Below, in pieces: positions 1-64,000 of a stretch of 64,000 bases of DNA. The notes beneath the pieces were generated by a model, which made no database searches, had not been told where the DNA came from, and was given only the letters and a program-made list of their open reading frames with translations. The DNA lies in the NCBI RefSeq assembly GCF_024181725.1, contig NZ_CP028908.1:5569501-5633500 (forward strand), read 5' to 3'. A program made the position numbers and the translations under genes. The first letter of the stretch is position 1, and every line of letters starts with the position of its first letter. Source of the DNA: Bradyrhizobium sp. WD16 (lineage in GTDB: Bacteria; Pseudomonadota; Alphaproteobacteria; Rhizobiales; Xanthobacteraceae).

Positions 1-302
1 ACGGTCACACCCTTGGCGGCCAGCTTCTCCGCGAGCTGCTGGTCGACCCGGGCGGTGATGAAACCGGTCTTGCCGTCCGGCAGCTTGTCTTTGTCCTTGA
101 CCTTGCCGCGGATCAGGTCCTGACCGATCGTGACCTCGCTGACCGCGCCCTCGCTCACCAACTGCTCGAAGCGGCTGTAGGAGATGGTGTCGACCTGGCT
201 GTAGCTCGTCAGCAGCCATTGCAGCAGCAGCATGCCGATGCTGGCGGCGAACACGTACCAGATGATGATGGTCTGTTTGCGCGACGATCCGTCCGGTTCC
301 AC
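1..302 (-). CDS. ftsH: FtsH-type AAA zinc metalloprotease, N-terminal part (runs off window)
   Basis: The first 100 codons of a minus-strand gene cut by the left edge. The GTG start at 302 has an AGGAGG ribosome site at 308-313. The translated start (VEPDGSSRKQ) leads into one membrane helix (residues ~11-30), then a periplasmic stretch with SYSRFEQLV and an ITARV strand, which is the usual FtsH N-terminal extracytoplasmic domain. FtsH is a membrane-anchored ATP-dependent protease of membrane and regulatory proteins. The AAA and zinc-protease domains lie outside the window, so the call rests only on the N-terminal pattern. It follows mlaD by 61 bases on the same strand and may be co-transcribed with the Mla operon; an ftsH next to Mla genes is more likely a second paralogue than the housekeeping copy. 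Confidence 0.75.
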   Translation of the reverse strand, partial: MEPDGSSRKQTIIIWYVFAASIGMLLLQWLLTSYSQVDTISYSRFEQLVSEGAVSEVTIGQDLIRGKVKDKDKLPDGKTGFITARVDQQLAEKLAAKGVT

Positions 303-363
303 GACAACCTCCTGGCGGCGGCGCCGCCGATCTCTACGCGCGCCACGGCCGCGCCCGCCCGCG

Positions 364-1473
364 TCATCCGAGCTTGACCACCCATTGGATCAGCCGGCTC
401 GCCACCGCGCCGAACGCCGTATTGAAGGCGCTGAGCGCGGCCGGCGGCGTCAGCTCCGAGAGCGGACTGCGCTCCTGGAACAATTCTGCCGCCACGACCT
501 TCCCGTCCTTGTTCAGCACCCGCGCCGCGAAAGCGATGTCGGCGACGGGCTTCTCCTCGCTGTGCACGGTGAAGCTGCGGATCTCGATCAGCAGCTGGTA
601 GTCCGGCGTCACGCTGTCCAGCGGCCGCAGTGGCGCATGGCCGACATCGTAGTTCTCGAAGCTCTGGATCAGCTTCTCCTGGAGCAATTTGGGGATGCTG
701 TCGGCCCATTGCACCTCGGCGAACCCCGGATAATTGTGCCCGGTCGGCGTGATCAGCACACGCTGGGTGTCGAACATCACCGTGCCTGTCGGCTCGGGGA
801 ACACGATCTGGTGCCGGATCGGCTCCTTGGCGAAGGCAAATCTCTGCGGCGGCTGAAGATCGAGGATCGCCTTGGGCGCCGGCGGCGTTCCCCCGCCGGT
901 CATCTTCTCGAGCCCGGCCAGGATGCCGTCGATCCGGCCGGTGTTGCGGGCGAGGCCTTCGGAGAAGGTCTGCAGGTTGCCCAGGGTATTCTTGAGCGGC
1001 TCGGCATTGTCCGAGAGCACCGCATCGACCCGGCGAAGCGCGTCCCGCGCCGCCTGGGTCATGCTCTGGCCGGCGCCCGGCTCGGCGATCAGCACCGGCA
1101 CCGGGCCGGAGGCGGTCTTTTGCGTTCCGCCCTCCAGCGCCACCACAGGAACGCCGGTCAGCCCCTGGAATTCCAGTCCCACCTTGGTGTCCGCCCGTAC
1201 CGGCGTCGCGATGGCGACCGCGATCGTCGCATTCACCTGCCGCGGATTGTCCGGCGCGAGACCGAGTTCGGTCACCTCACCGACCTTGATGCCGTTGAAC
1301 AGCACGCCGGCGCCGACCAGGAGTCCCGGCACCGGGCCGTTGAACTGGACGTGAAAGACGTTGCGCGCGCCGATGCCGCCGATGTTGTGGAGCCAGTAGA
1401 CGAAGCCGAACACGGCCATGATCGCCGCCAGCACGAATGCGCCGACAATGACGAAGGGAGCGCGGGTTTCCAT
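364..1473 (-). CDS. mlaD: MlaD/MCE-family lipid transport protein fused to an ABC auxiliary lipoprotein domain
   Basis: Periplasmic lipid-binding part of an Mla-type phospholipid or solvent-resistance ABC transporter, 369 residues. One N-terminal anchor helix (residues ~7-27) is followed by the MCE domain (~40-120, with GPVPGLLVGAGVLFNGIKVG) and a helical stretch to ~185. Residues ~200-369 (YPGFAEVQWADSIPKLLQEKL, then DYQLLIEIRSF) look like the ABC-type transport auxiliary lipoprotein family (PF03886), which is usually a separate protein with its own lipobox. Here it has no signal peptide and is simply appended. The gene follows mlaF by 12 bases, giving the order mlaE-mlaF-mlaD. MCE identity is firm; the auxiliary domain is recognised by pattern. 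Confidence 0.88.
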   Translation of the reverse strand: METRAPFVIVGAFVLAAIMAVFGFVYWLHNIGGIGARNVFHVQFNGPVPGLLVGAGVLFNGIKVGEVTELGLAPDNPRQVNATIAVAIATPVRADTKVGLEFQGLTGVPVVALEGGTQKTASGPVPVLIAEPGAGQSMTQAARDALRRVDAVLSDNAEPLKNTLGNLQTFSEGLARNTGRIDGILAGLEKMTGGGTPPAPKAILDLQPPQRFAFAKEPIRHQIVFPEPTGTVMFDTQRVLITPTGHNYPGFAEVQWADSIPKLLQEKLIQSFENYDVGHAPLRPLDSVTPDYQLLIEIRSFTVHSEEKPVADIAFAARVLNKDGKVVAAELFQERSPLSELTPPAALSAFNTAFGAVASRLIQWVVKLG

Positions 1474-1485
1474 GGCTAGCCGACC

Positions 1486-2262
1486 TCACTCTCGCGGTTG
1501 AAGCATCTGAGAGCGCTTGCCATGGAAATAGGCTCGCACCCAGGGGTGTTCGCTGACCAGCAATTCAGGCATCGGGCCGATGGCGACGATCTTGCCGTCC
1601 GCCAGCGCGGCAACGCGGTCGCAGACGGTGTTCAGGCTGGCGAGATCATGGGTGACCATGAACACCGTCAGCCCCAGGGTCTGCTGCAGCGTCTTGATCA
1701 GGGCGTCGAAATCACCGGCCGAAATCGGATCGAGGCCGGAGGTCGGCTCGTCGAGAAACAGGATCGCCGGATCGAGCGCCAGGGCACGGGCCAGCGCCAC
1801 GCGTTTGGTCATGCCGCCGGACAATTCCGCAGGAAACTTGTCGCCGTCCTCGGGATCGAGGCCGACCATTTCCAGCTTGGCGGTCGCGATCTCGTCCATC
1901 AGGGGTTCCGAGATGACGAGCTTCTCGCGCAGCGGAAACTGGATGTTCTGTTTCGCCGTCAGCGACGAGAACAGCGCGCCCTGCTGGAACAGGATGCCCC
2001 AGGCCCCGGCCGCCAGCCGGTTCGCCCCGTCGCCGTCCATGGACAGGCCATCGACGACGATCTCCCCGCTGCGCTTGGGAATGAGGCCGATGATGGTCCG
2101 CATCAGCACCGACTTGCCCCCGCCAGAGGCGCCGACCAGTCCGAGAATCTCGCCGCGGCGGACCTCGAGAGACAGATGATCGAGCACCGTGGTGCGACCG
2201 AAGCCGACCACGAGATCGCTGACGCGGATTGCCGGCTGGCCTGAGGCGGCGAGCATCGTCAC
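1486..2262 (-). CDS. mlaF: Mla-type ABC transporter ATP-binding protein
   Basis: ATPase of the Mla lipid transporter, 258 residues, powering the MlaE permease on the inner membrane. Visible motifs are Walker A GASGGGKS (~44-51), the signature LSGGMTKRVALARA (~145-158) and Walker B ILFLDEPTSGLD (~167-178). The GMTKR form of the signature is typical of MlaF rather than generic importers. Its ATG overlaps the end of mlaE by 4 bases (2259-2262), implying translational coupling. Length is normal for the family. Confidence 0.93.
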   Translation of the reverse strand: MTMLAASGQPAIRVSDLVVGFGRTTVLDHLSLEVRRGEILGLVGASGGGKSVLMRTIIGLIPKRSGEIVVDGLSMDGDGANRLAAGAWGILFQQGALFSSLTAKQNIQFPLREKLVISEPLMDEIATAKLEMVGLDPEDGDKFPAELSGGMTKRVALARALALDPAILFLDEPTSGLDPISAGDFDALIKTLQQTLGLTVFMVTHDLASLNTVCDRVAALADGKIVAIGPMPELLVSEHPWVRAYFHGKRSQMLQPRE

Positions 2263-3398
2263 ATCCCGATCGAGGCGAAGAACACGGCAAAGATGCCGTC
2301 GAGCACGATGACGAGGAAGATCGATTTCACCACCGATGTCGTGGTCTGGCGGCCCAGGGATTCCGCGCTGCCCTTGACGCGAAGCCCCTCGCCGCAGGCG
2401 ACGATGCCGATCACCAGCGCCATGAAGGGCGCCTTGATCATGCCGACCTTGAAATGGGTCACCGACACCGCCTCGTGCAGGCGGGCGATGAAGATCTCGG
2501 GGCTCATGCCGCCGTAGAACCAGGCCACCAGCCCGCCGCCGTAGAGCGCGGCCATGGAGCCGAGGAACGTGAGGATCGGCAGCGCGCAGATCAGCGCAAG
2601 AATGCGCGGCAGGATGAGCACCTCCACCGGGTCAAGCCCCATGGTCGAGAGCGCGTCGATCTCCTCGCGCATCTTCATCGACCCGAGTTCGGCGGTGTAG
2701 GCGCTGCCCGACCGGCCGGCGACCATGATGGCGACAATCAGGACGCCGATCTCGCGCAGCACCAGGATTCCGACGAGGTCGACCACATAGGATTCCGCAC
2801 CGAAGCGGCGGAAATGGAAGATGCCCTGCTGGGCGATGATGGCGCCGATCAGGAAGGTGATCAGCGCCATGATCGGGATCGCCTGCCAGCCGACGCGATA
2901 GAGATGATAGACCAGCGAGGTCAGGCGCAGCGATCGCGGCCGGCGCAGCGTCGACAGCAGCGCCACAGCCAGGGCGCCGAGCATGCGCAGGAAGACGGTG
3001 ATGTCCTCGGTCGCCGCGAAAGCGGACCGGCCCACCTGCTCGACATTGTCGACCAGGAAGTTGCCTGGCGGCGCCACCTGCGGCTTGCGGCGATTGACCT
3101 GACGGACCTCGTCGATCAGCCCGGCATATTTGTCGGCGACGCCGACCAGTTCGGCCCGACGCCCGGCGCCGGCGACCTGCCGCGACAGCTTCTCCAGCAT
3201 CCAGGCGCCGAGCGTATCGAGCTCCGTCACGCCGGAGAGATCGATCTGGAGTGCCCCGGCATCGGCGACCTGGGATGAAGCCTGGTCCCGCAGCCGTTCG
3301 AGGACCTCGACATGGGCCGCCGTCCAGGCGCCTGCCGGGCGCAGCCGCAGGCCGCTCGCCGCAACCACGGAATCGAGTACGGGGGCGGCGGCAGTCAC
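2259..3398 (-). CDS. mlaE: Mla-type ABC transporter permease with N-terminal STAS domain
   Basis: Inner-membrane permease of the Mla lipid transporter, 379 residues, GTG start. Residues ~20-105 resemble a STAS domain (QIDLSGVTELDTLGAWML), which in E. coli is the separate MlaB protein; STAS-MlaE fusions are common in alphaproteobacteria. The MlaE domain follows (~145-379) with five or six hydrophobic helices and the family motif AGRSGSAYTAELGSMK (~250-265). First gene of the mlaE-mlaF-mlaD operon. The upstream region shared with the divergent DUF883 gene holds a perfect FixK/FNR box, so low-oxygen control of either side is possible but unproven for this operon. Confidence 0.92.
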   Translation of the reverse strand: MTAAAPVLDSVVAASGLRLRPAGAWTAAHVEVLERLRDQASSQVADAGALQIDLSGVTELDTLGAWMLEKLSRQVAGAGRRAELVGVADKYAGLIDEVRQVNRRKPQVAPPGNFLVDNVEQVGRSAFAATEDITVFLRMLGALAVALLSTLRRPRSLRLTSLVYHLYRVGWQAIPIMALITFLIGAIIAQQGIFHFRRFGAESYVVDLVGILVLREIGVLIVAIMVAGRSGSAYTAELGSMKMREEIDALSTMGLDPVEVLILPRILALICALPILTFLGSMAALYGGGLVAWFYGGMSPEIFIARLHEAVSVTHFKVGMIKAPFMALVIGIVACGEGLRVKGSAESLGRQTTTSVVKSIFLVIVLDGIFAVFFASIGM

Positions 3399-3553
3399 GA
3401 TCGACCTCGTTGAACCATTGCCATGCTCCGCTTCTAACGACGGTTCCGCCCCGACCCTTGACGTGCCTCAAGCCGCCGAGGCTCAAATCACGGCCGCACG
3501 GCCGCCGCCCTCGACGACGCGGCCCGTGGGATCGCTGCAGTGTCGCCACCCGC

Positions 3554-3567
3554 TTGATTCAAATCAA
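3554..3567. promoter_or_regulatory. Perfect FixK/FNR box
   Basis: TTGATTCAAATCAA is an exact match to the FixK/FNR consensus TTGAT-N4-ATCAA. Its centre is ~66 bases before the ATG at 3627, so a class II promoter (box at -41) would start transcription near 3602 and give a ~25-base leader. It lies in the divergent gap with mlaE (start 3398), but that distance is less typical. Confidence 0.8.
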
Positions 3568-3626
3568 GAGCGCAACCGTATGCCGGCCTAGTCTTGCCCC
3601 GAACCCGTGGGGCTGGAGACCATCCG

Positions 3627-3902
3627 ATGCCGCCAAGCAACGATTTGCGCGACGAATTGCATGCCTTGAAACGCGATCTTGCACGCATCCTGGAGGCGGC
3701 CAACGCCCGCATCGCGCAGGACTCGAAGACCCGCATCGACGACGTCGCCGAACAGATCAAGGCGACGCTTGGCGATCTCGGCGACACCCTGCTCCACGAG
3801 GAAGAGCACGTCGAGAAGCTGGTGACACAGCGGCCGATCGCCGCACTCGCCTCTGCCTTGGCCGTTGGCGTCGTGATCGGTCTCTTGCTGAGGAGAAGCT
3901 GA
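3627..3902 (+). CDS. DUF883 (ElaB/YqjD-like) membrane-anchored protein
   Basis: 91-residue protein starting at the ATG 3627 behind a GGAGA site; an in-frame TTG at 3594 is less likely. It has a long charged amphipathic helix (DELHALKRDLARILEAA, ~6-60) followed by one C-terminal transmembrane helix (AALASALAVGVVIGLLLRR) with the GxxxG-like motif and double arginine end of the DUF883 family. In E. coli, YqjD anchors ribosomes to the membrane in stationary phase; that role here is inference. The TGA abuts the GTG of the next gene, matching the yqjD-yqjE pairing. The upstream FixK box suggests induction at low oxygen. Confidence 0.82.
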   Translation: MPPSNDLRDELHALKRDLARILEAANARIAQDSKTRIDDVAEQIKATLGDLGDTLLHEEEHVEKLVTQRPIAALASALAVGVVIGLLLRRS

Positions 3903-4379
3903 GTGAGCTCCGACGACATCGCACGCAACCTTCGGGCGCTCTGGCGTGCGGACAAGATCATCGCCGACATCCGCCTCCGGCACATGCTGGTCGGCCTCGG
4001 ACTGAAGGCTTTCGCGGCCCTGATCGCCGCTTTCGGCCTGCTGATGTTCGAGCTCGCCGCCTATTTCGCACTGGTTCAGGTCTGGAGCGCGATCGTCGCC
4101 GCGGCGGCGCTCGGCGCCTTCAATTTCGTCATCGCGGGCATTATCCTGCTGATCGCGGCGCGGCAGCCGGCCGGGCGCGACCTCGAGCTCGCCAACGAGA
4201 TCCACGGCACTGCCGTCGACGCGCTGCAACTCGAGGCGCAGGTGATGCAGTCCCAATTCAGCGAAGCCTTCCGCAATCCGTTGAACAGCATCCTGCCTTC
4301 GCTGATCGCCCCGCTCCTGACCATCGTCCTGCGTAGCCTGCGCAAGACCAGGGCCGCGCCCGAAGGGGAGCAGCGTTGA
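3903..4379 (+). CDS. Phage-holin-like membrane protein (YqjE/DUF1469 type)
   Basis: 158 residues with a GTG start directly after the stop of the DUF883 gene. Two hydrophobic helices (~34-60 and ~62-88) form a hairpin; the flanking regions are charged, with a long C-terminal amphipathic part. Size, two-helix layout and position after a YqjD-like gene fit the YqjE/Phage_holin_3_6 group. No lysis gene is nearby, so a phage origin is unlikely; it is probably a membrane stress protein. Assignment is by layout more than by sharp motifs. Confidence 0.65.
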   Translation: MSSDDIARNLRALWRADKIIADIRLRHMLVGLGLKAFAALIAAFGLLMFELAAYFALVQVWSAIVAAAALGAFNFVIAGIILLIAARQPAGRDLELANEIHGTAVDALQLEAQVMQSQFSEAFRNPLNSILPSLIAPLLTIVLRSLRKTRAAPEGEQR

Positions 4380-4445
4380 TCTTCGCCCCCCGTTCGAGAA
4401 CCGTTTTGAACAGCCCGCAATTCGCCCGTTCGCAGAAGTGATCAG

Positions 4446-4856
4446 ATGACAAAGCCTCACCCCACCGCCATTCGCAACACCGATCTTCCGCCGAATTTTC
4501 GGCAAATTCGCCTCGAACTCGCGCGGGAATCCGGCCACCCCGAGGGCGCGGCCGGAATCGCCTATGTCTTCCTCGCGCCGCTCAACGCCGACAACAAGAT
4601 CGACGCGGAGCTGTGGAAGCGCCATCGCGAGGCCTGTCGCGTCGCACGCCAGCGCCCGGGCGAACCCGATGAACTCGGTCATCTCGTCGAGCGCCCCGGC
4701 GGCGCATGGGCGTTCAAATACGATGTCGCCGGCGATACGCCGGACGAGGTCGGCTATCATTTCGGCGACGAACAGTTCGTCGCCGGCGAATATGTTTCAA
4801 TCAGGGAAGACGGCGCCATGCACACATTCCGTGTGGTCGGCGTCCACCGGCTCTGA
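4446..4856 (+). CDS. Uncharacterised conserved-looking protein
   Basis: 136-residue soluble protein of unknown function. No signal peptide, membrane helix or catalytic motif is obvious. It is rich in charged residues; the middle (GIAYVFLAPLNADNKID, then ELWKRHREACRVARQRPGE) looks like an alternating strand/helix domain and the end is strand-rich (VSIREDGAMHTFRVVGVHRL). Codon usage and GC match the neighbours, supporting a real gene. It follows the holin-like gene by 66 bases on the same strand and could be the last gene of the FixK-box transcript. Confidence 0.6.
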   Translation: MTKPHPTAIRNTDLPPNFRQIRLELARESGHPEGAAGIAYVFLAPLNADNKIDAELWKRHREACRVARQRPGEPDELGHLVERPGGAWAFKYDVAGDTPDEVGYHFGDEQFVAGEYVSIREDGAMHTFRVVGVHRL

Positions 4857-4967
4857 TCCGAGGGCCCGGCGCCAAGAGAGGGCCGGCTCCGCCGCCGACG
4901 CAACGTGCCGCGATTGCGGGCGCGGCGTCGGCGCGGTCTTTCCTCGGGTCTGTGACGCTTTCCGCGA

Positions 4968-7682
4968 TCAGCGGCCGACGGGCGGCCGGTCCAGCGCCAA
5001 GGTGACGTCGCACAATTCGGGCTCGTGCGGGTCGGTGCGGACCGCGAAGCCGAGATGACGGCACATCGCCAGCATCACGCTGTTGTCCTGCAACACCTGC
5101 CCCGCGATGCGCTTGAGCCCCTCGGCCTTGCCGTATTCGATCAGCAGCATCATCAGCGCCCAGCCGAGCCCCTTGCCCTTCATGTCGGTGCGCAGCAGGA
5201 TGGCGTATTCTCCGCTCTCATAGATCGAATCCGAGTGCAGCCGGGATACGCCGAGGATCTCGCCGGTTGCCGGGTCGATGCCGACAAAGGCGATTGCCCG
5301 GGCGTAATCGAGCTGGGTGAGACGCGCGATGAACTGGTGGGAGAACTCCTTGATTGGAGCGAAGAACCGCAGCCGCAGGTCCTCCGGGGTGACATGCTTG
5401 AGCATGTCGTAGATGCCGGGCTCGTCATCGGGGCGGATCGGGCGGACCAGCAACTCGCGCTTATCCTTGATGCTGATATGGCGCACCCATTCCGCCGGAT
5501 ACGGCTTGACCGCAAAATTGGCATTGCCGGTGCCGGTGAATTTCCTGACCGGCGGCCCGACCGCGACCCGCGCATCGACCGCCAGCACCCCGGCCTCGTC
5601 GGCCAGCAGCGGGTTGATGTCGAGTTCGTGGACCTCGGGAAAATCCGCCGCGAGCTGCGACAGCTTGACCAGCGTCAATTCCACCTCGTCGGCCTTGGCC
5701 GGCGGAACATCACGATAGCCGCGCAACAGCCGTGACACCCGGGTCCGGCCGACCAGGTCGCGGGCGAGGCGCAGATCGAGCGGCGGCAGCGCCAGCGCCC
5801 GATCGTTGATCACCTCCACCGCGGTGCCGCCGCGGCCGAACACCATGGTCGCGCCGAAGGTCGGATCGTCGGCGAGACCAAGGATCAGCTCGCGCGCCTT
5901 CGAGCGTACCACCATCGGCTGAACGATGACGCCCGAGAGCCGCGCGTCGGGCCGGCGCTCCCTGGCCCGGGCGAGGATCTCGTCGGTCGCCGCCCTGACC
6001 GCCTCCGCCGAGGTCAGGTTCAGCACGACCCCGCCGACGTCCGATTTATGGATGATGTCACGCGACAGCACTTTGAGCACCACCGTCTCGCCCTTGGCGA
6101 GAAACGGCGCCGCTGCGGTCGCGGCGGCAGCGCCGTCGGGCGCCGCAAAGGTCGGGACCATGGCGATCTGGTAGGCTTCGAGGAGGCCGCGGACCTCCAC
6201 CGGATCGAGCCAGGTTCGGCCCTCGCCCAGCGCCTTGTCGATGATCCGCCGCGCCCCGGCCTGATCCGGCGCGAAGGCGCTCGGCAGGCTGGGCGGCACC
6301 TCGGCGAGGGCCTCGACGATTTCGCGATGCCGCACCAGATGCATGAAGCCGCGCACCGCGTCGTCCTCGGTCGGGTAATTCGGAATGCCGGCGGCGCTGA
6401 ACGCCTTCCAGACCGCCTCGTCGGCGCCGACCCAGGTGGCGAGGACGGGTTTGGGCGTCAGCGTGCGCCGCGCGCGGTCGGCCTTGACGATCTCCGCCAC
6501 CCTCGCCGCAATCTCGTCGGCAGACGCGATCGCGGTCTGCACATTCATCACCAGGATGGCGTCGTTGTCCGGATCGGCGAGCAAGATCTGCAACGCGGCG
6601 GCGTAGCGCTCGGCATCGGCGTCTCCGACGATGTCAATCGGGTTGGAGCCGGACCAGGTCGCCGGCAGAACGGCATCGAGCTTCTGCCGCAGCGCCGGCG
6701 ACAGGCTGGCCGGCTGGCCGCCGAGTTCGACCAGGCGATCGATGGCGAGCACACCGATGCCGCCGCCATTGGTGAGCAACGCGAGGCGTTTGCCGGCTGG
6801 CGGGCGAACGCGACCGAGAGTTTCGGCGCAGTCGAACAGTTCGCGAAGGTCATAGACCCGCAGCATGCCGGCCCGGAGAAACGCGGCGTCATAGACGGCA
6901 TCCGCCCCCGCCAGGGCACCGGTATGGGTCGCTGCCGCCCGGGCGCCCTGCGCCATCCGGCCGGACTTCACCACCACGATCGGCTTGACCCGGGCCGCCG
7001 CCCGCGCGGCCGACATGAATTTGCGGGCGTCCTTGATCTGCTCGACGTAGAGCAGGATCGCCCGGGTGTGGCTGTCGAGCGCGAAGTAATCGAGGAAATC
7101 GGCGATATCGACGTCGAGCTGATCACCGATCGAGACAAGGCCGGAGAACCCCACCGACCGCTGCGCCGCCCAGTCCACCATGCCGGCTGCGATCGCGCCC
7201 GATTGCGAGATCAGCGCCAGATTGCCGTCGCGCGGATTATGGGCGGCAAAGCTGGCGTTGAGCTTCAGCCCGGGATTCATGATGCCGAGACAATTGGGGC
7301 CGATCAGCCGCATGCCATGCGCGCGCGCGGCATCATTGGCCACATCGGCGAGAGAGCCCTCTCCGTGACCGAGACCCGAACTGATGATCACCGCCCCCGC
7401 GACGCCGCGCGCTCCCGCCTCCGCGACGATCGCCGGCACCACCGCGGCCGGCGCCGTGATCACCACGACATCGGGAACAAAGGACAGCTGTGTCAGGGTC
7501 GGCACCGTCGCGATGCCGTCGATCATCGCGTGGCGCGGATTGACGACGCCGATCTCGCCGGCGAACCCCGCCGAGCGAATATTGCGAAGGATTGCGAGGC
7601 CGAGCGAATGAGGCCGCGAGCTGGCCCCGACCAGCGCCAGAGAACGTGGGGACAGAACCTGGTTCAGGCGATAGACCGACAT
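4968..7682 (-). CDS. pat: Pat-type protein acetyltransferase: ADP-forming acyl-CoA synthetase-like domain fused to GNAT
   Basis: 904 residues. Domains in order: CoA-binding Rossmann domain (~1-130, LVGASSRPHSLG), succinyl-CoA-ligase-like domains (~150-450, ISQSGAIAAGMVDWA), ATP-grasp domain (~470-705, KVLSRDIIHKSDVGGVVLNL) and a C-terminal GNAT domain (~735-895, IAFVGIDPATGEILGVSRL and DMKGKGLGWALMMLLIEYGK). This layout matches PatZ/Pat, which acetylates the catalytic lysine of AMP-forming acyl-CoA synthetases and switches them off; R. palustris Pat does this for benzoate- and fatty-acid-CoA ligases. Whether the synthetase half is active cannot be read from sequence. An AB repeat unit begins 47 bases upstream of the start codon. 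Confidence 0.9.
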   Translation of the reverse strand: MSVYRLNQVLSPRSLALVGASSRPHSLGLAILRNIRSAGFAGEIGVVNPRHAMIDGIATVPTLTQLSFVPDVVVITAPAAVVPAIVAEAGARGVAGAVIISSGLGHGEGSLADVANDAARAHGMRLIGPNCLGIMNPGLKLNASFAAHNPRDGNLALISQSGAIAAGMVDWAAQRSVGFSGLVSIGDQLDVDIADFLDYFALDSHTRAILLYVEQIKDARKFMSAARAAARVKPIVVVKSGRMAQGARAAATHTGALAGADAVYDAAFLRAGMLRVYDLRELFDCAETLGRVRPPAGKRLALLTNGGGIGVLAIDRLVELGGQPASLSPALRQKLDAVLPATWSGSNPIDIVGDADAERYAAALQILLADPDNDAILVMNVQTAIASADEIAARVAEIVKADRARRTLTPKPVLATWVGADEAVWKAFSAAGIPNYPTEDDAVRGFMHLVRHREIVEALAEVPPSLPSAFAPDQAGARRIIDKALGEGRTWLDPVEVRGLLEAYQIAMVPTFAAPDGAAAATAAAPFLAKGETVVLKVLSRDIIHKSDVGGVVLNLTSAEAVRAATDEILARARERRPDARLSGVIVQPMVVRSKARELILGLADDPTFGATMVFGRGGTAVEVINDRALALPPLDLRLARDLVGRTRVSRLLRGYRDVPPAKADEVELTLVKLSQLAADFPEVHELDINPLLADEAGVLAVDARVAVGPPVRKFTGTGNANFAVKPYPAEWVRHISIKDKRELLVRPIRPDDEPGIYDMLKHVTPEDLRLRFFAPIKEFSHQFIARLTQLDYARAIAFVGIDPATGEILGVSRLHSDSIYESGEYAILLRTDMKGKGLGWALMMLLIEYGKAEGLKRIAGQVLQDNSVMLAMCRHLGFAVRTDPHEPELCDVTLALDRPPVGR

Positions 7683-7729
7683 GAGATCCTACGGATTCGA
7701 ACTGTCGCGACCGAGAACTTCAGTTGAAG

Positions 7730-7895
7730 CTAGTGTGGCGTCTCGCAATTGCCTATGCCCTTTGCGGCAAGCCCCTGTAGGCAATTGCGAGACATAAGCC
7801 ACACTAGCTTTTTGATTTTGCTAGTGTCCCGATGTCTCCGAATGACCGTGCGAGGGTGAGGCAAACGAAGCGGTAATTCGGAGACGGGACACTAG
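7730..7895. repeat. CTAG-bounded double-hairpin unit, type AB (locus 1)
   Basis: Reference AB unit, 166 bp. Hairpin A is 7730-7807: 10-bp basal stem CTAGTGTGGC/GCCACACTAG, upper stem GTCTCGCAATTGCCTA with its complement, and an ATAA bulge on the 3' arm. The linker 7808-7820 is CTTTTTGATTTTG between CTAG sites. Hairpin B is 7821-7895: basal stem CTAGTGTCCC/GGGACACTAG, GAT bulge on the 5' arm, upper stem GTCTCCGAATnACCG. Both bulges face the linker. Confidence 0.92.
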
Positions 7896-8022
7896 CACAA
7901 AACCTGCAGTGCGCATCAAGCGCGGGTCGCTGCTGGCGGCGTCCAGCAGCTGCCGATGCCCGCGCGGCCTGCACAGACCTGCACATTGAAGGAACGATGA
8001 CGGAACACCGCCACAGGCGGTG

Positions 8023-8451
8023 TCACAAGTTGCGCGTCGCAACCCCGAGCGCATGGACAACGTCCACACGGGAGATCATCCCGACAAGCCCACCTTTGGG
8101 GCCGAGGACCGGCATGCTCCTGAGGCGATGTTCGACCATCAGCTGGAGCACACGCGTCAGCTTCGTTGCAGGGCCGACATAGATGTACTCTGCCGTCATG
8201 ACGTCGCCCACGGTCTGTTTCATCAGATCGTCGTAATGGGGAACGAGGCTGTAGGTGGTGAAGGCGAAGCACTTGAGGAAATCAAACTTGGAGACGACGC
8301 CGATGACGTCGTCCCCTTCGACCACGGGATATGTGTTGTAGTCATCCGCCTCGAAACGTTGTTCCAGGTCCGCGAGCGTCATAGACCGGCCAACCGTCTT
8401 GATGTCGGCGGTCATGTAGTCTTGGACGACGGCTTCGAGGAATTCAAACAA
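8023..8451 (-). CDS. CBS-domain pair protein
   Basis: 142 residues made of two CBS motifs: ~12-75 (YMTADIKTVGRSMTLADLE, then NTYPVVEGDDVIGVVSKFDFL) and ~83-140 (VGDVMTAEYIYVGPATKLTRV, then MPVLGPKGGLVGMISRVDVV). Stand-alone CBS pairs bind adenine nucleotides and act as energy sensors on partner proteins. The start is probably the TTG at 8451 behind GGGAAG; an ATG at 8415 would cut into the first CBS motif. It lies 66 bases beyond a decayed hsp20 gene on the same strand and may share that gene's FixK-type promoter. Confidence 0.82.
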   Translation of the reverse strand: MFEFLEAVVQDYMTADIKTVGRSMTLADLEQRFEADDYNTYPVVEGDDVIGVVSKFDFLKCFAFTTYSLVPHYDDLMKQTVGDVMTAEYIYVGPATKLTRVLQLMVEHRLRSMPVLGPKGGLVGMISRVDVVHALGVATRNL

Positions 8452-8517
8452 GAGTGCTTCCCGTCATATGGATTTGGGTTTCGGCGCGCCGTGGCGTCGC
8501 CGCCGACGCGTCGTCGT

Positions 8518-8850
8518 TCAAGCCGCGGGCTTGATGTCGACTTTCCTGCCCTGGCCGGGGTCGGCTTCGCAACGTCGAGCTTCAGCGCGCGTTTCGCGCA
8601 TCTCGGCCGTAATTGCGCTGGCGTCAATGCCCGCCGGCAACTCGACGCTTCGCGAGAAGGAACCGGAGCGGCGTTCGACGAGGTGATAGTCCTTTCCCGT
8701 CTCCTCACGCTGCGATTTCTTCTCGCCGCGGATGCGCGAACATCCGTCGAACCGGCGATCGATCTCCTGCTGCAGGGCGGCGATGGGGGTGAAATCCCGC
8801 GGGCCCAGCAGGCGGTCCTGATTGACTGGAAGCAGGGGTTTCAACGACAT
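8518..8850 (-). pseudogene. Hsp20 small heat-shock protein remnant with internal deletion and frameshifts
   Basis: An open frame of 110 codons that reads like an Hsp20 with pieces missing. The N-terminus (IAALQQEIDRRFD) is the usual Hsp20 start, but DGCSR then jumps directly to IRGEKKSQREETGKDYHLVE, the later alpha-crystallin strands, so ~50 residues are absent. Near the end, two compensating frameshifts hide the segment KRALKLDVAKPTPA, readable in another frame, before the frame returns with RKVDIKPAA. The crystallin fold should not form. An intact hsp20 exists at 40185. The promoter box at 8922 is still recognisable. Confidence 0.72.
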
Positions 8851-9154
8851 GACACGCTCCAGTGCTAGTTTGTCCGCGAAGCAACGCGGGGTGACCTTGC
8901 AGCCTGATCGCGCTTCGTGGTTTGATCAGGGTCAAAATCGGTGTGGTGGTGCAGAAATTCCCTTCATTGTCGCGGCGGGTCGCCATGAGAATGTCTGAAC
9001 CAGACACACTGGAATCACCGGAATCACCGACTTCGAGTGTTCTTTCGCATCCGAAGCACGCTGACGAAGGTGCGGCAAAATCGAGCGAACCTCGGCTTCG
9101 GGACGCTGGGGTCGTTTTCCACCCGATCGCCCGGTCAGGACCAATCGCATCAGC
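8851..9154. other. Intergenic region with one FixK-type box, otherwise no clear gene
   Basis: About 300 bases between the hsp20 remnant and the CHAD gene. Apart from the box at 8922-8935 I see no convincing gene. A plus-strand open frame across it has no family signature and its amino-acid composition looks accidental. Confidence 0.5.
8922..8935. promoter_or_regulatory. FixK/FNR-type box, one mismatch
   Basis: TTGATCAGGGTCAA. The centre is ~78 bases from the hsp20-remnant start at 8850, placing a class II transcript start near 8887 on the minus strand. Confidence 0.6.
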
Positions 9155-10285
9155 ATGCCGCCCGGTCCGATGTCGATCAGAGGTCGAGAAGTGACCCGCA
9201 GTCCCGCCAGATCTCGTCGGACCAGGCCGGATTCCAGGCCGACGACCGGACCAAGCCGGCCCGGCGCGGCGGCCGCCCTGCATCGCAGCCGGGCGAAATC
9301 CGAATCGAGCCCCAGCTCGCGCGCCAAGCCGGCCTCCAAATCAGTGCCCGAGGCCGACGTCGAACGGGAGCGGCAGCCCACGGGGCAGGCGAGGCCCGCC
9401 ACACGGCAGAAGGCCCGGAAACCCGCCCTCCCACCGAGCGGGACCGTGGCGGCGGGAGCCGACCCGACGCTCGAGCCGTCGCTGCCTAAGGCGCAGGCAT
9501 TTCGTCTCGCCATGCGACGCTGTCTCGACAGCATCGCCACGCTGCGGAACACCACGATCGCCGGCGATCTCGATGCACTGCACCAGATGCGCATCGCCAT
9601 GACCCGATTGCGGGGTACCGTCTCCTTTTTTGCGCCGATGACGACCGACGCCGAATGGCGGCGGCTCAAGCACGAGTTGAAATGGATCAACCGACGGCTT
9701 GGCGCCGCGCGCGACCTTGACGTTCTGGTCCAGAAACAGGGCGAGAAGGATGCGCCGAGATTGACTGTCGACGAGCAGATCGCACTCGACCGGCGCTGGC
9801 TCGCGAGCCATGCGCGGCTGGCGCGAGCCCTCCAGTCATCGCGCTACCGCCGCCTCCTCCAGCGCACCTCGGATTGGATCGAACGCGGCCCATGGTCCTC
9901 TAGCGTCGGCTCCAGGCAGGATCGTCTGCGACAGGAGGCGCTGGGTGCGTGGTGCGGCCGCGTCCTGAGCCGCTGGCACGACCGCCTGGTGAAGCGCAGC
10001 CGCGGACTGGATCAAATGGATGAAGAGACGCTGCACCAGCTCCGGCTGAAGACCAAAAGGCTGCGCTACGCCATGGAAGACTACGGCCCCTACGTGCCGG
10101 ATCGACCGCTGCACTGGTCGCAGGCGATCGCCAAGCAGCTCCGGCGCGCCCAGGGTGCGCTCGGCGAGATCAACGATGCCGCACAGGCTCCGATCCGCAA
10201 CGGACTGCGCTTGAAAGCCAAGGCGCGCAAGCGGCTGCTGCGCGAGGCCGAGGCGGCCTATCGAGAATTGGGCCAGCTGGCCTGA
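9155..10285 (+). CDS. CHAD-domain protein
   Basis: 376 residues from the ATG at 9155, though the true start is uncertain because the first ~105 residues are low-complexity and rich in Arg, Ser, Pro and Ala. The CHAD domain spans ~110-370 with its conserved basic and histidine positions: ALHQMRIAMTRLRGTVSFFAP, LGAARDLDVLVQ and TLHQLRLKTKRLRYAMEDY. CHAD domains are all-helical with positively charged surfaces, bind polyphosphate and localise to polyphosphate granules. There is no CYTH domain beside it. The gene ends just before a 332-bp repeat array. Confidence 0.82.
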   Translation: MPPGPMSIRGREVTRSPARSRRTRPDSRPTTGPSRPGAAAALHRSRAKSESSPSSRAKPASKSVPEADVERERQPTGQARPATRQKARKPALPPSGTVAAGADPTLEPSLPKAQAFRLAMRRCLDSIATLRNTTIAGDLDALHQMRIAMTRLRGTVSFFAPMTTDAEWRRLKHELKWINRRLGAARDLDVLVQKQGEKDAPRLTVDEQIALDRRWLASHARLARALQSSRYRRLLQRTSDWIERGPWSSSVGSRQDRLRQEALGAWCGRVLSRWHDRLVKRSRGLDQMDEETLHQLRLKTKRLRYAMEDYGPYVPDRPLHWSQAIAKQLRRAQGALGEINDAAQAPIRNGLRLKAKARKRLLREAEAAYRELGQLA

Positions 10286-10298
10286 GCTGGTGCGGCGT

Positions 10299-10630
10299 CT
10301 AGTGTGGCGTCTCGCAATTGCCTACCGCCTTTGCGGCCGGTCTGTCGTAGGCAATTGCGAGACATAAGCCACACTAGCGCTTTGATTTTGCTAGTGTCCT
10401 TTATGTCTCCGAATTACCGTGCGAGGGTGAGGCAAATGGGGCGGTAATTCGGAGACAGGACACTAGTGTCCCGGTTCGAACGTTCGTATCTCTTTGGCGC
10501 GAGCACTTATGCGAACGTTAGAACCAAAGGGGCACTAGCAATGATCATGATTCTGGTGCAGTTTTGGATCTGACGCTCGTTTGAAGAGCTCGCTGCAATA
10601 CTGATACGAGCGTCAGATCTACCGCACTAG
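10299..10630. repeat. Tandem repeat array AB+CD (locus 2)
   Basis: An AB unit (10299-10466) shares its last CTAG with a CD unit (10463-10630). Both keep full hairpin and linker geometry. The CD linker ends in CTGG instead of CTAG. Hairpin C carries a substitution in both arms relative to other copies (TTCGAACG against CGTTAGAAC). The array fills the gap between the CHAD gene and the convergent phasin-like gene, ending 15 bases from the latter's stop. Confidence 0.9.
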
Positions 10631-10644
10631 CCGCGAATCCGATT

Positions 10645-11010
10645 TCAAGTCGGGGCTGTTCCGGTCAACAGGCGGGAGGTGCGATCGCAAAGCCGCTGAC
10701 CGTGCTTCATCAAAAGCTGGCTGTCGATCCGAAACGCTTCCGCCTGATGTTGGGTGCAATCATTGTAGGCGGTGGCGAGTTCGCGGATCGAATGGGCGCT
10801 TGCGACCCGCGCCACCAGCTCCGAGGTAATCTCGATTTCCACGTGCATGCGTTCGAGAATCTCGCCGGACGCCCGGGCCATCTCCTCGATCATCGCCCGC
10901 TGCAATTCGAGAGAGAATTGCAGGGCGTTGCGGCCGGAATCGGTCAGGCGCCTCGCATTTTCCGCAGCCAACCGGCTGGCATCGTCATCGTGGATGTGGA
11001 AGTCAGACAT
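10645..11010 (-). CDS. Phasin-like helical protein
   Basis: 121-residue, almost fully helical protein with no membrane segment or signal peptide. Regions ~22-70 (NALQFSLELQRAMIEEMARAS) and ~75-110 form long amphipathic helices like phasin_2 family proteins, which coat polyhydroxyalkanoate granules or act as small stress chaperones. No PHA synthase is in the window. Phasin assignment rests on helical pattern and size. Both sides are bordered by repeats: a full array downstream and a D remnant plus B hairpin upstream. Confidence 0.6.
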   Translation of the reverse strand: MSDFHIHDDDASRLAAENARRLTDSGRNALQFSLELQRAMIEEMARASGEILERMHVEIEITSELVARVASAHSIRELATAYNDCTQHQAEAFRIDSQLLMKHGQRLCDRTSRLLTGTAPT

Positions 11011-11048
11011 GACCGATCTCCCGTGGTTCCCAGCTCTTGGTTGGACCG

Positions 11049-11153
11049 CAATGCAAAATGAGCGTCAGGTCCACCACACTAGTGTCCCTATGTCTCCGAA
11101 TGACCGTGCGAGGGTGAGGCAAATGGGGCGGCAATTCGGAGACAGGACACTAG
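11049..11153. repeat. D-hairpin remnant plus solo B hairpin (locus 3)
   Basis: Positions ~11057-11082 keep only the 3' arm of hairpin D (GAGCGTCAGGTCCACCACAC, then CTAG), joined at CTAG to a full B hairpin (11079-11153). The final CTAG at 11150-11153 contains the TAG stop codon of the minus-strand stress gene. Confidence 0.82.
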
Positions 11154-11977
11154 CGTGACACCAGCGAGCAACGTTCGACCTCGCTTACCAGGCGCCGCGT
11201 CACCCCGCCGAACACCCATTCGCGCAACCGCGAATGACCGTAGGCGCCGGCGACAATGACGCCCGCCCCAAGCTCATCGGCGAGCCGATCGAGACGCTGA
11301 GCTGCATCGCCGCCCTCCTCCGGAACCATCGCATTGGCATTGATGCCATGCCCTCGTAACCAGCCGATGACGTCGCGGATCCGCGCCTCGGCCTGCGGCC
11401 GGTCGTCGCCGTTCTCGACGACCTCGACCACGGTGATGTCGCCGACTTTCTTCAGCAACGGCAGTGCGGCGGCCACTGCGCGACGGGCCTCGGGGGTATC
11501 CTTCCAGGCGATCATGCCGCGGCGAAGGTCAAGCCAGGTCGCGCCCGCCGGGACGATCAGCAGCGGCCGCCCCACCTGCATCACGAGATCGTCGGGATCG
11601 GCGTGATCGAACGGATCGGTGAGGCTTGAGCCGGCGCGGCCGCAAACGATCACATCCGCCGCCCGCGCCTGCTCGGCGACGAAGGCCGCGGGAAGGCTCA
11701 GCGCGCTGCGCCATTCGACCAGCTTGGCGCGGGGCGAGATCGCAGCCCTGAATACCTGCTCGAGATCCGCAAGATGCGTCCGAATCTCATTTTCGGTCCG
11801 CTCGACCAGTTGCTCTGCCGCTTCGCCGGACGTGTAGTAAAGTGGCGGGCTGAACTCGGCGGCGGCAATGCCGATGACGCGCGCGGCGAATTTCTCGGCA
11901 AGATCGCCGGCGACAGCGAGCGCCGCCTCATTGGGCTGACCGAGTGCGAGGCTCACCATCACCGTTGCGTAAGTCAT
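11150..11977 (-). CDS. Tandem universal stress protein (two Usp domains)
   Basis: 275 residues. Domain 1 (~1-140) begins with a beta strand (TYATVMVSLAL); domain 2 (~150-275) carries the ATP-binding-type end motif GAYGHSRLREWVFGGVTRRLV (GxxGxS-like). Tandem UspA proteins act in stress and anaerobic survival; members of FixK/FNR regulons are known. The ATG at 11977 is chosen because the frame upstream is arginine-rich junk. The stop TAG is formed by the CTAG of repeat hairpin B, so the last residue or two may be set by the insertion. A weak FixK-like site sits at 12026. Confidence 0.88.
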   Translation of the reverse strand: MTYATVMVSLALGQPNEAALAVAGDLAEKFAARVIGIAAAEFSPPLYYTSGEAAEQLVERTENEIRTHLADLEQVFRAAISPRAKLVEWRSALSLPAAFVAEQARAADVIVCGRAGSSLTDPFDHADPDDLVMQVGRPLLIVPAGATWLDLRRGMIAWKDTPEARRAVAAALPLLKKVGDITVVEVVENGDDRPQAEARIRDVIGWLRGHGINANAMVPEEGGDAAQRLDRLADELGAGVIVAGAYGHSRLREWVFGGVTRRLVSEVERCSLVSR

Positions 11978-12025
11978 TGCCCTCTCCCGTGCACGGCGGC
12001 CCTGTCTGCGCCTCCGACATCCAAG

Positions 12026-12039
12026 ATCTTTCCGATCAA
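12026..12039. promoter_or_regulatory. Weak FixK/FNR-like site
   Basis: On the minus strand this reads TTGATCGGAAAGAT: a perfect left half with a poor right half. It is placed so that a class II start would fall ~14 bases before the ATG at 11977. A second TTGATCGGAA copy lies beside it at 12045-12054. Confidence 0.35.
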
Positions 12040-12091
12040 GACTGTTCCGATCAACAACCGTCCCGTTCGTATCCCTGGAGTTTCCGAAGTT

Positions 12092-12324
12092 CGTGCCAGC
12101 GTCCCTTTGTCTCCGAATGACCGTCCGAACGTGCGGCAAATGAAGCGGTCAGGGACACTAGAGTCCTGTCTCCGAATTACCGCCCTATTTGCCTCACCCT
12201 CGCACGGTCATTCGGAGACATAAGGACGCTAGCAAAATCAAAGTGCTAGTGTGGCTTATGTCGCGCAATTGCCTACGAGAGGCTTGCCGCAAAGGCGGTA
12301 GGCAATTGCGAGACGCCACACTAG
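12092..12324. repeat. Degenerate B hairpin plus inverted AB unit (locus 4)
   Basis: A decayed B hairpin (~12092-12161) shares CTAG with an inverted AB unit (12158-12324, 167 bp: B', linker CAAAATCAAAGTG, A'). Just upstream (~12059-12095) are short scraps that look like the starts of hairpins C (CGTTCGTATCCC) and E (TTTCCGAAGTTCGTG), suggesting successive insertions at this spot. Confidence 0.85.
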
Positions 12325-12344
12325 CGGCTGAGCCGCGACAACCC

Positions 12345-12358
12345 ATGAGCTAGATCAA
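12345..12358. promoter_or_regulatory. FixK/FNR-like box, imperfect
   Basis: ATGAGCTAGATCAA keeps the core TGA-N6-TCA. Class II spacing would start transcription near 12393, 23 bases before the stress gene at 12416. Confidence 0.55.
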
Positions 12359-12415
12359 AGATCTCTCGGCAAAGCCTGCTCATATCGTCAGCGGAAGATA
12401 ACCTGGGGTTTTGCC

Positions 12416-13249
12416 ATGCTGAAAGACATTCTTGCGCATATTCCCGCCGACGATCGCGACGGCGGTGTAATCGCTTGTGCCGTGTCCGCGGCACGTCTTT
12501 TCAATGCCCATCTCGACGGCCTGTCGGGCCCCGGCATTTCGGTTCACCCGGCGATCGCGCTCGGCGCCTCCTCTGCAGCGCTGGCGATCACTGCGGAAAA
12601 TGACCCGGCGGTCGCGCGGGCCACGGCGGCGCTCGATCACCTGGAAGCGGCAGCCAAGGCCGCCGAAGTCCGACTGGGCGAACTGACAGTCTGCGACAGC
12701 CCCTATCCGGCCCACCAGCGCATGGCCGAACTTGCCCGCCTGTATGATCTCAACATTCTCGCCCAGCCGGACCGGTCGAGGCCCCGCTCCGGCGACGCTG
12801 TCCTCGAGTCCATCCTGATCCAATCCGGGCGGCCCCTGCTGGTCGTGCCCTATATATTCAAGGGGGCGCTCAAGCTCGATCGCGTCCTGCTGTGCTGGGA
12901 CGGTGGCCGGCGGGCCGCCCGCGCGCTGCATGATTCAATGCCGTTGCTCCAGCGCGCCAAGGCGGTCACCATTGTCACCGTCAACGAGACGCTGCCGGAC
13001 ACCGACCGGCTGTCCTCGACGGCCTTGAGCGAACACCTCGCCCGCGGCGGGATCAATGCATCGGCCTTGCGCATCACCGCGGAAAAGCCTGAAATCCACG
13101 GCGCGATCCTGTCGCTCGCCGCTGATGACGGCGCCGACCTGATCGTCATGGGCGGTTACGACCACTCGCGGCTGCGCGAGCGCGCGTTCGGCGGAGTGAC
13201 TCGGGGCATGCTGGAGACCATGACCGTCCCGGTGTTCATGTCGCACTAG
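12416..13249 (+). CDS. Tandem universal stress protein
   Basis: 277 residues with two Usp folds: the first (~1-140) is diverged, the second (~150-277) ends with GGYDHSRLRERAFGGVTRGML, a UspA nucleotide-loop pattern. The start MLKDILAHIPADD is typical of this family. The TAG stop (13247-13249) lies inside the CTAG that opens repeat array locus 5, so the repeat abuts the last codon. The FixK-like box upstream suggests micro-oxic induction. Confidence 0.88.
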   Translation: MLKDILAHIPADDRDGGVIACAVSAARLFNAHLDGLSGPGISVHPAIALGASSAALAITAENDPAVARATAALDHLEAAAKAAEVRLGELTVCDSPYPAHQRMAELARLYDLNILAQPDRSRPRSGDAVLESILIQSGRPLLVVPYIFKGALKLDRVLLCWDGGRRAARALHDSMPLLQRAKAVTIVTVNETLPDTDRLSSTALSEHLARGGINASALRITAEKPEIHGAILSLAADDGADLIVMGGYDHSRLRERAFGGVTRGMLETMTVPVFMSH

Positions 13250-13575
13250 TGTCCCGTTTCCAACGTTCGTATCCCATTGCAGCAGGCGCTCATACGAACG
13301 TTGGAAACAAGGGGACACTAGCATCGTTATGATTCTAGTTTTGTTTTGGATCTGACGCTCGTTTGAAGAACTCGCTCCAATGCTGAAACGAGCGTCAGAT
13401 CCACCACACTAGTGTGGCGTCTCGCAATTGCCTACCGCCTTTGCGGCCAGTCTCTCGTAGGCAATTGCGAGACATAAGCCGCACTAGCTTTTTGATTTTG
13501 CTAGTGTCCCGATGTCTCCGAATGACCGAGCGAGGGTGAGGCAAACGAAGCGGTAATTCGGAGACAGGACACTAG
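13246..13575. repeat. Tandem repeat array CD+AB (locus 5)
   Basis: A CD unit (13246-13412, 167 bp) shares CTAG with an AB unit (13409-13575). Hairpin C: basal stem CTAGTGTCCC/GGGACACTAG, upper stem GTTTCCAACGTTCGTAT, AAG bulge on the 3' arm. The linker 13322-13334 is CATCGTTATGATT without its boundary CTAGs. Hairpin D: upper stem GGATCTGACGCTCGTTT, bulge on the 5' arm. The array exactly fills the space between two stress genes and ends 18 bases before the next start. Confidence 0.92.
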
Positions 13576-13593
13576 CTGAGCGGAGCATCGGAA

Positions 13594-14418
13594 ATGGCGA
13601 TCCCGACCCTGATGGTGCATGTCGATCTGCAGGGCGGCGATGACGCCGCGCTGCGGCTGGCGGGCGAACTTGCCGGCCGGTTCGGCAGCCGCATCATCGG
13701 GGTCGCAGCCGGTTTCCCCGGCGTGCCCCTGCATGCCGAGGGCATGATCGCCACCAGCATTCTGGAGGTCGACGAGGAACGCTTCCGCCGCCTGATCGCG
13801 GCCGGCGAGGATCGTTTCCGGGCCGCACTCGCCAGCTGCGGCGCAGCGCTGGAATGGCGCTCGGCCGCGGCCAATCCGGCGCTGTTCCTCGCCGCCGAAT
13901 CTCGCGCCGCCGATCTGGTGATCGCCGGCCGCGTGAACCCTGCTGCCGCCCGGCTGCCCAGTCTCGCACTCGACATCGGCGACGCCGTCATGGGGACTGG
14001 CCGGCCGGTCCTGGTGGTTCCACCGGACCGCGCCACATTGCGCCTCGACCGCGCCCTGGTCGGCTGGAAGGAGGCGCCCGAGGCGCGGCGCGCCATCGCC
14101 GCAGCCCTTCCGCTGCTGAAACAGGCGCGCGAAGTGCTCATTGTCGAGATCGTCCCGGAACAGCCGGACGAGAGTGCCGGCCGCGCCCTCGCCGACGTCG
14201 CCGCATGGCTGGCCGGGCACGGAATTGAGGCCGAGACCAAGACGGAACTCGCAGCCGGCCACGCCGGCAGCCATCTCGATCTGATCGCGGTGCAGGCCGG
14301 CGCCGACCTGATCGTCACCGGCGCCTATGGCCACTCGCGGCTGCGGGAATGGGCTTTCGGCGGGGTGACCCGACGGCTGCTGGACCATGCCTCGGTCTGC
14401 ACGCTGCTGATGCATTGA
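13594..14418 (+). CDS. Tandem universal stress protein
   Basis: 274 residues, two Usp domains, most similar by eye to the protein at 11150-11977 (shared LDRALVGWKEAPEARRAIAAAL-type helix and GAYGHSRLREWAFGGVTRRLL at ~245-265). The ATG at 13594 lies 18 bases after a repeat array with no clear ribosome site better than GAGCGG. No FixK box is visible directly upstream, so if it is part of the low-oxygen response it may depend on read-through from the stress gene at 12416 across the array. Confidence 0.87.
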   Translation: MAIPTLMVHVDLQGGDDAALRLAGELAGRFGSRIIGVAAGFPGVPLHAEGMIATSILEVDEERFRRLIAAGEDRFRAALASCGAALEWRSAAANPALFLAAESRAADLVIAGRVNPAAARLPSLALDIGDAVMGTGRPVLVVPPDRATLRLDRALVGWKEAPEARRAIAAALPLLKQAREVLIVEIVPEQPDESAGRALADVAAWLAGHGIEAETKTELAAGHAGSHLDLIAVQAGADLIVTGAYGHSRLREWAFGGVTRRLLDHASVCTLLMH

Positions 14419-14480
14419 CGGCATGACTGGCGTGGTTGCATTCGGCGCAGTCCCGCCCCGTGGCGGCGCCGGACCAACGG

Positions 14481-14494
14481 TTGATCTGTGTCAA
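14481..14494. promoter_or_regulatory. FixK/FNR-type box, one mismatch
   Basis: TTGATCTGTGTCAA. The centre is ~72 bases before the ATG at 14560; class II spacing gives a ~31-base leader. Confidence 0.72.
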
Positions 14495-14559
14495 CACCAG
14501 AATGCCGGCGGGGGATCATCGTTTCAGGATAATTTACCCGCCAAACCAGAAGGTCCGTC

Positions 14560-15291
14560 ATGCGCGCTCATCAAATCATGACCCGTCAGGTCATCACGGT
14601 CGGAGCCGATACGCCGATCGCCGATGCTGCAGCCACCATGCTGCGTTACCACGTCAGCGGCCTGCCGGTTGTGAATGCGGCCGACAAGCTGATCGGCATC
14701 GTCTCCGAAGGCGATTTCCTGCGTCGCGCCGAAATCGGCACCCAGCGCCGACGCGCCCGCTGGCTCCAGATCCTGCTTGGACCCGGCAAATCCGCCAGCG
14801 AATTCGTCCACGAACAGGGCCGCAAGGTCGGCGAAATCATGACTCCCGATCCGTATACGGCGACCGAAGATACGCCGCTCGAGGATATCGTCAGGCTGAT
14901 GGAGAAGCGTCACGTCAAGCGCCTGCCCGTCGTCGACGGCGACCGCATCGTCGGCATCGTCACCCGCTCCAACCTGCTGCGCGCCGTTGCCGACCTCGCC
15001 CGCGACGTGCCCGATCCCACCGCAGACGACGACCACATCCGCGAGCGCATCATCGCCGCCGTCGACAAGACCGACTGGCGCCCGTTCGGTCTTGCCGTCA
15101 ATGTGCGCGACGGCATCGTCCATCTTCATGGCGTCATCACCGATGAAGCGTCGCGCCGTGCTGCCGTGGTCGCCGCCGAGAACGTTGCCGGCGTCAAGGA
15201 GGTCCACGATCATCTGTGCTGGGTGGACACCATGTCCGGCATGTACCTGAGCTCACCTGAAGACGAAAAATTAACGAAACGCAATCAATAG
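14560..15291 (+). CDS. CBS-pair protein with C-terminal BON domain
   Basis: 243 residues: CBS motif 1 (~5-60, QIMTRQVITVGADTPIADAA), CBS motif 2 (~92-150, VGEIMTPDPYTATEDTPLED and VKRLPVVDGDRIVGIVTRSNL) and a BON domain (~160-225, RIIAAVDKTDWRPFGLAVNV with VHLHGVITDEASRRAAVVAA). CBS pairs sense adenine nucleotides; BON domains bind phospholipid or mediate assembly. Such CBS-BON proteins are common in alphaproteobacterial stress regulons. The FixK-type box upstream supports low-oxygen control. The next gene starts 41 bases later and may be co-transcribed. Confidence 0.88.
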   Translation: MRAHQIMTRQVITVGADTPIADAAATMLRYHVSGLPVVNAADKLIGIVSEGDFLRRAEIGTQRRRARWLQILLGPGKSASEFVHEQGRKVGEIMTPDPYTATEDTPLEDIVRLMEKRHVKRLPVVDGDRIVGIVTRSNLLRAVADLARDVPDPTADDDHIRERIIAAVDKTDWRPFGLAVNVRDGIVHLHGVITDEASRRAAVVAAENVAGVKEVHDHLCWVDTMSGMYLSSPEDEKLTKRNQ

Positions 15292-15331
15292 TTGCAAATC
15301 CCTCACACAAGCGGCCGGGGAAAACACGAAG

Positions 15332-15742
15332 ATGAGTCACTTTCATGCGGTGGTCTGGCTGGATCACGAGCAGGCGCGCATTTTCCACGTCGGGCGGAAC
15401 GGTGCCGACGAAGCCGTGCTGCGGCCGCATGACGCGGCGCCGCACATCCATCACAAGGCGAATTCGGTCGGCAGCGGCCATGTCCACGAAAGCAAGGCCT
15501 ATCTCGGCGAAATCGCACAGGCCATCGCCGATGCCGGCGAGATCCTGATCATCGGCCCTGCCGGCGCCAAGAACGAACTGGCGAAATATCTGCAGGAGAC
15601 CCATCCGGCGATTGCCAAACGGGTGATTGCCGTCGAAGCCGTGGCCCGCCCCACCGACGGCGAGATCGTCGCCCTGGCGCGCCACCACTTCAAGCTCGAG
15701 CCAACCCGAGCGGCGCCATCCGCCGGCAGCGCCACGCGCTGA
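15332..15742 (+). CDS. eRF1-like 'translational machinery' family protein
   Basis: 136 residues with the start pattern HAVVWLDHEQARIFHV and a second core IGPAGAKNELAKYLQETHP. These are typical of a small family annotated as translational machinery or host-attachment-like proteins, related to the N-terminal domain of archaeal/eukaryotic release factor 1. Its actual role is unknown. The layout (strand, turn, basic helix) is visible but there is no catalytic motif. It follows the CBS-BON gene on the same strand and is closed by a strong hairpin terminator. Confidence 0.72.
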   Translation: MSHFHAVVWLDHEQARIFHVGRNGADEAVLRPHDAAPHIHHKANSVGSGHVHESKAYLGEIAQAIADAGEILIIGPAGAKNELAKYLQETHPAIAKRVIAVEAVARPTDGEIVALARHHFKLEPTRAAPSAGSATR

Positions 15743-15761
15743 GATCGGTACAACGTCCTAT

Positions 15762-15796
15762 AAAGGGGCGGACGATTCCACCGTCCGCCCCCTTTC
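15762..15796 (+). terminator. Rho-independent terminator
   Basis: GC-rich stem GGGGCGGACG / CGTCCGCCCC with a 7-base loop, followed by CTTTCC; the AAA/TTT flanks extend the stem. It ends the CBS-BON operon before fixL. Confidence 0.75.
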
Positions 15797-15880
15797 CGCC
15801 TCGGCCCGGGCCGGCTATTGATAAACGGCAGTCCAGCGCAAATAGCGCAGGAGCGGTGGAAGCTGAGGCCTGCAGATCGC

Positions 15881-17407
15881 GTGATCGGAGCCCATAAACC
15901 CATTATTGACCTTGTCCTGAGCGAGGAAAACCTCCGGCACGGCCTCGACGACGCGGAGGTTGGGCTGTGGGCGCTCGACCTGGTCGACCGGACATTCCAT
16001 TGGTCGGACGCTGCCCGCCGGCTGTTCGGCGGCAGCGCCCCTGCAAACCTCGAGGCTCTCCTGGCTCCCCTCGCGGCCGAAGGGCGCAATCCACTCCGGG
16101 AGGCGGTCGATCGGGCGGTCAGCCAGGGAACTCCTTTCGACCTCCAGCATGGGATTGCAACCCCCGCGGGAATGCATTGGGTGCGCCTGCGCGGCGGCAT
16201 AATCCGCGGCCCGGACGGTGCACCACGGCTGCTCGGCGGCGTGCTGATGGATATCGACGACCAGAAGCGCCTGGAAGAGGCCTTGCGCACCCGCGAAAGC
16301 CATCTGCGCTCGATTCTCGAAACCATCCCCGACGCCATGGTCGTGATCGACGAGCGCGGTATCATGCAGTCCTTCAGCACTGCCGCAGAACGGCTGTTCG
16401 GCTATTCGAGCAGCGAAGCCCTCGGCCAGAATGTCAGCCTGCTGATGCCCGAACCGGACAGCTCCAAGCACGACTCCTACATGGCGCGCTATCGCAGGAC
16501 CGCCGAGCAGCACATCATCGGCATCGGCCGTATCGTCACCGGCCGCCGCCGCGACGGCACCACCTTTCCGATGCACCTGTCCATCGGCGAAATGAATCCC
16601 GGCGGTGATCGCTATTTCACCGGCTTCATCCGCGACCTCACCGAGCACCAGCAGACCCAGGCCCGGTTGCAGGAGTTGCAGTCCGAACTGGTCCATGTCT
16701 CGCGGCTCAGCGCCATGGGCGAAATGGCGTCCGCGCTCGCCCACGAGCTGAACCAGCCGCTGGCGGCCATCAGCAACTACATGAAGGGGTCTCGCCGCCT
16801 GCTCGGTGCCAGCGAGGACCCGAGCGCCGCCAAAATCGAAGTCGCGCTCGATCGCGCCGCCGAACAGGCCATGCGCGCCGGACAGATCATTCGCCGGCTG
16901 CGCAGCTTCGTGTCCCGCGGCGAATCCGAGAAGCGCGTCGAAAGCGTCGCCAAGCTGGTCGAGGAGGCCGGCGCGCTCGGCCTGACGGGCGCCCGCGAAC
17001 AAGGCGTGTTGCTGCGCTTCAATCTCGACCCGGTGAATGATCTCGTGCTGGTCGACCGTGTGCAGATCCAGCAGGTTCTGGTTAATCTGTTCCGCAACGC
17101 CCTGGATGCAATGACGCAGTCGCCCCGGCGCGAGCTCTATGCCTCCAGTCACCGTATCGAAGGCGATCTCATCGAAGTCACCATTTCAGATACCGGCTCC
17201 GGCTTCGCCGAAGGCGTGCTGCCGAGTCTTTTCCAGACGTTTTTCACCACCAAGGAGAACGGGATGGGAGTGGGCTTGTCGATCAGCCGCTCGATCATCG
17301 AAGGCCATGGCGGCCGGCTCAATGCTGAATCCAACGAGTTCGGCGGGGCCACCTTCCGCTTCACGCTGCCCGCTGCACCGAACGAAGGAGCCGGCATCGA
17401 TGGCTGA
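15881..17407 (+). CDS. fixL: Oxygen-sensing histidine kinase FixL
   Basis: About 508 residues from the in-frame GTG at 15881; a TTG at 15818 would add 21. Layout: N-terminal PAS (~15-120), heme-binding PAS (~125-245) and histidine kinase (~270-505). The heme pocket is clear: KHDSYMARYR supplies the proximal histidine, and HIIGIGRIVTGRRRDG supplies the arginine that binds O2 in B. japonicum FixL (Arg220 there). The H-box is ALAHELNQPLAAISNY; N and G boxes are NLFRNALDAM and GMGVGLSISRSIIEGHGG. There are no membrane helices, so it is cytosolic like B. japonicum FixL rather than membrane-bound like S. meliloti. When deoxygenated it phosphorylates FixJ. Its end overlaps fixJ by 8 bases. Confidence 0.95.
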   Translation: MIGAHKPIIDLVLSEENLRHGLDDAEVGLWALDLVDRTFHWSDAARRLFGGSAPANLEALLAPLAAEGRNPLREAVDRAVSQGTPFDLQHGIATPAGMHWVRLRGGIIRGPDGAPRLLGGVLMDIDDQKRLEEALRTRESHLRSILETIPDAMVVIDERGIMQSFSTAAERLFGYSSSEALGQNVSLLMPEPDSSKHDSYMARYRRTAEQHIIGIGRIVTGRRRDGTTFPMHLSIGEMNPGGDRYFTGFIRDLTEHQQTQARLQELQSELVHVSRLSAMGEMASALAHELNQPLAAISNYMKGSRRLLGASEDPSAAKIEVALDRAAEQAMRAGQIIRRLRSFVSRGESEKRVESVAKLVEEAGALGLTGAREQGVLLRFNLDPVNDLVLVDRVQIQQVLVNLFRNALDAMTQSPRRELYASSHRIEGDLIEVTISDTGSGFAEGVLPSLFQTFFTTKENGMGVGLSISRSIIEGHGGRLNAESNEFGGATFRFTLPAAPNEGAGIDG

Positions 17408-18014
17408 GGGCAAGGTCTACGTCATTGACGATGATCAGGCGATGCGGGATTCGCTGGAGTTCCTGCTCGGCTCGGCAGGATTCGACGTGATGCTGTTCGA
17501 ATCCGCCCGGCGCTTCATCGAGGACTTGCCTTTGCTCGCCTTCGGCTGCGTGGTCTCCGACGTACGCATGCCCGATGTCGACGGCATCGAACTGCTCAGG
17601 CATCTCAAGGCCGAGCGGTCGGTGCTGCCGATCATCGTGATGACCGGCCACGGCGATATCCCGCTGGCGGTCGAAGCCATGAAGCTCGGCGCCCTTGATT
17701 TCCTCGAAAAGCCCTTCGACGACGACCGGCTGATCGTCATGATCGGCTCGGCGCTGAAGCAGGGGCGCGCCCAGGCCGAGGACGACGCCCTAATCGCGGA
17801 GATTGCCGACCGAATCGCCAGCCTCAGCCCCCGCGAACGGCAGGTCATGGAGGGGCTGGTGGCCGGCCTGTCCAACAAGCAGATCGCCCGGGACTACGAC
17901 ATCAGTCCCAGGACCATCGAGGTCTATCGCGCCAATGTGATGACCAAGATGCAGGCCGGCAGCCTTTCCGAGCTGGTCCGGCTGGCGATGCGGGGCGGGC
18001 TGATCAAGGACTGA
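17400..18014 (+). CDS. fixJ: Two-component response regulator FixJ
   Basis: 204 residues: receiver domain (~5-120; acidic pair DDD near residue 10, phospho-acceptor in VVSDVRMPD, IIVMTGHGDIP, KPFDDD) and LuxR-type helix-turn-helix (~140-200; LSPRERQVMEGLVAGLSNKQ and ISPRTIEVYRANVM). Phosphorylated FixJ activates fixK in rhizobia and R. palustris. It overlaps fixL, ensuring coupled expression. A candidate FixJ site lies before fixK at 18512. Confidence 0.96.
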   Translation: MAEGKVYVIDDDQAMRDSLEFLLGSAGFDVMLFESARRFIEDLPLLAFGCVVSDVRMPDVDGIELLRHLKAERSVLPIIVMTGHGDIPLAVEAMKLGALDFLEKPFDDDRLIVMIGSALKQGRAQAEDDALIAEIADRIASLSPRERQVMEGLVAGLSNKQIARDYDISPRTIEVYRANVMTKMQAGSLSELVRLAMRGGLIKD

Positions 18015-18020
18015 CAGCAT

Positions 18021-18034
18021 TTGAGCTACGTCAA
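18021..18034. promoter_or_regulatory. FixK/FNR-like box, two mismatches
   Basis: TTGAGCTACGTCAA, 7 bases after the fixJ stop. Class II spacing puts a start near 18069. It may give FixK feedback on the receiver gene and on fixK itself; autoregulation of fixK2 is known in B. japonicum, while its presence here is inference. Confidence 0.5.
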
Positions 18035-18123
18035 GCCGATCCTGCCAAATCTTGTGTAGTTTATTTTTCATGTACAGACCTAACCAGACCACAGCCCAGG
18101 CTGTTGCGCCGCGGATTGGCAGC

Positions 18124-18513
18124 ATGCGCCCGCCAATCATCGGCGTCGTCGACGACGATCCCGGTGTCCTGGAATCGCTCGGTTTCCTTCTGGAAACCGA
18201 AGGTTTCGATGTGCGCACCTACCGTAGCGGCGCGGCCCTGCTGCGCGCTCCGGACCAGCCGCCGGTGGATTGCTTTGTCATCGACTACAAGATGTCGGGG
18301 CTCGACGGCATCACCCTCGCCAGCCGGCTGCGCGGGCGCGGCTCCGAGGCGCCTATCATCCTGATCACCGGCGACCCGGACGAGAACATCGGCCGGCGGG
18401 CCGCAGCCGCCGATATCTGCGCGGTACTGCACAAGCCGCACCTTGACGAAAGCCTGCTGGCCCATGTGCGCCGCCTGACCCGTCCAGATCCGGCCGGCGG
18501 CGACCTCCGGTAA
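18124..18513 (+). CDS. Stand-alone receiver-domain response regulator
   Basis: 129 residues from ATG 18124, which puts the start just before the first receiver strand (IIGVVDDDPGVLESLGFLLE); an ATG at 18070 would add 18 residues. It keeps the acidic pocket, the phospho-acceptor in CFVIDYKMSG and the lysine in LHKPHLDE, but has no output domain. A similar orphan receiver lies between fixJ and fixK2 in B. japonicum. It may act as a phosphate sink for FixL or a modulator of FixJ; function is inferred from position only. Confidence 0.85.
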   Translation: MRPPIIGVVDDDPGVLESLGFLLETEGFDVRTYRSGAALLRAPDQPPVDCFVIDYKMSGLDGITLASRLRGRGSEAPIILITGDPDENIGRRAAAADICAVLHKPHLDESLLAHVRRLTRPDPAGGDLR

Positions 18514-18535
18514 ACTACGTAAGGGTAACCCCTTA
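18512..18535. promoter_or_regulatory. Candidate FixJ-binding region upstream of fixK
   Basis: The sequence around CTACGTAA (18515-18522; opposite strand TTACGTAG) resembles the FixJ core (GWAMGTAR-type, 7 of 8) and continues AGGGTAACCCCTTAAG. It lies ~90 bases before the fixK start, a usual distance for phospho-FixJ activation. Confidence 0.45.
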
Positions 18536-18612
18536 AGATAAGGAGCGAAATTTCGGCAGCGGGTCGATTCCCATAAACATGAGGCCAGCAGACAGTAATC
18601 AGGAGATGGCCC

Positions 18613-19299
18613 GTGCTCGCTCCCTCAAGCATCCAGCCAACCGCCACCCACCTCGATCTTCTCACTCCGACGCCCGGTGACGAGTTCAGCGCCGTGATGG
18701 GCCACGCCGGGCTGGTGGCCAGCGAATTCTCCTACAAGAAGGACGCCGAGATCTACGGCGAGGAAGAGCCGGCGGAATACGTCTATCAGGTGGTCCGGGG
18801 CGCGGTGCGCACCTACAAGCTCCTCTCGGACGGCCGCCGCCAGATCGGTACCTTCCACCTGCCGGGCGACGTTTTCGGCCTCGAGGCCGGTCCGGTCCAC
18901 CGTCTCACGGCCGAGGCCATCATCGACACCTCCGTCCGCCTGGTGAAGCGCCGCAGCCTCGAGCACGCGGCCCTGGGCGACGTCCAGATCATGCGCGACC
19001 TGCTGCGGATGACCGCCGGCAGCCTCAAGCACGCCGAAGATCACATGCTGCTGCTCGGCCGCAAGACGGCCATGGAACGGGTGGCAGCCTTCCTGCTGGA
19101 GATGGACCGCCGCCTTGCGGTCGCCGGCATGATGGCCTTGCCGATGTGCCGCCGTGACATCGGCGATTACCTCGGCCTCACCCTCGAAACCGTGTCCCGC
19201 GCCCTGTCACAACTGCATGAGCAGGACGTGCTCGGCTTTTCCGGCGCACGACAGATTGTCCTGAGAAATCGGCAACGTCTGCGCAGCATGGACGCATGA
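18613..19299 (+). CDS. fixK: CRP/FNR-family regulator FixK (FixK2 type)
   Basis: 228 residues; GTG start with AGGAG at 18601-18605. N-terminal cyclic-nucleotide-like beta barrel (~35-125, GAVRTYKLLSDGRRQIGTFHLPGD) and C-terminal helix-turn-helix (~175-215, RRDIGDYLGLTLETVSRALSQL). It lacks the N-terminal cysteine cluster of FNR, as FixK proteins do, but has one cysteine at ~179 (PMCRRDI) matching Cys183 of B. japonicum FixK2, whose oxidation blocks DNA binding. It should bind the TTGAT-N4-ATCAA boxes seen across the window. Placed after fixLJ, matching the FixLJ-to-FixK cascade. Confidence 0.95.
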   Translation: MLAPSSIQPTATHLDLLTPTPGDEFSAVMGHAGLVASEFSYKKDAEIYGEEEPAEYVYQVVRGAVRTYKLLSDGRRQIGTFHLPGDVFGLEAGPVHRLTAEAIIDTSVRLVKRRSLEHAALGDVQIMRDLLRMTAGSLKHAEDHMLLLGRKTAMERVAAFLLEMDRRLAVAGMMALPMCRRDIGDYLGLTLETVSRALSQLHEQDVLGFSGARQIVLRNRQRLRSMDA

Positions 19300-19355
19300 C
19301 CGCGCAGCAGTTTAACACGCAGTTTAATTGACGCCTTTCCTCCCGCGAGACTACA

Positions 19356-19388
19356 CCCAGCTTAGAACAGTTCTAAACTGGGTTTTTT
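19356..19388 (+). terminator. Perfect inverted repeat with T-run: terminator of fixK and/or Irr-like operator
   Basis: Stem CCCAGcTTAGAAC / GTTCTAAaCTGGG around a single central A, followed by six Ts: a textbook terminator for fixK. The inner part (19361-19377, cTTAGAAcagTTCTAAa) also matches the Irr iron-control element pattern TTTAGAA-N3-TTCTAAA of Rhizobiales. It ends 4 bases before the next start codon. Confidence 0.6.
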
Positions 19389-19391
19389 CTG

Positions 19392-20294
19392 GTGAATGTC
19401 TCCGACACAAGTCCTTCCGCCACCTCGCCGGCTCGTCACCCGCGAGGCAGAGCTCTTGAAGCCGCCTCTGCTGCGGCTGTCATCGCCATCCTCGGCGCCT
19501 GGGCGTCCCCGGCCCGCGCCATCGACGAGATCCAGGTCTACAATGCCGCCATCGTGGCGCCCGGGCAGTTCGCCATCCAGCAGCACTACAATTACGTGGG
19601 CATCGGCCAGAAGGATCCTCCCTTTCCGGGCGGATTTCCCTCGAACCACAGCCTCAACGGAACGCCGGAATTCGCCTATGGTCTGACCGACTGGTGGGAG
19701 GTCGGGCTCTACCTGCCGTTCGCGGTGCAGGACGACCGCTTCCTGTCGGACACTTTCAAGGTCCGCACCCTGTTCGTCACGCCGCAGGCCGACAAGCGCA
19801 CCTTCTTCTACGGCGTGAATTTCGAGTTCGGCCTCACATCGCCGCCATTCTCACAGTCGCGTTTCGAGGTCGAGGTCAGACCGATCTTCGGATATCGCAA
19901 GGACGGCTGGGAATTCATCGTCAACCCGATCGTCGACGCGAGCTTCGGCAGGTTCGGCACGTTGGATTTTGCCCCGGCCGCGCGCGTCGCCCGTCTGCTC
20001 GACCACGACGTCGCCCTGGGCCTCGAATACTACGCCGACTTCGGCGAGATCGGAAATTTCGGCAAGCTCGCCGACCAGCAGCACACGCTGTTCGCGGTCA
20101 CGGATTTCAAGCTGGGCGAATTCGATATCGATCTCGGCATCGGCTATGGCCTGACCCGGGCCTCCGATCGCCTGGTAGCCAAGACCATCATCAGTTACGC
20201 CTTCCCGCCGCCCGACGGTTCAGCCGACGAGTACGGTCCGATCGCGCCGGTCAATCCGATGTCGCACACCGCGCTGCACGGCTTTCAGCCGTAA
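19392..20294 (+). CDS. Outer-membrane beta-barrel protein, transporter/porin-like
   Basis: 300 residues with GTG start at 19392. A signal peptide occupies ~18-43 (AAVIAILGAWASPARA, cleaved before IDEIQVY). The mature part is rich in alternating aromatic/hydrophobic strands (FAYGLTDWWEVGLYLPFAV, RTFFYGVNFEFGL, GLEYYADFGEIG), typical of a 12-strand-like barrel related to MetA-pathway phenol/outer-membrane transporters. Substrate unknown. The palindrome immediately upstream resembles an Irr box, so iron or heme status may regulate it; sitting beside hemA fits that idea. Convergent with hemA, 6 bases apart. Confidence 0.72.
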   Translation: MNVSDTSPSATSPARHPRGRALEAASAAAVIAILGAWASPARAIDEIQVYNAAIVAPGQFAIQQHYNYVGIGQKDPPFPGGFPSNHSLNGTPEFAYGLTDWWEVGLYLPFAVQDDRFLSDTFKVRTLFVTPQADKRTFFYGVNFEFGLTSPPFSQSRFEVEVRPIFGYRKDGWEFIVNPIVDASFGRFGTLDFAPAARVARLLDHDVALGLEYYADFGEIGNFGKLADQQHTLFAVTDFKLGEFDIDLGIGYGLTRASDRLVAKTIISYAFPPPDGSADEYGPIAPVNPMSHTALHGFQP

Positions 20295-20300
20295 CGATCC

Positions 20301-21623
20301 TCAAACCGGCGGCGTCCGGCGCAACCCGAAACGCTCCCAGGCCTCGAACAGCGCATTGCAGAGCTTGTCGAGATCGGCGTCGCTGTGCAGCGGCGTCGGC
20401 GTGATCCGCAGCCGCTCGGTGCCGCGCGACACCGTCGGATAGTTGATCGGCTGAATATAGATGCCGTGGCTGTTGAGGAGGAAATCGCTCACCGCCTTGC
20501 AGGTCTCGGCGTCGCCGATCAGCACCGGAACGATGTGGGACGGATTGCGAATCTGCGGCAGCCCCATGGCATCAAGACGACGCTTGAGCAGCATCGCGCG
20601 GTCCTGATGCCGCAACCGTTCAGCATTCGAGGCCTTGAGATGACGGATCGCCGCGCTCGCCGCAGCGCAGACCGGCGGCGGCAGCGCCGTGGTGAAGATG
20701 AAACCGGGTGCGTAGGACCGCAGCGCGTCGATCACCGTGGCCGAGGCGGCGACATAGCCGCCGAGACAGCCGAAGGCCTTGGCGAGGGTCCCTTCAATCA
20801 CGTCGATGCGATGGGCGACGCCGAGCTGCTCGCTGATGCCCCCGCCGCGGGGCCCATACATGCCGACGGCATGAACCTCGTCGCAATAGGTCATGGCGCC
20901 GTAGCGCTCCGCGAGATCGCAGATCTCGGCGATCGGGGCGACATCGCCGTCCATCGAATAGAGGCTCTCGAAAACGATCAGCTTGGGGCGCCGGCGGCCG
21001 GCGGCATTCAGCAACTCCTCGAGATGAGCGACATCGTTGTGGCGGAAGATGCGCTTCTCGCAATTGGACTGATGCACGCCCTCGATCATCGAATTGTGAT
21101 TGAGAGCGTCGGAAAAGATCAGGCAGTCCGGAATGAGCTTGGCGAGGGTCGAGATCCCGGCCTGGTTGGAGACGTAGCCCGAGGTGAAGACCAATGCCGC
21201 CTGCTTGCCGTGGAGATCGGCGAGATCGGCCTCCAGCTCGACCAGCGGATGATTGGTGCCCGCGATGTTGCGCGTGCCGCCGGCGCCCGTCCCCATGCGC
21301 GAGGTGGTCTCGACCATGGCGCGAAGCACCTGCGGATGCTGGCTCATGCCGAGATAGTCGTTGGAGCACCACAGCACGATATCGCGCTTGCCGTCGGGGG
21401 CGTGCCAGATGGCGTGGGGAAAGCGGCCGGCCTGCCGCTCGATATCGGCGAAGACACGATAGCGCCGTTCTGCGTGCAACCGATCCAGCGCGCCCTGAAG
21501 CAGCGTCTCGTAATCGGGGGGGGACAGCTGTTGGCGGACGATGTCGCAGAACCGCTCCGGTTCCTCGACGGCCAGGTCCGGATGCAGATTATGAACCGTC
21601 GCGCTCTGTGCCGTCATCGTCAT
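20301..21623 (-). CDS. hemA: 5-aminolevulinate synthase
   Basis: 440 residues; PLP enzyme joining glycine and succinyl-CoA to 5-aminolevulinate, first step of heme and bacteriochlorophyll synthesis (C4 pathway of alphaproteobacteria). Motifs: [41 protein letters not shown] and the PLP lysine in [14 protein letters not shown]. The ATG at 21623 is preferred because a FixK box lies 58-71 bases upstream; longer frames read through it. Micro-oxic control of hemA fits the heme demand of the neighbouring cbb3 oxidase. A second hemA elsewhere is common in this group. Confidence 0.96.
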
Positions 21624-21680
21624 CCCGCTGAGATCAAATGCAGTCGAGCGGCGAACATGCGCTCTATGAGAAATCCTTCG

Positions 21681-21694
21681 TTGACCCAGATCAA
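21681..21694. promoter_or_regulatory. FixK/FNR box, one mismatch (hemA)
   Basis: TTGACCCAGATCAA. Class II spacing gives a transcript start near 21646, 23 bases before hemA. Confidence 0.78.
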
Positions 21695-21820
21695 TCGCAA
21701 GCCCCGGCAAGGTCACGCCGACGACAATGGCAAGCACCGCCTCCCGGCGGACGGCAGACGCCGACGGCGCGACCACGCTTGGGCCGGCCCGCCGGGACCC
21801 TTGATGGCTGGCCGGATGCC

Positions 21821-21991
21821 CTACTGGCCCGGTTGCTGCTGCCCGGGCGACGGCTCATCGTCCGCGATGGCCCGCCAGGCGGCACCATCGAGGTCTTCGT
21901 ACTGGCCGTTGCGCAGCGACCACAAGAAGCCGGCCAGCCCGGCGAAACCGAGCAAGAGGGCCAGCGGCACGAGATAGATCAGGACTTCCAT
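21821..21991 (-). CDS. fixS: cbb3 oxidase maturation protein CcoS/FixS
   Basis: 56-residue protein with one transmembrane helix ([19 protein letters not shown]) and the CcoS hallmark [16 protein letters not shown] right after it. CcoS is needed for inserting heme and copper into CcoN. ATG at 21991 with GGAGG upstream. It follows fixI by 3 bases and completes fixGHIS. Confidence 0.93.
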
Positions 21992-21994
21992 GGA

Positions 21995-24184
21995 TCAAGC
22001 CTCCGTGCCGGCACTACGGCCACGCAACGCGTTCATGATCACCAGGATCGATGAACCGCTCATCGCTGCGGCCGCGATCAGCGGGGTCGCCAGCCCGGCG
22101 ATGGCGATCGGCACGGCGATGACGTTATAGCCGATTGCCAGCCCAAGGTTCTGCCGCATCAGGCCGACAGCCTTGCGCGAAAAATCGACCGCTTTGAGGA
22201 CCGGCGACAGATCCTTGCCGAGAAAGACCAGATCGGCCGCCGCCTGGCTCAAATGGGTGGCGCTGATCGGCGACATCGAGACGCTGGCCGCGGCCAGCGA
22301 AGGCGCGTCGTTGAGACCATCGCCGACCATCATGACGTGATGGCCCTGGCGCTTGAGTTCCTCGATCCGGGCAATCTTCTCGGCAGGATTGACGCCCGCA
22401 CGCCAGGTATCGACGCCGAGGGCGGTCGCCGCCTGGCGCACCGCCGGCTCGCGGTCGCCTGACAGGATTTCGACGGCGATGCCGCGCTCACGTAGCCTGG
22501 CCACGACTTTGGCGGCATCCTCGCGCAACCGCTGGCGCACCGCGAAGACCTGGTGCACCTCGCCATGGCGGAAGGCGACGACGGAAACCTCAGGGTCGGT
22601 TGCGAGCAGCTGGCGCGCCGCCGCTTCGGCATCGCAGAACGCCGGGCTGCCGAGCCGGGCCTCGATGCCATCGACCACGCCGCGCACGCCCCGGCCCGGC
22701 TCCTCGACAATGTCCGGCAACGGCAGCTTGGCTCCCGCGGCCTGGGCGACGGCGGCGGCCACCGGGTGATGGCTGGCGAGGGCCAGGCGGCCAGCCAGTG
22801 CCACCACGCCATCCGGAATGGCGTCGCGGTTGACCACATCGAGGTCCGGCAGCGTGAGAGTGCCGGTCTTGTCGAAGACGATGGTGTCCACCGCGGCGAC
22901 CCGCTCGATCGCGTCACCGGAGTTCAGCAGCACGCCGGCCCGGAACATGGCGCCCGCCGCGACGGTCTGCACCGCGGGAATGGCAAGACCGAGCGCGCAG
23001 GGACAGGTGATGATCAGCACCGCGATGGCGGTCACCGTCGCGTCGTGCCAGTTGGCGCCGGCCAGCGCCCAGCCCACCAGGGTCATCAGCGCCGTGGCAT
23101 GAACCACCGGCGCATAGAGCCGCGACGCCCGGTCTGCGAGCCGCACATAGCGCGAGCGGGCCTGCAGGGCGTTGTCGAGCAGGCGGCTGATCTCGTCGAG
23201 CAGCGTGCCTTCGGAGGCGGCCGCGACACGCACCCGCAACGTGCCCGACACGTTCAGCGTGCCGGCGTAGACCTGGGTCCCCGGCCCCGCCGCCACATGG
23301 GCGGTTTCGCCGGTGATCAGGCTCTGGTCGATCTCGGAGCGGCCCTCGACCACGGAGCCATCGATGGCGCAGCGCTCGCCAGGCCGCAGCAGCACCAGGT
23401 CGCCGGCATTGATCGCCGCGACCGGAACTTCGCGAATCTCTTCCGGCGAGACGAACTTGGTCGCGGTCTCCGCCTTCAGAGCGGCAAGATTGCCGGCCAC
23501 CGCGCGGGTGCGACGGCGCATATTCTGGTCGAGAAAGCGCCCTGCCAACAGGAAGGTCAGCAACATGATCGCCGCGTCGAAATAGGCGTGCTCGGCGTGA
23601 TTGATGGTTTCCACCACCGACATGCCGAGCGCCAGCACCACGCCGATGCTGATCGGCACGTCCATATTGACGCTGCGCGCCCGCAGCGCCGTGAAGGCCG
23701 AGCGGAAGAATGGCTGGCCGGCATAGGCCGCCGCCGGCAGCGCGATCAGCGCCGACAGCCAGTGGAAGAAATCGCGCTGCTCCGGCAGCATGTCGGTGAC
23801 GTTGCCCGACCAGACCGGGACCGACAACATCATCACGTTCATCGTGGCGAAAGCCGCCACCCCGAGACAACGCAGCAGGAAACGCGTCTGCTGCACCTCG
23901 GCAAGCTCGGCGCGCACGGGCTCGTAGGGATAGGCCTTGTAACCGAGCTCGGCGAGACGATCGATCAGGCCGGCCGGGTCCACCGCCCCTGCCCGCCATT
24001 CCACTGCGACGCGCCGGTCCGTCAGGTTGACCCGCGCCAGCGTCACGTCAGGCAGCGCGGAGAGGCCACGCTCGATCTTGGTCATGCAGCCGGCGCAGGT
24101 GACACCCTCGACCGCGAGGTCGAGATGCGCGAGGCCCGAGCCCATGTCCTTGACGTAATGGGAATAGTCCCGCGTGACCTGCAT
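21995..24184 (-). CDS. fixI: Copper P1B-type ATPase CcoI/FixI
   Basis: 729 residues. N-terminal HMA domain (~20-85, GVTCAGCMTKIERGL), eight-helix P1B core, actuator motif TGE (SLITGETAHV), metal-binding CPC in ITCPCALGLAIP, phosphorylation DKTGTLTLP and hinge GDGLNDAPSLAAA. FixI-type ATPases export Cu(I) slowly to the periplasm to supply the CuB site of cbb3 oxidase, distinct from detoxifying CopA. Third gene of fixG-H-I-S; a 25-base gap follows fixH. Confidence 0.95.
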   Translation of the reverse strand: MQVTRDYSHYVKDMGSGLAHLDLAVEGVTCAGCMTKIERGLSALPDVTLARVNLTDRRVAVEWRAGAVDPAGLIDRLAELGYKAYPYEPVRAELAEVQQTRFLLRCLGVAAFATMNVMMLSVPVWSGNVTDMLPEQRDFFHWLSALIALPAAAYAGQPFFRSAFTALRARSVNMDVPISIGVVLALGMSVVETINHAEHAYFDAAIMLLTFLLAGRFLDQNMRRRTRAVAGNLAALKAETATKFVSPEEIREVPVAAINAGDLVLLRPGERCAIDGSVVEGRSEIDQSLITGETAHVAAGPGTQVYAGTLNVSGTLRVRVAAASEGTLLDEISRLLDNALQARSRYVRLADRASRLYAPVVHATALMTLVGWALAGANWHDATVTAIAVLIITCPCALGLAIPAVQTVAAGAMFRAGVLLNSGDAIERVAAVDTIVFDKTGTLTLPDLDVVNRDAIPDGVVALAGRLALASHHPVAAAVAQAAGAKLPLPDIVEEPGRGVRGVVDGIEARLGSPAFCDAEAAARQLLATDPEVSVVAFRHGEVHQVFAVRQRLREDAAKVVARLRERGIAVEILSGDREPAVRQAATALGVDTWRAGVNPAEKIARIEELKRQGHHVMMVGDGLNDAPSLAAASVSMSPISATHLSQAAADLVFLGKDLSPVLKAVDFSRKAVGLMRQNLGLAIGYNVIAVPIAIAGLATPLIAAAAMSGSSILVIMNALRGRSAGTEA

Positions 24185-24209
24185 GGGCCGCCGATTCAGT
24201 TGACTTCAT

Positions 24210-24710
24210 TCAGTTCAGGATGACGCGATTCTTCGACAGAAAGACCCGCTTGCCCGCCGCATCTGCTTCCAGCACGAGATCCCACTGACCCGGCGCCACT
24301 TCGGCGACGTTGGCGCGATAGATGCCGGCTTCGCGCTCGGCGAGCTCGAGAACCTTGTCCTCGCGCTTGTCGGCGGGGCGCTCCAGCCGTCCGGAAAACG
24401 CGACGCCGGCGACCGGTTGCCCGTCGTGGTCGTGCGCCTCGATCCGCAGCGCCGCCATGCCGTCCGGGCGGCGCTCGATCTTCGCATCGACCTTCCAGGC
24501 GCGCTGGGCCTGCTCGTGCGCCGCCTTGATTTCGTCCTTGTAGGACAGGCTCGCGGCATAAGCGCTGTCGACCTCGGTGCCCGGCAGCGTACGCACGGCC
24601 AGATCCATCATGACGACATTGACGCCGATGACGACGGCGAAGAAGGCGACCGTGGTCACCAGGACGAAGCGTCCGGTGATCGGTTTCGGGGCGCGTTCGG
24701 TTTTGCTCAT
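24210..24710 (-). CDS. fixH: FixH family cbb3 assembly protein
   Basis: 166 residues from ATG 24710. One N-terminal membrane helix (~12-35, GRFVLVTTVAFFAVVIGVNVVM), then a periplasmic domain with the FixH motif SLSYKDEIKAAHEQAQR and a strand-rich remainder (EAGIYRANVAEVAPGQWDL). FixH works with FixG/FixI in cbb3 assembly; its exact biochemical role is unsettled. Starts 10 bases after fixG. Confidence 0.92.
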   Translation of the reverse strand: MSKTERAPKPITGRFVLVTTVAFFAVVIGVNVVMMDLAVRTLPGTEVDSAYAASLSYKDEIKAAHEQAQRAWKVDAKIERRPDGMAALRIEAHDHDGQPVAGVAFSGRLERPADKREDKVLELAEREAGIYRANVAEVAPGQWDLVLEADAAGKRVFLSKNRVILN

Positions 24711-24720
24711 GACGTCGCTC

Positions 24721-26190
24721 TCACGGGGTGACGAAATTGTCTCGGGCGGTGGCGATCTCGCCGCTACCCACGTCGGTGATGCGGAAGATGACCGGGCTCG
24801 ACGCATCGAGGCGGATATCCGGCTCGGCGGTCAGCAGCACCCGCAACTCCTCCGTCTGATCCTTGCCGATCACGACGGAGGGCCGGTCCGAACCGTTGCT
24901 GTCATTGCCGATCACATGCACTTTCAGCCCGGGAATGCCGTCGACGCCGACCGTCACGGTGCGTTCGGTGCTGTGCTTGTTGAGCAGCCGCACCGTATAG
25001 GCATTGCGCACCGCGCCATCGCTGAGCCGGACAGCCACCGGATTGCGGTCATGCAGCACATTGACGTCGAGGAGATGCCGCGTCAGCAGCGCGTACAGCA
25101 TGACCGCGCCGACGCCGGCAATCAGGGCCACATAGGCGATCGTGCGCGGGCGCACCGGCCGATAGATCTCCGGCTGACCTGCCATCCGGCGCTGGATGTT
25201 GATATCGTTGTCATAGCCGATCAGCCGGTTGGGCCGGCCGATCTTCTCCATCACGCTGTCACAGGCGTCGATGCACAGGCCGCACTGGATGCAATCGAGC
25301 TGCGGCCCGTTGCGGATGTCGATGCCGGTCGGACACACCGCGATGCACTGGCGGCAGTCGACGCAATCGCCGACCCGCTCGCCCAAAGCGCGCAGCTCCG
25401 CGGCCTTCTTCAGCGAGGTGCGCTTCTCGCCGCGGTCATATTTGTAGGTGACGTTGAGCGCCCATTCATCGGTCAGAGCCGCCTGGATGCGCGGCCACGG
25501 ACACATGTAGACGCAGACCTGCTCGCGCATGAAGCCGGCCAGCACGTAGGTCGTGAAGGTCAGGATGCCGATCCAGATGTAGGCCAGCACCGGCGCCTGG
25601 AACGTCAGGAGTTCGCGCACCAGGGTCGGCGCGTCGTCGAAATAGAGAACCCAGGCACCGCCGGTCCACCAGGCAATCATCAACCAGATCGAATGCTTCG
25701 CGGTGACCTCGTACATGCGCTGGAGCGTGACGCCGCCATCGGCCGCCTTGGCGGCCTTGCGCATGCGCTCGCGCCGGTCGCCCTCGATGAGACGCTCGAC
25801 CGCGTAATAGAGGTCCGTCCACACCGTCTGCGGGCAGAGGTAGCCGCACCAGATACGTCCTCCCAGCGCGTTCATCAGGAACAGCGACAGAGAGGCAAGG
25901 ATCAGCAGGCCGGTAAAATAGTAGACTTCCTGCGGCCACAGCTCGATGAAGAAGAAATAGAACCGGCGGTTGGGCAGATCGATCAGAACGGCCTGATTGG
26001 GGGCGCCGATCCCACGATCCCAACGCACGAAGGGCAACAGGTAATATATGCCCAGGCAGACGGCCATCAGCCGCCATTTGATGCTGCGAAATGTGCCGGA
26101 AACGCTTTGCGGATAGACCTGCTTGCGCGCCGCATAGAGCGGCGCTTCGGTCGCTTTTTCCAGTTCGCTGGGACGTGTGAGCTTGTTCAT
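24721..26190 (-). CDS. fixG: Polyferredoxin-like cbb3 assembly protein FixG/CcoG
   Basis: 489 residues. Several membrane helices (~38-60, 85-105, 160-180, 195-215, 340-365), two [4Fe-4S] cysteine sets (CVDCRQCIAVCP and CIQCGLCIDACD, ~255-300), and a C-terminal immunoglobulin-like periplasmic domain. CcoG reduces Cu(II) to Cu(I) for the oxidase copper pathway. First gene of fixGHIS with its own FixK box at 26267. Confidence 0.95.
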   Translation of the reverse strand: MNKLTRPSELEKATEAPLYAARKQVYPQSVSGTFRSIKWRLMAVCLGIYYLLPFVRWDRGIGAPNQAVLIDLPNRRFYFFFIELWPQEVYYFTGLLILASLSLFLMNALGGRIWCGYLCPQTVWTDLYYAVERLIEGDRRERMRKAAKAADGGVTLQRMYEVTAKHSIWLMIAWWTGGAWVLYFDDAPTLVRELLTFQAPVLAYIWIGILTFTTYVLAGFMREQVCVYMCPWPRIQAALTDEWALNVTYKYDRGEKRTSLKKAAELRALGERVGDCVDCRQCIAVCPTGIDIRNGPQLDCIQCGLCIDACDSVMEKIGRPNRLIGYDNDINIQRRMAGQPEIYRPVRPRTIAYVALIAGVGAVMLYALLTRHLLDVNVLHDRNPVAVRLSDGAVRNAYTVRLLNKHSTERTVTVGVDGIPGLKVHVIGNDSNGSDRPSVVIGKDQTEELRVLLTAEPDIRLDASSPVIFRITDVGSGEIATARDNFVTP

Positions 26191-26266
26191 CAGAATGTCA
26201 GGGGGTCCGGTTCCACGGCTTGTTTGGCGGCTATTTACACCATGTGCTGCGGAATCGAACCCCTTA

Positions 26267-26280
26267 TTGATTCAACTCAA
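26267..26280. promoter_or_regulatory. FixK/FNR box, one mismatch (fixGHIS)
   Basis: TTGATTCAACTCAA between fixP and fixG. Class II spacing predicts a start near 26232, ~42 bases before the fixG ATG. Confidence 0.78.
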
Positions 26281-26316
26281 CCAAGGAGCATTTTGTTGCA
26301 CGCCCAGCCCCTGCTC

Positions 26317-27189
26317 TTACTTGCCGCCGCCCAGCGAGTGGACGTAGACAGCAAGCGCCTTGATGGTCGGCGCATCGAGCCGGCTGGCCCAGCTCGGCAT
26401 GACGCCACCCCGGCCGTTGGTGATGGTTTCGATCACCGTGGCCTCGTCAGATCCGTAAAGCCAGATCTTGTCGGTCAGGTTCGGCGCGCCGAGCTCCTGA
26501 TTGCCCTTGCCGTCGGCGCCATGGCAGGCGGCGCAATTGTCCGCAAAGATCTTCTCGCCCTTGGCCTTGTCGTAGCCCTGGCGGGTCGGCAGACCTGACA
26601 GCGACCGGACGTAATTGGCGACGGTGACGATCTCATCCGGCTTGAGCACGCCGTCCTTGCCGAAGGCGAGCATGTTGCCTTCATGTGCCTTGGCGTGGCC
26701 CGAACGCGCGCCGAACTCGATGGTCTGCATGATCTGTTCGATCTTGCCGCCCCACAGCCAATCGTCGTCGTTCAAGTTGGGGAAACCCTTGGCGCCGGCC
26801 GCGCCGGTGCCGTGGCACGGAGCGCAGTTGTCGCCAAACGCCGCCTTGCCGCGCGCCCGGGCCAGCGCCAGCAGCGCCGGGTCCTTCTCGATGTCGCCGA
26901 CCGGAATGGTCGCCAGAACGGCCATCTTCGCACCGCGCAGCTTCTCCAGATTGGCGAGATCCACCGCAACGCTGGCGCGGGAGGAATAGCCCAGCACGCC
27001 CGAGGTGTAACCCGAGATCATCGGCCAGGCCGGGTAGACCACCCAGTAGCCGACGGCCCAGATGATGGTGGCATAAAAGGTCAGCAACCACCACCGCGGC
27101 AGCGGCGTGTTGAGTTCCTTGATGCCGTCCCACTCGTGTCCGGTCGTCGACGTGCCGGAGACAGCGTCGATTTCAGTATGATCGCTCAT
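26317..27189 (-). CDS. fixP: cbb3 oxidase di-heme subunit III
   Basis: 290 residues. N-terminal membrane helix (~35-58, WWLLTFYATIIWAVGYWVVYP), then two cytochrome c domains with CAPCH (~120) and CAACH (~218), each with a downstream Met ligand region. CcoP passes electrons from the bc1 complex toward CcoO and CcoN. Last gene of fixNOQP; the gap to fixQ is 6 bases. Confidence 0.96.
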   Translation of the reverse strand: MSDHTEIDAVSGTSTTGHEWDGIKELNTPLPRWWLLTFYATIIWAVGYWVVYPAWPMISGYTSGVLGYSSRASVAVDLANLEKLRGAKMAVLATIPVGDIEKDPALLALARARGKAAFGDNCAPCHGTGAAGAKGFPNLNDDDWLWGGKIEQIMQTIEFGARSGHAKAHEGNMLAFGKDGVLKPDEIVTVANYVRSLSGLPTRQGYDKAKGEKIFADNCAACHGADGKGNQELGAPNLTDKIWLYGSDEATVIETITNGRGGVMPSWASRLDAPTIKALAVYVHSLGGGK

Positions 27190-27195
27190 TTCCCC

Positions 27196-27360
27196 TCACT
27201 CCTCGCGCAACGGAAGTTTTGACGCCGCATCGAACGTCGCCTTGTTGCGTGGCCAGAGGGCGTAAGCAACGATGGCGATGAAGATGGCGACGAATAGCGG
27301 CGTCCAGACTGTGAGGACGACGTCCGAGGCGATATTCTCAATGTTGACGATTGCCTTCAT
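27196..27360 (-). CDS. fixQ: cbb3 oxidase small subunit IV
   Basis: 54 residues with one membrane helix (VVLTVWTPLFVAIFIAIVAY) followed by ALWPRNKATFDAASKLPL, the family's conserved tail. CcoQ stabilises CcoP in the complex. ATG at 27360, 9 bases after fixO. Confidence 0.95.
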   Translation of the reverse strand: MKAIVNIENIASDVVLTVWTPLFVAIFIAIVAYALWPRNKATFDAASKLPLREE

Positions 27361-27369
27361 GTCGCGGTC

Positions 27370-28098
27370 TCAGCGGAGGTTGGCTTTTTCGTTGTAGAGC
27401 TTGAAGTCCACCATCGTGCCGAGCACCTGAAGATAGGCGATCAGCGCGTCAAGCTCCGTCGGATTGCCCGGCTTGCCGTCGAAGTTGCGCGCCACGGCCT
27501 TCGGGTAGCGCTTGAGCAGCGCATCCGCATTGTCCGGATCGACCTGGGCCTTCATGTCGGCCTCGGCGTTGGCGATTTCTTCTTCGGTATATGGCACGCC
27601 GATCAGGCGCTGGGTTCGCATGTCGTCGGCGATGGCCTTGGTGTCGACCTCGCTGCCGGCCAGGAAGGAGTAGCCCGGCATCACCGACTGCGGCACGATG
27701 GCGCGCGGATCCTTCAAGTGGGTGACGTGCCACTCGTCCGAATACTTGCCGCCGACGCGGGCGAGGTCAGGCCCGGTCCGCTTCGACCCCCACTGGAACG
27801 GATGGTCGTACATGCTCTCGGCCGCCAGCGAATAGTGCCCGTAGCGCTCCACTTCGTCGCGCAGCGGACGGATCATCTGCGAGTGGCAGAGATAGCAGCC
27901 CTCGCGGACATAGATGTTTCGTCCCGCGAGTTCCAGAGGCGTGTAGGGCCGCACACCGTCGACCTTCTCGATGGTGCTCTTGAGGTAAAACAGCGGCCCG
28001 ATCTCGACCAACCCGCCGATGGCGATGACGACAAGAATGCCGACAATGAGGATGATCGAGTTTTTCTCGAAGACCTGATGACGAGTCCAAAACGACAT
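27370..28098 (-). CDS. fixO: cbb3 oxidase mono-heme subunit II
   Basis: 242 residues. N-terminal membrane anchor (~12-33, [20 protein letters not shown]), then cytochrome c domain with CYLCHS (~71), [16 protein letters not shown] and the axial Met region VMPGYSFL. Passes electrons from CcoP to the CcoN heme b. Starts 12 bases after fixN. Confidence 0.96.
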
Positions 28099-28110
28099 GT
28101 TGTTCGTCCC

Positions 28111-29763
28111 TTATTCGGCGGGAGACAGCGCGACGCGCGGGGCTTCGGTGGTGGCCACCTCGCCCGCCCGGACCGTCATCCAGAGATTGTAGGCCATGAT
28201 CAGCGCACCGATCAGGAACAGGGCCCCGCCCGCCGCACGGATCACATAGAAGGGATGCATCGCCTCGACGGTCTCGATGAAGGAGTATTCGAGGAAGCCG
28301 AGCGAGGTGTAGGCCCGCCACATCAGCCCCTGCAGGATGCCCGACACCCACATCGCCGAGATGTAGAGGACGATGCCGAGGGTCGCGATCCAGAAGTGCC
28401 AGTTGACCAGCTTGAGGCTGTAGAGCCTGCGATTCCAGATCCAGGGCACGAGGCAGTACAGCGCGCCGAACGACACGAAGCCGACCCAGCCGAGCGCACC
28501 GGAGTGCACGTGTCCGATGGTCCAGTCGGTGTAGTGGCTGAGCGAGTTGACCACCTTGATGGACATCATCGGGCCTTCGAAGGTCGACATGCCGTAGAAG
28601 GCCACCGACACCACCAGCATGCGCAGCACAGGGTCGGTCCGCAGCTTGTCCCAGGCACCCGACAGCGTCATCAGACCGTTGATCATGCCGCCCCAGGACG
28701 GCATCCACAGCATGATCGAGAAGGTCATGCCCAGCGTCTGCGCCCAGTCGGGCAGCGCCGTGTAGTGCAGATGGTGGGGACCGGCCCAGATGTAGAGGAA
28801 GATCAGCGCCCAGAAGTGGATGATCGACAGGCGGTAGGAATAGACCGGCCGCTCGGCCCGCTTCGGCACGAAGTAGTACATGATGGCCAGGAAGCCGGCG
28901 GTCAGGAAGAAGCCGACCGCGTTGTGGCCGTACCACCACTGGAACATGGCATCCTGGACGCCGCCCCAGACGATGTACGACTTGGAGCCGAACACCGACA
29001 CCGGCACGCTCGGATTGTTGCCGAGATGCAGCACGGCGATGGTGACGATGAAGGCGAAGAAGAACCAGTTCGCCACATAGATATGCGGCTCCTTGCGCTT
29101 GATCACCGTGACCAGGAAGACCAGCAGATAAGTCACCCAGACGATGGTCAGCCACAGGTCGGAATACCATTCCGGCTCGGCATATTCCTTGCCTTGCGAG
29201 ACGCCGAGCAGATAGCCGGTGCCCGCGATCAGGATGAAGAAGTTGTAGCCGAGGACGACGAACCACGGTGCGAGATCGCCCGCGAGGCGCACCCGCGAGG
29301 TCTTCTGCACGACGTAGAATGAGCTGGCCAGCAGCACGTTGCCGCCGAAGGCAAAGATCACCGCAGAGGTGTGCAGCGGCCGCATCCGGCCGAAGCTGAT
29401 CCAGGGAAGATCGAAGTTGAGCAGCGGATAGGCGAGCTGCAGGGCGATGATCAGGCCGACGGTAAAGCCGGCGATGCCCCAGAACATGGCCATGAAGGAG
29501 GCGAACTTGATCGGTCCGAAATTGTAGTTCGGCCGGCCGTCGATCTCCTGCGGCGCGAGCCCCGCCCGGTTGAAGTAGCGATTGAAGATGGCCATCACCG
29601 CGGCCACGCTCGCCGCCGCCGCCAGATAGGCGTGGAAGGCGAAGGCCGCGTCGCGAGCCTGCGAGGCAGCGTAGATCGAGAGGAGAACCGTCAAGGCGAA
29701 GATCAGCGCTAGACTGGTCTCACCGAAAGTCATTCGTTTTGTTTGTGCTTGTGGCTGTATCAT
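28111..29763 (-). CDS. fixN: cbb3 oxidase catalytic subunit I
   Basis: 550 residues, about twelve membrane helices. Conserved heme and CuB histidines are visible in [46 protein letters not shown] and [16 protein letters not shown]. It reduces O2 with very high affinity for micro-oxic respiration. First gene of fixNOQP with a perfect FixK box 62-75 bases upstream. The order N-O-Q-P followed by G-H-I-S on the same strand is the standard rhizobial layout. Confidence 0.97.
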
Positions 29764-30071
29764 AGCGCCCCACTTCGCGGTTGGTCAGCTGCGGCTCATT
29801 AATCGCAAATTCGCCCAACTTGGATTGATCGAGATCAAACCGTTCAATCGCCCTGTTCATAGGCGCGTTCGAAGACAGTTTTGGATGAAAAATGCCGCGA
29901 CAGCGGGCAGATTGCACAGGCAATCGCGCGAATCCGCGCCGCCGTCGGCGCCAAGATGATCACGGATGGCGACGCCGCCGGGCATACGCCCGCCGGCGCA
30001 CGCGCCGCGAGCATTCATCCCGCCGTCATGGTCTGGGATCGAGGGCCGCCACGCCGAATCAGCGCATCCGG
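29764..30071. other. Regulatory gap before fixN
   Basis: About 300 bases between fixN and the DUF6455-like gene. It holds the perfect box at 29825; I see no gene in the rest. Confidence 0.55.
29825..29838. promoter_or_regulatory. Perfect FixK/FNR box (fixNOQP)
   Basis: TTGATCGAGATCAA. Class II spacing predicts a start near 29790, 27 bases before the fixN ATG. Confidence 0.88.
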
Positions 30072-30479
30072 CTATTGGACCTGCTGCAGTGATTCGATGG
30101 TCCAGGCGTTGTCGCAGAACTCGTGGAAATGCGTCGGCAGAGTCCCGGCGGCAATCTCACGGTGGCAGCGCCGCTTGTCGCCACAGAACGAGCAGACCCG
30201 CTGCATGTCGGCGAGCAGCAGGGGCTGGGTCATGGCGAGGCGCTCCTCGTCGATGCCCAGCATGACGAGCAGCTGGGGCAGTTCGTCCGCCGCGTGGGGC
30301 CCCTGCCGCACGAAGGCATCGAGATCCGAGGGGGCGACGCCGAGATCATGGGCGATCTGGGTGAAGGCCCCGCCGTCGTCGTGGGACAGCTCCTCGATCT
30401 CGTGCACCGCCCGGCGATGGTCCAGCCACGATCCGAACTTCTCGATCAGCTGGGTGATGGGATGTGAAGCACTGGTCAT
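30072..30479 (-). CDS. DUF6455-like cysteine protein
   Basis: 135 residues. The helical N-terminal half (RAVHEIEELSHDDGG) leads to a C-terminal cysteine/histidine cluster, CSFCGDKRRCHREI then FHEFCDN, that could bind a metal or iron-sulfur cluster. This pattern fits DUF6455; no biochemical role is known. It sits downstream of hemN on the same strand with its own weak FixK-like box, hinting at a low-oxygen role, perhaps in heme or metal handling (inference). Confidence 0.75.
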   Translation of the reverse strand: MTSASHPITQLIEKFGSWLDHRRAVHEIEELSHDDGGAFTQIAHDLGVAPSDLDAFVRQGPHAADELPQLLVMLGIDEERLAMTQPLLLADMQRVCSFCGDKRRCHREIAAGTLPTHFHEFCDNAWTIESLQQVQ

Positions 30480-30541
30480 GTTCTGCCTCGCGTCAGCGCG
30501 CCTGTTTATGAAAATATTGACGCAGCTCCGGGGGCCGGACG

Positions 30542-30555
30542 TTGCGCTGGATCAA
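30542..30555. promoter_or_regulatory. FixK/FNR-like box, imperfect
   Basis: TTGCGCTGGATCAA: good right half, weak left half. Class II spacing gives a ~28-base leader for the gene starting at 30479. It overlaps the gap just beyond the hemN stop. Confidence 0.5.
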
Positions 30556-30566
30556 CCACGCCGGGA

Positions 30567-31961
30567 CTACACCGCGACGCTGAAACGGCCGGTGCGCTGG
30601 CGCAGATAGACGTCGAACACCGAGGCGATCACCCGGGCGACGGTGCGGCCCGGCGGCGTCACCACCACGACCGTCCCCTCGATCCGGGCCAACCCGTCGG
30701 TCACGAAGGGCCGCAACAATGCGCGCTCTTCGGAGAAGTCCTCCCCCGGCGCCAGCGCCGCGAGATCGGCGCGAAAATGGCAGAGCAGGCTTTCGATGAT
30801 CCTCGCCCTGGTGCGGTCGCCCGCATCGATCCCGCAGCCGCGCGCGCTCGGCATTATCCCGCTGTTGACCGTTCGCACATAGGTCGGCACGTCGACGATG
30901 TTCTGAACATAGCCGTCGCGGAATTCGGAGATGGCCGAGGCGCCGAAGGCAACCAGAATATTGCGGTCGTCATCGGTATAGCCCTGGAAGTTGCGGTGCA
31001 GCCGACCTTCCGCCGCCGCCAGGGCGAGCGGGTCCTCGGCCAATGCGAAATGGTCGATGCCGATCTTGACGTAACCGTGCTGCTGGAATTCCTCGGCGAT
31101 GGTCTGCGCCTGCTCGAAGCGGGCGTCGGCGTCAGGCAGGGTCGTGGCGTCGATGCGGCGCTGGTTGGCCTTGCGCTCCGGCAGATGGGCGTAGCCGTAA
31201 TGGGCGATGCGGTCGGGGTGCAGGGCGATGACCGTGGCGCAGGTCTTGCGCAATGACTCCACCGTTTGCAGCGGCAGGCCGTAGATCAGATCGAAATTGA
31301 GATGGTTGATGCCTGCGGCGCGCAGGGCGGCAACCGCACCCTGCACCACCGACAGCGGCTGCAGCCGGCCAATTGCTGCCTGAACCAGCGGATTGACATC
31401 CTGCACGCCGAGACTGGCGCGGTTGACACCAAGAGATGCGAGCGCAGCGGCCAGTTCGGCGGTCACATAGCGCGGATCGAGTTCGATGGCATGTTCGAAG
31501 CGGGGCTCGAAATCGAAATACTCGCGCAGCACCGCCACCACGGACGCGAGCCCCTCGCCACCGAGGATGCTCGGCGTGCCGCCGCCCCAATGCAGCCGGG
31601 CAACCGGCACCTTGGCCGTGAATTGACTGCCGACCAGGCGAATTTCGCGCTCCAGCGCCTCGCGATAGCCCTCGACCGTGTCCTCGCGATTGGTCTTCTT
31701 GGTGTGACAGCCGCAATAGAGGCAGATGTCGCGGCAATATGGAACGTGAAGATAGAGCGAAATCGCTTCGCTGCCATCGAGCTGCGCAAGCCAGCGCCGG
31801 TGATCGTCGCTGCCGCTCAGCGGCGCGAATTCGGCCGCTGTCGGATAGGACGTATAGCGCGGAACCTGCAGCGTGGCGAGGCGGCGAACCGCGGCGTCGA
31901 TCGCCGAGTCATCCCCGTCCGGCGCCAGGACGGGCGCGGCCGAATCCGTTGATGATGCCAT
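30567..31961 (-). CDS. hemN: Oxygen-independent coproporphyrinogen III oxidase
   Basis: 464 residues; radical SAM enzyme converting coproporphyrinogen III to protoporphyrinogen IX without O2. Signature YCRDICLYCGCHTK (CxxxCxxC, ~70-80), PRYTSYPTAAEF N-terminal substrate region, LHWGGGTPSIL and C-terminal HemN domain. Full length, with the N-terminal extension of true HemN rather than HemW. Starts 3 bases after a small membrane protein gene, so both share the FixK box at 32167. Needed for heme when oxygen-dependent HemF cannot work. Confidence 0.95.
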   Translation of the reverse strand: MASSTDSAAPVLAPDGDDSAIDAAVRRLATLQVPRYTSYPTAAEFAPLSGSDDHRRWLAQLDGSEAISLYLHVPYCRDICLYCGCHTKKTNREDTVEGYREALEREIRLVGSQFTAKVPVARLHWGGGTPSILGGEGLASVVAVLREYFDFEPRFEHAIELDPRYVTAELAAALASLGVNRASLGVQDVNPLVQAAIGRLQPLSVVQGAVAALRAAGINHLNFDLIYGLPLQTVESLRKTCATVIALHPDRIAHYGYAHLPERKANQRRIDATTLPDADARFEQAQTIAEEFQQHGYVKIGIDHFALAEDPLALAAAEGRLHRNFQGYTDDDRNILVAFGASAISEFRDGYVQNIVDVPTYVRTVNSGIMPSARGCGIDAGDRTRARIIESLLCHFRADLAALAPGEDFSEERALLRPFVTDGLARIEGTVVVVTPPGRTVARVIASVFDVYLRQRTGRFSVAV

Positions 31962-31964
31962 TGA

Positions 31965-32111
31965 TCAGAATGTCCTTCGTCGCGGACCGCTGCCGAATGC
32001 GCGCGGTTGCGGCGCCGGGCGATTCTCGTGATCCACAAAGATCAGGATCACCGTCAGCATCGTCGAGACGATAGCGACGGCGGCGACGAGGATCAGCGCG
32101 ATACCGGACAT
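31965..32111 (-). CDS. Small single-span membrane protein upstream of hemN
   Basis: 48 residues; ATG 32111 preceded by GGAGG. One membrane helix (IALILVAAVAIVSTMLTVILIFV) then a polar basic tail (DHENRPAPQPRAFGSGPRRR). Not recognised: the helix-plus-tail layout resembles CcoS/CcoQ-size subunits but their conserved motifs are absent. It lies between a perfect FixK box and hemN, with a 3-base gap to hemN, so it is probably translated and induced at low oxygen. Confidence 0.7.
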   Translation of the reverse strand: MSGIALILVAAVAIVSTMLTVILIFVDHENRPAPQPRAFGSGPRRRTF

Positions 32112-32166
32112 CCGAGGGTCCTCCGAATTACATTTGAAAGCATGCGCTTCGCTCCTCGATGCCACT

Positions 32167-32180
32167 TTGATCGGGATCAA
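32167..32180. promoter_or_regulatory. Perfect FixK/FNR box (small protein-hemN)
   Basis: TTGATCGGGATCAA. Class II spacing predicts a start near 32132, 21 bases before the small membrane protein. Confidence 0.85.
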
Positions 32181-32230
32181 ACTGATGGCCTTTTCCTTCG
32201 GAATGAGAGTGCCTTGCGCCGAGACAACCC

Positions 32231-33505
32231 TCAGCTCTCGATTTCGGCGGCACCCGGTTCATCGGCCCCCTCGTGCGGCACGGCGGAGCCGGCGGCACGG
32301 CCCAGAGCCACCTTGTTGATGTGATCGGCGATGCTCGGCTCGCGGGCGATCAGCGTCCTCAGGTCGGTGGCATCCAATACCAGCAGCTTCACCCTGGTCA
32401 GTGCGGTGACCGTCGACGACCGCTTGGCCTTTTTCAAGATCGCACGCTCGCCGAAAAAGTGGCCGGCGCCCAGCCGGACCGGCCGGACCCTGCCCTCACG
32501 GCCGAGTTCGATTTCGACCTCGCCATCGGCAATGAAGTACATCGAATGAGCTTCCTCGCCGCGCCGGACGATGATGTCGCCGCGCTCGGCCTGGCGCGCC
32601 CGCAACAGCTGCATGACATGGGCGATGTCGCCGGCGGTCATGCGGGCGAACAGCGGCACGCGCGCCACCATGCTCCAGGTGACGATGAATTCGCGCTTGT
32701 GGATCACCTCGGAGAAGGCCGTGGCGACGATACCGACCGGCAGTGCCACCATGATCAGGCCGCCGACAATGGTCGTCGCCGCGACCATCTTGCCGAGACC
32801 GGTCACCGGCACCACGTCGCCATAGCCGATGGTGCTGAGGGTGACGATCGCCCACCACATGGCGTCGGGAATGGTGCCGAACTTCTCGGGCTGCGCCGTC
32901 CCCTCGACCACATGCATCATGGCGGCGGAGAGCAGGGTCGTACAGGCGAGGATGACAAGGCAGCCGATCAACGCGCGCCGCTCGCTCCACAAGACGTCGA
33001 GCAGAGAGCGCATGCCGGACGAATACCGGGCGAACTTGAACACCCGCAGCACACGCAGGATCACCAGGATGCGCAGGTCGCCAGGGCCGAAATTCGCGAT
33101 CCACAACGGCGCCAGCGCCAGGAAGTCGATGACGCCATGGGCGCTGAGGATATAGGCCCGCCGCGCGGCGATCGCCGGCAGGTCGCGGTAAGGCAGATGC
33201 TCGGGTGCAATCCAGATCCGCAGAATGTATTCGACCGTGAAGGCAACGATGACCACCGCCTCGACGACGGCGAAGGCCAGACCGTAGCTGTCATGCAGAC
33301 GAGGCACCGTGTCGAAGACGGTCGTGGCGACGCCGGCCAGGATCAGGATCTCGATGCCGCGGCTGACCAGCGGCCCGAGCCAGCCGCTTTGCGGCGTATC
33401 CTCCAGAATGTCGTAGAAGCGGCGACGGATTTCATCCGAACCGGCCGGCTCGGCGTCCACAGCGGCCGTGTTGTCCGGCTTCGAAGCCGCAGACTGCCGC
33501 GTCAT
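32231..33505 (-). CDS. Cyclic-nucleotide-gated potassium channel (MloK1-like)
   Basis: 424 residues. Six membrane helices (~50-260) including an S4-like arginine helix (RILVILRVLRVFKFARY), pore loop with selectivity filter TLSTIGYGDVVPVTG (~220) and a C-terminal cNMP-binding domain (~290-410, FADGEVEIELGREG-like strand set with FFGERAIL). This is the MlotiK1 layout: a tetrameric K+ channel opened by cAMP. Its ATG overlaps the stop of the FNR gene by 4 bases, so translation is coupled to an oxygen regulator. Function in low-oxygen membrane potential control is inference. Confidence 0.88.
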   Translation of the reverse strand: MTRQSAASKPDNTAAVDAEPAGSDEIRRRFYDILEDTPQSGWLGPLVSRGIEILILAGVATTVFDTVPRLHDSYGLAFAVVEAVVIVAFTVEYILRIWIAPEHLPYRDLPAIAARRAYILSAHGVIDFLALAPLWIANFGPGDLRILVILRVLRVFKFARYSSGMRSLLDVLWSERRALIGCLVILACTTLLSAAMMHVVEGTAQPEKFGTIPDAMWWAIVTLSTIGYGDVVPVTGLGKMVAATTIVGGLIMVALPVGIVATAFSEVIHKREFIVTWSMVARVPLFARMTAGDIAHVMQLLRARQAERGDIIVRRGEEAHSMYFIADGEVEIELGREGRVRPVRLGAGHFFGERAILKKAKRSSTVTALTRVKLLVLDATDLRTLIAREPSIADHINKVALGRAAGSAVPHEGADEPGAAEIES

Positions 33506-34215
33506 GCCGCCGCCAAGGCCTCCACCCGCTTGAAATCGAGCAGACGCACGCCGCCGGGGACGATGATGATAACCTTGTCGCGCTCCAGGCGGGTGAAGGT
33601 CCTGCTCACCGTCTCGATGGTCAGGCCGAGGAAATCGGCGATGTCCTGCCGGCTCATGGGCAGCGGCAGGGTCTTGGACGGCATACCGTGCCGCTCGAGG
33701 CGATCGCGCCAGCCGACCAGGAAGGATGCAACCTTCTCGTCCGCCGAACGCCGGCCGAGCAGCAGCATCTGGTCATGCGCGAGGTTGAGGTCGCGATTGG
33801 CGAACTCGTTCATGCGGCGCAGGAAGTGCGGCTTGTTTTCCACGTAGCGCTGAAAGGCCGTCCTGGAGAAGCGGCACGCCACTACCGGGGCGACGGCGTC
33901 GGCGGAAAAGCTGTAGCGATCGGCAGGACCCATGCCGAGGAAATCGCCGGGCAGAGCGAAACCGACGATCTGACGGCGGCCGTCCGGCAGCAGCTTGTAC
34001 AGCCGCACCACGCCTTCGTTGATGTTGAAGACGGAGTCGGCGAGTCCGTCCTGAAGGAACAGGGTCGATTTGGGCGCGATATGCACCAGGTGCGAAAGCC
34101 GTTCGAAACCGCGCAACTCGGCCTGATCGAGCACTGAGCACAGGCTAAAGGAACGGACCCCGCAGTCGGCACAAGGCTCCTGGCAGGCCTCAATCGGGAT
34201 GATCGTCCGTTCCAT
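33502..34215 (-). CDS. aadR: FNR-type oxygen-sensing regulator (FnrN/AadR group)
   Basis: 237 residues from ATG 34215 (GGGAG upstream). N-terminal cysteine set CQEPCADCGVRSFSLC plus a central Cys (VVACRFSR) can hold the oxygen-labile [4Fe-4S] cluster. CRP-like barrel (~40-150) and helix-turn-helix (SRQDIADFLGLTIETVSRTF, ~195-215) with the E-SR recognition pattern of FNR. In R. palustris AadR controls anaerobic aromatic degradation; FnrN in rhizobia controls fix genes. Symbol given by group resemblance. A perfect box at 34301 suggests autoregulation. Confidence 0.88.
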   Translation of the reverse strand: MERTIIPIEACQEPCADCGVRSFSLCSVLDQAELRGFERLSHLVHIAPKSTLFLQDGLADSVFNINEGVVRLYKLLPDGRRQIVGFALPGDFLGMGPADRYSFSADAVAPVVACRFSRTAFQRYVENKPHFLRRMNEFANRDLNLAHDQMLLLGRRSADEKVASFLVGWRDRLERHGMPSKTLPLPMSRQDIADFLGLTIETVSRTFTRLERDKVIIIVPGGVRLLDFKRVEALAAA

Positions 34216-34300
34216 TCTTGCTCCCTTCGGCGGGCCACCTGATGAACCCATGCCAACGCACGGGAATAACATGCATTTTACCCATTGCCGCCACGGCCAC

Positions 34301-34314
34301 TTGATTCAGATCAA
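34301..34314. promoter_or_regulatory. Perfect FixK/FNR box (fnr gene)
   Basis: TTGATTCAGATCAA. Class II spacing gives a start near 34266, ~51 bases before the ATG at 34215. Could mediate auto- or FixK control. Confidence 0.82.
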
Positions 34315-34334
34315 TTCGGCGAGGGCCCGATTGC

Positions 34335-34591
34335 CTAGTGTCCCGTCTCCGAATTACCGCTACGTTTGCCTCGCACTCGCACGGTAATTCGGAGACATAG
34401 GGACACTAGCAAAATCAAAGTGCTAGTGTGGCTTATGTCTCGCAATTGCCTACGAGAGGGTTGCCGCGAAGGCGGTAGGCAATTGCGAGACGCCACACTA
34501 GCATCATGATGATTCTAGTGTGGTTTTGGTCTGACGCGCGAACGAAGAACGCGCTCCAATGCTGAAGCGAGCGTGAGATCCACCGCACTCG
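34335..34591. repeat. Inverted AB unit plus D hairpin (locus 6)
   Basis: Inverted AB unit (34335-34501, 167 bp) followed by linker CATCATGATGATT and a decayed D hairpin (to ~34591, closing CTAG changed to CTCG). No C hairpin is present, so the D half has been joined directly to A' through a CTAG. Confidence 0.88.
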
Positions 34592-34634
34592 GTGACCGCC
34601 TTTGGCAAGAATCCCCCTCGGGAGATGTGGACAA

Positions 34635-34952
34635 ATGCGGAAAACCGGCCCGGGTGCGCTCGCCGTTCTGCTGGTGACGGGCATGACTGCCCTGGCGGCC
34701 TCCCCGTCCGAGCAGCGTGGCCGGACATTCGCCATCCACAATTGCGCCAATTGCCACTCGATCAGCAAGGTCGGCCCCAGCCCTCTGGCGGTGGCTCCGC
34801 CGTTCCGGGATCTCCACCATCGCTATGCGGTCGAAACCCTGTCGGAAGCCTTCGCCGAAGGCATCTATACCGGGCATCCCACCATGCCCGCCTTCCAGCT
34901 CGCCCCCGACCAGATCAACGATCTGATGTCGTTTCTCAAGACACTGGAGTGA
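34635..34952 (+). CDS. Small periplasmic c-type cytochrome
   Basis: 105 residues from ATG 34635 with GGAGATG upstream. Signal peptide ~1-22 (GALAVLLVTGMTALAA), single heme site CANCH (~41), conserved VGPSPLAVAPPFRDL and a methionine ligand region TMPAFQLAPDQINDLMSFL. Class I cytochrome c of ~9 kDa after export; electron partner unknown. Located between a repeat and the alcohol dehydrogenase. Confidence 0.88.
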   Translation: MRKTGPGALAVLLVTGMTALAASPSEQRGRTFAIHNCANCHSISKVGPSPLAVAPPFRDLHHRYAVETLSEAFAEGIYTGHPTMPAFQLAPDQINDLMSFLKTLE

Positions 34953-35036
34953 ACGCCTGTCATCGCGCGGCCGCGGTTATCGCGGAAGTTGATCGCGGGG
35001 ATCGGTATCATGTGATCGATTGCAGCGGAGGTGGCG

Positions 35037-36023
35037 ATGCGGGCCATGGTTCTGACCGCGCCGGGGCGGCGGCTCGAAGCCGTTGAACGCTCCCTGCCCG
35101 AACCCGGCCCCAACGAGGTCCGGGTCCGGATCAGTGCTTGCGGCGTCTGCCGCACCGACCTGCATGTGGTCGACGGCGAACTGCCGGACGTCCGCTATCC
35201 GATCATCCCAGGCCACGAGATCGTCGGCCGTATCGAAGCGCTCGGTGCCGGCGTCAGCGGACTTGCGGTCGGCGAGCGGGTCGGCATTCCCTGGCTGGGC
35301 CACACCTGCGGCGTCTGCCGCTATTGCCACGACGGCATGGAAAATCTCTGCGACGCACCGCTCTTCACCGGCTACACGCGGGACGGTGGCTTTTCGACCC
35401 ACACGATCGCGGATGCCCGCTACACGTTTGCGCTCGGCGAAGGCAGCGACGACGTCGCCACCGCGCCCTTGCTCTGCGCCGGCCTGATCGGCTGGCGCTC
35501 CCTGGTGATGGCCGGCAGCCGTGCCGAGCACCTCGGCATCTACGGCTTCGGCGCGGCCGGACACATCGTCGCCCAGGTGGCGCGGTTTCAGGGCCGGACG
35601 ATCTACGCCTTTACCCGGCCCGGCGACGACGCCGCGCAACGATTTGCCGTCGAACTCGGCGCCGACTGGGCGGGCGGATCGGATCAATTGCCGCCACAGC
35701 CGCTGGATGCGGCGATCATCTACGCGCCGGCGGGACCGCTGGTGCCGACGGCGCTGCGAGCTGTTCGCAAGGGCGGTCGCGTCGTCTGCGCCGGCATCCA
35801 CATGACCGACATTCCCTCGTTTCCCTACGCGCTGCTGTGGCAGGAGCGACAGCTCGTCTCCGTCGCCAATCTCACCCGCCAGGATGGGGTCGATTTCCTG
35901 CGTGTCGCCGCCGCAGCCGGCGTCCACACTGCCACCACACCGTTTCCGCTCGCACAGGCCAATGCGGCGCTCGATCGCCTGCGCGCCGGCGAGCTGCTCG
36001 GCGCCGCGGTACTGATCCCTTGA
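35037..36023 (+). CDS. Zinc-dependent alcohol dehydrogenase (MDR family)
   Basis: 328 residues from ATG 35037 with GGAGG. Catalytic zinc site CGVCRTDLHVVDGEL and GHEIVG, structural zinc cysteines in CGVCRYCHDGMENLC, and the nucleotide fold GIYGFGAAGHIVAQVA (~165-180). Members of this shorter group reduce aldehydes with NAD(P)H; the substrate is not readable. It may be linked with the cytochrome c gene 84 bases upstream. Confidence 0.9.
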   Translation: MRAMVLTAPGRRLEAVERSLPEPGPNEVRVRISACGVCRTDLHVVDGELPDVRYPIIPGHEIVGRIEALGAGVSGLAVGERVGIPWLGHTCGVCRYCHDGMENLCDAPLFTGYTRDGGFSTHTIADARYTFALGEGSDDVATAPLLCAGLIGWRSLVMAGSRAEHLGIYGFGAAGHIVAQVARFQGRTIYAFTRPGDDAAQRFAVELGADWAGGSDQLPPQPLDAAIIYAPAGPLVPTALRAVRKGGRVVCAGIHMTDIPSFPYALLWQERQLVSVANLTRQDGVDFLRVAAAAGVHTATTPFPLAQANAALDRLRAGELLGAAVLIP

Positions 36024-36177
36024 GGCTCCGCCCCTCGACATCCGCGATGCATCGATTGATCCTGCCCGCCGGCTGTGAAAGCCTGCCGGCGGTCTCGCTG
36101 CCGGACCCCGGACCGATGGCAATGTCATGACGCTCCGCAGATCGCGTGGTCTGGATCGCCCCAGGAGAGTACCATTC

Positions 36178-38784
36178 ATGTCGTTGCTGCCGGCTCGCCT
36201 CGCGGCACCCTTCGTCCGGACGCGACACGGAACCCGACCGCCCGCGCACGAAGCCTTTTGGCGCCGGTCGCCCGAAGAACTCTTCAGCCGGCTCGACAGC
36301 GGTCCTCAAGGTCTCGCCTCGCGAGAGGCTGCGAGCCGCCGCCTTCGCTTCGGCCTCAACAGCTATCGCGAGCATGGCCGCCAGCATCTGGTGCTGCGGA
36401 TCGCGCACAAGCTGCTCAATCCGCTGATCGCGATCCTGCTGGCGGCGGCCGCGGTGTCCGGCCTGAGCGGCGATCTCGGCAGCTTCATCATCATCGTGAC
36501 GGTGATCTCGATCTCCCTGGCGCTCGACGTCATCCAGGAGCATCACGCCGAGACCGCCGTCGATGCCCTTCGCCGGTCGGTGGCGGTGACCGCCGACGTC
36601 CGGCGCGACGACACCACCAAGGTCATTCCCGTCGAGGACATCGTACCCGGCGACGTCGTCGAATTGCGAACCGGAGACCTGGTGCCGGCCGACGGCCTGG
36701 TGCTCGAGGCCCAAAACGCCCAGGTCAACGAGTCGCTGATGACCGGCGAGCCTTTCCCGGCGATGAAGTCCGCTGCGCCCTGCGCCAGCCGCTCCCCGGC
36801 GGACGCCACCAACGCCCTGTTCTCGGGCACCGCGCTGGTCGGCGGCAGCGCCCTGATGCTGGTCGTCCATACCGGCCTGCGCACCCGTTTCGGCAGCATC
36901 GCGGCCGGCCTCGCTGCGAGCGAACCACCCACCGCGCTGGAACAGGGCGTGCAGCACCTCGGCCTCTTGATCCTGCGGCTGACGGTCTTTCTGACGCTGT
37001 TCGTACTGCTCGCCAACCTCACCGCGGGTCGCCCTCCGGTCGATTCCTTCCTGTTCGCCATCGCCCTTGCCGTCGGGCTCACCCCCGAACTGCTGCCGAT
37101 GATCATGACGGTCACCCTCGCCCGCGGCGCCCTGCGCATGGCCGAACGCAAGGTCATCGTCAAACGCCTGTCTGCCATTCACGATCTCGGCGCCATGGAC
37201 GTCCTGTGCGTCGACAAGACCGGAACGCTGACCAAGGCGCAGATCACGCTGATCGATCACGTGACGCCCGAAGGAGTGAGCGCCGAACGGGTGCTGAGCC
37301 TCGCCGCCCTCAACAGCCGTTTTCAGACCGGCGCACGCAGCCCGCTCGACGAATCCGTCCTCGCCCATGCCGGCACACCGCCCGACGACCGGCTCCGGAT
37401 CGCCGAAGTGCCGTTCGATTTCGAACGGCGCTGCGTCTCGGTGCTGATCGGCGACGGCGCGCGCCGCCTGCTGGTGACCAAAGGCGCACCGGAGGCGGTC
37501 ATCGACCGCGCCAGCGACATCGAGACCGCGGCGGGACGACGCCCGCTGGACGCGACGGCGCGCGCGTTGATCGACGAAGTCCAGCGCGCCCAGAACGCCC
37601 AGGGCTACCGCCTGCTCGCCGTCGGCATCCGCGACCTCCCGGACGGCACCAACGAGGTCGGTCTCGCCGATGAGCGCGATCTCACGCTAGTGGGATTCTG
37701 CGTGTTCTCCGACCCGCCCAAGCCCGACGCCGCCATCGCCATCGCCGGCCTGCGCGACCTCGGCATCGGCCTCAAGATCATTTCCGGCGACCATGCCACT
37801 GTGGTCCAGCACGTCGCCGCGGCGGTCGGCCTGCCCCATGCCCGCGCCCTCACCGGCGCGGATATCGCCGACCTGTCCGATATCGCGCTCGCCGCGCGGA
37901 TCGACGAGGTCGATATCTTCGCCCGGGTCGACCCCGACCAGAAGACCCGGATCATCCGCGCCCTGCAGCGCCGGGGCCACGTCGTCGGCTTCATGGGCGA
38001 CGGCGTCAACGACGCGCCGGCCATTCGGGCCGCGCATGTCGGCCTGTCGGTCGAAGGCGCCACCGACATCGCCCGCGCCGCCGCCGACATGATTCTGCTG
38101 GCGACGGATCTCACCGTGCTCGGCAACGGCGTGCGGGAGGGCCGCCGCACCTTCGCGAACATCCTCAAATATGTGCGCATGGGCACGAGCTCCAACTTCG
38201 GCAACATGCTGTCGATGGCACTCGCCTCGGTGGTGCTGCCCTTCCTGCCGCTGCTGCCGATCCAGATTCTGCTCAACAACCTCGTCTACGACCTGTCGGA
38301 GATCGGCATTCCCTTCGACGACGTCGACGCCGACGCCGTCGAGATGCCGCACACCTGGGACATGCGCAGTATCCTGCGATTCACCGTCGTCATGGGCGCG
38401 CTGTCGTCGCTGTTCGACATCGCCACCTTCGTCATCCTGCTGAAGGTGTTTCATGCCGATGCGGCAACGTTCCAGACCGGCTGGTTCGTCGAATCGATCG
38501 CGACGCAGATCCTGGTGATCTTCCTGATCCGCACCCGCGGGGCGTTCTGGCGGAGCCGGCCGCACCCCCTCCTCGCCGCCACCTCGCTCGGCGCCCTCGC
38601 CGGCGTCCTCATCCTGGTGCTGAGCCCATTGCGCACGCTGTTCGGTTTCGCGGCGATCGACGCACGGCTCGGCTTCGCTGTCCTCGCCATCGTCGTGGCC
38701 TATCTGATCTGCGCTGAACTCGCCAAGCGTTTCGCCGTCGGCCGCGCGGTCGCGAAGGCTCCGCCTTGCGCGCAGGCGCCGTGA
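36178..38784 (+). CDS. mgtA: Magnesium-translocating P-type ATPase (MgtA-like)
   Basis: 868 residues from ATG 36178 with AGGAGA. P3B-type features: N-terminal cation ATPase domain, actuator QVNESLMTGEP, phosphorylation VDKTGTLTKAQ, hinge MGDGVNDAPAIRAAHVGLSV and PFLPLLPIQILLNNLVYD in the C-terminal helices, typical of MgtA/MgtB. About ten membrane segments. Imports Mg2+ (ion assigned by family). No leader regulatory element of the mgtA type is recognisable in the 150 bases upstream. Confidence 0.9.
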   Translation: MSLLPARLAAPFVRTRHGTRPPAHEAFWRRSPEELFSRLDSGPQGLASREAASRRLRFGLNSYREHGRQHLVLRIAHKLLNPLIAILLAAAAVSGLSGDLGSFIIIVTVISISLALDVIQEHHAETAVDALRRSVAVTADVRRDDTTKVIPVEDIVPGDVVELRTGDLVPADGLVLEAQNAQVNESLMTGEPFPAMKSAAPCASRSPADATNALFSGTALVGGSALMLVVHTGLRTRFGSIAAGLAASEPPTALEQGVQHLGLLILRLTVFLTLFVLLANLTAGRPPVDSFLFAIALAVGLTPELLPMIMTVTLARGALRMAERKVIVKRLSAIHDLGAMDVLCVDKTGTLTKAQITLIDHVTPEGVSAERVLSLAALNSRFQTGARSPLDESVLAHAGTPPDDRLRIAEVPFDFERRCVSVLIGDGARRLLVTKGAPEAVIDRASDIETAAGRRPLDATARALIDEVQRAQNAQGYRLLAVGIRDLPDGTNEVGLADERDLTLVGFCVFSDPPKPDAAIAIAGLRDLGIGLKIISGDHATVVQHVAAAVGLPHARALTGADIADLSDIALAARIDEVDIFARVDPDQKTRIIRALQRRGHVVGFMGDGVNDAPAIRAAHVGLSVEGATDIARAAADMILLATDLTVLGNGVREGRRTFANILKYVRMGTSSNFGNMLSMALASVVLPFLPLLPIQILLNNLVYDLSEIGIPFDDVDADAVEMPHTWDMRSILRFTVVMGALSSLFDIATFVILLKVFHADAATFQTGWFVESIATQILVIFLIRTRGAFWRSRPHPLLAATSLGALAGVLILVLSPLRTLFGFAAIDARLGFAVLAIVVAYLICAELAKRFAVGRAVAKAPPCAQAP

Positions 38785-38805
38785 CGCACGAATGACCGCT
38801 GGCGG

Positions 38806-39261
38806 CTATTTGGGTGCCGCGAAGGACTGGTTGCTGAAGATGTTGGCGGTCGGCGACTTGATGGCGATGTAGCTGCGGTCGTTCGCCTGGTGACAGCCGT
38901 TGCATGCCGTGGTCAGATCGGCATAGACCGCCTCGAATTTCGCCGCATCCTTGCGGGCGATGACGTCGCTGAGCCGGCGGATCGGATCGGCCACGATGCT
39001 CATATTGGTCACGGGAATCCCGGGATAGAGCATCGCGGCATCCTGCAGGCTGGAATGGATCTGGCCCAGCGCGTAATCGGCCATCGCCCAGTTGCGGGCC
39101 TTGCCGGCGAAATACAGCTTGGCATGCCGTAGCTGAATGACCGCCATGATGTCGGCGAGGCGCGGCAGATAGCCCTGGTTCGGTCCCACCGTCTGGGCCG
39201 CCGCGCCAACGACGAGAGAGGCTGCGACCGCTGTTCCGGCGGCAATGACTGACAATTTCAT
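38806..39261 (-). CDS. c-type cytochrome (class II/cytochrome c'-like)
   Basis: 151 residues from ATG 39261. Signal peptide ~1-22 (AAGTAVAASLVVGAAA), mostly helical mature part (LADIMAVIQLRHAKLYFAG) and heme site CNGCH near the C-terminus (~127), the placement of cytochrome c'-type four-helix bundles. Such proteins can bind NO or carry electrons at low oxygen. A perfect FixK box upstream supports micro-oxic expression. Confidence 0.82.
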   Translation of the reverse strand: MKLSVIAAGTAVAASLVVGAAAQTVGPNQGYLPRLADIMAVIQLRHAKLYFAGKARNWAMADYALGQIHSSLQDAAMLYPGIPVTNMSIVADPIRRLSDVIARKDAAKFEAVYADLTTACNGCHQANDRSYIAIKSPTANIFSNQSFAAPK

Positions 39262-39346
39262 CGACACATGCTCCGCTGCGGCAATCCGGCCGCCCCCTTG
39301 TCGCGACCGGGCTGTCGGCATCTAATCACCACCGTGGGATGCTTTG

Positions 39347-39360
39347 TTGATGCTGATCAA
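39347..39360. promoter_or_regulatory. Perfect FixK/FNR box (cytochrome)
   Basis: TTGATGCTGATCAA. Class II spacing predicts a start near 39312, ~51 bases before the cytochrome ATG at 39261. Confidence 0.82.
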
Positions 39361-39484
39361 GACCGGCATGGCAACGGGTGTATGCTGGCAGCTTCTCGCC
39401 CTCCCCCGGATTGATCAGGACACGCATTCGGTCCGGTCAGGGCGCCATAGCGTTTTGGGACGATTATAAGCGAAAGGTGATTGC

Positions 39485-40120
39485 ATGACGGCTCCGGCTG
39501 ACGATCTCGCCTCGCCTCCCCACCCTTCCGATGTCACGATGATGCGGCGATGTATCGCGCTGGCGGGGGAATCCGTCAGGGCCGGCGAATTTCCGTTCGC
39601 CGCGGTGGTCGCAAGGGGCGGCCGCATCGTCTGCGAATCCATCAACCGCGCCAAGAGCAACGGCGACGCCAACAGCCACGCTGAAGTAGTGGCCATCGGC
39701 GAGGCGCAGCGACGCCATGGCACCGATCTGTCCGAATGCACGCTCTACACGACGGTCGAGCCCTGCGCGCTGTGCGCCTATGCAGCCCGCGAGTCGCGCC
39801 TCGGCCGGGTCGTCTATGGCCTGCACTCGCCGTTGATGGGCGGCCATTCGCGCTGGAATATTCTCGACGATCACCGCCTGTCGGAAGCCCTGCCGGACGT
39901 CTTTCGGCCTGCGCCCGCGATCGTCGCCGGTTTTCTCCAGGAGGAGGTGTCCGCGGTCTTCCGCAGCTGGAACCCGATCGCCTGGCAGGTCATCAAGGCC
40001 CGCGGCATCTTCGTCGCCGGCCCTGCCCGATCGACGCCGGCGGGCAGCATCGACGGCCTCGCCGCCCGCCTTTTGGCCGGCATGCGGACCCTTGTGATTG
40101 ACCGGATCGGTCGCACATAG
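39485..40120 (+). CDS. Nucleoside deaminase (cytidine/deoxycytidylate deaminase superfamily)
   Basis: 211 residues. Zinc site HAEVVAIGEA (~68) and TVEPCALCAYAA (~90-103), the guanine/adenosine deaminase pattern. Longer than TadA by ~50 residues at the C-terminus (SVFRSWNPIAWQVIKARGI region), so it is not the tRNA enzyme; perhaps a guanine- or cytosine-type deaminase. Divergent from the cytochrome gene. Confidence 0.85.
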   Translation: MTAPADDLASPPHPSDVTMMRRCIALAGESVRAGEFPFAAVVARGGRIVCESINRAKSNGDANSHAEVVAIGEAQRRHGTDLSECTLYTTVEPCALCAYAARESRLGRVVYGLHSPLMGGHSRWNILDDHRLSEALPDVFRPAPAIVAGFLQEEVSAVFRSWNPIAWQVIKARGIFVAGPARSTPAGSIDGLAARLLAGMRTLVIDRIGRT

Positions 40121-40184
40121 AAGGAATCGTGCCTGCCTCACCTCCGTGCGCCAGTGAACCGGTCGCACTGGAAACATCCGAGAG

Positions 40185-40595
40185 ATGCCGATGTCGACCA
40201 AATCTCCAATCAACTGGATGCTGTCGGACGCCATCGAGGCCCTGGCGCGGGCCGAGCGGCTGCATCAGCAGTTTCTCAAGCTGCAGCCCGCCGCAACCCG
40301 CGAGCCGAGCTGGGAGCCGCCGATCGACGTGCTCGAAACCGAGCGCGAGATCATGATCCTCGTCGCCCTGCCCGGGGTCGACCCCAACGAGGTCGAGGCG
40401 GTGATCGAGGGCGCCACGCTCGTCGTGCGCGGCCATCGCGTCCTGCCGCCCGAATTGCGGAATGCGCGCATTCTCCGGCTGGAACTGCCCCAGGGCCGTT
40501 TCGAGCGCCGCATCGCGCTGCCGCCCGGCCGCTACTCCGTCAGCCGCTTCGCCACGCATGGCTGCATCGGCCTGCGGCTCGCCAAATCGATCTGA
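40185..40595 (+). CDS. Hsp20-family small heat-shock protein
   Basis: 136 residues. Alpha-crystallin domain (~45-130): PPIDVLETEREIMILVALPG, then VIEGATLVVRGHRVLPPEL and FERRIALPPGRYS. The GVLxVxxPK strand is altered (HGCIGLRLAKSI), so it is one of the diverged class found beside lon. The next gene, lon, starts 22 bases after its stop, suggesting a protein-quality operon. Confidence 0.88.
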   Translation: MPMSTKSPINWMLSDAIEALARAERLHQQFLKLQPAATREPSWEPPIDVLETEREIMILVALPGVDPNEVEAVIEGATLVVRGHRVLPPELRNARILRLELPQGRFERRIALPPGRYSVSRFATHGCIGLRLAKSI

Positions 40596-40617
40596 TCGTC
40601 GCCCGAGGAGAGACGCC

Positions 40618-43004
<2,387 letters not shown>

Positions 43005-43008
<4 letters not shown>

Positions 43009-43220
43009 TGTGGCGTCTCGCAATTGCCTACCGCCTTTGCGGCAAGCCTCTCGTAGGCAATTGCGAGACATAAGCCACACTGGCACTTTGATTTTGCTAG
43101 TGTCCCTTATGTCTCCGAATGACCGGGCGAGCGTGAGGCAAACAACGCGGTAATTCGGAGACGGGACACTAGTGCGGTGGAGCTGACGCTCGTATCAGCA
43201 TTCGTTAAAACCGGGACACT
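43005..43220. repeat. AB unit plus inverted D remnant (locus 7)
   Basis: AB unit 43005-43173 with one changed internal CTAG (CTGG), followed by the outer arm of an inverted D hairpin (TGCGGTGGAGCTGACGCTCG, to ~43200) and a scrap GGGACACTGG. The opening CTAG supplies the lon stop codon. Confidence 0.88.
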
Positions 43221-43450
43221 GGCACAGTGTTCGGAAAGCTCCTCCGCCCAAGGGGCGACGGCGTTGTTGGACCATCACGTAAGCGATCGCCGAGATCGAC
43301 AACGGCCCTCGATTTCAAGGGCCGTGATCGCGTCATCAACAACTCCGTCGCGACTCGGCATATCAATTTTCAAAATGTTGTGTACTCTTGACAACGTGCA
43401 TGCTGATTCTCGGCATGCGCGTTTCGTTTAAGCTACCTTCAGAGGACACC

Positions 43451-43540
43451 ATGGCGAAGAAAGCGAAGAAGGCGAAGAAGACGGTAAAGAAGGCTGTGAA
43501 GAAAACAGCCAAGAAGAAAGCCGCCAAGAAGAAGAAGTAA
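43451..43540 (+). CDS. Lysine-rich 29-residue histone-like peptide
   Basis: MAKKAKKAKK followed by alternating TVKKAVKKTA-type repeats: 29 residues, about 60% lysine with Ala, Val and Thr. Start ATG 43451 behind AGAGGA. Such H1-tail-like peptides occur as free small proteins in Bradyrhizobium-type genomes and probably bind nucleic acid; function is inferred. A strong terminator lies ~117 bases downstream. Confidence 0.72.
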   Translation: MAKKAKKAKKTVKKAVKKTAKKKAAKKKK

Positions 43541-43656
43541 TCTCTCGACGACAACGACGCGTCGCGTTATTCCGGCGGGGCTGCGCGACTTGCGCGCCCA
43601 CCAGAGGGTTTCCAGAGCCTTTCGTGCCGGCGACCTTGCGACCACGACTGATGAGG

Positions 43657-43700
43657 CCGGACCTTTATGCAGATGGCTGCTGCATAAAGGTCCGGTTTTT
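43657..43700 (+). terminator. Rho-independent terminator
   Basis: 15-bp perfect stem CCGGACCTTTATGCA / TGCATAAAGGTCCGG with a 9-base loop, then TTTTT. Probably ends the lysine-rich peptide transcript. Confidence 0.8.
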
Positions 43701-43757
43701 CATTATGGCCTGCAAGTTCCCCAGAGAGCGCTTCTTGGCCGCGTTATGCGATCGTGC

Positions 43758-43830
43758 GGTGTCCCTTTAGTCGCCGAAGGACCCTTCGACCGTGCAGCAA
43801 ATGCAGCGGTCATTCGGAAACAGGGCACTA
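43758..43830. repeat. Degenerate B hairpin interrupted at CTAG by IS630
   Basis: GTGTCCCTTTAGTCGCCGAA...CATTCGGAAACAGGGCACTA: a decayed B hairpin whose closing CTAG received the IS630 insertion. Confidence 0.7.
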
Positions 43831-44882
43831 GAGCAGACTCCGATCAAGGTGGATCATATCCGCATGCGGCGAAGTAGTTTGCGCATTGGGCGGGCTTGAA
43901 GATGTCGGCGCAGGTTTCGAGGGCGCGCATCAGGGCGGCGACGGTTCGCTCGGCGATTTTGCGCAAATGCGCTTTCAGCTTGGAAAACGCCTTCTCGATC
44001 GGGTTCATGTCGGGGCTATAGGGCGGGAGGTAGAGCAGCTCGGCGCCCGCGGCCTCGATCAACTCCTTGACCCGCGGCCCCTTGTGGGCGGACAGATTGT
44101 CCATGACGACAACGTCGCCTTTCGTGAGGGTAGGAACGAGGCAGTGTTCCACCCAGTCCTCGAACAGGGCGGCGGTGATCGGACGATCATAGGTCTTCGC
44201 CGCCACGAGCCCGCGAAGGCGGATGCCGGCGACGAGCGTGACCGTCTTGTAATGGCCGTGCGGCACGCCGACGCGCAACCGCCGTCCGCGCCGGCAACGC
44301 CCACCTTTGCGCGCCAAATTGGTCGAGGCGCCCGTTTCGTCGATGAAGACGAGCTTCTCGGGATCGAGATCGAGCTGTCGCTCGAACCATTCGAGGCGTT
44401 GCTTCAGGACGTCCGGCCGCTGCTGCTCCGAGGCGTGTGCGGTCTTTTTTTAAACGTGACGCCATGACGGTCGAAGAAGCGCCACAGCACGGAACTCGAA
44501 AAATGCTCGCCACAATTCCTGATCAGACGTTCCTGGATCTCCAGCAGGGTGACGTCCGGCGTGCGCCGGATCAGCCCCATCAGGTAGCCGTGATGGGCTT
44601 CGATGCGGCCGGAGCGGCGATCGCCTCCAGTCGACTTCGGCGACATTTCTCCCGTCGTCTCGAATTGCTTGACCCAGCGCACGGCGCTCGCAATGCTGAC
44701 TTCGAAACGCTTCGCCGCCGCATTGCGCGACAGCCCGCCCGAGACGACAGCCTCCACCACTCGTTTGCGAAGATCGTCGGAAAGCGCCATTCCAGCCGCC
44801 TCCATTCTGCGGCAGGAATCATGAATCAGATGTCAGCCGATTCGGGAATCCTGATTCGATTCACATCGCTCGGAGCCTGCTC
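43831..44882 (-). mobile_element. IS630-family insertion sequence
   Basis: About 1052 bp. Ends are imperfect inverted repeats: GAGCAGACTCCGATC on the left and the complement of GAGCAGGCTCCGAGC on the right. Flanked by TA on both sides (43829-43830 and 44883-44884), the IS630 target duplication, within CTAG on each side. Removing one TA and the element rejoins hairpin B to hairpin A at a single CTAG, the normal junction of tandem units, so the insertion is younger than the repeats. Confidence 0.88.
43844..44805 (-). CDS. IS630 transposase in two overlapping frames (-1 frameshift)
   Basis: Frame 1 (44805 to 44404) encodes the helix-turn-helix part (LSRNAAAKRFEVSIASAVRW). Frame 2 (to 43844) encodes the DDE catalytic part: VFIDETGASTN, VVMDNLSAHKG and PYSPDMNPIEKAFSKLK. 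They meet at a run of seven As (44445-44451 on the minus strand): T-TTA-AAA-AAA-G, where a -1 slip joins FKK to KTAHASEQQRP and restores a full ~320-residue transposase. This is a known expression mode in IS630. All three acidic residues are present, so the element may be active. Confidence 0.85.
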
Positions 44883-45047
44883 TAGTGCGGCGTCTCGCAA
44901 TTACCTACCGCCTTTGCGGCAAGCCCCTGTCGGCAATTGCGAGACATAAGCCACACTAGCTTTTTGATTTTGCTAGTGTCCCGATGTCTCCGAATGACCG
45001 TGCGAGGGTGAGGCAAACGAAGCGGTAATTCGGAGACGGGACACTAG
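44882..45047. repeat. AB unit (locus 8)
   Basis: Complete AB unit of 166 bp with a few arm changes in hairpin A (AATTACCTACC). Its left CTAG is the IS630 target; its right CTAG cuts into a MAPEG gene. Confidence 0.9.
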
Positions 45048-45101
45048 GATGAAGTAGAGTGCGACAGCGAGCAACGTGACGATTGCTATGTAGTCCGGCA
45101 T
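45045..45101 (-). pseudogene. MAPEG-family membrane protein, truncated by a repeat unit
   Basis: ATG 45101 starts MPDYIAIVTLLAVALYFI, a good match to the first helix of MAPEG-family proteins. The frame then runs into hairpin B (LVSRLRITASF...) and ends in the repeat after about 42 codons. The remaining ~90 MAPEG residues are absent from the window. It follows a GST gene by 25 bases, the classic GST-MAPEG pairing, supporting the identity. Confidence 0.6.
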
Positions 45102-45126
45102 GCGGACTTCCTGTTGCACGCCTTCG

Positions 45127-45831
45127 TCAGGGCCGCGGCGGGATCTCCAGGCCGCATTGCACCGCCGGGCGCGCGAGACCGCGCTCCAGCCACGCCGGAA
45201 CTTCCCTGAGGCTGTCGAAATCGACGAGCTCGCGCGCCTCGTAGAAGCCGATCAGGTTGCGCACCCACCCCAGCAGCGAGATGTCGGCGATGGTGTAATC
45301 GTCGCCCATGATCCACCTCCGGCCGGCGAGGCGGCTCTCGATGACGCCGAGCAGCCGCTCGGTCTCGGTGCGATAGCGCTCCAGCGGGCGCTTGTCCTCG
45401 ATCTCGCGGCCGGCGAATTTATGGAAATAGCCCAGCTGGCCGAACATCGGCCCGACCGATGCCATCTGGAAGAACACCCACTGCACGGTCTCGTAGCGCA
45501 GCGCCGCATCCGCCGGCAGCAACTGCCCGGTCTTGTCGGCGAGATAGAGCAGGATGGCGCCGGACTCGAACAGGCCGAGGGCTTTGCCCCCCGGTCCGTG
45601 GGGATCGACGATCGCCGGAATCTTGCCGTTCGGATTCAGGGACAGAAACTCGCTCGTCCAGCTCTCATTCTTGGTGATGTCGATGACGTGCGCCTCGTAA
45701 GGCAGCCCGATCTCCTCAAGCATGATCGACACCTTGACGCCGTTCGGCGTCGGAAAGGAATAGAGCTGCAGGCGATCGGGATGCCTGGCGGGCCAGCGGC
45801 GGGTGATCGGAAAGGCGGATAGATCGGTCAT
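45127..45831 (-). CDS. Glutathione S-transferase (YghU/Nu-like)
   Basis: 234 residues from ATG 45831. N-terminal thioredoxin fold (~20-105: LQLYSFPTPNGVKVSIMLEE, NPNGKIPAIVDP, LFESGAILLYLADK) and C-terminal helical domain (~110-225: WIMGDDYTIADISLLGWV). The PTPNGVK region supplies the Thr/Asn pair of Nu-class enzymes, which act as disulfide-bond oxidoreductases on glutathione. The MAPEG gene that would follow is truncated. Confidence 0.92.
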   Translation of the reverse strand: MTDLSAFPITRRWPARHPDRLQLYSFPTPNGVKVSIMLEEIGLPYEAHVIDITKNESWTSEFLSLNPNGKIPAIVDPHGPGGKALGLFESGAILLYLADKTGQLLPADAALRYETVQWVFFQMASVGPMFGQLGYFHKFAGREIEDKRPLERYRTETERLLGVIESRLAGRRWIMGDDYTIADISLLGWVRNLIGFYEARELVDFDSLREVPAWLERGLARPAVQCGLEIPPRP

Positions 45832-46107
45832 GCAGGGCTCCGGCCGGTTGCGGGACGACGAACGCGCCACTCCTGGAATGGATCGCAAGTGTGGATCGCG
45901 AGGGCTCCTTTGATCCCATCATTTGCAAACGCGCCTGATGGAGCGGATTGCGAATGTTGGAATTGCACCATTAGCACAAGCCCTTCCACAGGAAGCAGGG
46001 CGGCTACAATGACAGCCGAAGGCGAAGAATGCAGGGCTGACGAGGCGGCAGAATGCGTGCCGACTAAACGCCTGATGAAGGGAATGGCTCCTGAAAAAGT
46101 GGTCCGG

Positions 46108-46136
46108 AAAAAAATAAGGCCCCCGAAGGGGCCTTA
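46108..46136 (-). terminator. Rho-independent terminator of the HU gene
   Basis: On the minus strand AAGGCCCC-TTCG-GGGGCCTTA is followed by seven Ts; a stable UUCG-type loop, 26 bases past the HU stop. Confidence 0.88.
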
Positions 46137-46162
46137 CCTGTCGGCTTGAACCGCCGGCCGGA

Positions 46163-46465
46163 TCAGAGGGCGTCCTTGGCCGCCTTGACGGGCCGTGCGC
46201 GGATGATCTTGCGGGCCGGCTTCGCCTTGAACACGGTCGGCTCCTTGGTGAAGGGATTGATGCCCTTGCGTGCCTTGGTGGCCGGCTTCTTGATGACCAC
46301 GAACTTCGCAAAGCCCGGCACCAGGAACACGCCGCTCTTCTTCAGCTCCTTGTAGCCGATCGAGGTCAGCGACTCGAGCACGCCCTTGACCTGGCGCTTG
46401 GTGAGATCGGCGTTCTCGCCGGTGATTTTTTCGATCAGCTCCGACTTCGTCAACTGCTTTGCCAT
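46163..46465 (-). CDS. HU-family DNA-binding protein
   Basis: 100 residues from ATG 46465. Standard HU fold: N-terminal helices (KQLTKSELIEKITGENADL), beta arm entry VPGFAKFVVIKKPATKARKG, NPFTKEPTVFKAKPARK and a basic tail. Length is slightly above 90 owing to the C-terminal extension. Nucleoid-associated; bends DNA. The pairing with a strong terminator suggests a single-gene unit. Nothing else is recognisable in the ~280 bases upstream. Confidence 0.92.
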   Translation of the reverse strand: MAKQLTKSELIEKITGENADLTKRQVKGVLESLTSIGYKELKKSGVFLVPGFAKFVVIKKPATKARKGINPFTKEPTVFKAKPARKIIRARPVKAAKDAL

Positions 46466-46745
46466 GTGTGTCTGGCTCCTGTCCATCGTTGGAGAAAGGT
46501 GATTCGTGCCAGAGCACAATATGAGGAAATGCAGCGGAAAGCCCGCATTTGCAGCGGCCTTTCACAGATTTATGGCAAAAACCGCCTGAAAATAGGCCTA
46601 TCGGGCCCAGCTGCGCTGCGATGCCCTTGCAAATAGGGGATTCGCTGACTCGCGAAGACACCCACGGCGACCGTCGGCGTCTCCTTCGGCGAATCGATCC
46701 GTCCATTCGCGGCGGCGATCGCCACACCGGCTCGACGGTGCGACC

Positions 46746-47954
46746 TCATTCCGCACCGACCGTCCATGCGGGAAAGGGGTCCGGCAGCCGGCGCCAAGCC
46801 TCGGGTGCGAAGCGGTCTGGCTCGCCGATCAGGCAGTCGTCCAGCCTCTGCCGGAGCGCGGCTTCATCCATCGCACGCGTCCCGATGAAGACGATCTCCT
46901 GCCTGCGGTCGCCCCAGACGGGGTCGAGATAGGCGCGCATGCTGTTGCGCCATCCGTCGTGATCGGGCCAGCGCTCCTTTGGCACCGCCGCCCACCACAA
47001 GCCTCTTTTCGACGTCCGCACCATCGCGCCGGCCTGAGCCAACTCCCCGACGAAATGCGGCCGGGTCGCCAGCCAAAAGAAGCCCTTGGCACGGATCACG
47101 CCGAGCCAGGATTCATTGCAGAACGCCCGGAAGCGACCGGGATGGAACGGCCGGCGCGCGCGATAGACGAAGGAACTTACGCCATATTCCTCGGTCTCCG
47201 GCACATGCTGCTTGAATCCGTTCAACTCCTTGAACCACAGCGGATGACGATGAGCCCTTTCGAAGTCGAACAGGCGGGTATGCAGCACTTGGCCGATCGG
47301 CACGTCGCAGAAATCGCTCTCCAGAATCCGGGCGTCCGAGTTCAGCGCTCGAACGATGGCGCGCGCTGCGTCACGCCGATCGGCCGAGGCCTGCGATACC
47401 TTGTTGAGAACGATGACGTCCGCGAATTCGATCTGCTCGACCATCAGATCCACCAACGATCGGCCGTCGCCGTCGCCAGCGATCTCGCCACGATCGCGCA
47501 GGAAATCCTGGCTGGAGTAGTTGGCGAGCAGGTTCGCGGTGTCAACAACCGTCACCATCGCGTCGATGCGGGCGACATCCGACAAGCTCCGCCCCTCCTC
47601 GTCACTGAATTCGAAGGTGGTTGCGACCGGCAGCGGTTCGCCGATCCCCGTCGACTCGATGACCAGTGCGTCGAAGCAACCGCGCTCCGCCAGTCGCCGG
47701 ACTTCGATCAGCAGATCCTCGCGCAGTGTGCAGCAAATGCACCCGTTGGTCATTTCGACGAGCGACTGCTCCGTGTGGGTGACGGCTCCGTCGGAGCGCA
47801 CCAGCTCCGCGTCGACATTCACTTCGCTCATGTCATTGACGATCACGGCGATCCGCTGCCCGGCCGTATTGGTCAGAAGTCGATTGAGCAGCGTGGTCTT
47901 TCCGGCTCCGAGGAAGCCGGACAGAACGGTGACGGGGATGCGGGGGTCTTCCAT
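46746..47954 (-). CDS. COG0523 (CobW/ZigA-like) zinc metallochaperone GTPase
   Basis: 402 residues. Walker A GFLGAGKTTLLNRLL (~13), metal motif GCICCTLRED (CxCC, ~71), Walker B/guanine region ESTGIGEP and NKVSQA, and a CobW_C domain (~275-390). Such proteins deliver zinc to essential enzymes during zinc starvation. The perfect Zur-type palindrome 21-40 bases before the ATG strongly supports the zinc role over cobalt or nitrile hydratase. Confidence 0.9.
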   Translation of the reverse strand: MEDPRIPVTVLSGFLGAGKTTLLNRLLTNTAGQRIAVIVNDMSEVNVDAELVRSDGAVTHTEQSLVEMTNGCICCTLREDLLIEVRRLAERGCFDALVIESTGIGEPLPVATTFEFSDEEGRSLSDVARIDAMVTVVDTANLLANYSSQDFLRDRGEIAGDGDGRSLVDLMVEQIEFADVIVLNKVSQASADRRDAARAIVRALNSDARILESDFCDVPIGQVLHTRLFDFERAHRHPLWFKELNGFKQHVPETEEYGVSSFVYRARRPFHPGRFRAFCNESWLGVIRAKGFFWLATRPHFVGELAQAGAMVRTSKRGLWWAAVPKERWPDHDGWRNSMRAYLDPVWGDRRQEIVFIGTRAMDEAALRQRLDDCLIGEPDRFAPEAWRRLPDPFPAWTVGAE

Positions 47955-47974
47955 GTGGTCTCCGTGATCGAATA

Positions 47975-47994
47975 TGTAATGTTATAACATTACA
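47975..47994. promoter_or_regulatory. Zur-box palindrome
   Basis: TGTAATGTTATAACATTACA, a perfect 20-base palindrome matching alphaproteobacterial Zur boxes. Likely shuts off the COG0523 gene when zinc is plentiful. Confidence 0.85.
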
Positions 47995-48070
47995 TTTAAG
48001 AGGGCGATTGACCACCCTTCGACGATCGCCTTCCAACAACATTTGCGTGAGGGACGACGCGCGCCCCGGT

Positions 48071-48787
48071 TCAGCCGATGCCGCACCACTCGGCGAAATT
48101 CGCCGCCGGGACGATCGCGCTGGCGACGCCGAGCAGGATGATCGCCAGCCCGACTGCAGGTCGCAGCCAGCCGGCGCCGGCCTTGCGCTGGAGAAAAGGA
48201 AGCCCGAGCCCTGAGGCCATCACGGGCGCCAGCGTACCGAGACCGAAGCCGAACATCGCGATTGCGCCGTTGAGCCAGGCCCCCGACAGCATGGCGTAGA
48301 ACAATGCGGCGTAGACCATGGCGCAGGGAAACAGCCCCCAGACGCAGCCGGAGGCAAACAGCCCCGCGGCCGATGACGGACCGACGCGGCTCGCCATGGC
48401 GCCGAGCCGGTCGCCGACCACCGCGGCGAATCGATGCAGCGGCTCGGGGATCGGCACGAAACCGATCATCGACATGCCGATCCAGCCGAGCGAGACGGCC
48501 GCGGCCCAGCGCAGCACGATGTGGACCAGGGAGCGGTCGAGGGCTCCAAATGCCATCGAGCCGAGACCGCCGACAACGGCGCCGGCAACGATATAGGCGG
48601 ACATCCGGCCGGCATTGATCAGCAGGTTCGTCAGCACCGGGTGGCGCGCCCAGCCCGAATCCGGCGACGAGGTTGCCGCGAAACTCAGGCTCGCCGCAAT
48701 CCCCGAGCACATGCCGATGCAGTGCAGGCTCGAGGCGAACCCGAGCAAGAGACCCGCAATCAGCAGGGGCTGACCGAAATCGAACAC
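48071..48787 (-). CDS. Sulfite exporter TauE/SafE-like (DsbD_2) membrane protein
   Basis: 238 residues, about six or seven membrane helices. Conserved HCIGMCSGIAASL near the start (~22-34) and GLFASGCVWGLFPCAMVYAAL in the middle carry Cys and Met residues likely to contact copper or thiols, as in DsbD_2 family proteins near cbb3 and copper genes. Exact substrate unknown. Same strand as the COG0523 gene but upstream of the Zur box, hence not clearly Zur-controlled. Confidence 0.78.
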   Translation of the reverse strand: MFDFGQPLLIAGLLLGFASSLHCIGMCSGIAASLSFAATSSPDSGWARHPVLTNLLINAGRMSAYIVAGAVVGGLGSMAFGALDRSLVHIVLRWAAAVSLGWIGMSMIGFVPIPEPLHRFAAVVGDRLGAMASRVGPSSAAGLFASGCVWGLFPCAMVYAALFYAMLSGAWLNGAIAMFGFGLGTLAPVMASGLGLPFLQRKAGAGWLRPAVGLAIILLGVASAIVPAANFAEWCGIG

Positions 48788-48884
48788 CGTAATCCTCCGC
48801 GACCGGGCAGCCTTAGGCCGGATCCGGCGCTCTCACTTTGCGTTGCATCAACACGCCCCCCCATCCGAATGCCGTTCCGACCGC

Positions 48885-49514
48885 TCAACGGGTACCGTAG
48901 GCACGGTCGCCGGCGTCGCCGAGACCCGGCAGGATGTAGGCGTTCTCGTCGAGGCCCTCGTCGATGGCGGCGGTCCAGACCGGAACGTCTGGATGCAGGC
49001 CGCGAATGCGTTCGATGCCCACGGGCGCCGCGATCATGCAGACCATGCGGATGTCCTTCGCCCCCCGTTCCTTGAGGCGGTCGACGGCGGCGACCGCGGT
49101 GTTGGCGGTGGCAAGGACCGGCGTCACGACGATGGCGAGGCGCTCGCCAAGGTCGGAGGGTGCCTTGAAGAAGTATTCGACGGCGACGAAGGTCTGCGGG
49201 TCGCGATAGAGGCCGATATGGGCGACCCGCGCCGTGGGCACGAGGTCGAGCATCCCGTCGACGAAGGTGACGCCGGCGCGCAGCACCGGGACGAAGACCA
49301 GCTTCTTGCCGGCGATCCTGGCCGACTGCATCCGTGCCAGCGGCGTCTCGACCTCGACCTCGGTCAGCGGCAGGTCGCGCGTCACCTCGTAGCACAGCAG
49401 CATCCCGATCTCCTTGAGGAGCTCTCGGAACGACTTGGTCGAGATCGTGCGATCGCGGATCAGCGTCACCTTGTGCTGCACCAGCGGATGATCGACCACC
49501 GTGACGCCCTGCAT
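48885..49514 (-). CDS. upp: Uracil phosphoribosyltransferase
   Basis: 209 residues from ATG 49514. Family motifs: [28 protein letters not shown], the PRPP loop [19 protein letters not shown] (aspartate of the usual MLATG loop changed) and the uracil site [20 protein letters not shown]. Normally converts uracil to UMP. In the URC uracil-degradation pathway an upp homologue (URC6) feeds the ring-opening steps; its place after URC4- and URC1-like genes suggests this role. Confidence 0.9.
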
Positions 49515-49537
49515 GATGCCTGTCTCCTCGCTTGCGT

Positions 49538-50773
49538 TCAGAACACTGTGCCGTCGCTGACGACCTTGACCGGCGGCGAACCGTCGGGCCGGCGCTCGAA
49601 GGCGAGCCGGCGGCCCGCCGCCCAGGTGCCGCCTTCGAGCAGCTTGGCCAGCGGAAATGCCTCGGCATCGAGGCCGAGCTGCACCCTGACGACGCCGGCC
49701 AGCCGATCCAGCAGCGCCACCGTCAGCGCGCGCCACTCGACGACGAGAGTCGAATCCACCGCATGGGCGCGGCTCGCGTCCGCCGCGTCGCGGAAGACGA
49801 GCACTCCGGCATCGACGAACAGGCCGCCGTTGCGATATTCGGCGAGCCCGGTCAGTCCGTCGATGGCGGTGACCGTGAGGCCGGCCCGCTGCATCGGCTC
49901 GATCAGCGAATAGCTCAGCCATTGCGACAGCTTGTGCAGCGGCACGAGGCCGCTGGTGGCATCGTCGGTCACCAGCGCCGGATGACGCCAGCAATCGCCG
50001 AGCGGCACGCCGCCGAGAGTGAGGCGTGATGGCCAGATCGGGCCGAGCTGGCGCAGCACCGCGCGCAGGATCTCCGGCGCGGCGATGGTGCCGCCGGCGG
50101 CCGCCGCGGTCAGATGATCGAACAGGCCGCCCGGGCGCGGGCCGTCATGACGGCCGAACACGTCCGCATGGGCCGCGATGTGCGCGCCGAGCCGGCGCAG
50201 CAGTTCGGCGCGGCCCTCGAGGCCGACCAGCGGATTGGCCTCGCCGACCTGAAGCCCGCGCCGCAGATCCGCGACGTCCAGCGCGGCCAGCCGTTCGGCG
50301 TCGGCCCGCAGCGGCGCGGTGGACCTCGCCGAAAACACGCCGCCGGCGAACATCTCGAGGCTGGCCAGCGCCAGCCCTTCGGAGCGGCCGATGCGCTGGC
50401 CACTCGACGCGTCATGATAGCGCCAGTCGGGGCCGGCCCCGGCATCGAGCAACACGCTGACGATGGCGAGATCGAACTCGCTCCGCGCGCGGCTCGCCGC
50501 GTCGGCCCAGGCGGCCGTCTGCGCGATCGCCGCCCAGCGGTCCTCGCCCGCGACCACGAAATGGCGCCAGCGGGCGTGGAACGGCACGTTGCCATCGGGG
50601 TAGTTGCTGCGGATCGTCGCGATGACGAGATCGGCGGCAGCGCCGAGCCGATCGAGGTCGAGCTTGAAATGCGGAAGGGCGTCGGCCTCGGCCAGCGCCA
50701 ACATGCGCCGCGCCCGCTCCCGCACGGCCACCGCGGACAACAACGCCAGCGCCTCGTCGGCTTGTTGTGGCAC
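49538..50773 (-). CDS. DUF1688 (URC4-like) uracil catabolism protein
   Basis: 411 residues from GTG 50773, only 2 bases past the CTAG of repeat locus 9. Conserved stretches such as [46 protein letters not shown] and [16 protein letters not shown] identify DUF1688/URC4. It is essential for pyrimidine degradation through the URC route in yeast, but its reaction is uncertain. The native ribosome site has been replaced by repeat sequence, which may lower its translation. Confidence 0.85.
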
Positions 50774-50775
50774 GC

Positions 50776-51106
50776 CTAGTACCCTGTTTCCGAAGTTCGT
50801 GACCTGTTTGCAGCACCCGCCCGTCACGAACTTCGGAAACGAAAGGGTACTAGAATTTAATCTTGCTAGTGGAGTTCAGGATTTGACATTCGCTCTACGA
50901 GCCCGCGTCCAGGCGGGTAGCGAATGTCAAATCCACTCCACTAGTGTGGCGTCTCGCAATTGCCTATGCCCTTCGCGGCAAGCCCCTGTAGGCAATTGCG
51001 AGACATAAGCCGCACTAGCTTTTTGATTTTGCTAGTGTCCGTATGTCTCCGAATTACCGTGCGAGGGTGAGGCAAATGAAGCGGTAATTCGGAGACAGGA
51101 CACTAG
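50776..51106. repeat. Tandem repeat array EF+AB (locus 9)
   Basis: The only EF unit (50776-50944) plus an AB unit (50941-51106). Hairpin E: basal stem CTAGTACCCT, upper stem GTTTCCGAAGTTCGTGAC, GAA bulge on the 3' arm. Linker AATTTAATCTTG. Hairpin F: basal stem CTAGTGGAGT, TCA bulge on the 5' arm, upper stem GGATTTGACATTCGCT. It fills the space between URC1- and URC4-like genes. Confidence 0.92.
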
Positions 51107-51115
51107 CGCCCGCCT

Positions 51116-52372
51116 TCAGTATTTTTCCAGCGGACGACCGACGGAGCCGGAAAGATCCTCCGGCTTCGGCGGCTCGACCGAGAAATAGCCGGCGGCCTTC
51201 TTGGCCGCGATCTCGACATGGGCATCCGCCGGGATCAGCTCGTCCGGAATCGGCACGCGCTCGACGATGTCGACGCCCTGCGAGGTGAGCGCGTCGTATT
51301 TCATGTCGCTCATGGAGATGAAACGGTCGATGCGGCGCAGCCCGAGCCAGTGGATCACGTCCGGCATCAACTGCTGGAAGCGGGCATCCTGGACGCCGGC
51401 GACACATTCGGTGCGCTCGAAATAGGCCGCGGCGGCATCGCCGTCTTCCTGCCGTTTGCGGGCGTTGTAGACAAGGAACTTGGTGACCTCGCCCAGCGCC
51501 CGGCCTTCCTTGCGGTTGTAGACGACGACGCCGAGGCCGCCGGTCTGGCCGGCGCGGGCGCATTCCTCGATGCCGTGAATGAGATAGGGCCGGCAGGTGC
51601 AGATGTCCGAGCCGAACACATCGGAGCCGTTGCATTCGTCATGGACGCGGCAGGTGATGGTGGTGCGGGCATCGGGCAGGCGCGCCACGTCGCCGAACAG
51701 ATAGACCGTAGTGCCACCGATGGGCGGCAGGAAAACCTGCAGGTCCGGTCGCGTCACCAGTTCGGGGAACATGCCGGCGGTCTGTTCGAACAGGCCGCGC
51801 CGCAGGTTTGTCTCGCTGGTGCCGAAGCGGGCGGCGATGCCGGGCAGATACCACACCGGATCGATGGCGATCTTCACCACCGACACGCTGCCGTTGGCGT
51901 GCACCACGTCGCCGTCGACCTTGAGCCGACCCGCCACAAGCGCCGCCTGCAGTTCGGGCAGGTCGAGCCGCGCACGGGTGACGGCGATGCTCGGACGGAT
52001 GTCGACGCCTTCGGCGATCTCGCGGCGGAAATCTTCGGCGGCGAGATGGCCGAACGGATCGAGCGCGACGATACGCCCCGGCTCGCTCCACTGCGGAAAC
52101 GGTCCAATGGTCGCGGCCGGATGGGTGTTGGTGAGGTCGGGACGGCGGATCGGGTCGAGTGCCCCCGAGGAGACCGCCAGCGCGCGGTACACCGCATAGG
52201 AGCCGCCATGGCTGCCGATCACATTGCGATCCTGCGGGCGGGACACAGTGCCGATGATTGGGCCACGTTCGCGCGCCGTCGGCGCGCCCCAGGTGATGGG
52301 GAATTGGTGTTTGGCCCCCGGCACCGGATGGGACGTCAGCCGGATGTGGTCGGTACGATTGGATCTGGTCAT
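51116..52372 (-). CDS. GTP cyclohydrolase II-like protein (URC1 type)
   Basis: 418 residues from ATG 52372. The C-terminal half has the GTP cyclohydrolase II zinc site CRVHDECNGSDVFGSDICTC (C-x10-C-x-C-like) and GVVVYNRKEGRALGEVTKFLVYNARKRQ. The ~200-residue N-terminal extension (GAPTARERGPIIGTV) is typical of URC1, a RibA paralogue that acts in uracil ring opening, not riboflavin synthesis. First gene of the URC set; the link to DUF1688 and upp supports this. Confidence 0.88.
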   Translation of the reverse strand: MTRSNRTDHIRLTSHPVPGAKHQFPITWGAPTARERGPIIGTVSRPQDRNVIGSHGGSYAVYRALAVSSGALDPIRRPDLTNTHPAATIGPFPQWSEPGRIVALDPFGHLAAEDFRREIAEGVDIRPSIAVTRARLDLPELQAALVAGRLKVDGDVVHANGSVSVVKIAIDPVWYLPGIAARFGTSETNLRRGLFEQTAGMFPELVTRPDLQVFLPPIGGTTVYLFGDVARLPDARTTITCRVHDECNGSDVFGSDICTCRPYLIHGIEECARAGQTGGLGVVVYNRKEGRALGEVTKFLVYNARKRQEDGDAAAAYFERTECVAGVQDARFQQLMPDVIHWLGLRRIDRFISMSDMKYDALTSQGVDIVERVPIPDELIPADAHVEIAAKKAAGYFSVEPPKPEDLSGSVGRPLEKY

Positions 52373-52648
52373 CTCAAAGCCTTGTGGTCGCAAGCCTCGT
52401 GGTCGAAATGCCTTGTGGTCGTGGCGTCGTCGCACCAGCTCGGTCGACCGGCATCATGGCAGCCCTCCGCGACGGCGCCCGCGCGTTTGGGCGGCCCTAA
52501 AACGGCAACGGCCCGCCTGAACGACGGGCCTGAACGGTCGAACCAATAGCGCTGTGAGCCCCTGTCGAGGCTTAAGTGAAGTATATAAGCAAGTCGTCGC
52601 CGGACGCAATGGGGGGAACCGAAGCCCCCCTGCCCCGAGCGCCGACGA

Positions 52649-53899
52649 TCAGGCGAGTTCGACGCCGCCGCGGTCCGGCACGAGGAGAAGCAGCGCCACG
52701 ATGTCGAGGATATAAAGCAGCGCCAACAGCGCAATCGCGGTCTGGAAGCCATAGGCGAGACTGACCGCACCCACCGCCAGCGGCCCGAAGCCGGCGACGG
52801 CGCGTCCGATATTGAAGAACACGTTCTGGGCGGTGGCGCGCGCGGCGGTCGGATAGAGTTCGCTCATCAGCGCGCCGTAGCCTCCGAGCATGCCGTTGAC
52901 GAAGAAGCCCATCACCGCGCCGCCGATCAGAAGCGCGGTCGGCGAGACGAGCTGCGAATAGACCACGACCATCACCGCGGCGCCGATCATGTAGCCGAGG
53001 AAAGCCGGCCGGCGGCCGAGACGATCGGCGATATGGCCGAACAGCGCAATGCCGAGCGCCATGCCGGCGATGGTGACGGCCGTCCACACCGCCGATTGTG
53101 TCAGACCATAATTGAAGCGGGTCGACAGATAGTTCGGCAGCCAGATCATGATGCCGTAGTAGCCGAAGTTCTGCACCGAGCAGAGCACGACCATGCCAAG
53201 GCTGGTCTTGACGGTTTCGCGATCGGCGACGAGGAGGCGCAGCGACTGGACGGTGTCGCCACCGCTTGCCTTGTTGGCGATAAAGACATCCGGCTCATGC
53301 AGGCGGCGGCGGATGAAGTAGGCCGTCAGCGCCGGCAGGATGCCGACCAGGAACATGCCGCGCCAGCCGATCGTCGGCAGCAGCAGCGGCGTCGCGATCG
53401 CGGCGACGAATACCCCGGCCTGCCAGCCGAGCCCGACATAAGAGGACGCCCGCGCCCGCTTGGCCGCCGGCCAGGATTCGGCGACCAGTGCCATGCCGAT
53501 GCCGAATTCGCCGCCCAGACCGAGGCCGGCGATGCCGCGATAGAACAGCAGATCCCAATAGCCCTGCGCCAGCGCGCACAGGCCGGTGAAGACGGCGAAC
53601 AGCACGATGGTCCAGGTCAGCACCCGCACCCGGCCGAGCCGATCCGACAGCATGCCGAACACCAGCCCCCCGACCACGGCGCCGACCAGCGTCACGGTGA
53701 CCAGCGAAGCCGCCTCGGGCGGCGAAAGCTTCAGGTCGACGGAAATCGCCCGCAACATGAAGCCGAGGATCAGGAGGTCGAAGCCGTCCATGGCATAGCC
53801 CAGCGCCGCGCCGAGCATCGTCCGGCGTGCGCGATCGCCATCGTCGCGAGCCGCATCGCCTTCGAGGGCGAGCGCGGACGTTCCCTGGATCTGGCTCAT
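52649..53899 (-). CDS. MFS transporter (aromatic acid/H+ symporter-like)
   Basis: 416 residues from ATG 53899. Twelve membrane helices with the AAHS signature: GYAMDGFDLLILGFML in TM1, SDRLGRVRVL loop 2-3, AGLGLGGEFGIGMALVAESW in TM4-5 and ADRLGRRPAFL at the mid-loop. Substrate may be an aromatic acid or a pyrimidine-related acid; next to the URC genes the latter is possible but unproven. Confidence 0.87.
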   Translation of the reverse strand: MSQIQGTSALALEGDAARDDGDRARRTMLGAALGYAMDGFDLLILGFMLRAISVDLKLSPPEAASLVTVTLVGAVVGGLVFGMLSDRLGRVRVLTWTIVLFAVFTGLCALAQGYWDLLFYRGIAGLGLGGEFGIGMALVAESWPAAKRARASSYVGLGWQAGVFVAAIATPLLLPTIGWRGMFLVGILPALTAYFIRRRLHEPDVFIANKASGGDTVQSLRLLVADRETVKTSLGMVVLCSVQNFGYYGIMIWLPNYLSTRFNYGLTQSAVWTAVTIAGMALGIALFGHIADRLGRRPAFLGYMIGAAVMVVVYSQLVSPTALLIGGAVMGFFVNGMLGGYGALMSELYPTAARATAQNVFFNIGRAVAGFGPLAVGAVSLAYGFQTAIALLALLYILDIVALLLLVPDRGGVELA

Positions 53900-54095
53900 G
53901 ATCTTGATCTCCCCTGCGGAATGCGTCGACAGAGACGCGCGCCGACCCCCGCGGTTCCAGCTTCTACACAAGCACAGCCGAGGCAAGCGGCACCAGATCG
54001 AAGCGCCACTTTTTCCCCAAAAGCCGTGCCAGGCTGGCGGGCGGAGGGCGAGTCCCTATATCAGCCGGACACATGCCTTCTCCTTCCCGAACACC

Positions 54096-54845
54096 TTGAG
54101 ACGCTTCGTGCTCCTGCTCCTGTTGCTGCTGTTCGGCCCGATCAGCGTGTCGGCGGCCGATTACTGGTTCGGCGCCCGCCGGGACAGCTGGCAGACCGCC
54201 GACCGCTCCAGCGCCGGGCTGCTGCCGCCGCCCGCCGACCACCCGGAGGCCCTGATCCGGGTGTTCGCCGCGCGCACCGTCCGCTGGCGCGGCATCTTCG
54301 CCGTCCATTGCTGGCTGGTGATCAAGCCGCGCGGCGCGGACCGCTACACCCGCTACGACTACACCGCCTGGGGCGAGCCGGTGCGCGTCAACGGCTTCGC
54401 CGCCGATGGCCGCTGGTTCGGCGCCGCGCCCGAAACCGTCGTCGCGGTGAACGGCAATGCGGCCGAGCGGCTTATTCCGAAGCTGCAGCACGCCATCCAG
54501 ACCTATCGCTTCCGCGCCCATGGCGACTACAGCGCCTGGCCGGGGCCAAACTCCAACACCTTCGTGCAGGCGGCGCTCGATGCCGTGCCCGAACTTCAGG
54601 GCGTGCTGCCACCGACTGCCATTGGCAAGGACTTCCCTTACCATGGCGGCTGGGTCGGGCTGACGCCGTCGCGCACCGGCCTCTGGCTGTCGCTCGGTGG
54701 TTATGCCGGCCTCACCATGGGCTGGATCGAGGGCGTCGAAATCAACCTTCTCGGCGCGGTCCTCGGCGTCGACATCCGCCGGCCGGCGGTCAAGTTGCCG
54801 GGCATCGGCCGGCTCGGGCTGGCACCAAACATGGTCACCGCATGA
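54096..54845 (+). CDS. DUF3750 family protein
   Basis: About 249 residues if started at TTG 54096, which gives a signal helix LRRFVLLLLLLLFGPISVSAA. Earlier in-frame starts add a proline-rich segment with no support. Mature region conserved in DUF3750: VFAARTVRWRGIFAVHCWLV, YRFRAHGDYSAWPGPNSNTF and DFPYHGGWVGLTPSRTGLW. The His/Asn/Cys-like positions suggest a papain-like (NlpC-related) fold, function unknown. Its TGA overlaps the ATG of the next gene. Confidence 0.75.
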   Translation: MRRFVLLLLLLLFGPISVSAADYWFGARRDSWQTADRSSAGLLPPPADHPEALIRVFAARTVRWRGIFAVHCWLVIKPRGADRYTRYDYTAWGEPVRVNGFAADGRWFGAAPETVVAVNGNAAERLIPKLQHAIQTYRFRAHGDYSAWPGPNSNTFVQAALDAVPELQGVLPPTAIGKDFPYHGGWVGLTPSRTGLWLSLGGYAGLTMGWIEGVEINLLGAVLGVDIRRPAVKLPGIGRLGLAPNMVTA

Positions 54846-55831
54846 ACGAGATCGTCCAGGCCACCGGCAAAGACAAGATCGAGCAACGCATGCTCGACAC
54901 CGGCGACGGCCATCAGCTCTATCTCGAGATCAACGGCCCCACCGATGCGCCCGCAGCGGTCTATCTCCATGGCGGTCCGGGCAGCGGCTGCCAACCCGAT
55001 CACCGCCGGCTGTTCGATCGCGCGGCTGTCCGCGCGGTACTGTACGATCAGCGCGGCGCCGGCCGCAGCCTTCCCAAACGCAGCCGCGAAGCCAACACCA
55101 CCAGCCATCTCGTGGCCGATCTCGAAACGATCCGCGAGGCCCTCGGCGTCGCGCGCTGGCTCGTGGTCGGCGGCTCTTGGGGGGCAACCCTCGCCCTCGC
55201 CTATGCCGAACGGCATCCCGAGCGGGTCACCGGCCTCGTGTTGCGGGCGGCCTTTCTCGGCACCCGGGCCGAGCTCGACGCCGCATTTGGCGCGACGCTG
55301 CCGCGCTTTTATCCCGCGCTGTACCAGGACTTCCTCTCGGTGCTGCCGGCCGAGGAGCAGGACCGGCCGCTGGAGGCCTATTGGCGGCGCATTCTCGATC
55401 CTGATCCCGCCACGCACGTGCCGGCGGCGCGCGCCTGGTTCGAGACCGAGCGTATTCTTTCCGAGGTGAAACCGGGCCGCGGCGGCTTCGATCGCGACGC
55501 GATCCGCACCAGCACCGCGCCGCTGCCGGCGACGCCCTTCATGGAAGCCCACTACTTCAGCCAGAACTGCTTTCTCGCCGAGGGCGAACTCCTCGCCCAT
55601 GCCGACCGGCTCGCCGATATTCCCGGCATCATCGTCCAGGGGCGCTATGACCTGTTGTGCCCTCCCGCCACGTCCGCGGCGCTCGCCGCGGCCTGGCCAC
55701 GGGCCGAACTGCGCATCGTCGAAGGCGCCGGACACTCTCTCGGCGATCCCGGCATCCGCGAGGCCGTCAGCGCCGCCGTTGCCGATCTGATCGCCGCGGC
55801 GCGGCGACCGGAGGCCAGCGCTCCGGACTGA
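54842..55831 (+). CDS. pip: Prolyl aminopeptidase (alpha/beta hydrolase)
   Basis: 329 residues from ATG 54842. Oxyanion hole HGGPGSG (~44), nucleophile GGSWGATLALAYAE (Ser ~110), acid YDLLCPP and histidine GAGHS near the end. It releases N-terminal proline from peptides. Four-base overlap with the DUF3750 gene implies coupled translation. Confidence 0.93.
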   Translation: MNEIVQATGKDKIEQRMLDTGDGHQLYLEINGPTDAPAAVYLHGGPGSGCQPDHRRLFDRAAVRAVLYDQRGAGRSLPKRSREANTTSHLVADLETIREALGVARWLVVGGSWGATLALAYAERHPERVTGLVLRAAFLGTRAELDAAFGATLPRFYPALYQDFLSVLPAEEQDRPLEAYWRRILDPDPATHVPAARAWFETERILSEVKPGRGGFDRDAIRTSTAPLPATPFMEAHYFSQNCFLAEGELLAHADRLADIPGIIVQGRYDLLCPPATSAALAAAWPRAELRIVEGAGHSLGDPGIREAVSAAVADLIAAARRPEASAPD

Positions 55832-55844
55832 GTTTCCAGACCGC

Positions 55845-56200
55845 AGCGAGCAGGATGAGGGCGAGAGTGAAGACGAGATATTCGAGCGGGTCAGCTTGTC
55901 GTAGATCATCGGCGTCCGATACTCAGGCCACCACCTGCTTGGCGGCGACGCCATCGCGCAGCCCATCGAGCCGAGGATCGAGATCGCGCCGCCATCGGGC
56001 CGCAACAGGCCGCGACCGTCCGCAGCGCGGTCGTCTTGCCGGCGCCGTTGGGCCCGAGCAGCGAATTCGCAGCGACGCATGGTGAGATCGAGGCCATCGA
56101 CCGCCGCCTGATCACCAAAGCGTTTGCGCAGGCCGCGCGGCGCCAGCGCGGGAATGGCCGCCGTGCGGCTGTGACGGCAACGGGTTTCGGCGAGGTGGAC
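55845..56200 (-). pseudogene. ABC transporter ATPase fragment
   Basis: Minus-strand pieces in different frames spell an ABC ATPase start: GLRKRFGDQAAVDGLDLTMR, then after a frameshift LLGPNGAGKTTALRTVA (Walker A), then LLRPDGGAISILGS. No signature or Walker B follows; the sequence passes into a short membrane helix PLEYLVFTLALILLAAVW of another protein end. Multiple frameshifts and lack of the rest indicate decay. Confidence 0.7.
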
Positions 56201-56314
56201 GCCGGATGTGGAACATGTTCGGAATTATCGTTGCCACGGCAACTGATCCGTGCCAGTGTCCGGCAAAATGAGGCGAGGCCGGCCACAGCCGCCGGCTGTT
56301 TGAGGGAGAGGCGG

Positions 56315-57577
56315 ATGCCGCTACACCAGGCGGGGACGACGTCCCACGGCATCGTTGTGATCGGCGCCGGCCAGGCGGGCTTCCAGGTTGCAGCTTCGCT
56401 GCGCGACAACGGCTATGGCGACCCCATCCAGATCGTCGGCGACGAAGCCGGCCTGCCGTATCAGAGACCGCCGCTATCCAAGGCGTATCTCACCGGCCAT
56501 TCCGATCGCACTGCGCTCGATCTGCGGCCCGAGAAATTCTTCACCCAGGCCTCGATCGCCCTGCGCCACGGCAAGGCGGTCGCGATCGATCGCGATCGCC
56601 GCAATATCCGGCTCGCCGACGGTGCCGAACTTCCCTACGACCATCTCGTGCTGGCGACCGGCGCGCGCAACCGCCCCCTTCCGGTGCCGGGCAACGATCT
56701 CGCCGGCGTCTATCTGCTTCGCACGGCCGCGGACGGCGACGCGTTCCGCGCCGCCCTGCCCGACATGCGCCGTATCGTCATCGTCGGCGCCGGCTTCATC
56801 GGTCTCGAGATCGCCGCCCTGACGGCGTCGCGCGGCATCGATACCACCGTCGTCGAGGCCACCGGCCGGCCGATGTCCCGCGCCCTGTCGTCGACCATGT
56901 CGGAATTCTTCCGCGAGGCACACGGGCGCGCCGGAATACGATTCATCTTCGATGCCGTGGTCACCAGGATCCGCGGCGAAGGCGGACGCGTCAGCGGCGT
57001 TGAAACCGCCAATGGCGACATCCTGCCGGCGGATTCCGTGCTGGTCGGCATCGGCATCCTCGCCAATGACGAGCTTGCCGCCGCCGCCGGGCTCGAAACC
57101 AATGGCGGCATCGTCGTCGATGACTTCCTGCGCACGGCCGATCCCGCGATTTCGGCGATCGGCGACTGCGCGGTGTTTCGCCTGCCTTTCGGCGACGGCG
57201 CGCGCGGCCGACTGGAATCGGTGCAGAACGCTGCTGACCAGGGCCGCTGCGTCGCTGCGCGCCTGACCGGCAAGCCGCAGCCTTACAGTGCGGTCCCTTG
57301 GTTCTGGAGCGACCAGGGCCCATACAAACTGCAGATCGCCGGCCTCGCCTGCCCGCACGAGACTGCCGTGGTCCGCGGCGATCCCGCCTCTGGCGCCTTC
57401 TCGGTGTTCTGCTTCCGTGTCGGCAGGCTCGCCGGCGTGGAATCCATCAACAAACCGGCGGATCACATGCTGGCGCGGCGGCTCATCGCGTCCGCCGTGG
57501 CGCTGACGCCCGAGCAGGCGGCGGATGGCGGATGCGATCTGAAGCGCCTTCTCGCAGGCGGCGCGGCCGCGGCATGA
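56315..57577 (+). CDS. NAD(P)H-dependent ferredoxin reductase (putidaredoxin/palustrisredoxin reductase-like)
   Basis: 420 residues from ATG 56315 (GAGGGAGAG). FAD motif VVIGAGQAGFQVAASLR (~13), NAD motif IVIVGAGFIGLEIAALTASRG (~150), FAD end motif AISAIGDCAVF (~275) and C-terminal reductase domain with PWFWSDQGPYKLQIAG. Passes electrons from NADH to the ferredoxin at 59461, which reduces the P450 at 58250; all three lie within 3.5 kb, a full class I P450 set. Confidence 0.92.
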   Translation: MPLHQAGTTSHGIVVIGAGQAGFQVAASLRDNGYGDPIQIVGDEAGLPYQRPPLSKAYLTGHSDRTALDLRPEKFFTQASIALRHGKAVAIDRDRRNIRLADGAELPYDHLVLATGARNRPLPVPGNDLAGVYLLRTAADGDAFRAALPDMRRIVIVGAGFIGLEIAALTASRGIDTTVVEATGRPMSRALSSTMSEFFREAHGRAGIRFIFDAVVTRIRGEGGRVSGVETANGDILPADSVLVGIGILANDELAAAAGLETNGGIVVDDFLRTADPAISAIGDCAVFRLPFGDGARGRLESVQNAADQGRCVAARLTGKPQPYSAVPWFWSDQGPYKLQIAGLACPHETAVVRGDPASGAFSVFCFRVGRLAGVESINKPADHMLARRLIASAVALTPEQAADGGCDLKRLLAGGAAAA

Positions 57578-57609
57578 ACTCCGGCATCGTCCTCCCGAAT
57601 CCAGCGCGG

Positions 57610-58119
57610 TCAGCTGCTCTCGGCGCCGTCGGTCACCGCATCGAGATTGCCGTGAATGCGCAGCAACAAAGTGATCAGGGTGTCGCGCTCGGCTGCGGTG
57701 AGACAGCCGAGCAGACGGCGCTCGCGTTCGAGCGCGACGGCAATGACGCCATCATGGACCTTCCAGCCCTTCGCCGTCATCGCGATGGAATGGCTGCGGG
57801 CATCGTCCGGATCGCGCGCGATGGTGATCAGGCCCATGGCTTCCATGGCAGACAGCGTCCGGCTGACCGGGCCCTTGTCGAAGCCGATGACATGGCAGAT
57901 GCGGGCAGCAGAGATATTCGGCTCGACCGCGAGCAGGGACAGGATCCGCCACTCCGTGACGTTGACGCCGAACTCGCGCTGGTAATGGCTGTTGGCGATA
58001 CGCGACAGCTTGTTGGCGATGAAGGTGATCAGCGCCGGCACATAGCGGTCGAGATCGAGGACGACATCGTGTCCGGCCCGCGTGTCGGGGCGCATGCGCG
58101 CCTGCCTGCCCTTGCTCAT
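57610..58119 (-). CDS. MarR-family transcriptional regulator
   Basis: 169 residues from ATG 58119. Winged helix core EWRILSLLAVEPNISAARIC then VIGFDKGPVSRTLSAMEAMG and the wing ARDPDDARSHSIAMT (DxR motif). Divergent from the P450 gene; it probably controls the P450-ferredoxin pair in response to an aromatic ligand. Confidence 0.87.
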   Translation of the reverse strand: MSKGRQARMRPDTRAGHDVVLDLDRYVPALITFIANKLSRIANSHYQREFGVNVTEWRILSLLAVEPNISAARICHVIGFDKGPVSRTLSAMEAMGLITIARDPDDARSHSIAMTAKGWKVHDGVIAVALERERRLLGCLTAAERDTLITLLLRIHGNLDAVTDGAESS

Positions 58120-58213
58120 GCCCTCCGGCCAACCTCGCGAATCGAACGGCTTCGTCCTGCAACGGGAATGTACCGCGCCGCTTGACCCTCCAGATAGGGA
58201 GAAGCGGAGCGTC

Positions 58214-58236
58214 TTGACAATAGACAATCACAATCT
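58214..58236. promoter_or_regulatory. Probable P450 promoter/MarR operator
   Basis: TTGACA (-35-like, 58215-58220) overlaps the direct repeat GACAATaGACAAT, ~30 bases before the P450 start and ~100 bases before marR. A MarR-binding role is inferred. Confidence 0.4.
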
Positions 58237-58249
58237 TCGGGAGGTTGCC

Positions 58250-59452
58250 ATGGTCGCCAGCAAACTGCGCCACGCCCCTGCGGTGGATGTCGATCCATTT
58301 TCGATCGATTTCTTCGACGATCCCTATCCCGCCCACGAACGGCTTCGGGAGGCCGGGCCGGTGGTGTGGATCGACCGCTGGAAGGTCCACGCGGTGGCGC
58401 GCTACGCCGAAGTCCACGCAGTCCTCAACCAACCGGAAACATTCTGCTCGAGCCGGGGGGTCGGCCTCAGCGACTTCGCCAAGGAGACGCCGTGGCGACC
58501 GCCGAGCCTGATCCTGGAGGCCGACCCGCCGGCGCATGCGCGGCCGCGGCGCGTCCTCACCAGCGTGCTGTCGCCGAGCGCCATGAAAGGCATTCGTGAC
58601 CATTTCACCGCGGTCGCTGAGGCGAAGGCTGACGAGCTGGTGGCGAGAGGCAGCTTCGATGCGATCACGGACCTCGCCGAAGCCTATCCGTTGTCGGTCT
58701 TCCCCGACGCGCTCGGCCTGAAAAAGGAGGGGCGCGAGCACCTCATCCCCTATGCCGGCGTGGTCTTCAACGCCTTCGGGCCGCCCAACGAACTGCGCCA
58801 GGAGGCGATCGAGCGCTCGAAGCCGCACCAGGCCTATGTGCAGGAGCAGTGCCAGCGCGAAAATCTCGCCCCGGGCGGCTTCGGCGCCTGCATCCATGCC
58901 CGCGTCGATGACGGCGAACTCAGCGCCGAGGAAGCGCAGCTGCTGGTTCGCTCGCTGCTCAGCGCCGGCCTCGACACCACGGTCTATGGCATCGGCGCGG
59001 CAATCTCCTGCATGGCCCGTTGTCCCGATCAATGGCAGCGGCTGCGCGGGGATCTCTCGCTTGCCCGCAACGCTTTCGAGGAAGCCGTCCGCCTGGAAAG
59101 CCCGCTGCAGACCTTCTTCCGGACAACGACCCGCGAGGTCGAGATCGGCGGCGTCCGGATCGGCGAAGGCGAGAAGATCCTGATGTTCCTTGCCGCGGCG
59201 AACCGCGATCCTCGCCGCTGGGACGATCCGGAGCGCTACGACATCACCCGGCGCACCAGCGGCCATGTCGGCTTCGGCTCCGGCATCCACATGTGCGCCG
59301 GCCAGCTGGTCGCGCGCCTCGAAGGCGAAATCATGCTCACCGCGCTCGCCACTCGCGTCGCCCGCATCGACATCACCGGACCGGTCAAGCGCCGCTACAA
59401 CAACACCTTGCGCGGCCTTGCGAGCCTTCCTGTCACTCTAGCAGAAGCCTGA
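58250..59452 (+). CDS. Cytochrome P450, CYP199A-like
   Basis: 400 residues from ATG 58250 (GGGAGG). I-helix LLSAGLDTTVYGIGAA (~240-255), ExxR FEEAVRLESPLQTFFRTTTR, and heme-cysteine loop FGSGIHMCAGQLVARLEGE (Cys ~350). Long blocks (RGVGLSDFAKE, PPSLILEADPP, LPYAGVVFNAFGPPNELRQ-like) match what I remember of R. palustris CYP199A2/A4, which oxidise para-substituted benzoates, such as 4-methoxybenzoate demethylation. The ferredoxin follows by 8 bases. Confidence 0.92.
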   Translation: MVASKLRHAPAVDVDPFSIDFFDDPYPAHERLREAGPVVWIDRWKVHAVARYAEVHAVLNQPETFCSSRGVGLSDFAKETPWRPPSLILEADPPAHARPRRVLTSVLSPSAMKGIRDHFTAVAEAKADELVARGSFDAITDLAEAYPLSVFPDALGLKKEGREHLIPYAGVVFNAFGPPNELRQEAIERSKPHQAYVQEQCQRENLAPGGFGACIHARVDDGELSAEEAQLLVRSLLSAGLDTTVYGIGAAISCMARCPDQWQRLRGDLSLARNAFEEAVRLESPLQTFFRTTTREVEIGGVRIGEGEKILMFLAAANRDPRRWDDPERYDITRRTSGHVGFGSGIHMCAGQLVARLEGEIMLTALATRVARIDITGPVKRRYNNTLRGLASLPVTLAEA

Positions 59453-59460
59453 AGCAAGCC

Positions 59461-59784
59461 ATGCCCAGCATCACCTTCATCCATCCCGATGGCCGCGCCG
59501 AAACCATCGGCGGCAACGACGGCGACAGCGCCATGCATATCGCCACCATGAATGGCGTTGGCGAAATCGTCGCGGAATGCGGCGGCAACGCCATGTGCGC
59601 CACCTGCCACGTCTATGTGGACGAGGAATGGCAGGCCCGGCTGCCGCAACCAAGCGACGACGAGATCGCCCTGCTCGAGGGCGTCGCCGCCGAGCAACGG
59701 CCGAACAGCCGGCTGTCATGCCAGATCAAGCTGACGCCGGCACTCGACGGGCTGGTGCTGCACCTGCCCGACAAACAGACCTGA
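59461..59784 (+). CDS. [2Fe-2S] ferredoxin (palustrisredoxin-like)
   Basis: 107 residues. Cluster ligands in CGGNAMCATCHVYV (C-x5-C-x2-C) and SRLSCQI near residue 87. The histidine after the third cysteine is a feature of palustrisredoxin/adrenodoxin-type ferredoxins. Electron donor to the P450 8 bases upstream. Confidence 0.93.
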   Translation: MPSITFIHPDGRAETIGGNDGDSAMHIATMNGVGEIVAECGGNAMCATCHVYVDEEWQARLPQPSDDEIALLEGVAAEQRPNSRLSCQIKLTPALDGLVLHLPDKQT

Positions 59785-59787
59785 CGG

Positions 59788-60315
59788 CGAAAGCCCGCCG
59801 GTCGCGACCAGCAGGCCGGCGAATTCGGTCTCAAGGACAGCGGCCAATCGCTGGTCGCCTTCCTGCTCTTCATCAACGACATCCACGGTAGGGGGCTGAA
59901 GGCGGCACAAGGCCTTCTCCTCATCGAATCCTTCTATTGGGACATGGACGACAATACCCGGGCCTTCGCCAAGCGCTTCGGCGCGCGTCCGGGCATGAAC
60001 GGCAAGGCGCCGAACGGCAATCAGGCCGGCGTCTATGCCTCGACGCGGGCCTATCTCAACGCGGTCGCCACCGCCGCGAGCGACGATGCCAAGGACGTCG
60101 TGCCGCAGATGAAGACCTTCAAGGGCAAGGACGAGCTGTTCGGCGACACCGCAATCCGTCAGGACGGCCGGGTGATCCACCCGATCTACCTGTTCGAAGT
60201 AAAGAAGCCGGAAGAGTCGAAATACCCTTACGACTACGACAAGCTCATCGTGACGATTCCGGCCGACCAGGCGTTCCGGCCGATGAATGAGGGGCACTGC
60301 CCGCTGGTCGAGTGA
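59788..60315 (+). pseudogene. ABC transporter substrate-binding protein, C-terminal fragment
   Basis: About 175 residues of a Peripla_BP_6 type protein: QSLVAFLLFINDIHGRGLKAAQ-like strand/helix, ESFYWDMDDNTRAFAKRFG, VQPQMKTFKGKDELFGD-like, IHPIYLFEVKKPEESKYPYD and FRPMNEGHCPLVE. These end a ~400-residue amino-acid/aromatic-type binding protein whose N-terminal half and signal peptide are missing. An internal ATG at 59944 leaves only a partial domain. CYP199A genes are often near such importers, suggesting a lost uptake system. Confidence 0.72.
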
Positions 60316-60379
60316 CCTTGGCGGCAAGCTGAGCAGCCGCGCGTTCGAACCGCCATCGGGGTGCGAACACGCGGGCCTG

Positions 60380-60662
60380 GCCAGTGTCCCGTCTCCGCAT
60401 GGGACGCTAGTGTCCCGTTTCCAACGTTCGTATTCCTTTGCAGCAGGTGCTCCTACGAACGTTGGAAACAAAGGGACACTAGCATCAATATGATTCTAGT
60501 GCGGTTTTGGATCTGACGCGCGTTTGAAGAACTCGCGGCAATGCTGAAACGAGCGTCAGATCCACCGCACTAGCCAAATCAAAAAACTGGTGCGGCTTAT
60601 GTCTCACAATTGCCTACGGCGGCCGGCCGCAGACAGGCAGGCAATTGCCAGACGCCGCACGC
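60380..60662. repeat. B scrap, CD unit, degenerate inverted A (locus 10)
   Basis: A shortened B hairpin (60380-60410, arms only) shares CTAG with a complete CD unit (60407-60573), followed by CCAAATCAAAAAACTGG (decayed linker) and an inverted A hairpin with several changes to ~60662. No gene lies in 60316-60723. Confidence 0.88.
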
Positions 60663-60723
60663 GAGCTTTTTCGAGCGAAGCGGACACCCGGTTCGCGTGA
60701 CGACAACGCGTCAAAGCAAAAAA

Positions 60724-61560
60724 TCAGCCCTGCGGCCGGCCGAGCGCCGCCAGCACCTCGGCCCGCAAGGCCCGCGGCCGGTTAATGCCGACGAGCGCGC
60801 GGCGCAGGTCCGCCACCCGCTCGGCGTTGCTGGCGGCAAGGCTGCCGTCGGCATTGAAAAAGCTGTTTTCGAAGCCGATGCGGCAGTGACCGCCGAGCGC
60901 GGCGGTTGCCACCAGCGCCGCGGTCTCCGCGGCGCCGAAGGCGCAGGTCCACCAGATGAAGCGCTCCGCCCCACCCTGCGCGCGCACCCGCGCGAGAAAG
61001 GGCACGAGTTCGGCCAGGTCGCTCTCCTGGCCGGCGACATAGCGGCCGAGCGGAAAGATCACGGCGTGGCGCGCGCCGGGAACGACGCCGCGCCCGATCA
61101 GATCGGCGAGGCGATCGAACTCGTCCGGGCTGTAGACGATGTGCTGCACCGCGATGCGCTGCGCATGGGCCCAGGCGTAGAGCGCACCGGCCTCGCCCTC
61201 GGCGCCCGCATCCGGGACCAATTCCTTGACCGCGATGCTGACGGCCTCGGGCACGACGGCACGGACCGTGGCGATCTGCTGCTGGGGCGAGAACTGTCCT
61301 ACCGCCTCGGTGGTGATCTGGACGACGAGATCGTCGCCGACCCGCCGGCGCACCGCGGCGATGGCCGCGGCATAGCGCCCCGGATCGAGGCTGTGCCGGC
61401 CGGCATCGTCGCGCACATGGAGATGAATGGCCTGTGCGCCCGCGGCGTGGCAGGCGGCGGCATCCGCGGCGATGGCATCGACCGTCAGCGGCAGGCCGGG
61501 ATGATCCGCCGCCGTCTTGCGCGCTCCGTTGGGTGCCACCATCAGCGTCAACGGCGTCAT
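60724..61560 (-). CDS. BKACE-family beta-keto acid cleavage enzyme (DUF849)
   Basis: 278 residues; TIM barrel. N-terminal VAPNGARKT, metal histidines in AIHLHVRDDAGRHSLD and the later GGHCRIGFENSFF. The NxxxxK and HxH motifs match BKACE (3-keto-5-aminohexanoate cleavage enzyme group), which splits a beta-keto acid with acetyl-CoA into acetoacetate and a CoA ester. Which keto acid is not readable. Adjacent AtuA-related genes and monooxygenase suggest a catabolic operon. Confidence 0.9.
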   Translation of the reverse strand: MTPLTLMVAPNGARKTAADHPGLPLTVDAIAADAAACHAAGAQAIHLHVRDDAGRHSLDPGRYAAAIAAVRRRVGDDLVVQITTEAVGQFSPQQQIATVRAVVPEAVSIAVKELVPDAGAEGEAGALYAWAHAQRIAVQHIVYSPDEFDRLADLIGRGVVPGARHAVIFPLGRYVAGQESDLAELVPFLARVRAQGGAERFIWWTCAFGAAETAALVATAALGGHCRIGFENSFFNADGSLAASNAERVADLRRALVGINRPRALRAEVLAALGRPQG

Positions 61561-61594
61561 CGCCCTGCCCCCGTTCCCTGCACGCGCTCCAAAT

Positions 61595-61909
61595 TCAATC
61601 CTTGTCCGCCTCGATCTCGAGATCGAGCAGCGCCGAACTCAGCGACTTGCCGTGGGCGTCCAGCGCCAGCGAGCGGGTGACGCCGCCGCCCAACGCCCGG
61701 TGCAGCACGAAATCGAGCGCGCCGATGGTTTCGAGCTCGTAACGGATCACCTCGCCGGCGACGATGTCGCCGAAATGCGCCTTGACCCGCGCCGCCGTCA
61801 CCTGATCGCGCAGCAGCGGATAGTCACCCGCATCGAACGCGATCAGCGAGATGTTCGAAGTGTCGCCCCTGTTGCCGGTTCGGGAATGGGCAAGCTCGCG
61901 CAGCTTCAT
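61595..61909 (-). CDS. AtuA-related small subunit protein
   Basis: 104 residues from ATG 61909, which lies 2 bases past a repeat CTAG, so its native leader is lost. Start MKLRELAHSRTGNRGDTSNI is characteristic of the small partner of acyclic terpene utilization AtuA-like proteins. In intact systems it pairs with a ~450-residue AtuA; here the large partner is reduced to a fragment, so the complex is probably non-functional. It ends 34 bases before BKACE. Confidence 0.82.
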   Translation of the reverse strand: MKLRELAHSRTGNRGDTSNISLIAFDAGDYPLLRDQVTAARVKAHFGDIVAGEVIRYELETIGALDFVLHRALGGGVTRSLALDAHGKSLSSALLDLEIEADKD

Positions 61910-61911
61910 GG

Positions 61912-62078
61912 CTAGTGTCCCATTTCCAACGTTCGTATCCCATTGCAGCAGGCCCTTATACGAACGTTGGAAACAAAGGGACACTAGCATCGATATAATT
62001 CTAGTGCGGTTTTGGATCTGACGCTCGTATGAAGAATTCGCTGCAATGCTGAAACAAGCGTCAGATCCACCGCACTAG
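61912..62078. repeat. CD unit (locus 11)
   Basis: Complete 167-bp CD unit between the AtuA fragment and the AtuA-related gene. The CTAG at 62075-62078 supplies the TAG stop of the fragment; the CTAG at 61912 abuts the next ATG. Confidence 0.92.
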
Positions 62079-62420
62079 CTCTCCAGATACTCGACGCGCG
62101 GATCGACCAGCCGGCTCCGCCCGCCAGCGCCTCGACGATCGGCGCCGCGCGAGATAGGCGTTGGCCGCACCCATATTCGTGACGATGCGCACGCCGTTGC
62201 GGCGACAGGCCGGCAGCACGGCGCGCATCCGTGCTTCGAGCAGCGGATCGAAGCCGGCCTGCGGATCGCGGCGCCGCGCCTGCTGGGCCAGCGCCACCGT
62301 GCGCTCGCCCAGACATTCGAAGATCAGGTAGTCGAGACGGCCTTTTTCGGCGAGCTCCACCGCCGGCTCGATGCGATCGCCGGAATAGCCCGCACCTCCG
62401 CCCAATCTGATCGTTCGCAA
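62075..62420 (-). pseudogene. AtuA-family protein, internally deleted
   Basis: TTG 62420 begins MRTIRLGGGAGYSGDRIEPA, continuing EKGRLDYLIFECLGERTVALA and RIVTNMGAANAYL, the N-terminal ~90 residues of AtuA. The expected ~340 middle residues are absent; after a frame change a short tail LVDPRVEYLES ends at a TAG made by the repeat CTAG. Internal deletion plus frameshift; probably inactive. Confidence 0.78.
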
Positions 62421-62622
62421 AGCCCGCGTCCTCGTGACAAGTGTGGTGGTTCGACGAGCATCCGAGTTCGCTAAAGAGCATGCGCCAGGATCGAGCGAAC
62501 GCCGGACGTCGCTATATCTTCCAAGGCAAAGGTGCTTGTGCGGATTGGCGTTTCGCGTCGAAGTCTAGACCGCAAGCCTGTTGAGAGACAATCAGCACGA
62601 TCCAGGTCCTGTATTCCGCAGA

Positions 62623-64000
62623 TCAGAATACGCCGACAGCCTGTCGCAACACCGACGCTGCGTCATTGGGCCCCTCGCCGGCAAACGCGACAAACTGGTC
62701 CGGCCGCACCAGAATCGTGTCGGCGCGATAGAGCTCCCGGCCGCCGGTCCTGGTGTCGGTGATGATCTTGAATGGGATGTGAAGTTGGGCGGCTGACCGG
62801 CGGAACGCATCGGCGCAATCCATCGGGGCACCAAGATCGATGAGGGTGAAGCCATCGCCCAGTTCCTCGAACACATTGCGCCCGGACGACAGGGGGTGTG
62901 GCGTCAGATGGTGCCCCGCGCGCGCCTCGAAGCCATGTGCGCCGATGGCGCTGCTCGCGCCGCCCGCCGCCCCGCTGACGATCGACGAGCCCTCATAATG
63001 CGGCTCGAAGCTGTTGACCTCGCTGCGCGCACCGGATTGACGCTGCCGCCAGGCCGCCTCGAACGCCGCGCGGTCGCGCGACGGGTCGAACGTGCGGAGG
63101 AAATCCCGATCGCTCAAAATCGCCTTCTCGATGAAGTCGCGCGCCGTCGAGGCGAACACCGGCTGACGTTCTTCGCTGTAGCTGTCGAGCAGACGGGGTC
63201 CCGCCCAGCCCTGCAGCTCGGCGGCGAGCTTCCAGCCGAGATTGACAGCGTCTTCGAAACCGGAATTGACGCCGTAGCCGCCGTAGGGTGGATGGCTGTG
63301 CGCGGCGTCGCCAGCGATGAAGACGCGCCCGCTGCGATAGCGATCGGCAATGGCGAAGCGCAGGTCCCAGAAGCCGATGTGCTCGAATTCGACGTCGAAT
63401 TGCGCGCCGACGGCGTCCTCGAGATAACGGCGGAAATTGAAATTGTCCCGCGTCGTACCCGGCGGCACGGGCGCGTGAAAGAACCAGGTGGTGCCGAGAT
63501 CGACCCGGCCGAAGAACTTCCAGTAGCCATCGAGCTCCGGCTGCAGGACGTTGTAATAGGATTTGCCCGGGAAGCGCTCGAGCAACCGATGCAGCCCGCT
63601 CGACCGGAACACCAGCAGCACCATCGTTCGATCGTGGTCCGACAGGGTCTGGGTGATGCCGGCCTGTTCACGGACAGCCGACCGGCTGCCGTCGCAGCCG
63701 ACTGCATAGGACGCGCGCATCGTCCGGCGCGTGCCGGTTTCGCGGGCCAGGATCGCGACCTCCACGCCGCCGTCGTCCTGCCGGATCGTTTCGAAATCCC
63801 AGCCGTAGAGAACTTCGACGTTGGCGATCTGCGCCGCGCGACGCCGCAATACAGCCTCGGTGGCGTATTGCGGCAGCCGCTCATTGTCAGTGAAATAGAA
63901 CGGACGGACGAGCTCGCGCTGCAGCCAATCGTAAGCATAGCCGCTGAGCAGCGTGCCGTAGGTGGTGATGCCGCCAATGCCGTAGTCACGCGGAATGGTG
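62623..64000 (-). CDS. FAD-dependent aromatic monooxygenase (MhpA/PheA-TfdB type), C-terminal part
   Basis: 459 codons visible; the start lies beyond the right edge. The DG motif VGCDGSRSAVREQAGI, the second FAD motif VFIAGDAAHSHPPYGGYGVNSGFEDAVNLGWKL split across ~200-235 of the visible part, and a C-terminal thioredoxin-like domain (ELYRADTILVRPDQFVA) identify a class A flavin hydroxylase such as 3-(3-hydroxyphenyl)propionate hydroxylase. Substrate not readable. Operon mates are AtuA pieces and BKACE, pointing to ring or side-chain breakdown. Confidence 0.9.
   Translation of the reverse strand, partial: TIPRDYGIGGITTYGTLLSGYAYDWLQRELVRPFYFTDNERLPQYATEAVLRRRAAQIANVEVLYGWDFETIRQDDGGVEVAILARETGTRRTMRASYAVGCDGSRSAVREQAGITQTLSDHDRTMVLLVFRSSGLHRLLERFPGKSYYNVLQPELDGYWKFFGRVDLGTTWFFHAPVPPGTTRDNFNFRRYLEDAVGAQFDVEFEHIGFWDLRFAIADRYRSGRVFIAGDAAHSHPPYGGYGVNSGFEDAVNLGWKLAAELQGWAGPRLLDSYSEERQPVFASTARDFIEKAILSDRDFLRTFDPSRDRAAFEAAWRQRQSGARSEVNSFEPHYEGSSIVSGAAGGASSAIGAHGFEARAGHHLTPHPLSSGRNVFEELGDGFTLIDLGAPMDCADAFRRSAAQLHIPFKIITDTRTGGRELYRADTILVRPDQFVAFAGEGPNDAASVLRQAVGVF

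Follow-up and report, generated by a model that had tools for sequence, protein, structure and literature searches.

Insertion at the dinucleotide TA is established for IS630-type elements, including ISY100 (PMC2170065), and the preference of the IS630 of Shigella sonnei for TA within CTAG was reported by Tenzen and Ohtsubo in 1991 (cited in PMC2170065). Correia elements and RUP are IS630-derived MITEs (PMC2817692). MITEPsy1 of Pseudomonas syringae, an element of 100 nt that inserts at CTAG (or YTAA) and duplicates a 4-nt target, has been caught moving, and its proposed parent is ISPsy2 (marked "IS5?" in a table of the same paper; PMC3189936). REPINs and BIMEs, which are connected with RAYT transposases, are inverted hairpin doublets that form arrays and fall into several sequence classes (PMC3116915, PMC2817692). 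Palindromic repeats are also known as targets: IS elements of the families IS3, IS110, IS4, IS256 and IS5 are concentrated in REP palindromes (Tobes and Pareja 2006, PMC1525189), and the Bru-RS1 and Bru-RS2 palindromes of Brucella are hot spots for IS711, which duplicates TA in YTAR (PMC2266754).

The locus described here lies in a 64,000-nt stretch of the genome of Bradyrhizobium sp. WD16 (the window), and the reading that we favor, with a probability of about 0.85, is that an IS630-family element (group 1) has come to rest in arrays of two-hairpin MITEs which were probably themselves mobilised by IS630 transposases; all evidence is computational. With the IS630 of S. sonnei and ISY100 the group-1 element shares an IS630/Tc1-mariner DDE transposase, TIRs, TA duplication and CTAG preference; it is unlike them in using YTAR with CTAG foremost, in its A7 frame junction, and in that small repeats supply most of the sampled CTAGs. 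The repeats resemble Correia elements and RUP in being small, non-coding and multicopy, with IS630-like ends, but they consist of two complete foldback hairpins with a 13-nt linker, linker-facing bulges and CTAG at four feet. MITEPsy1 is likewise a CTAG MITE, built, however, of one inverted-repeat pair and not of two hairpins. The inverted doublets, arrays and several sequence classes of REPINs and BIMEs all recur here, whereas CTAG feet on both sides, hairpins mostly of 75-79 bp, IS630 (DDE)-like arms and the lack of a Y1 gene beside intact units set the present repeats apart. Like the Brucella palindromes, they are alphaproteobacterial palindromic repeats that serve as IS targets. IS711 belongs to the IS5 family. 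The Brucella case differs in that IS711 is another IS and in that its palindromes are, in the relevant part of PMC2266754, not derived from an IS. The survey of REP targets is similar in placing IS elements in palindromic repeats and differs in that the term IS630 has no occurrence in its text (PMC1525189). The motif CTAG is absent from PMC3733652 (GTAG and CGTC repeats) and from PMC2267715 (stem-loop families), Br-REP1 (PMC5082802) differs in sequence from these repeats, and full-text searches of open-licence PMC papers brought up no account of CTAG-footed two-hairpin elements linked to IS630.

The IS and its immediate surroundings in the window are made up of the following features (a strand is given where one is assigned):

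43758..43831, plus strand: worn B hairpin to the left of the IS, its left foot decayed
43829..43830: left copy of the target TA, inside the CTAG at 43828-43831
43831..44882: group-1 IS630-family element, 1,052 bp, TIR GAGCAGRCTCCGA
43844..44317, minus strand: transposase frame 2, DDE_3 part, 157 aa from TTG
44404..44805, minus strand: transposase frame 1, HTH part, 133 aa
44445..44451, minus strand: A7 run at the frame junction (T7 on the plus strand)
44882..44959: A hairpin on the right side of the IS, with its plain arm facing the joint
44883..44884: right copy of the target TA, inside the CTAG at 44882-44885
44960..44972: 13-nt linker CTTTTTGATTTTG
44973..45047: B hairpin, which with the A hairpin and the linker makes one two-hairpin element, 44882-45047

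The ends of the element read GAGCAGACTCC.../GAGCAGGCTCC..., and its transposase matches DDE_3 at E = 7.6e-28. A genome search recovered 15 full copies of this IS and one 83-bp end fragment. The junction run is A7 in 13 of the full copies and A8 in the other two, in which the HTH and DDE_3 frames form one continuous frame; an in-frame copy (L015) scores 195.5 bits against NCBIfam transpos_IS630 (cut-off 100). The element in the window inserted at the TA of a CTAG common to two hairpin repeats. TA stands on each side of it within CTAG (43829-43830, 44883-44884), as the sequence-only reading had proposed, and excision in silico of the IS with one TA recreates the predicted B|A joint, which aligns with intact arrays at other places in this genome (88-89% over ~220 nt). 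The nested history drawn from this holds as well, the IS being lodged within a repeat joint; the interval assigned to it, 43758-45047, does contain the IS but covers hairpins plus IS, the IS alone occupying 43831-44882.

All 15 full group-1 copies are flanked by TA, with 12 sites reading CTAG and one each TTAG, TTAA and CTAA; at the TTAA and CTAA sites (L012 and L013) the duplication is of 2 bp, not 4. CTAG contexts account for 444 of 10,987 TA dinucleotides (4%) in an 864-kb sample composed of 40 evenly spaced stretches and the window, so that 12 CTAG sites of 15 are not chance. Relative to the number of sites on offer, insertions into CTAG are about five times as frequent as insertions into other YTAR (12 copies for 444 CTAGs, 3 for 586 others), a comparison in which copies come from the genome and site counts from the 864-kb sample. 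The clade to which group 1 belongs targets YTAR, since 56 of the 57 relatives with usable ends lie at such sites (19 CTAG, 18 TTAG, 15 TTAA and 4 CTAA, with one ATAG outside the pattern), against a background of 846 YTAR among 5,741 NTAN in the relatives' loci; 80 relatives had been examined, of which 22 had no clear ends and one stood at a contig edge, and the 57 are partly non-independent, as L089 and L094, and likewise L132 and L136, have the same flanks and some genomes contribute several loci. The general preference for TA in CTAG that the sequence-only reading had named for IS630 is thus upheld in that CTAG comes foremost (12/15) and needs widening in that the overall target is YTAR. With its DDE_3-type transposase, TIRs, TA duplication and CTAG/YTAR preference, group 1 has the marks of the IS630 family. 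One decayed insertion is also present: the 83-bp end fragment (L016, G000:C1:2186777-2186859, G000 being this genome) lies between the CTAG of an A unit and a truncated C unit. Another repeat, AGAGCGTTTTCCCGCGAAGTGGATACCGG..., is found at L003, L007 and L047 (6217-6300) of the same genome, with CTAG at one end; its opening, TA-GAGCGTTTTCC, resembles the TIRs found in some relatives of group 1 (Xanthobacter, L087), and the repeat is a possible MITE of that clade.

The 864-kb sample holds 235 hairpin matches. Hairpin units, counted with their linkers and small margins, take up 2.2% of its bases and carry 305 of its 444 CTAGs; outside them are 38 intergenic and 101 coding CTAGs, as called crudely from longest open frames. 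Because they carry most CTAGs, the repeats are landing sites, and their proposed role as suppliers of such sites is borne out. Could group-1 elements be drawn, beyond CTAG content, to the hairpins themselves, by a cruciform or a bound protein? Of the 12 CTAG insertions of group 1, 11 are at units, where 69% of the sampled CTAGs lie (one-sided p = 0.07); the single TTAG insertion is within a hairpin arm. The excess is, however, not significant; units carry 305 of 343 CTAGs (89%) once coding CTAGs outside units are excluded, and when group 1 is pooled with two further IS630 groups of this genome (group 2, 9/10; group 3, 5/9) the count at units is 25/31 (Fisher p = 0.23). CTAG supply suffices to explain these figures, and a special pull of the hairpins, which we consider unlikely, was rejected. 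The enrichment in repeat CTAGs over other CTAGs that the sequence-only reading had expected was mapped and scored on this basis and did not reach significance, so that, in a narrow sense, the outcome is the one that reading had named as speaking against it.

What, then, are the repeats? The hairpins, mostly of 75-79 bp, fall into five main families (A to E) and some rarer ones, including F. Each hairpin runs from CTAG through an outer stem and an inner stem to a loop, and then back, and in 180 of 198 near-complete units a bulge of 3-4 nt separates outer from inner stem on one arm. CTAG is preserved at both feet in 138 of the 198 and is absent on one or both sides in the remaining 60. Hairpins are chiefly paired across the 13-nt linker (in the sample, A pairs with B in 38 cases, and C with D in 13 and with E in 7), and pairs are joined to further pairs via one common CTAG. 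The bulges are oriented: among 79 linker pairs both bulged arms point toward the linker in 68, with 9 mixed and 2 unclear, and among 34 shared-CTAG joints both plain arms point toward the joint in 20, with 11 mixed and 3 in which an arm is unclear or bulge-less; no joint of the 34 has two bulged arms facing each other. Exceptions to the simplest pattern amount to 11 of the 79 linker pairs, 11 of the 34 joints and, in other genomes, 2 of the 10 pairs found, the bulges of the other 8 pointing to the linker. Pairing and bulge orientation suggest that the moving unit is best read as a two-hairpin element of ~165 bp with plain ends outside. An A-linker-B element of the window folds as two hairpins at -44 kcal/mol (shuffles, -22.3 +/- 3.0). 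A plain-plain joint reads CACTAGTG, an 8-mer that occurs 252 times, versus 128 for a reversed control, and Rfam gave no match in the window at gathering thresholds. Besides the element at 44882-45047, the window contains these (no strand assigned):

7730..7895: A-linker-B element
10299..10466: A-linker-B element, with a CTAG in common with an E-C pair that runs up to 10630
12158..12324: B-linker-A element
13246..13575: D-linker-C and A-linker-B elements with one common CTAG
34335..34501: B-linker-A element
43005..43172: A-linker-B element whose inner A foot has decayed to CTGG and whose first CTAG supplies the lon ORF stop codon
50776..51106: two-hairpin element with an F-type hairpin first (50776-50853), its CTAG common with an A-linker-B element
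60407..60573: D-linker-C element
61912..62078: D-linker-C type element

The lon ORF (TIGR00763, 897 bits) takes its stop TAG from the CTAG foot of the A hairpin at 43005-43008. Between two hairpin arrays, at 43451-43540, there is a very small, lysine-rich ORF (29 aa, MAKKAKKAKKTVKKAVKKTAKKKAAKKKK, read by eye) with no NCBIfam match.

A Pfam DDE_3 search of the genome gave 34 IS630-type matches in three groups, with 15 in group 1, 10 in group 2 and 9 in group 3 (the last count includes a match at 4539171). Group-2 and group-3 copies are all at CTAG (10/10 and 9/9). The ends of group 2 read CTAGTCGCYCG; those of group 3 are CTAGTGTCCTGACTCTCAATTGCC and CTAGTGTTCCGTCTCGCAAATCAG, and its transposase scores 254.2 bits against transpos_IS630 (cut-off 100). 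The nine group-3 copies are 99.9-100% identical and four group-1 copies are identical, which suggests recent activity of both IS. Group 3 adjoins groups 1 and 2 at common CTAGs in this genome (L005/L236, L231/L240), i.e., the IS630 groups nest end to end. Relatives of group 3 at E <= 1e-50 are present in 39 of 296 genomes of the family, this one included. Of 29 relatives' loci listed and examined, 7 gave no clear ends and 22, from 11 genera, did; all 22 are at CTAG, as located by an end-finder that fixed the inner G and C but not the outer C and G, and 19 of them have ends that start with GTG. The ends of one of the 22 (L275) are of the GAGC type, and this locus may represent a further nested repeat.

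The link between the repeats and group 3 comes from the arms. Ten IS ends were compared with 12 hairpin arms, each against 1,000 shuffles (floor, 1/1001), and 5 of the 120 comparisons are at the floor where about 0.1 would be expected, all of them with plain outer arms. These are the left end of group 3 with A (CTAGTGTGGCGTCTCGCAATTGCC) and B (CTAGTGTCCTGTCTCCGAATTACCG), its right end with A, and both ends of a group-3 relative in another genome (G261) with F; the F arms of the 50776-50853 hairpin resemble IS630 elements with CTAGTACC ends in other genomes. The right end of group 3 also approaches B (p = 0.003) and D (p = 0.002), the ends of a relative in G001 approach F (0.004-0.009), and group-2 ends have weak similarity to some B, D and E arms (p 0.005-0.02). 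With the C and E arms no tested IS end is at the floor.

A comparable relation is seen in a genome of another genus, G057, whose arms came from a pattern search of 8 genomes in which 6 matched, the pattern itself selecting arms near IS ends. G057 has 70 arm matches against none for the reversed control (which matched once in G168), and these include one group-3-type IS630, 1,214 bp from arm to arm, together with 22 pairs whose spacing is 164-165 bp. Every one of the 22 combines a GTGTCCCGATTCC-like with a GTGCCCTGAACC-like arm. The commonest GTGCCCTGAACC-like form is nearest the right end of the IS (2 mismatches versus 6), and the commonest GTGTCCCGATTCC-like form is marginally nearest the left end (3 versus 4), a thin assignment. 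A B-hairpin probe, with up to 3 candidates scored per genome, matched in 4 of the 296 family genomes, our own among them: the repeat sequences are narrow in distribution and the architecture is wider. Related hairpins occur in G122, several in each of three loci read, and as one match in G002; neither genome has a group-3 relative at E <= 0.001, so hairpins can occur where a parent is absent. In G122, L167, L171 and L174 hold two-hairpin elements of different sequence classes with the same architecture, again in the absence of a group-3 transposase match.

As MITEs are, the repeats are short, non-coding and present in many copies, and their A, B and F plain arms resemble the ends of autonomous IS630. 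We read them as REPIN-like MITEs of IS630, and infer, with good support, that the hairpin pairs are non-autonomous derivatives moved in trans by group-3-type transposases. The opposite descent, in which the repeats are older and a group-3 IS630 took hairpin arms as its ends, would suit the recent look of the nearly identical group-3 copies and the wear of many repeats (60/198 without CTAG on one or both sides), but ends of this kind look old, clear-ended relatives being spread over 11 genera with 19 of 22 ends beginning GTG; we hold it improbable, and the mobilisation model is unchanged either way. The evidence does not prove in which direction descent ran between IS and repeats.

The pairs nest in one another. 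At L038 (8427-8751), L035 (4267-4596) and L257 (2209-2587) a C-D element stands within the A-side CTAG of an A-linker-B element, in the order A, CTAG, C-linker-D, CTAG, A/B-type linker, B; L257 has a worn right linker foot, and at L038 the C-D linker measures 10 nt. Other nested orders occur as well. Excising C-linker-D with one CTAG leaves an ordinary A-linker-B, hence the outer feet act like a duplicated target, and the target duplication of the repeats is thereby seen within a single genome, from nested copies at three places and intact forms elsewhere. In two genomes of the same genus the orthologous intergenic DNA, as read next to 50776-51106 and behind the lon ORF, is too diverged to yield exact empty sites. 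Because the ends of group 3 and of the repeats start with G, duplication of TA (2 bp) and of CTAG (4 bp) look the same there.

Homologous recombination or slippage among the repeats, many of which are similar, could also build nested arrays, and the joined flanks of the group-2 element at L225 (G000:C1:317888-321343) are indeed found at 100% over 304 nt in their own locus, as would follow from duplication of the array next to the insertion. Such events would not be expected to give nesting that is exact to the base and bounded by CTAG at either side, as seen at three separate places, nor to leave bulged/bulged joints out (0/34), and we judge them quite improbable as the source of the arrays.

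Two inverted hairpins with a short linker, in many copies and in arrays, bring REPINs and BIMEs to mind, and the genome has one Y1_Tnp gene, so that a Y1 (RAYT) transposase might move the hairpins as repeats of the REP/BIME type, with IS630 merely inserting into them. The 1.5 kb read beside that gene contain, however, other repeats and a truncated B hairpin but no intact unit, and three genomes with related hairpins (G122, G261 and G002) have no Y1_Tnp match. The feet are CTAG on both sides, and the A, B and F arms resemble IS630 ends; a tag of the GTAG or CGTC type is lacking, both feet being CTAG in 138 of 198 near-complete hairpins. RAYT was rejected as the mobiliser, and we regard that explanation as very improbable. 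That the group-1 IS made the feet, by inserting and later being lost, is highly improbable. This IS does insert at CTAG, and CTAG stands at either side of it after TA duplication, but its ends, GAGCAGRCTCC, match none of the 12 hairpin arms (best p = 0.108) and it also uses TTAG, TTAA and CTAA, while the feet are so largely CTAG, and group 1 was rejected as the parent of the repeats.

In the mechanism that we propose for the IS630-mobilised MITEs, the plain outer arms of a pair would serve as transposon ends, and the two-hairpin element would go into CTAG at its TA. A bulge of 3-4 nt on the arms that face the linker would prevent use of the inner ends, so that the pair would move as one. Each insertion would leave CTAG on both sides, offering new targets to pairs and to the IS630 elements of the cell; nested CTAG arrays would grow by such self-seeding, and the IS of the window would have fallen into one of them. 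The outer feet alone can be target-derived at insertion, the linker-side feet being internal to the element. The suggestion of the sequence-only reading that the units' CTAG feet came from IS630-type target duplications is therefore well supported for the outer feet of the two-hairpin element and by way of group 3, whose ends resemble the arms; it does not extend to the linker-side feet or to the lineage of the IS in the window. That an IS630 lineage produced REPIN-like, bulge-marked pairs, and that through CTAG-restricted insertion these repeats, their partner IS and further IS630 groups built self-seeding nested arrays in several genera, seems to us somewhat better than an even prospect.

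The IS insertion by itself is textbook; abundant REPIN-like two-hairpin repeats that point to an IS630 (DDE) partner instead of a RAYT are not. Landing site and lander look, from their ends and targets, as if they share one transposition logic, the repeats resembling stripped-down relatives of a second IS of the same family. If the repeats do have such an IS630 partner, two unrelated transposition chemistries gave rise to the two-hairpin form, and the bulges would tell, by a simple and testable rule, which ends are put to use. The CTAG landscape of a genome would then be rewritable by its own small transposons, which here carry 305 of 444 sampled CTAGs, funnelling later insertions into the arrays.
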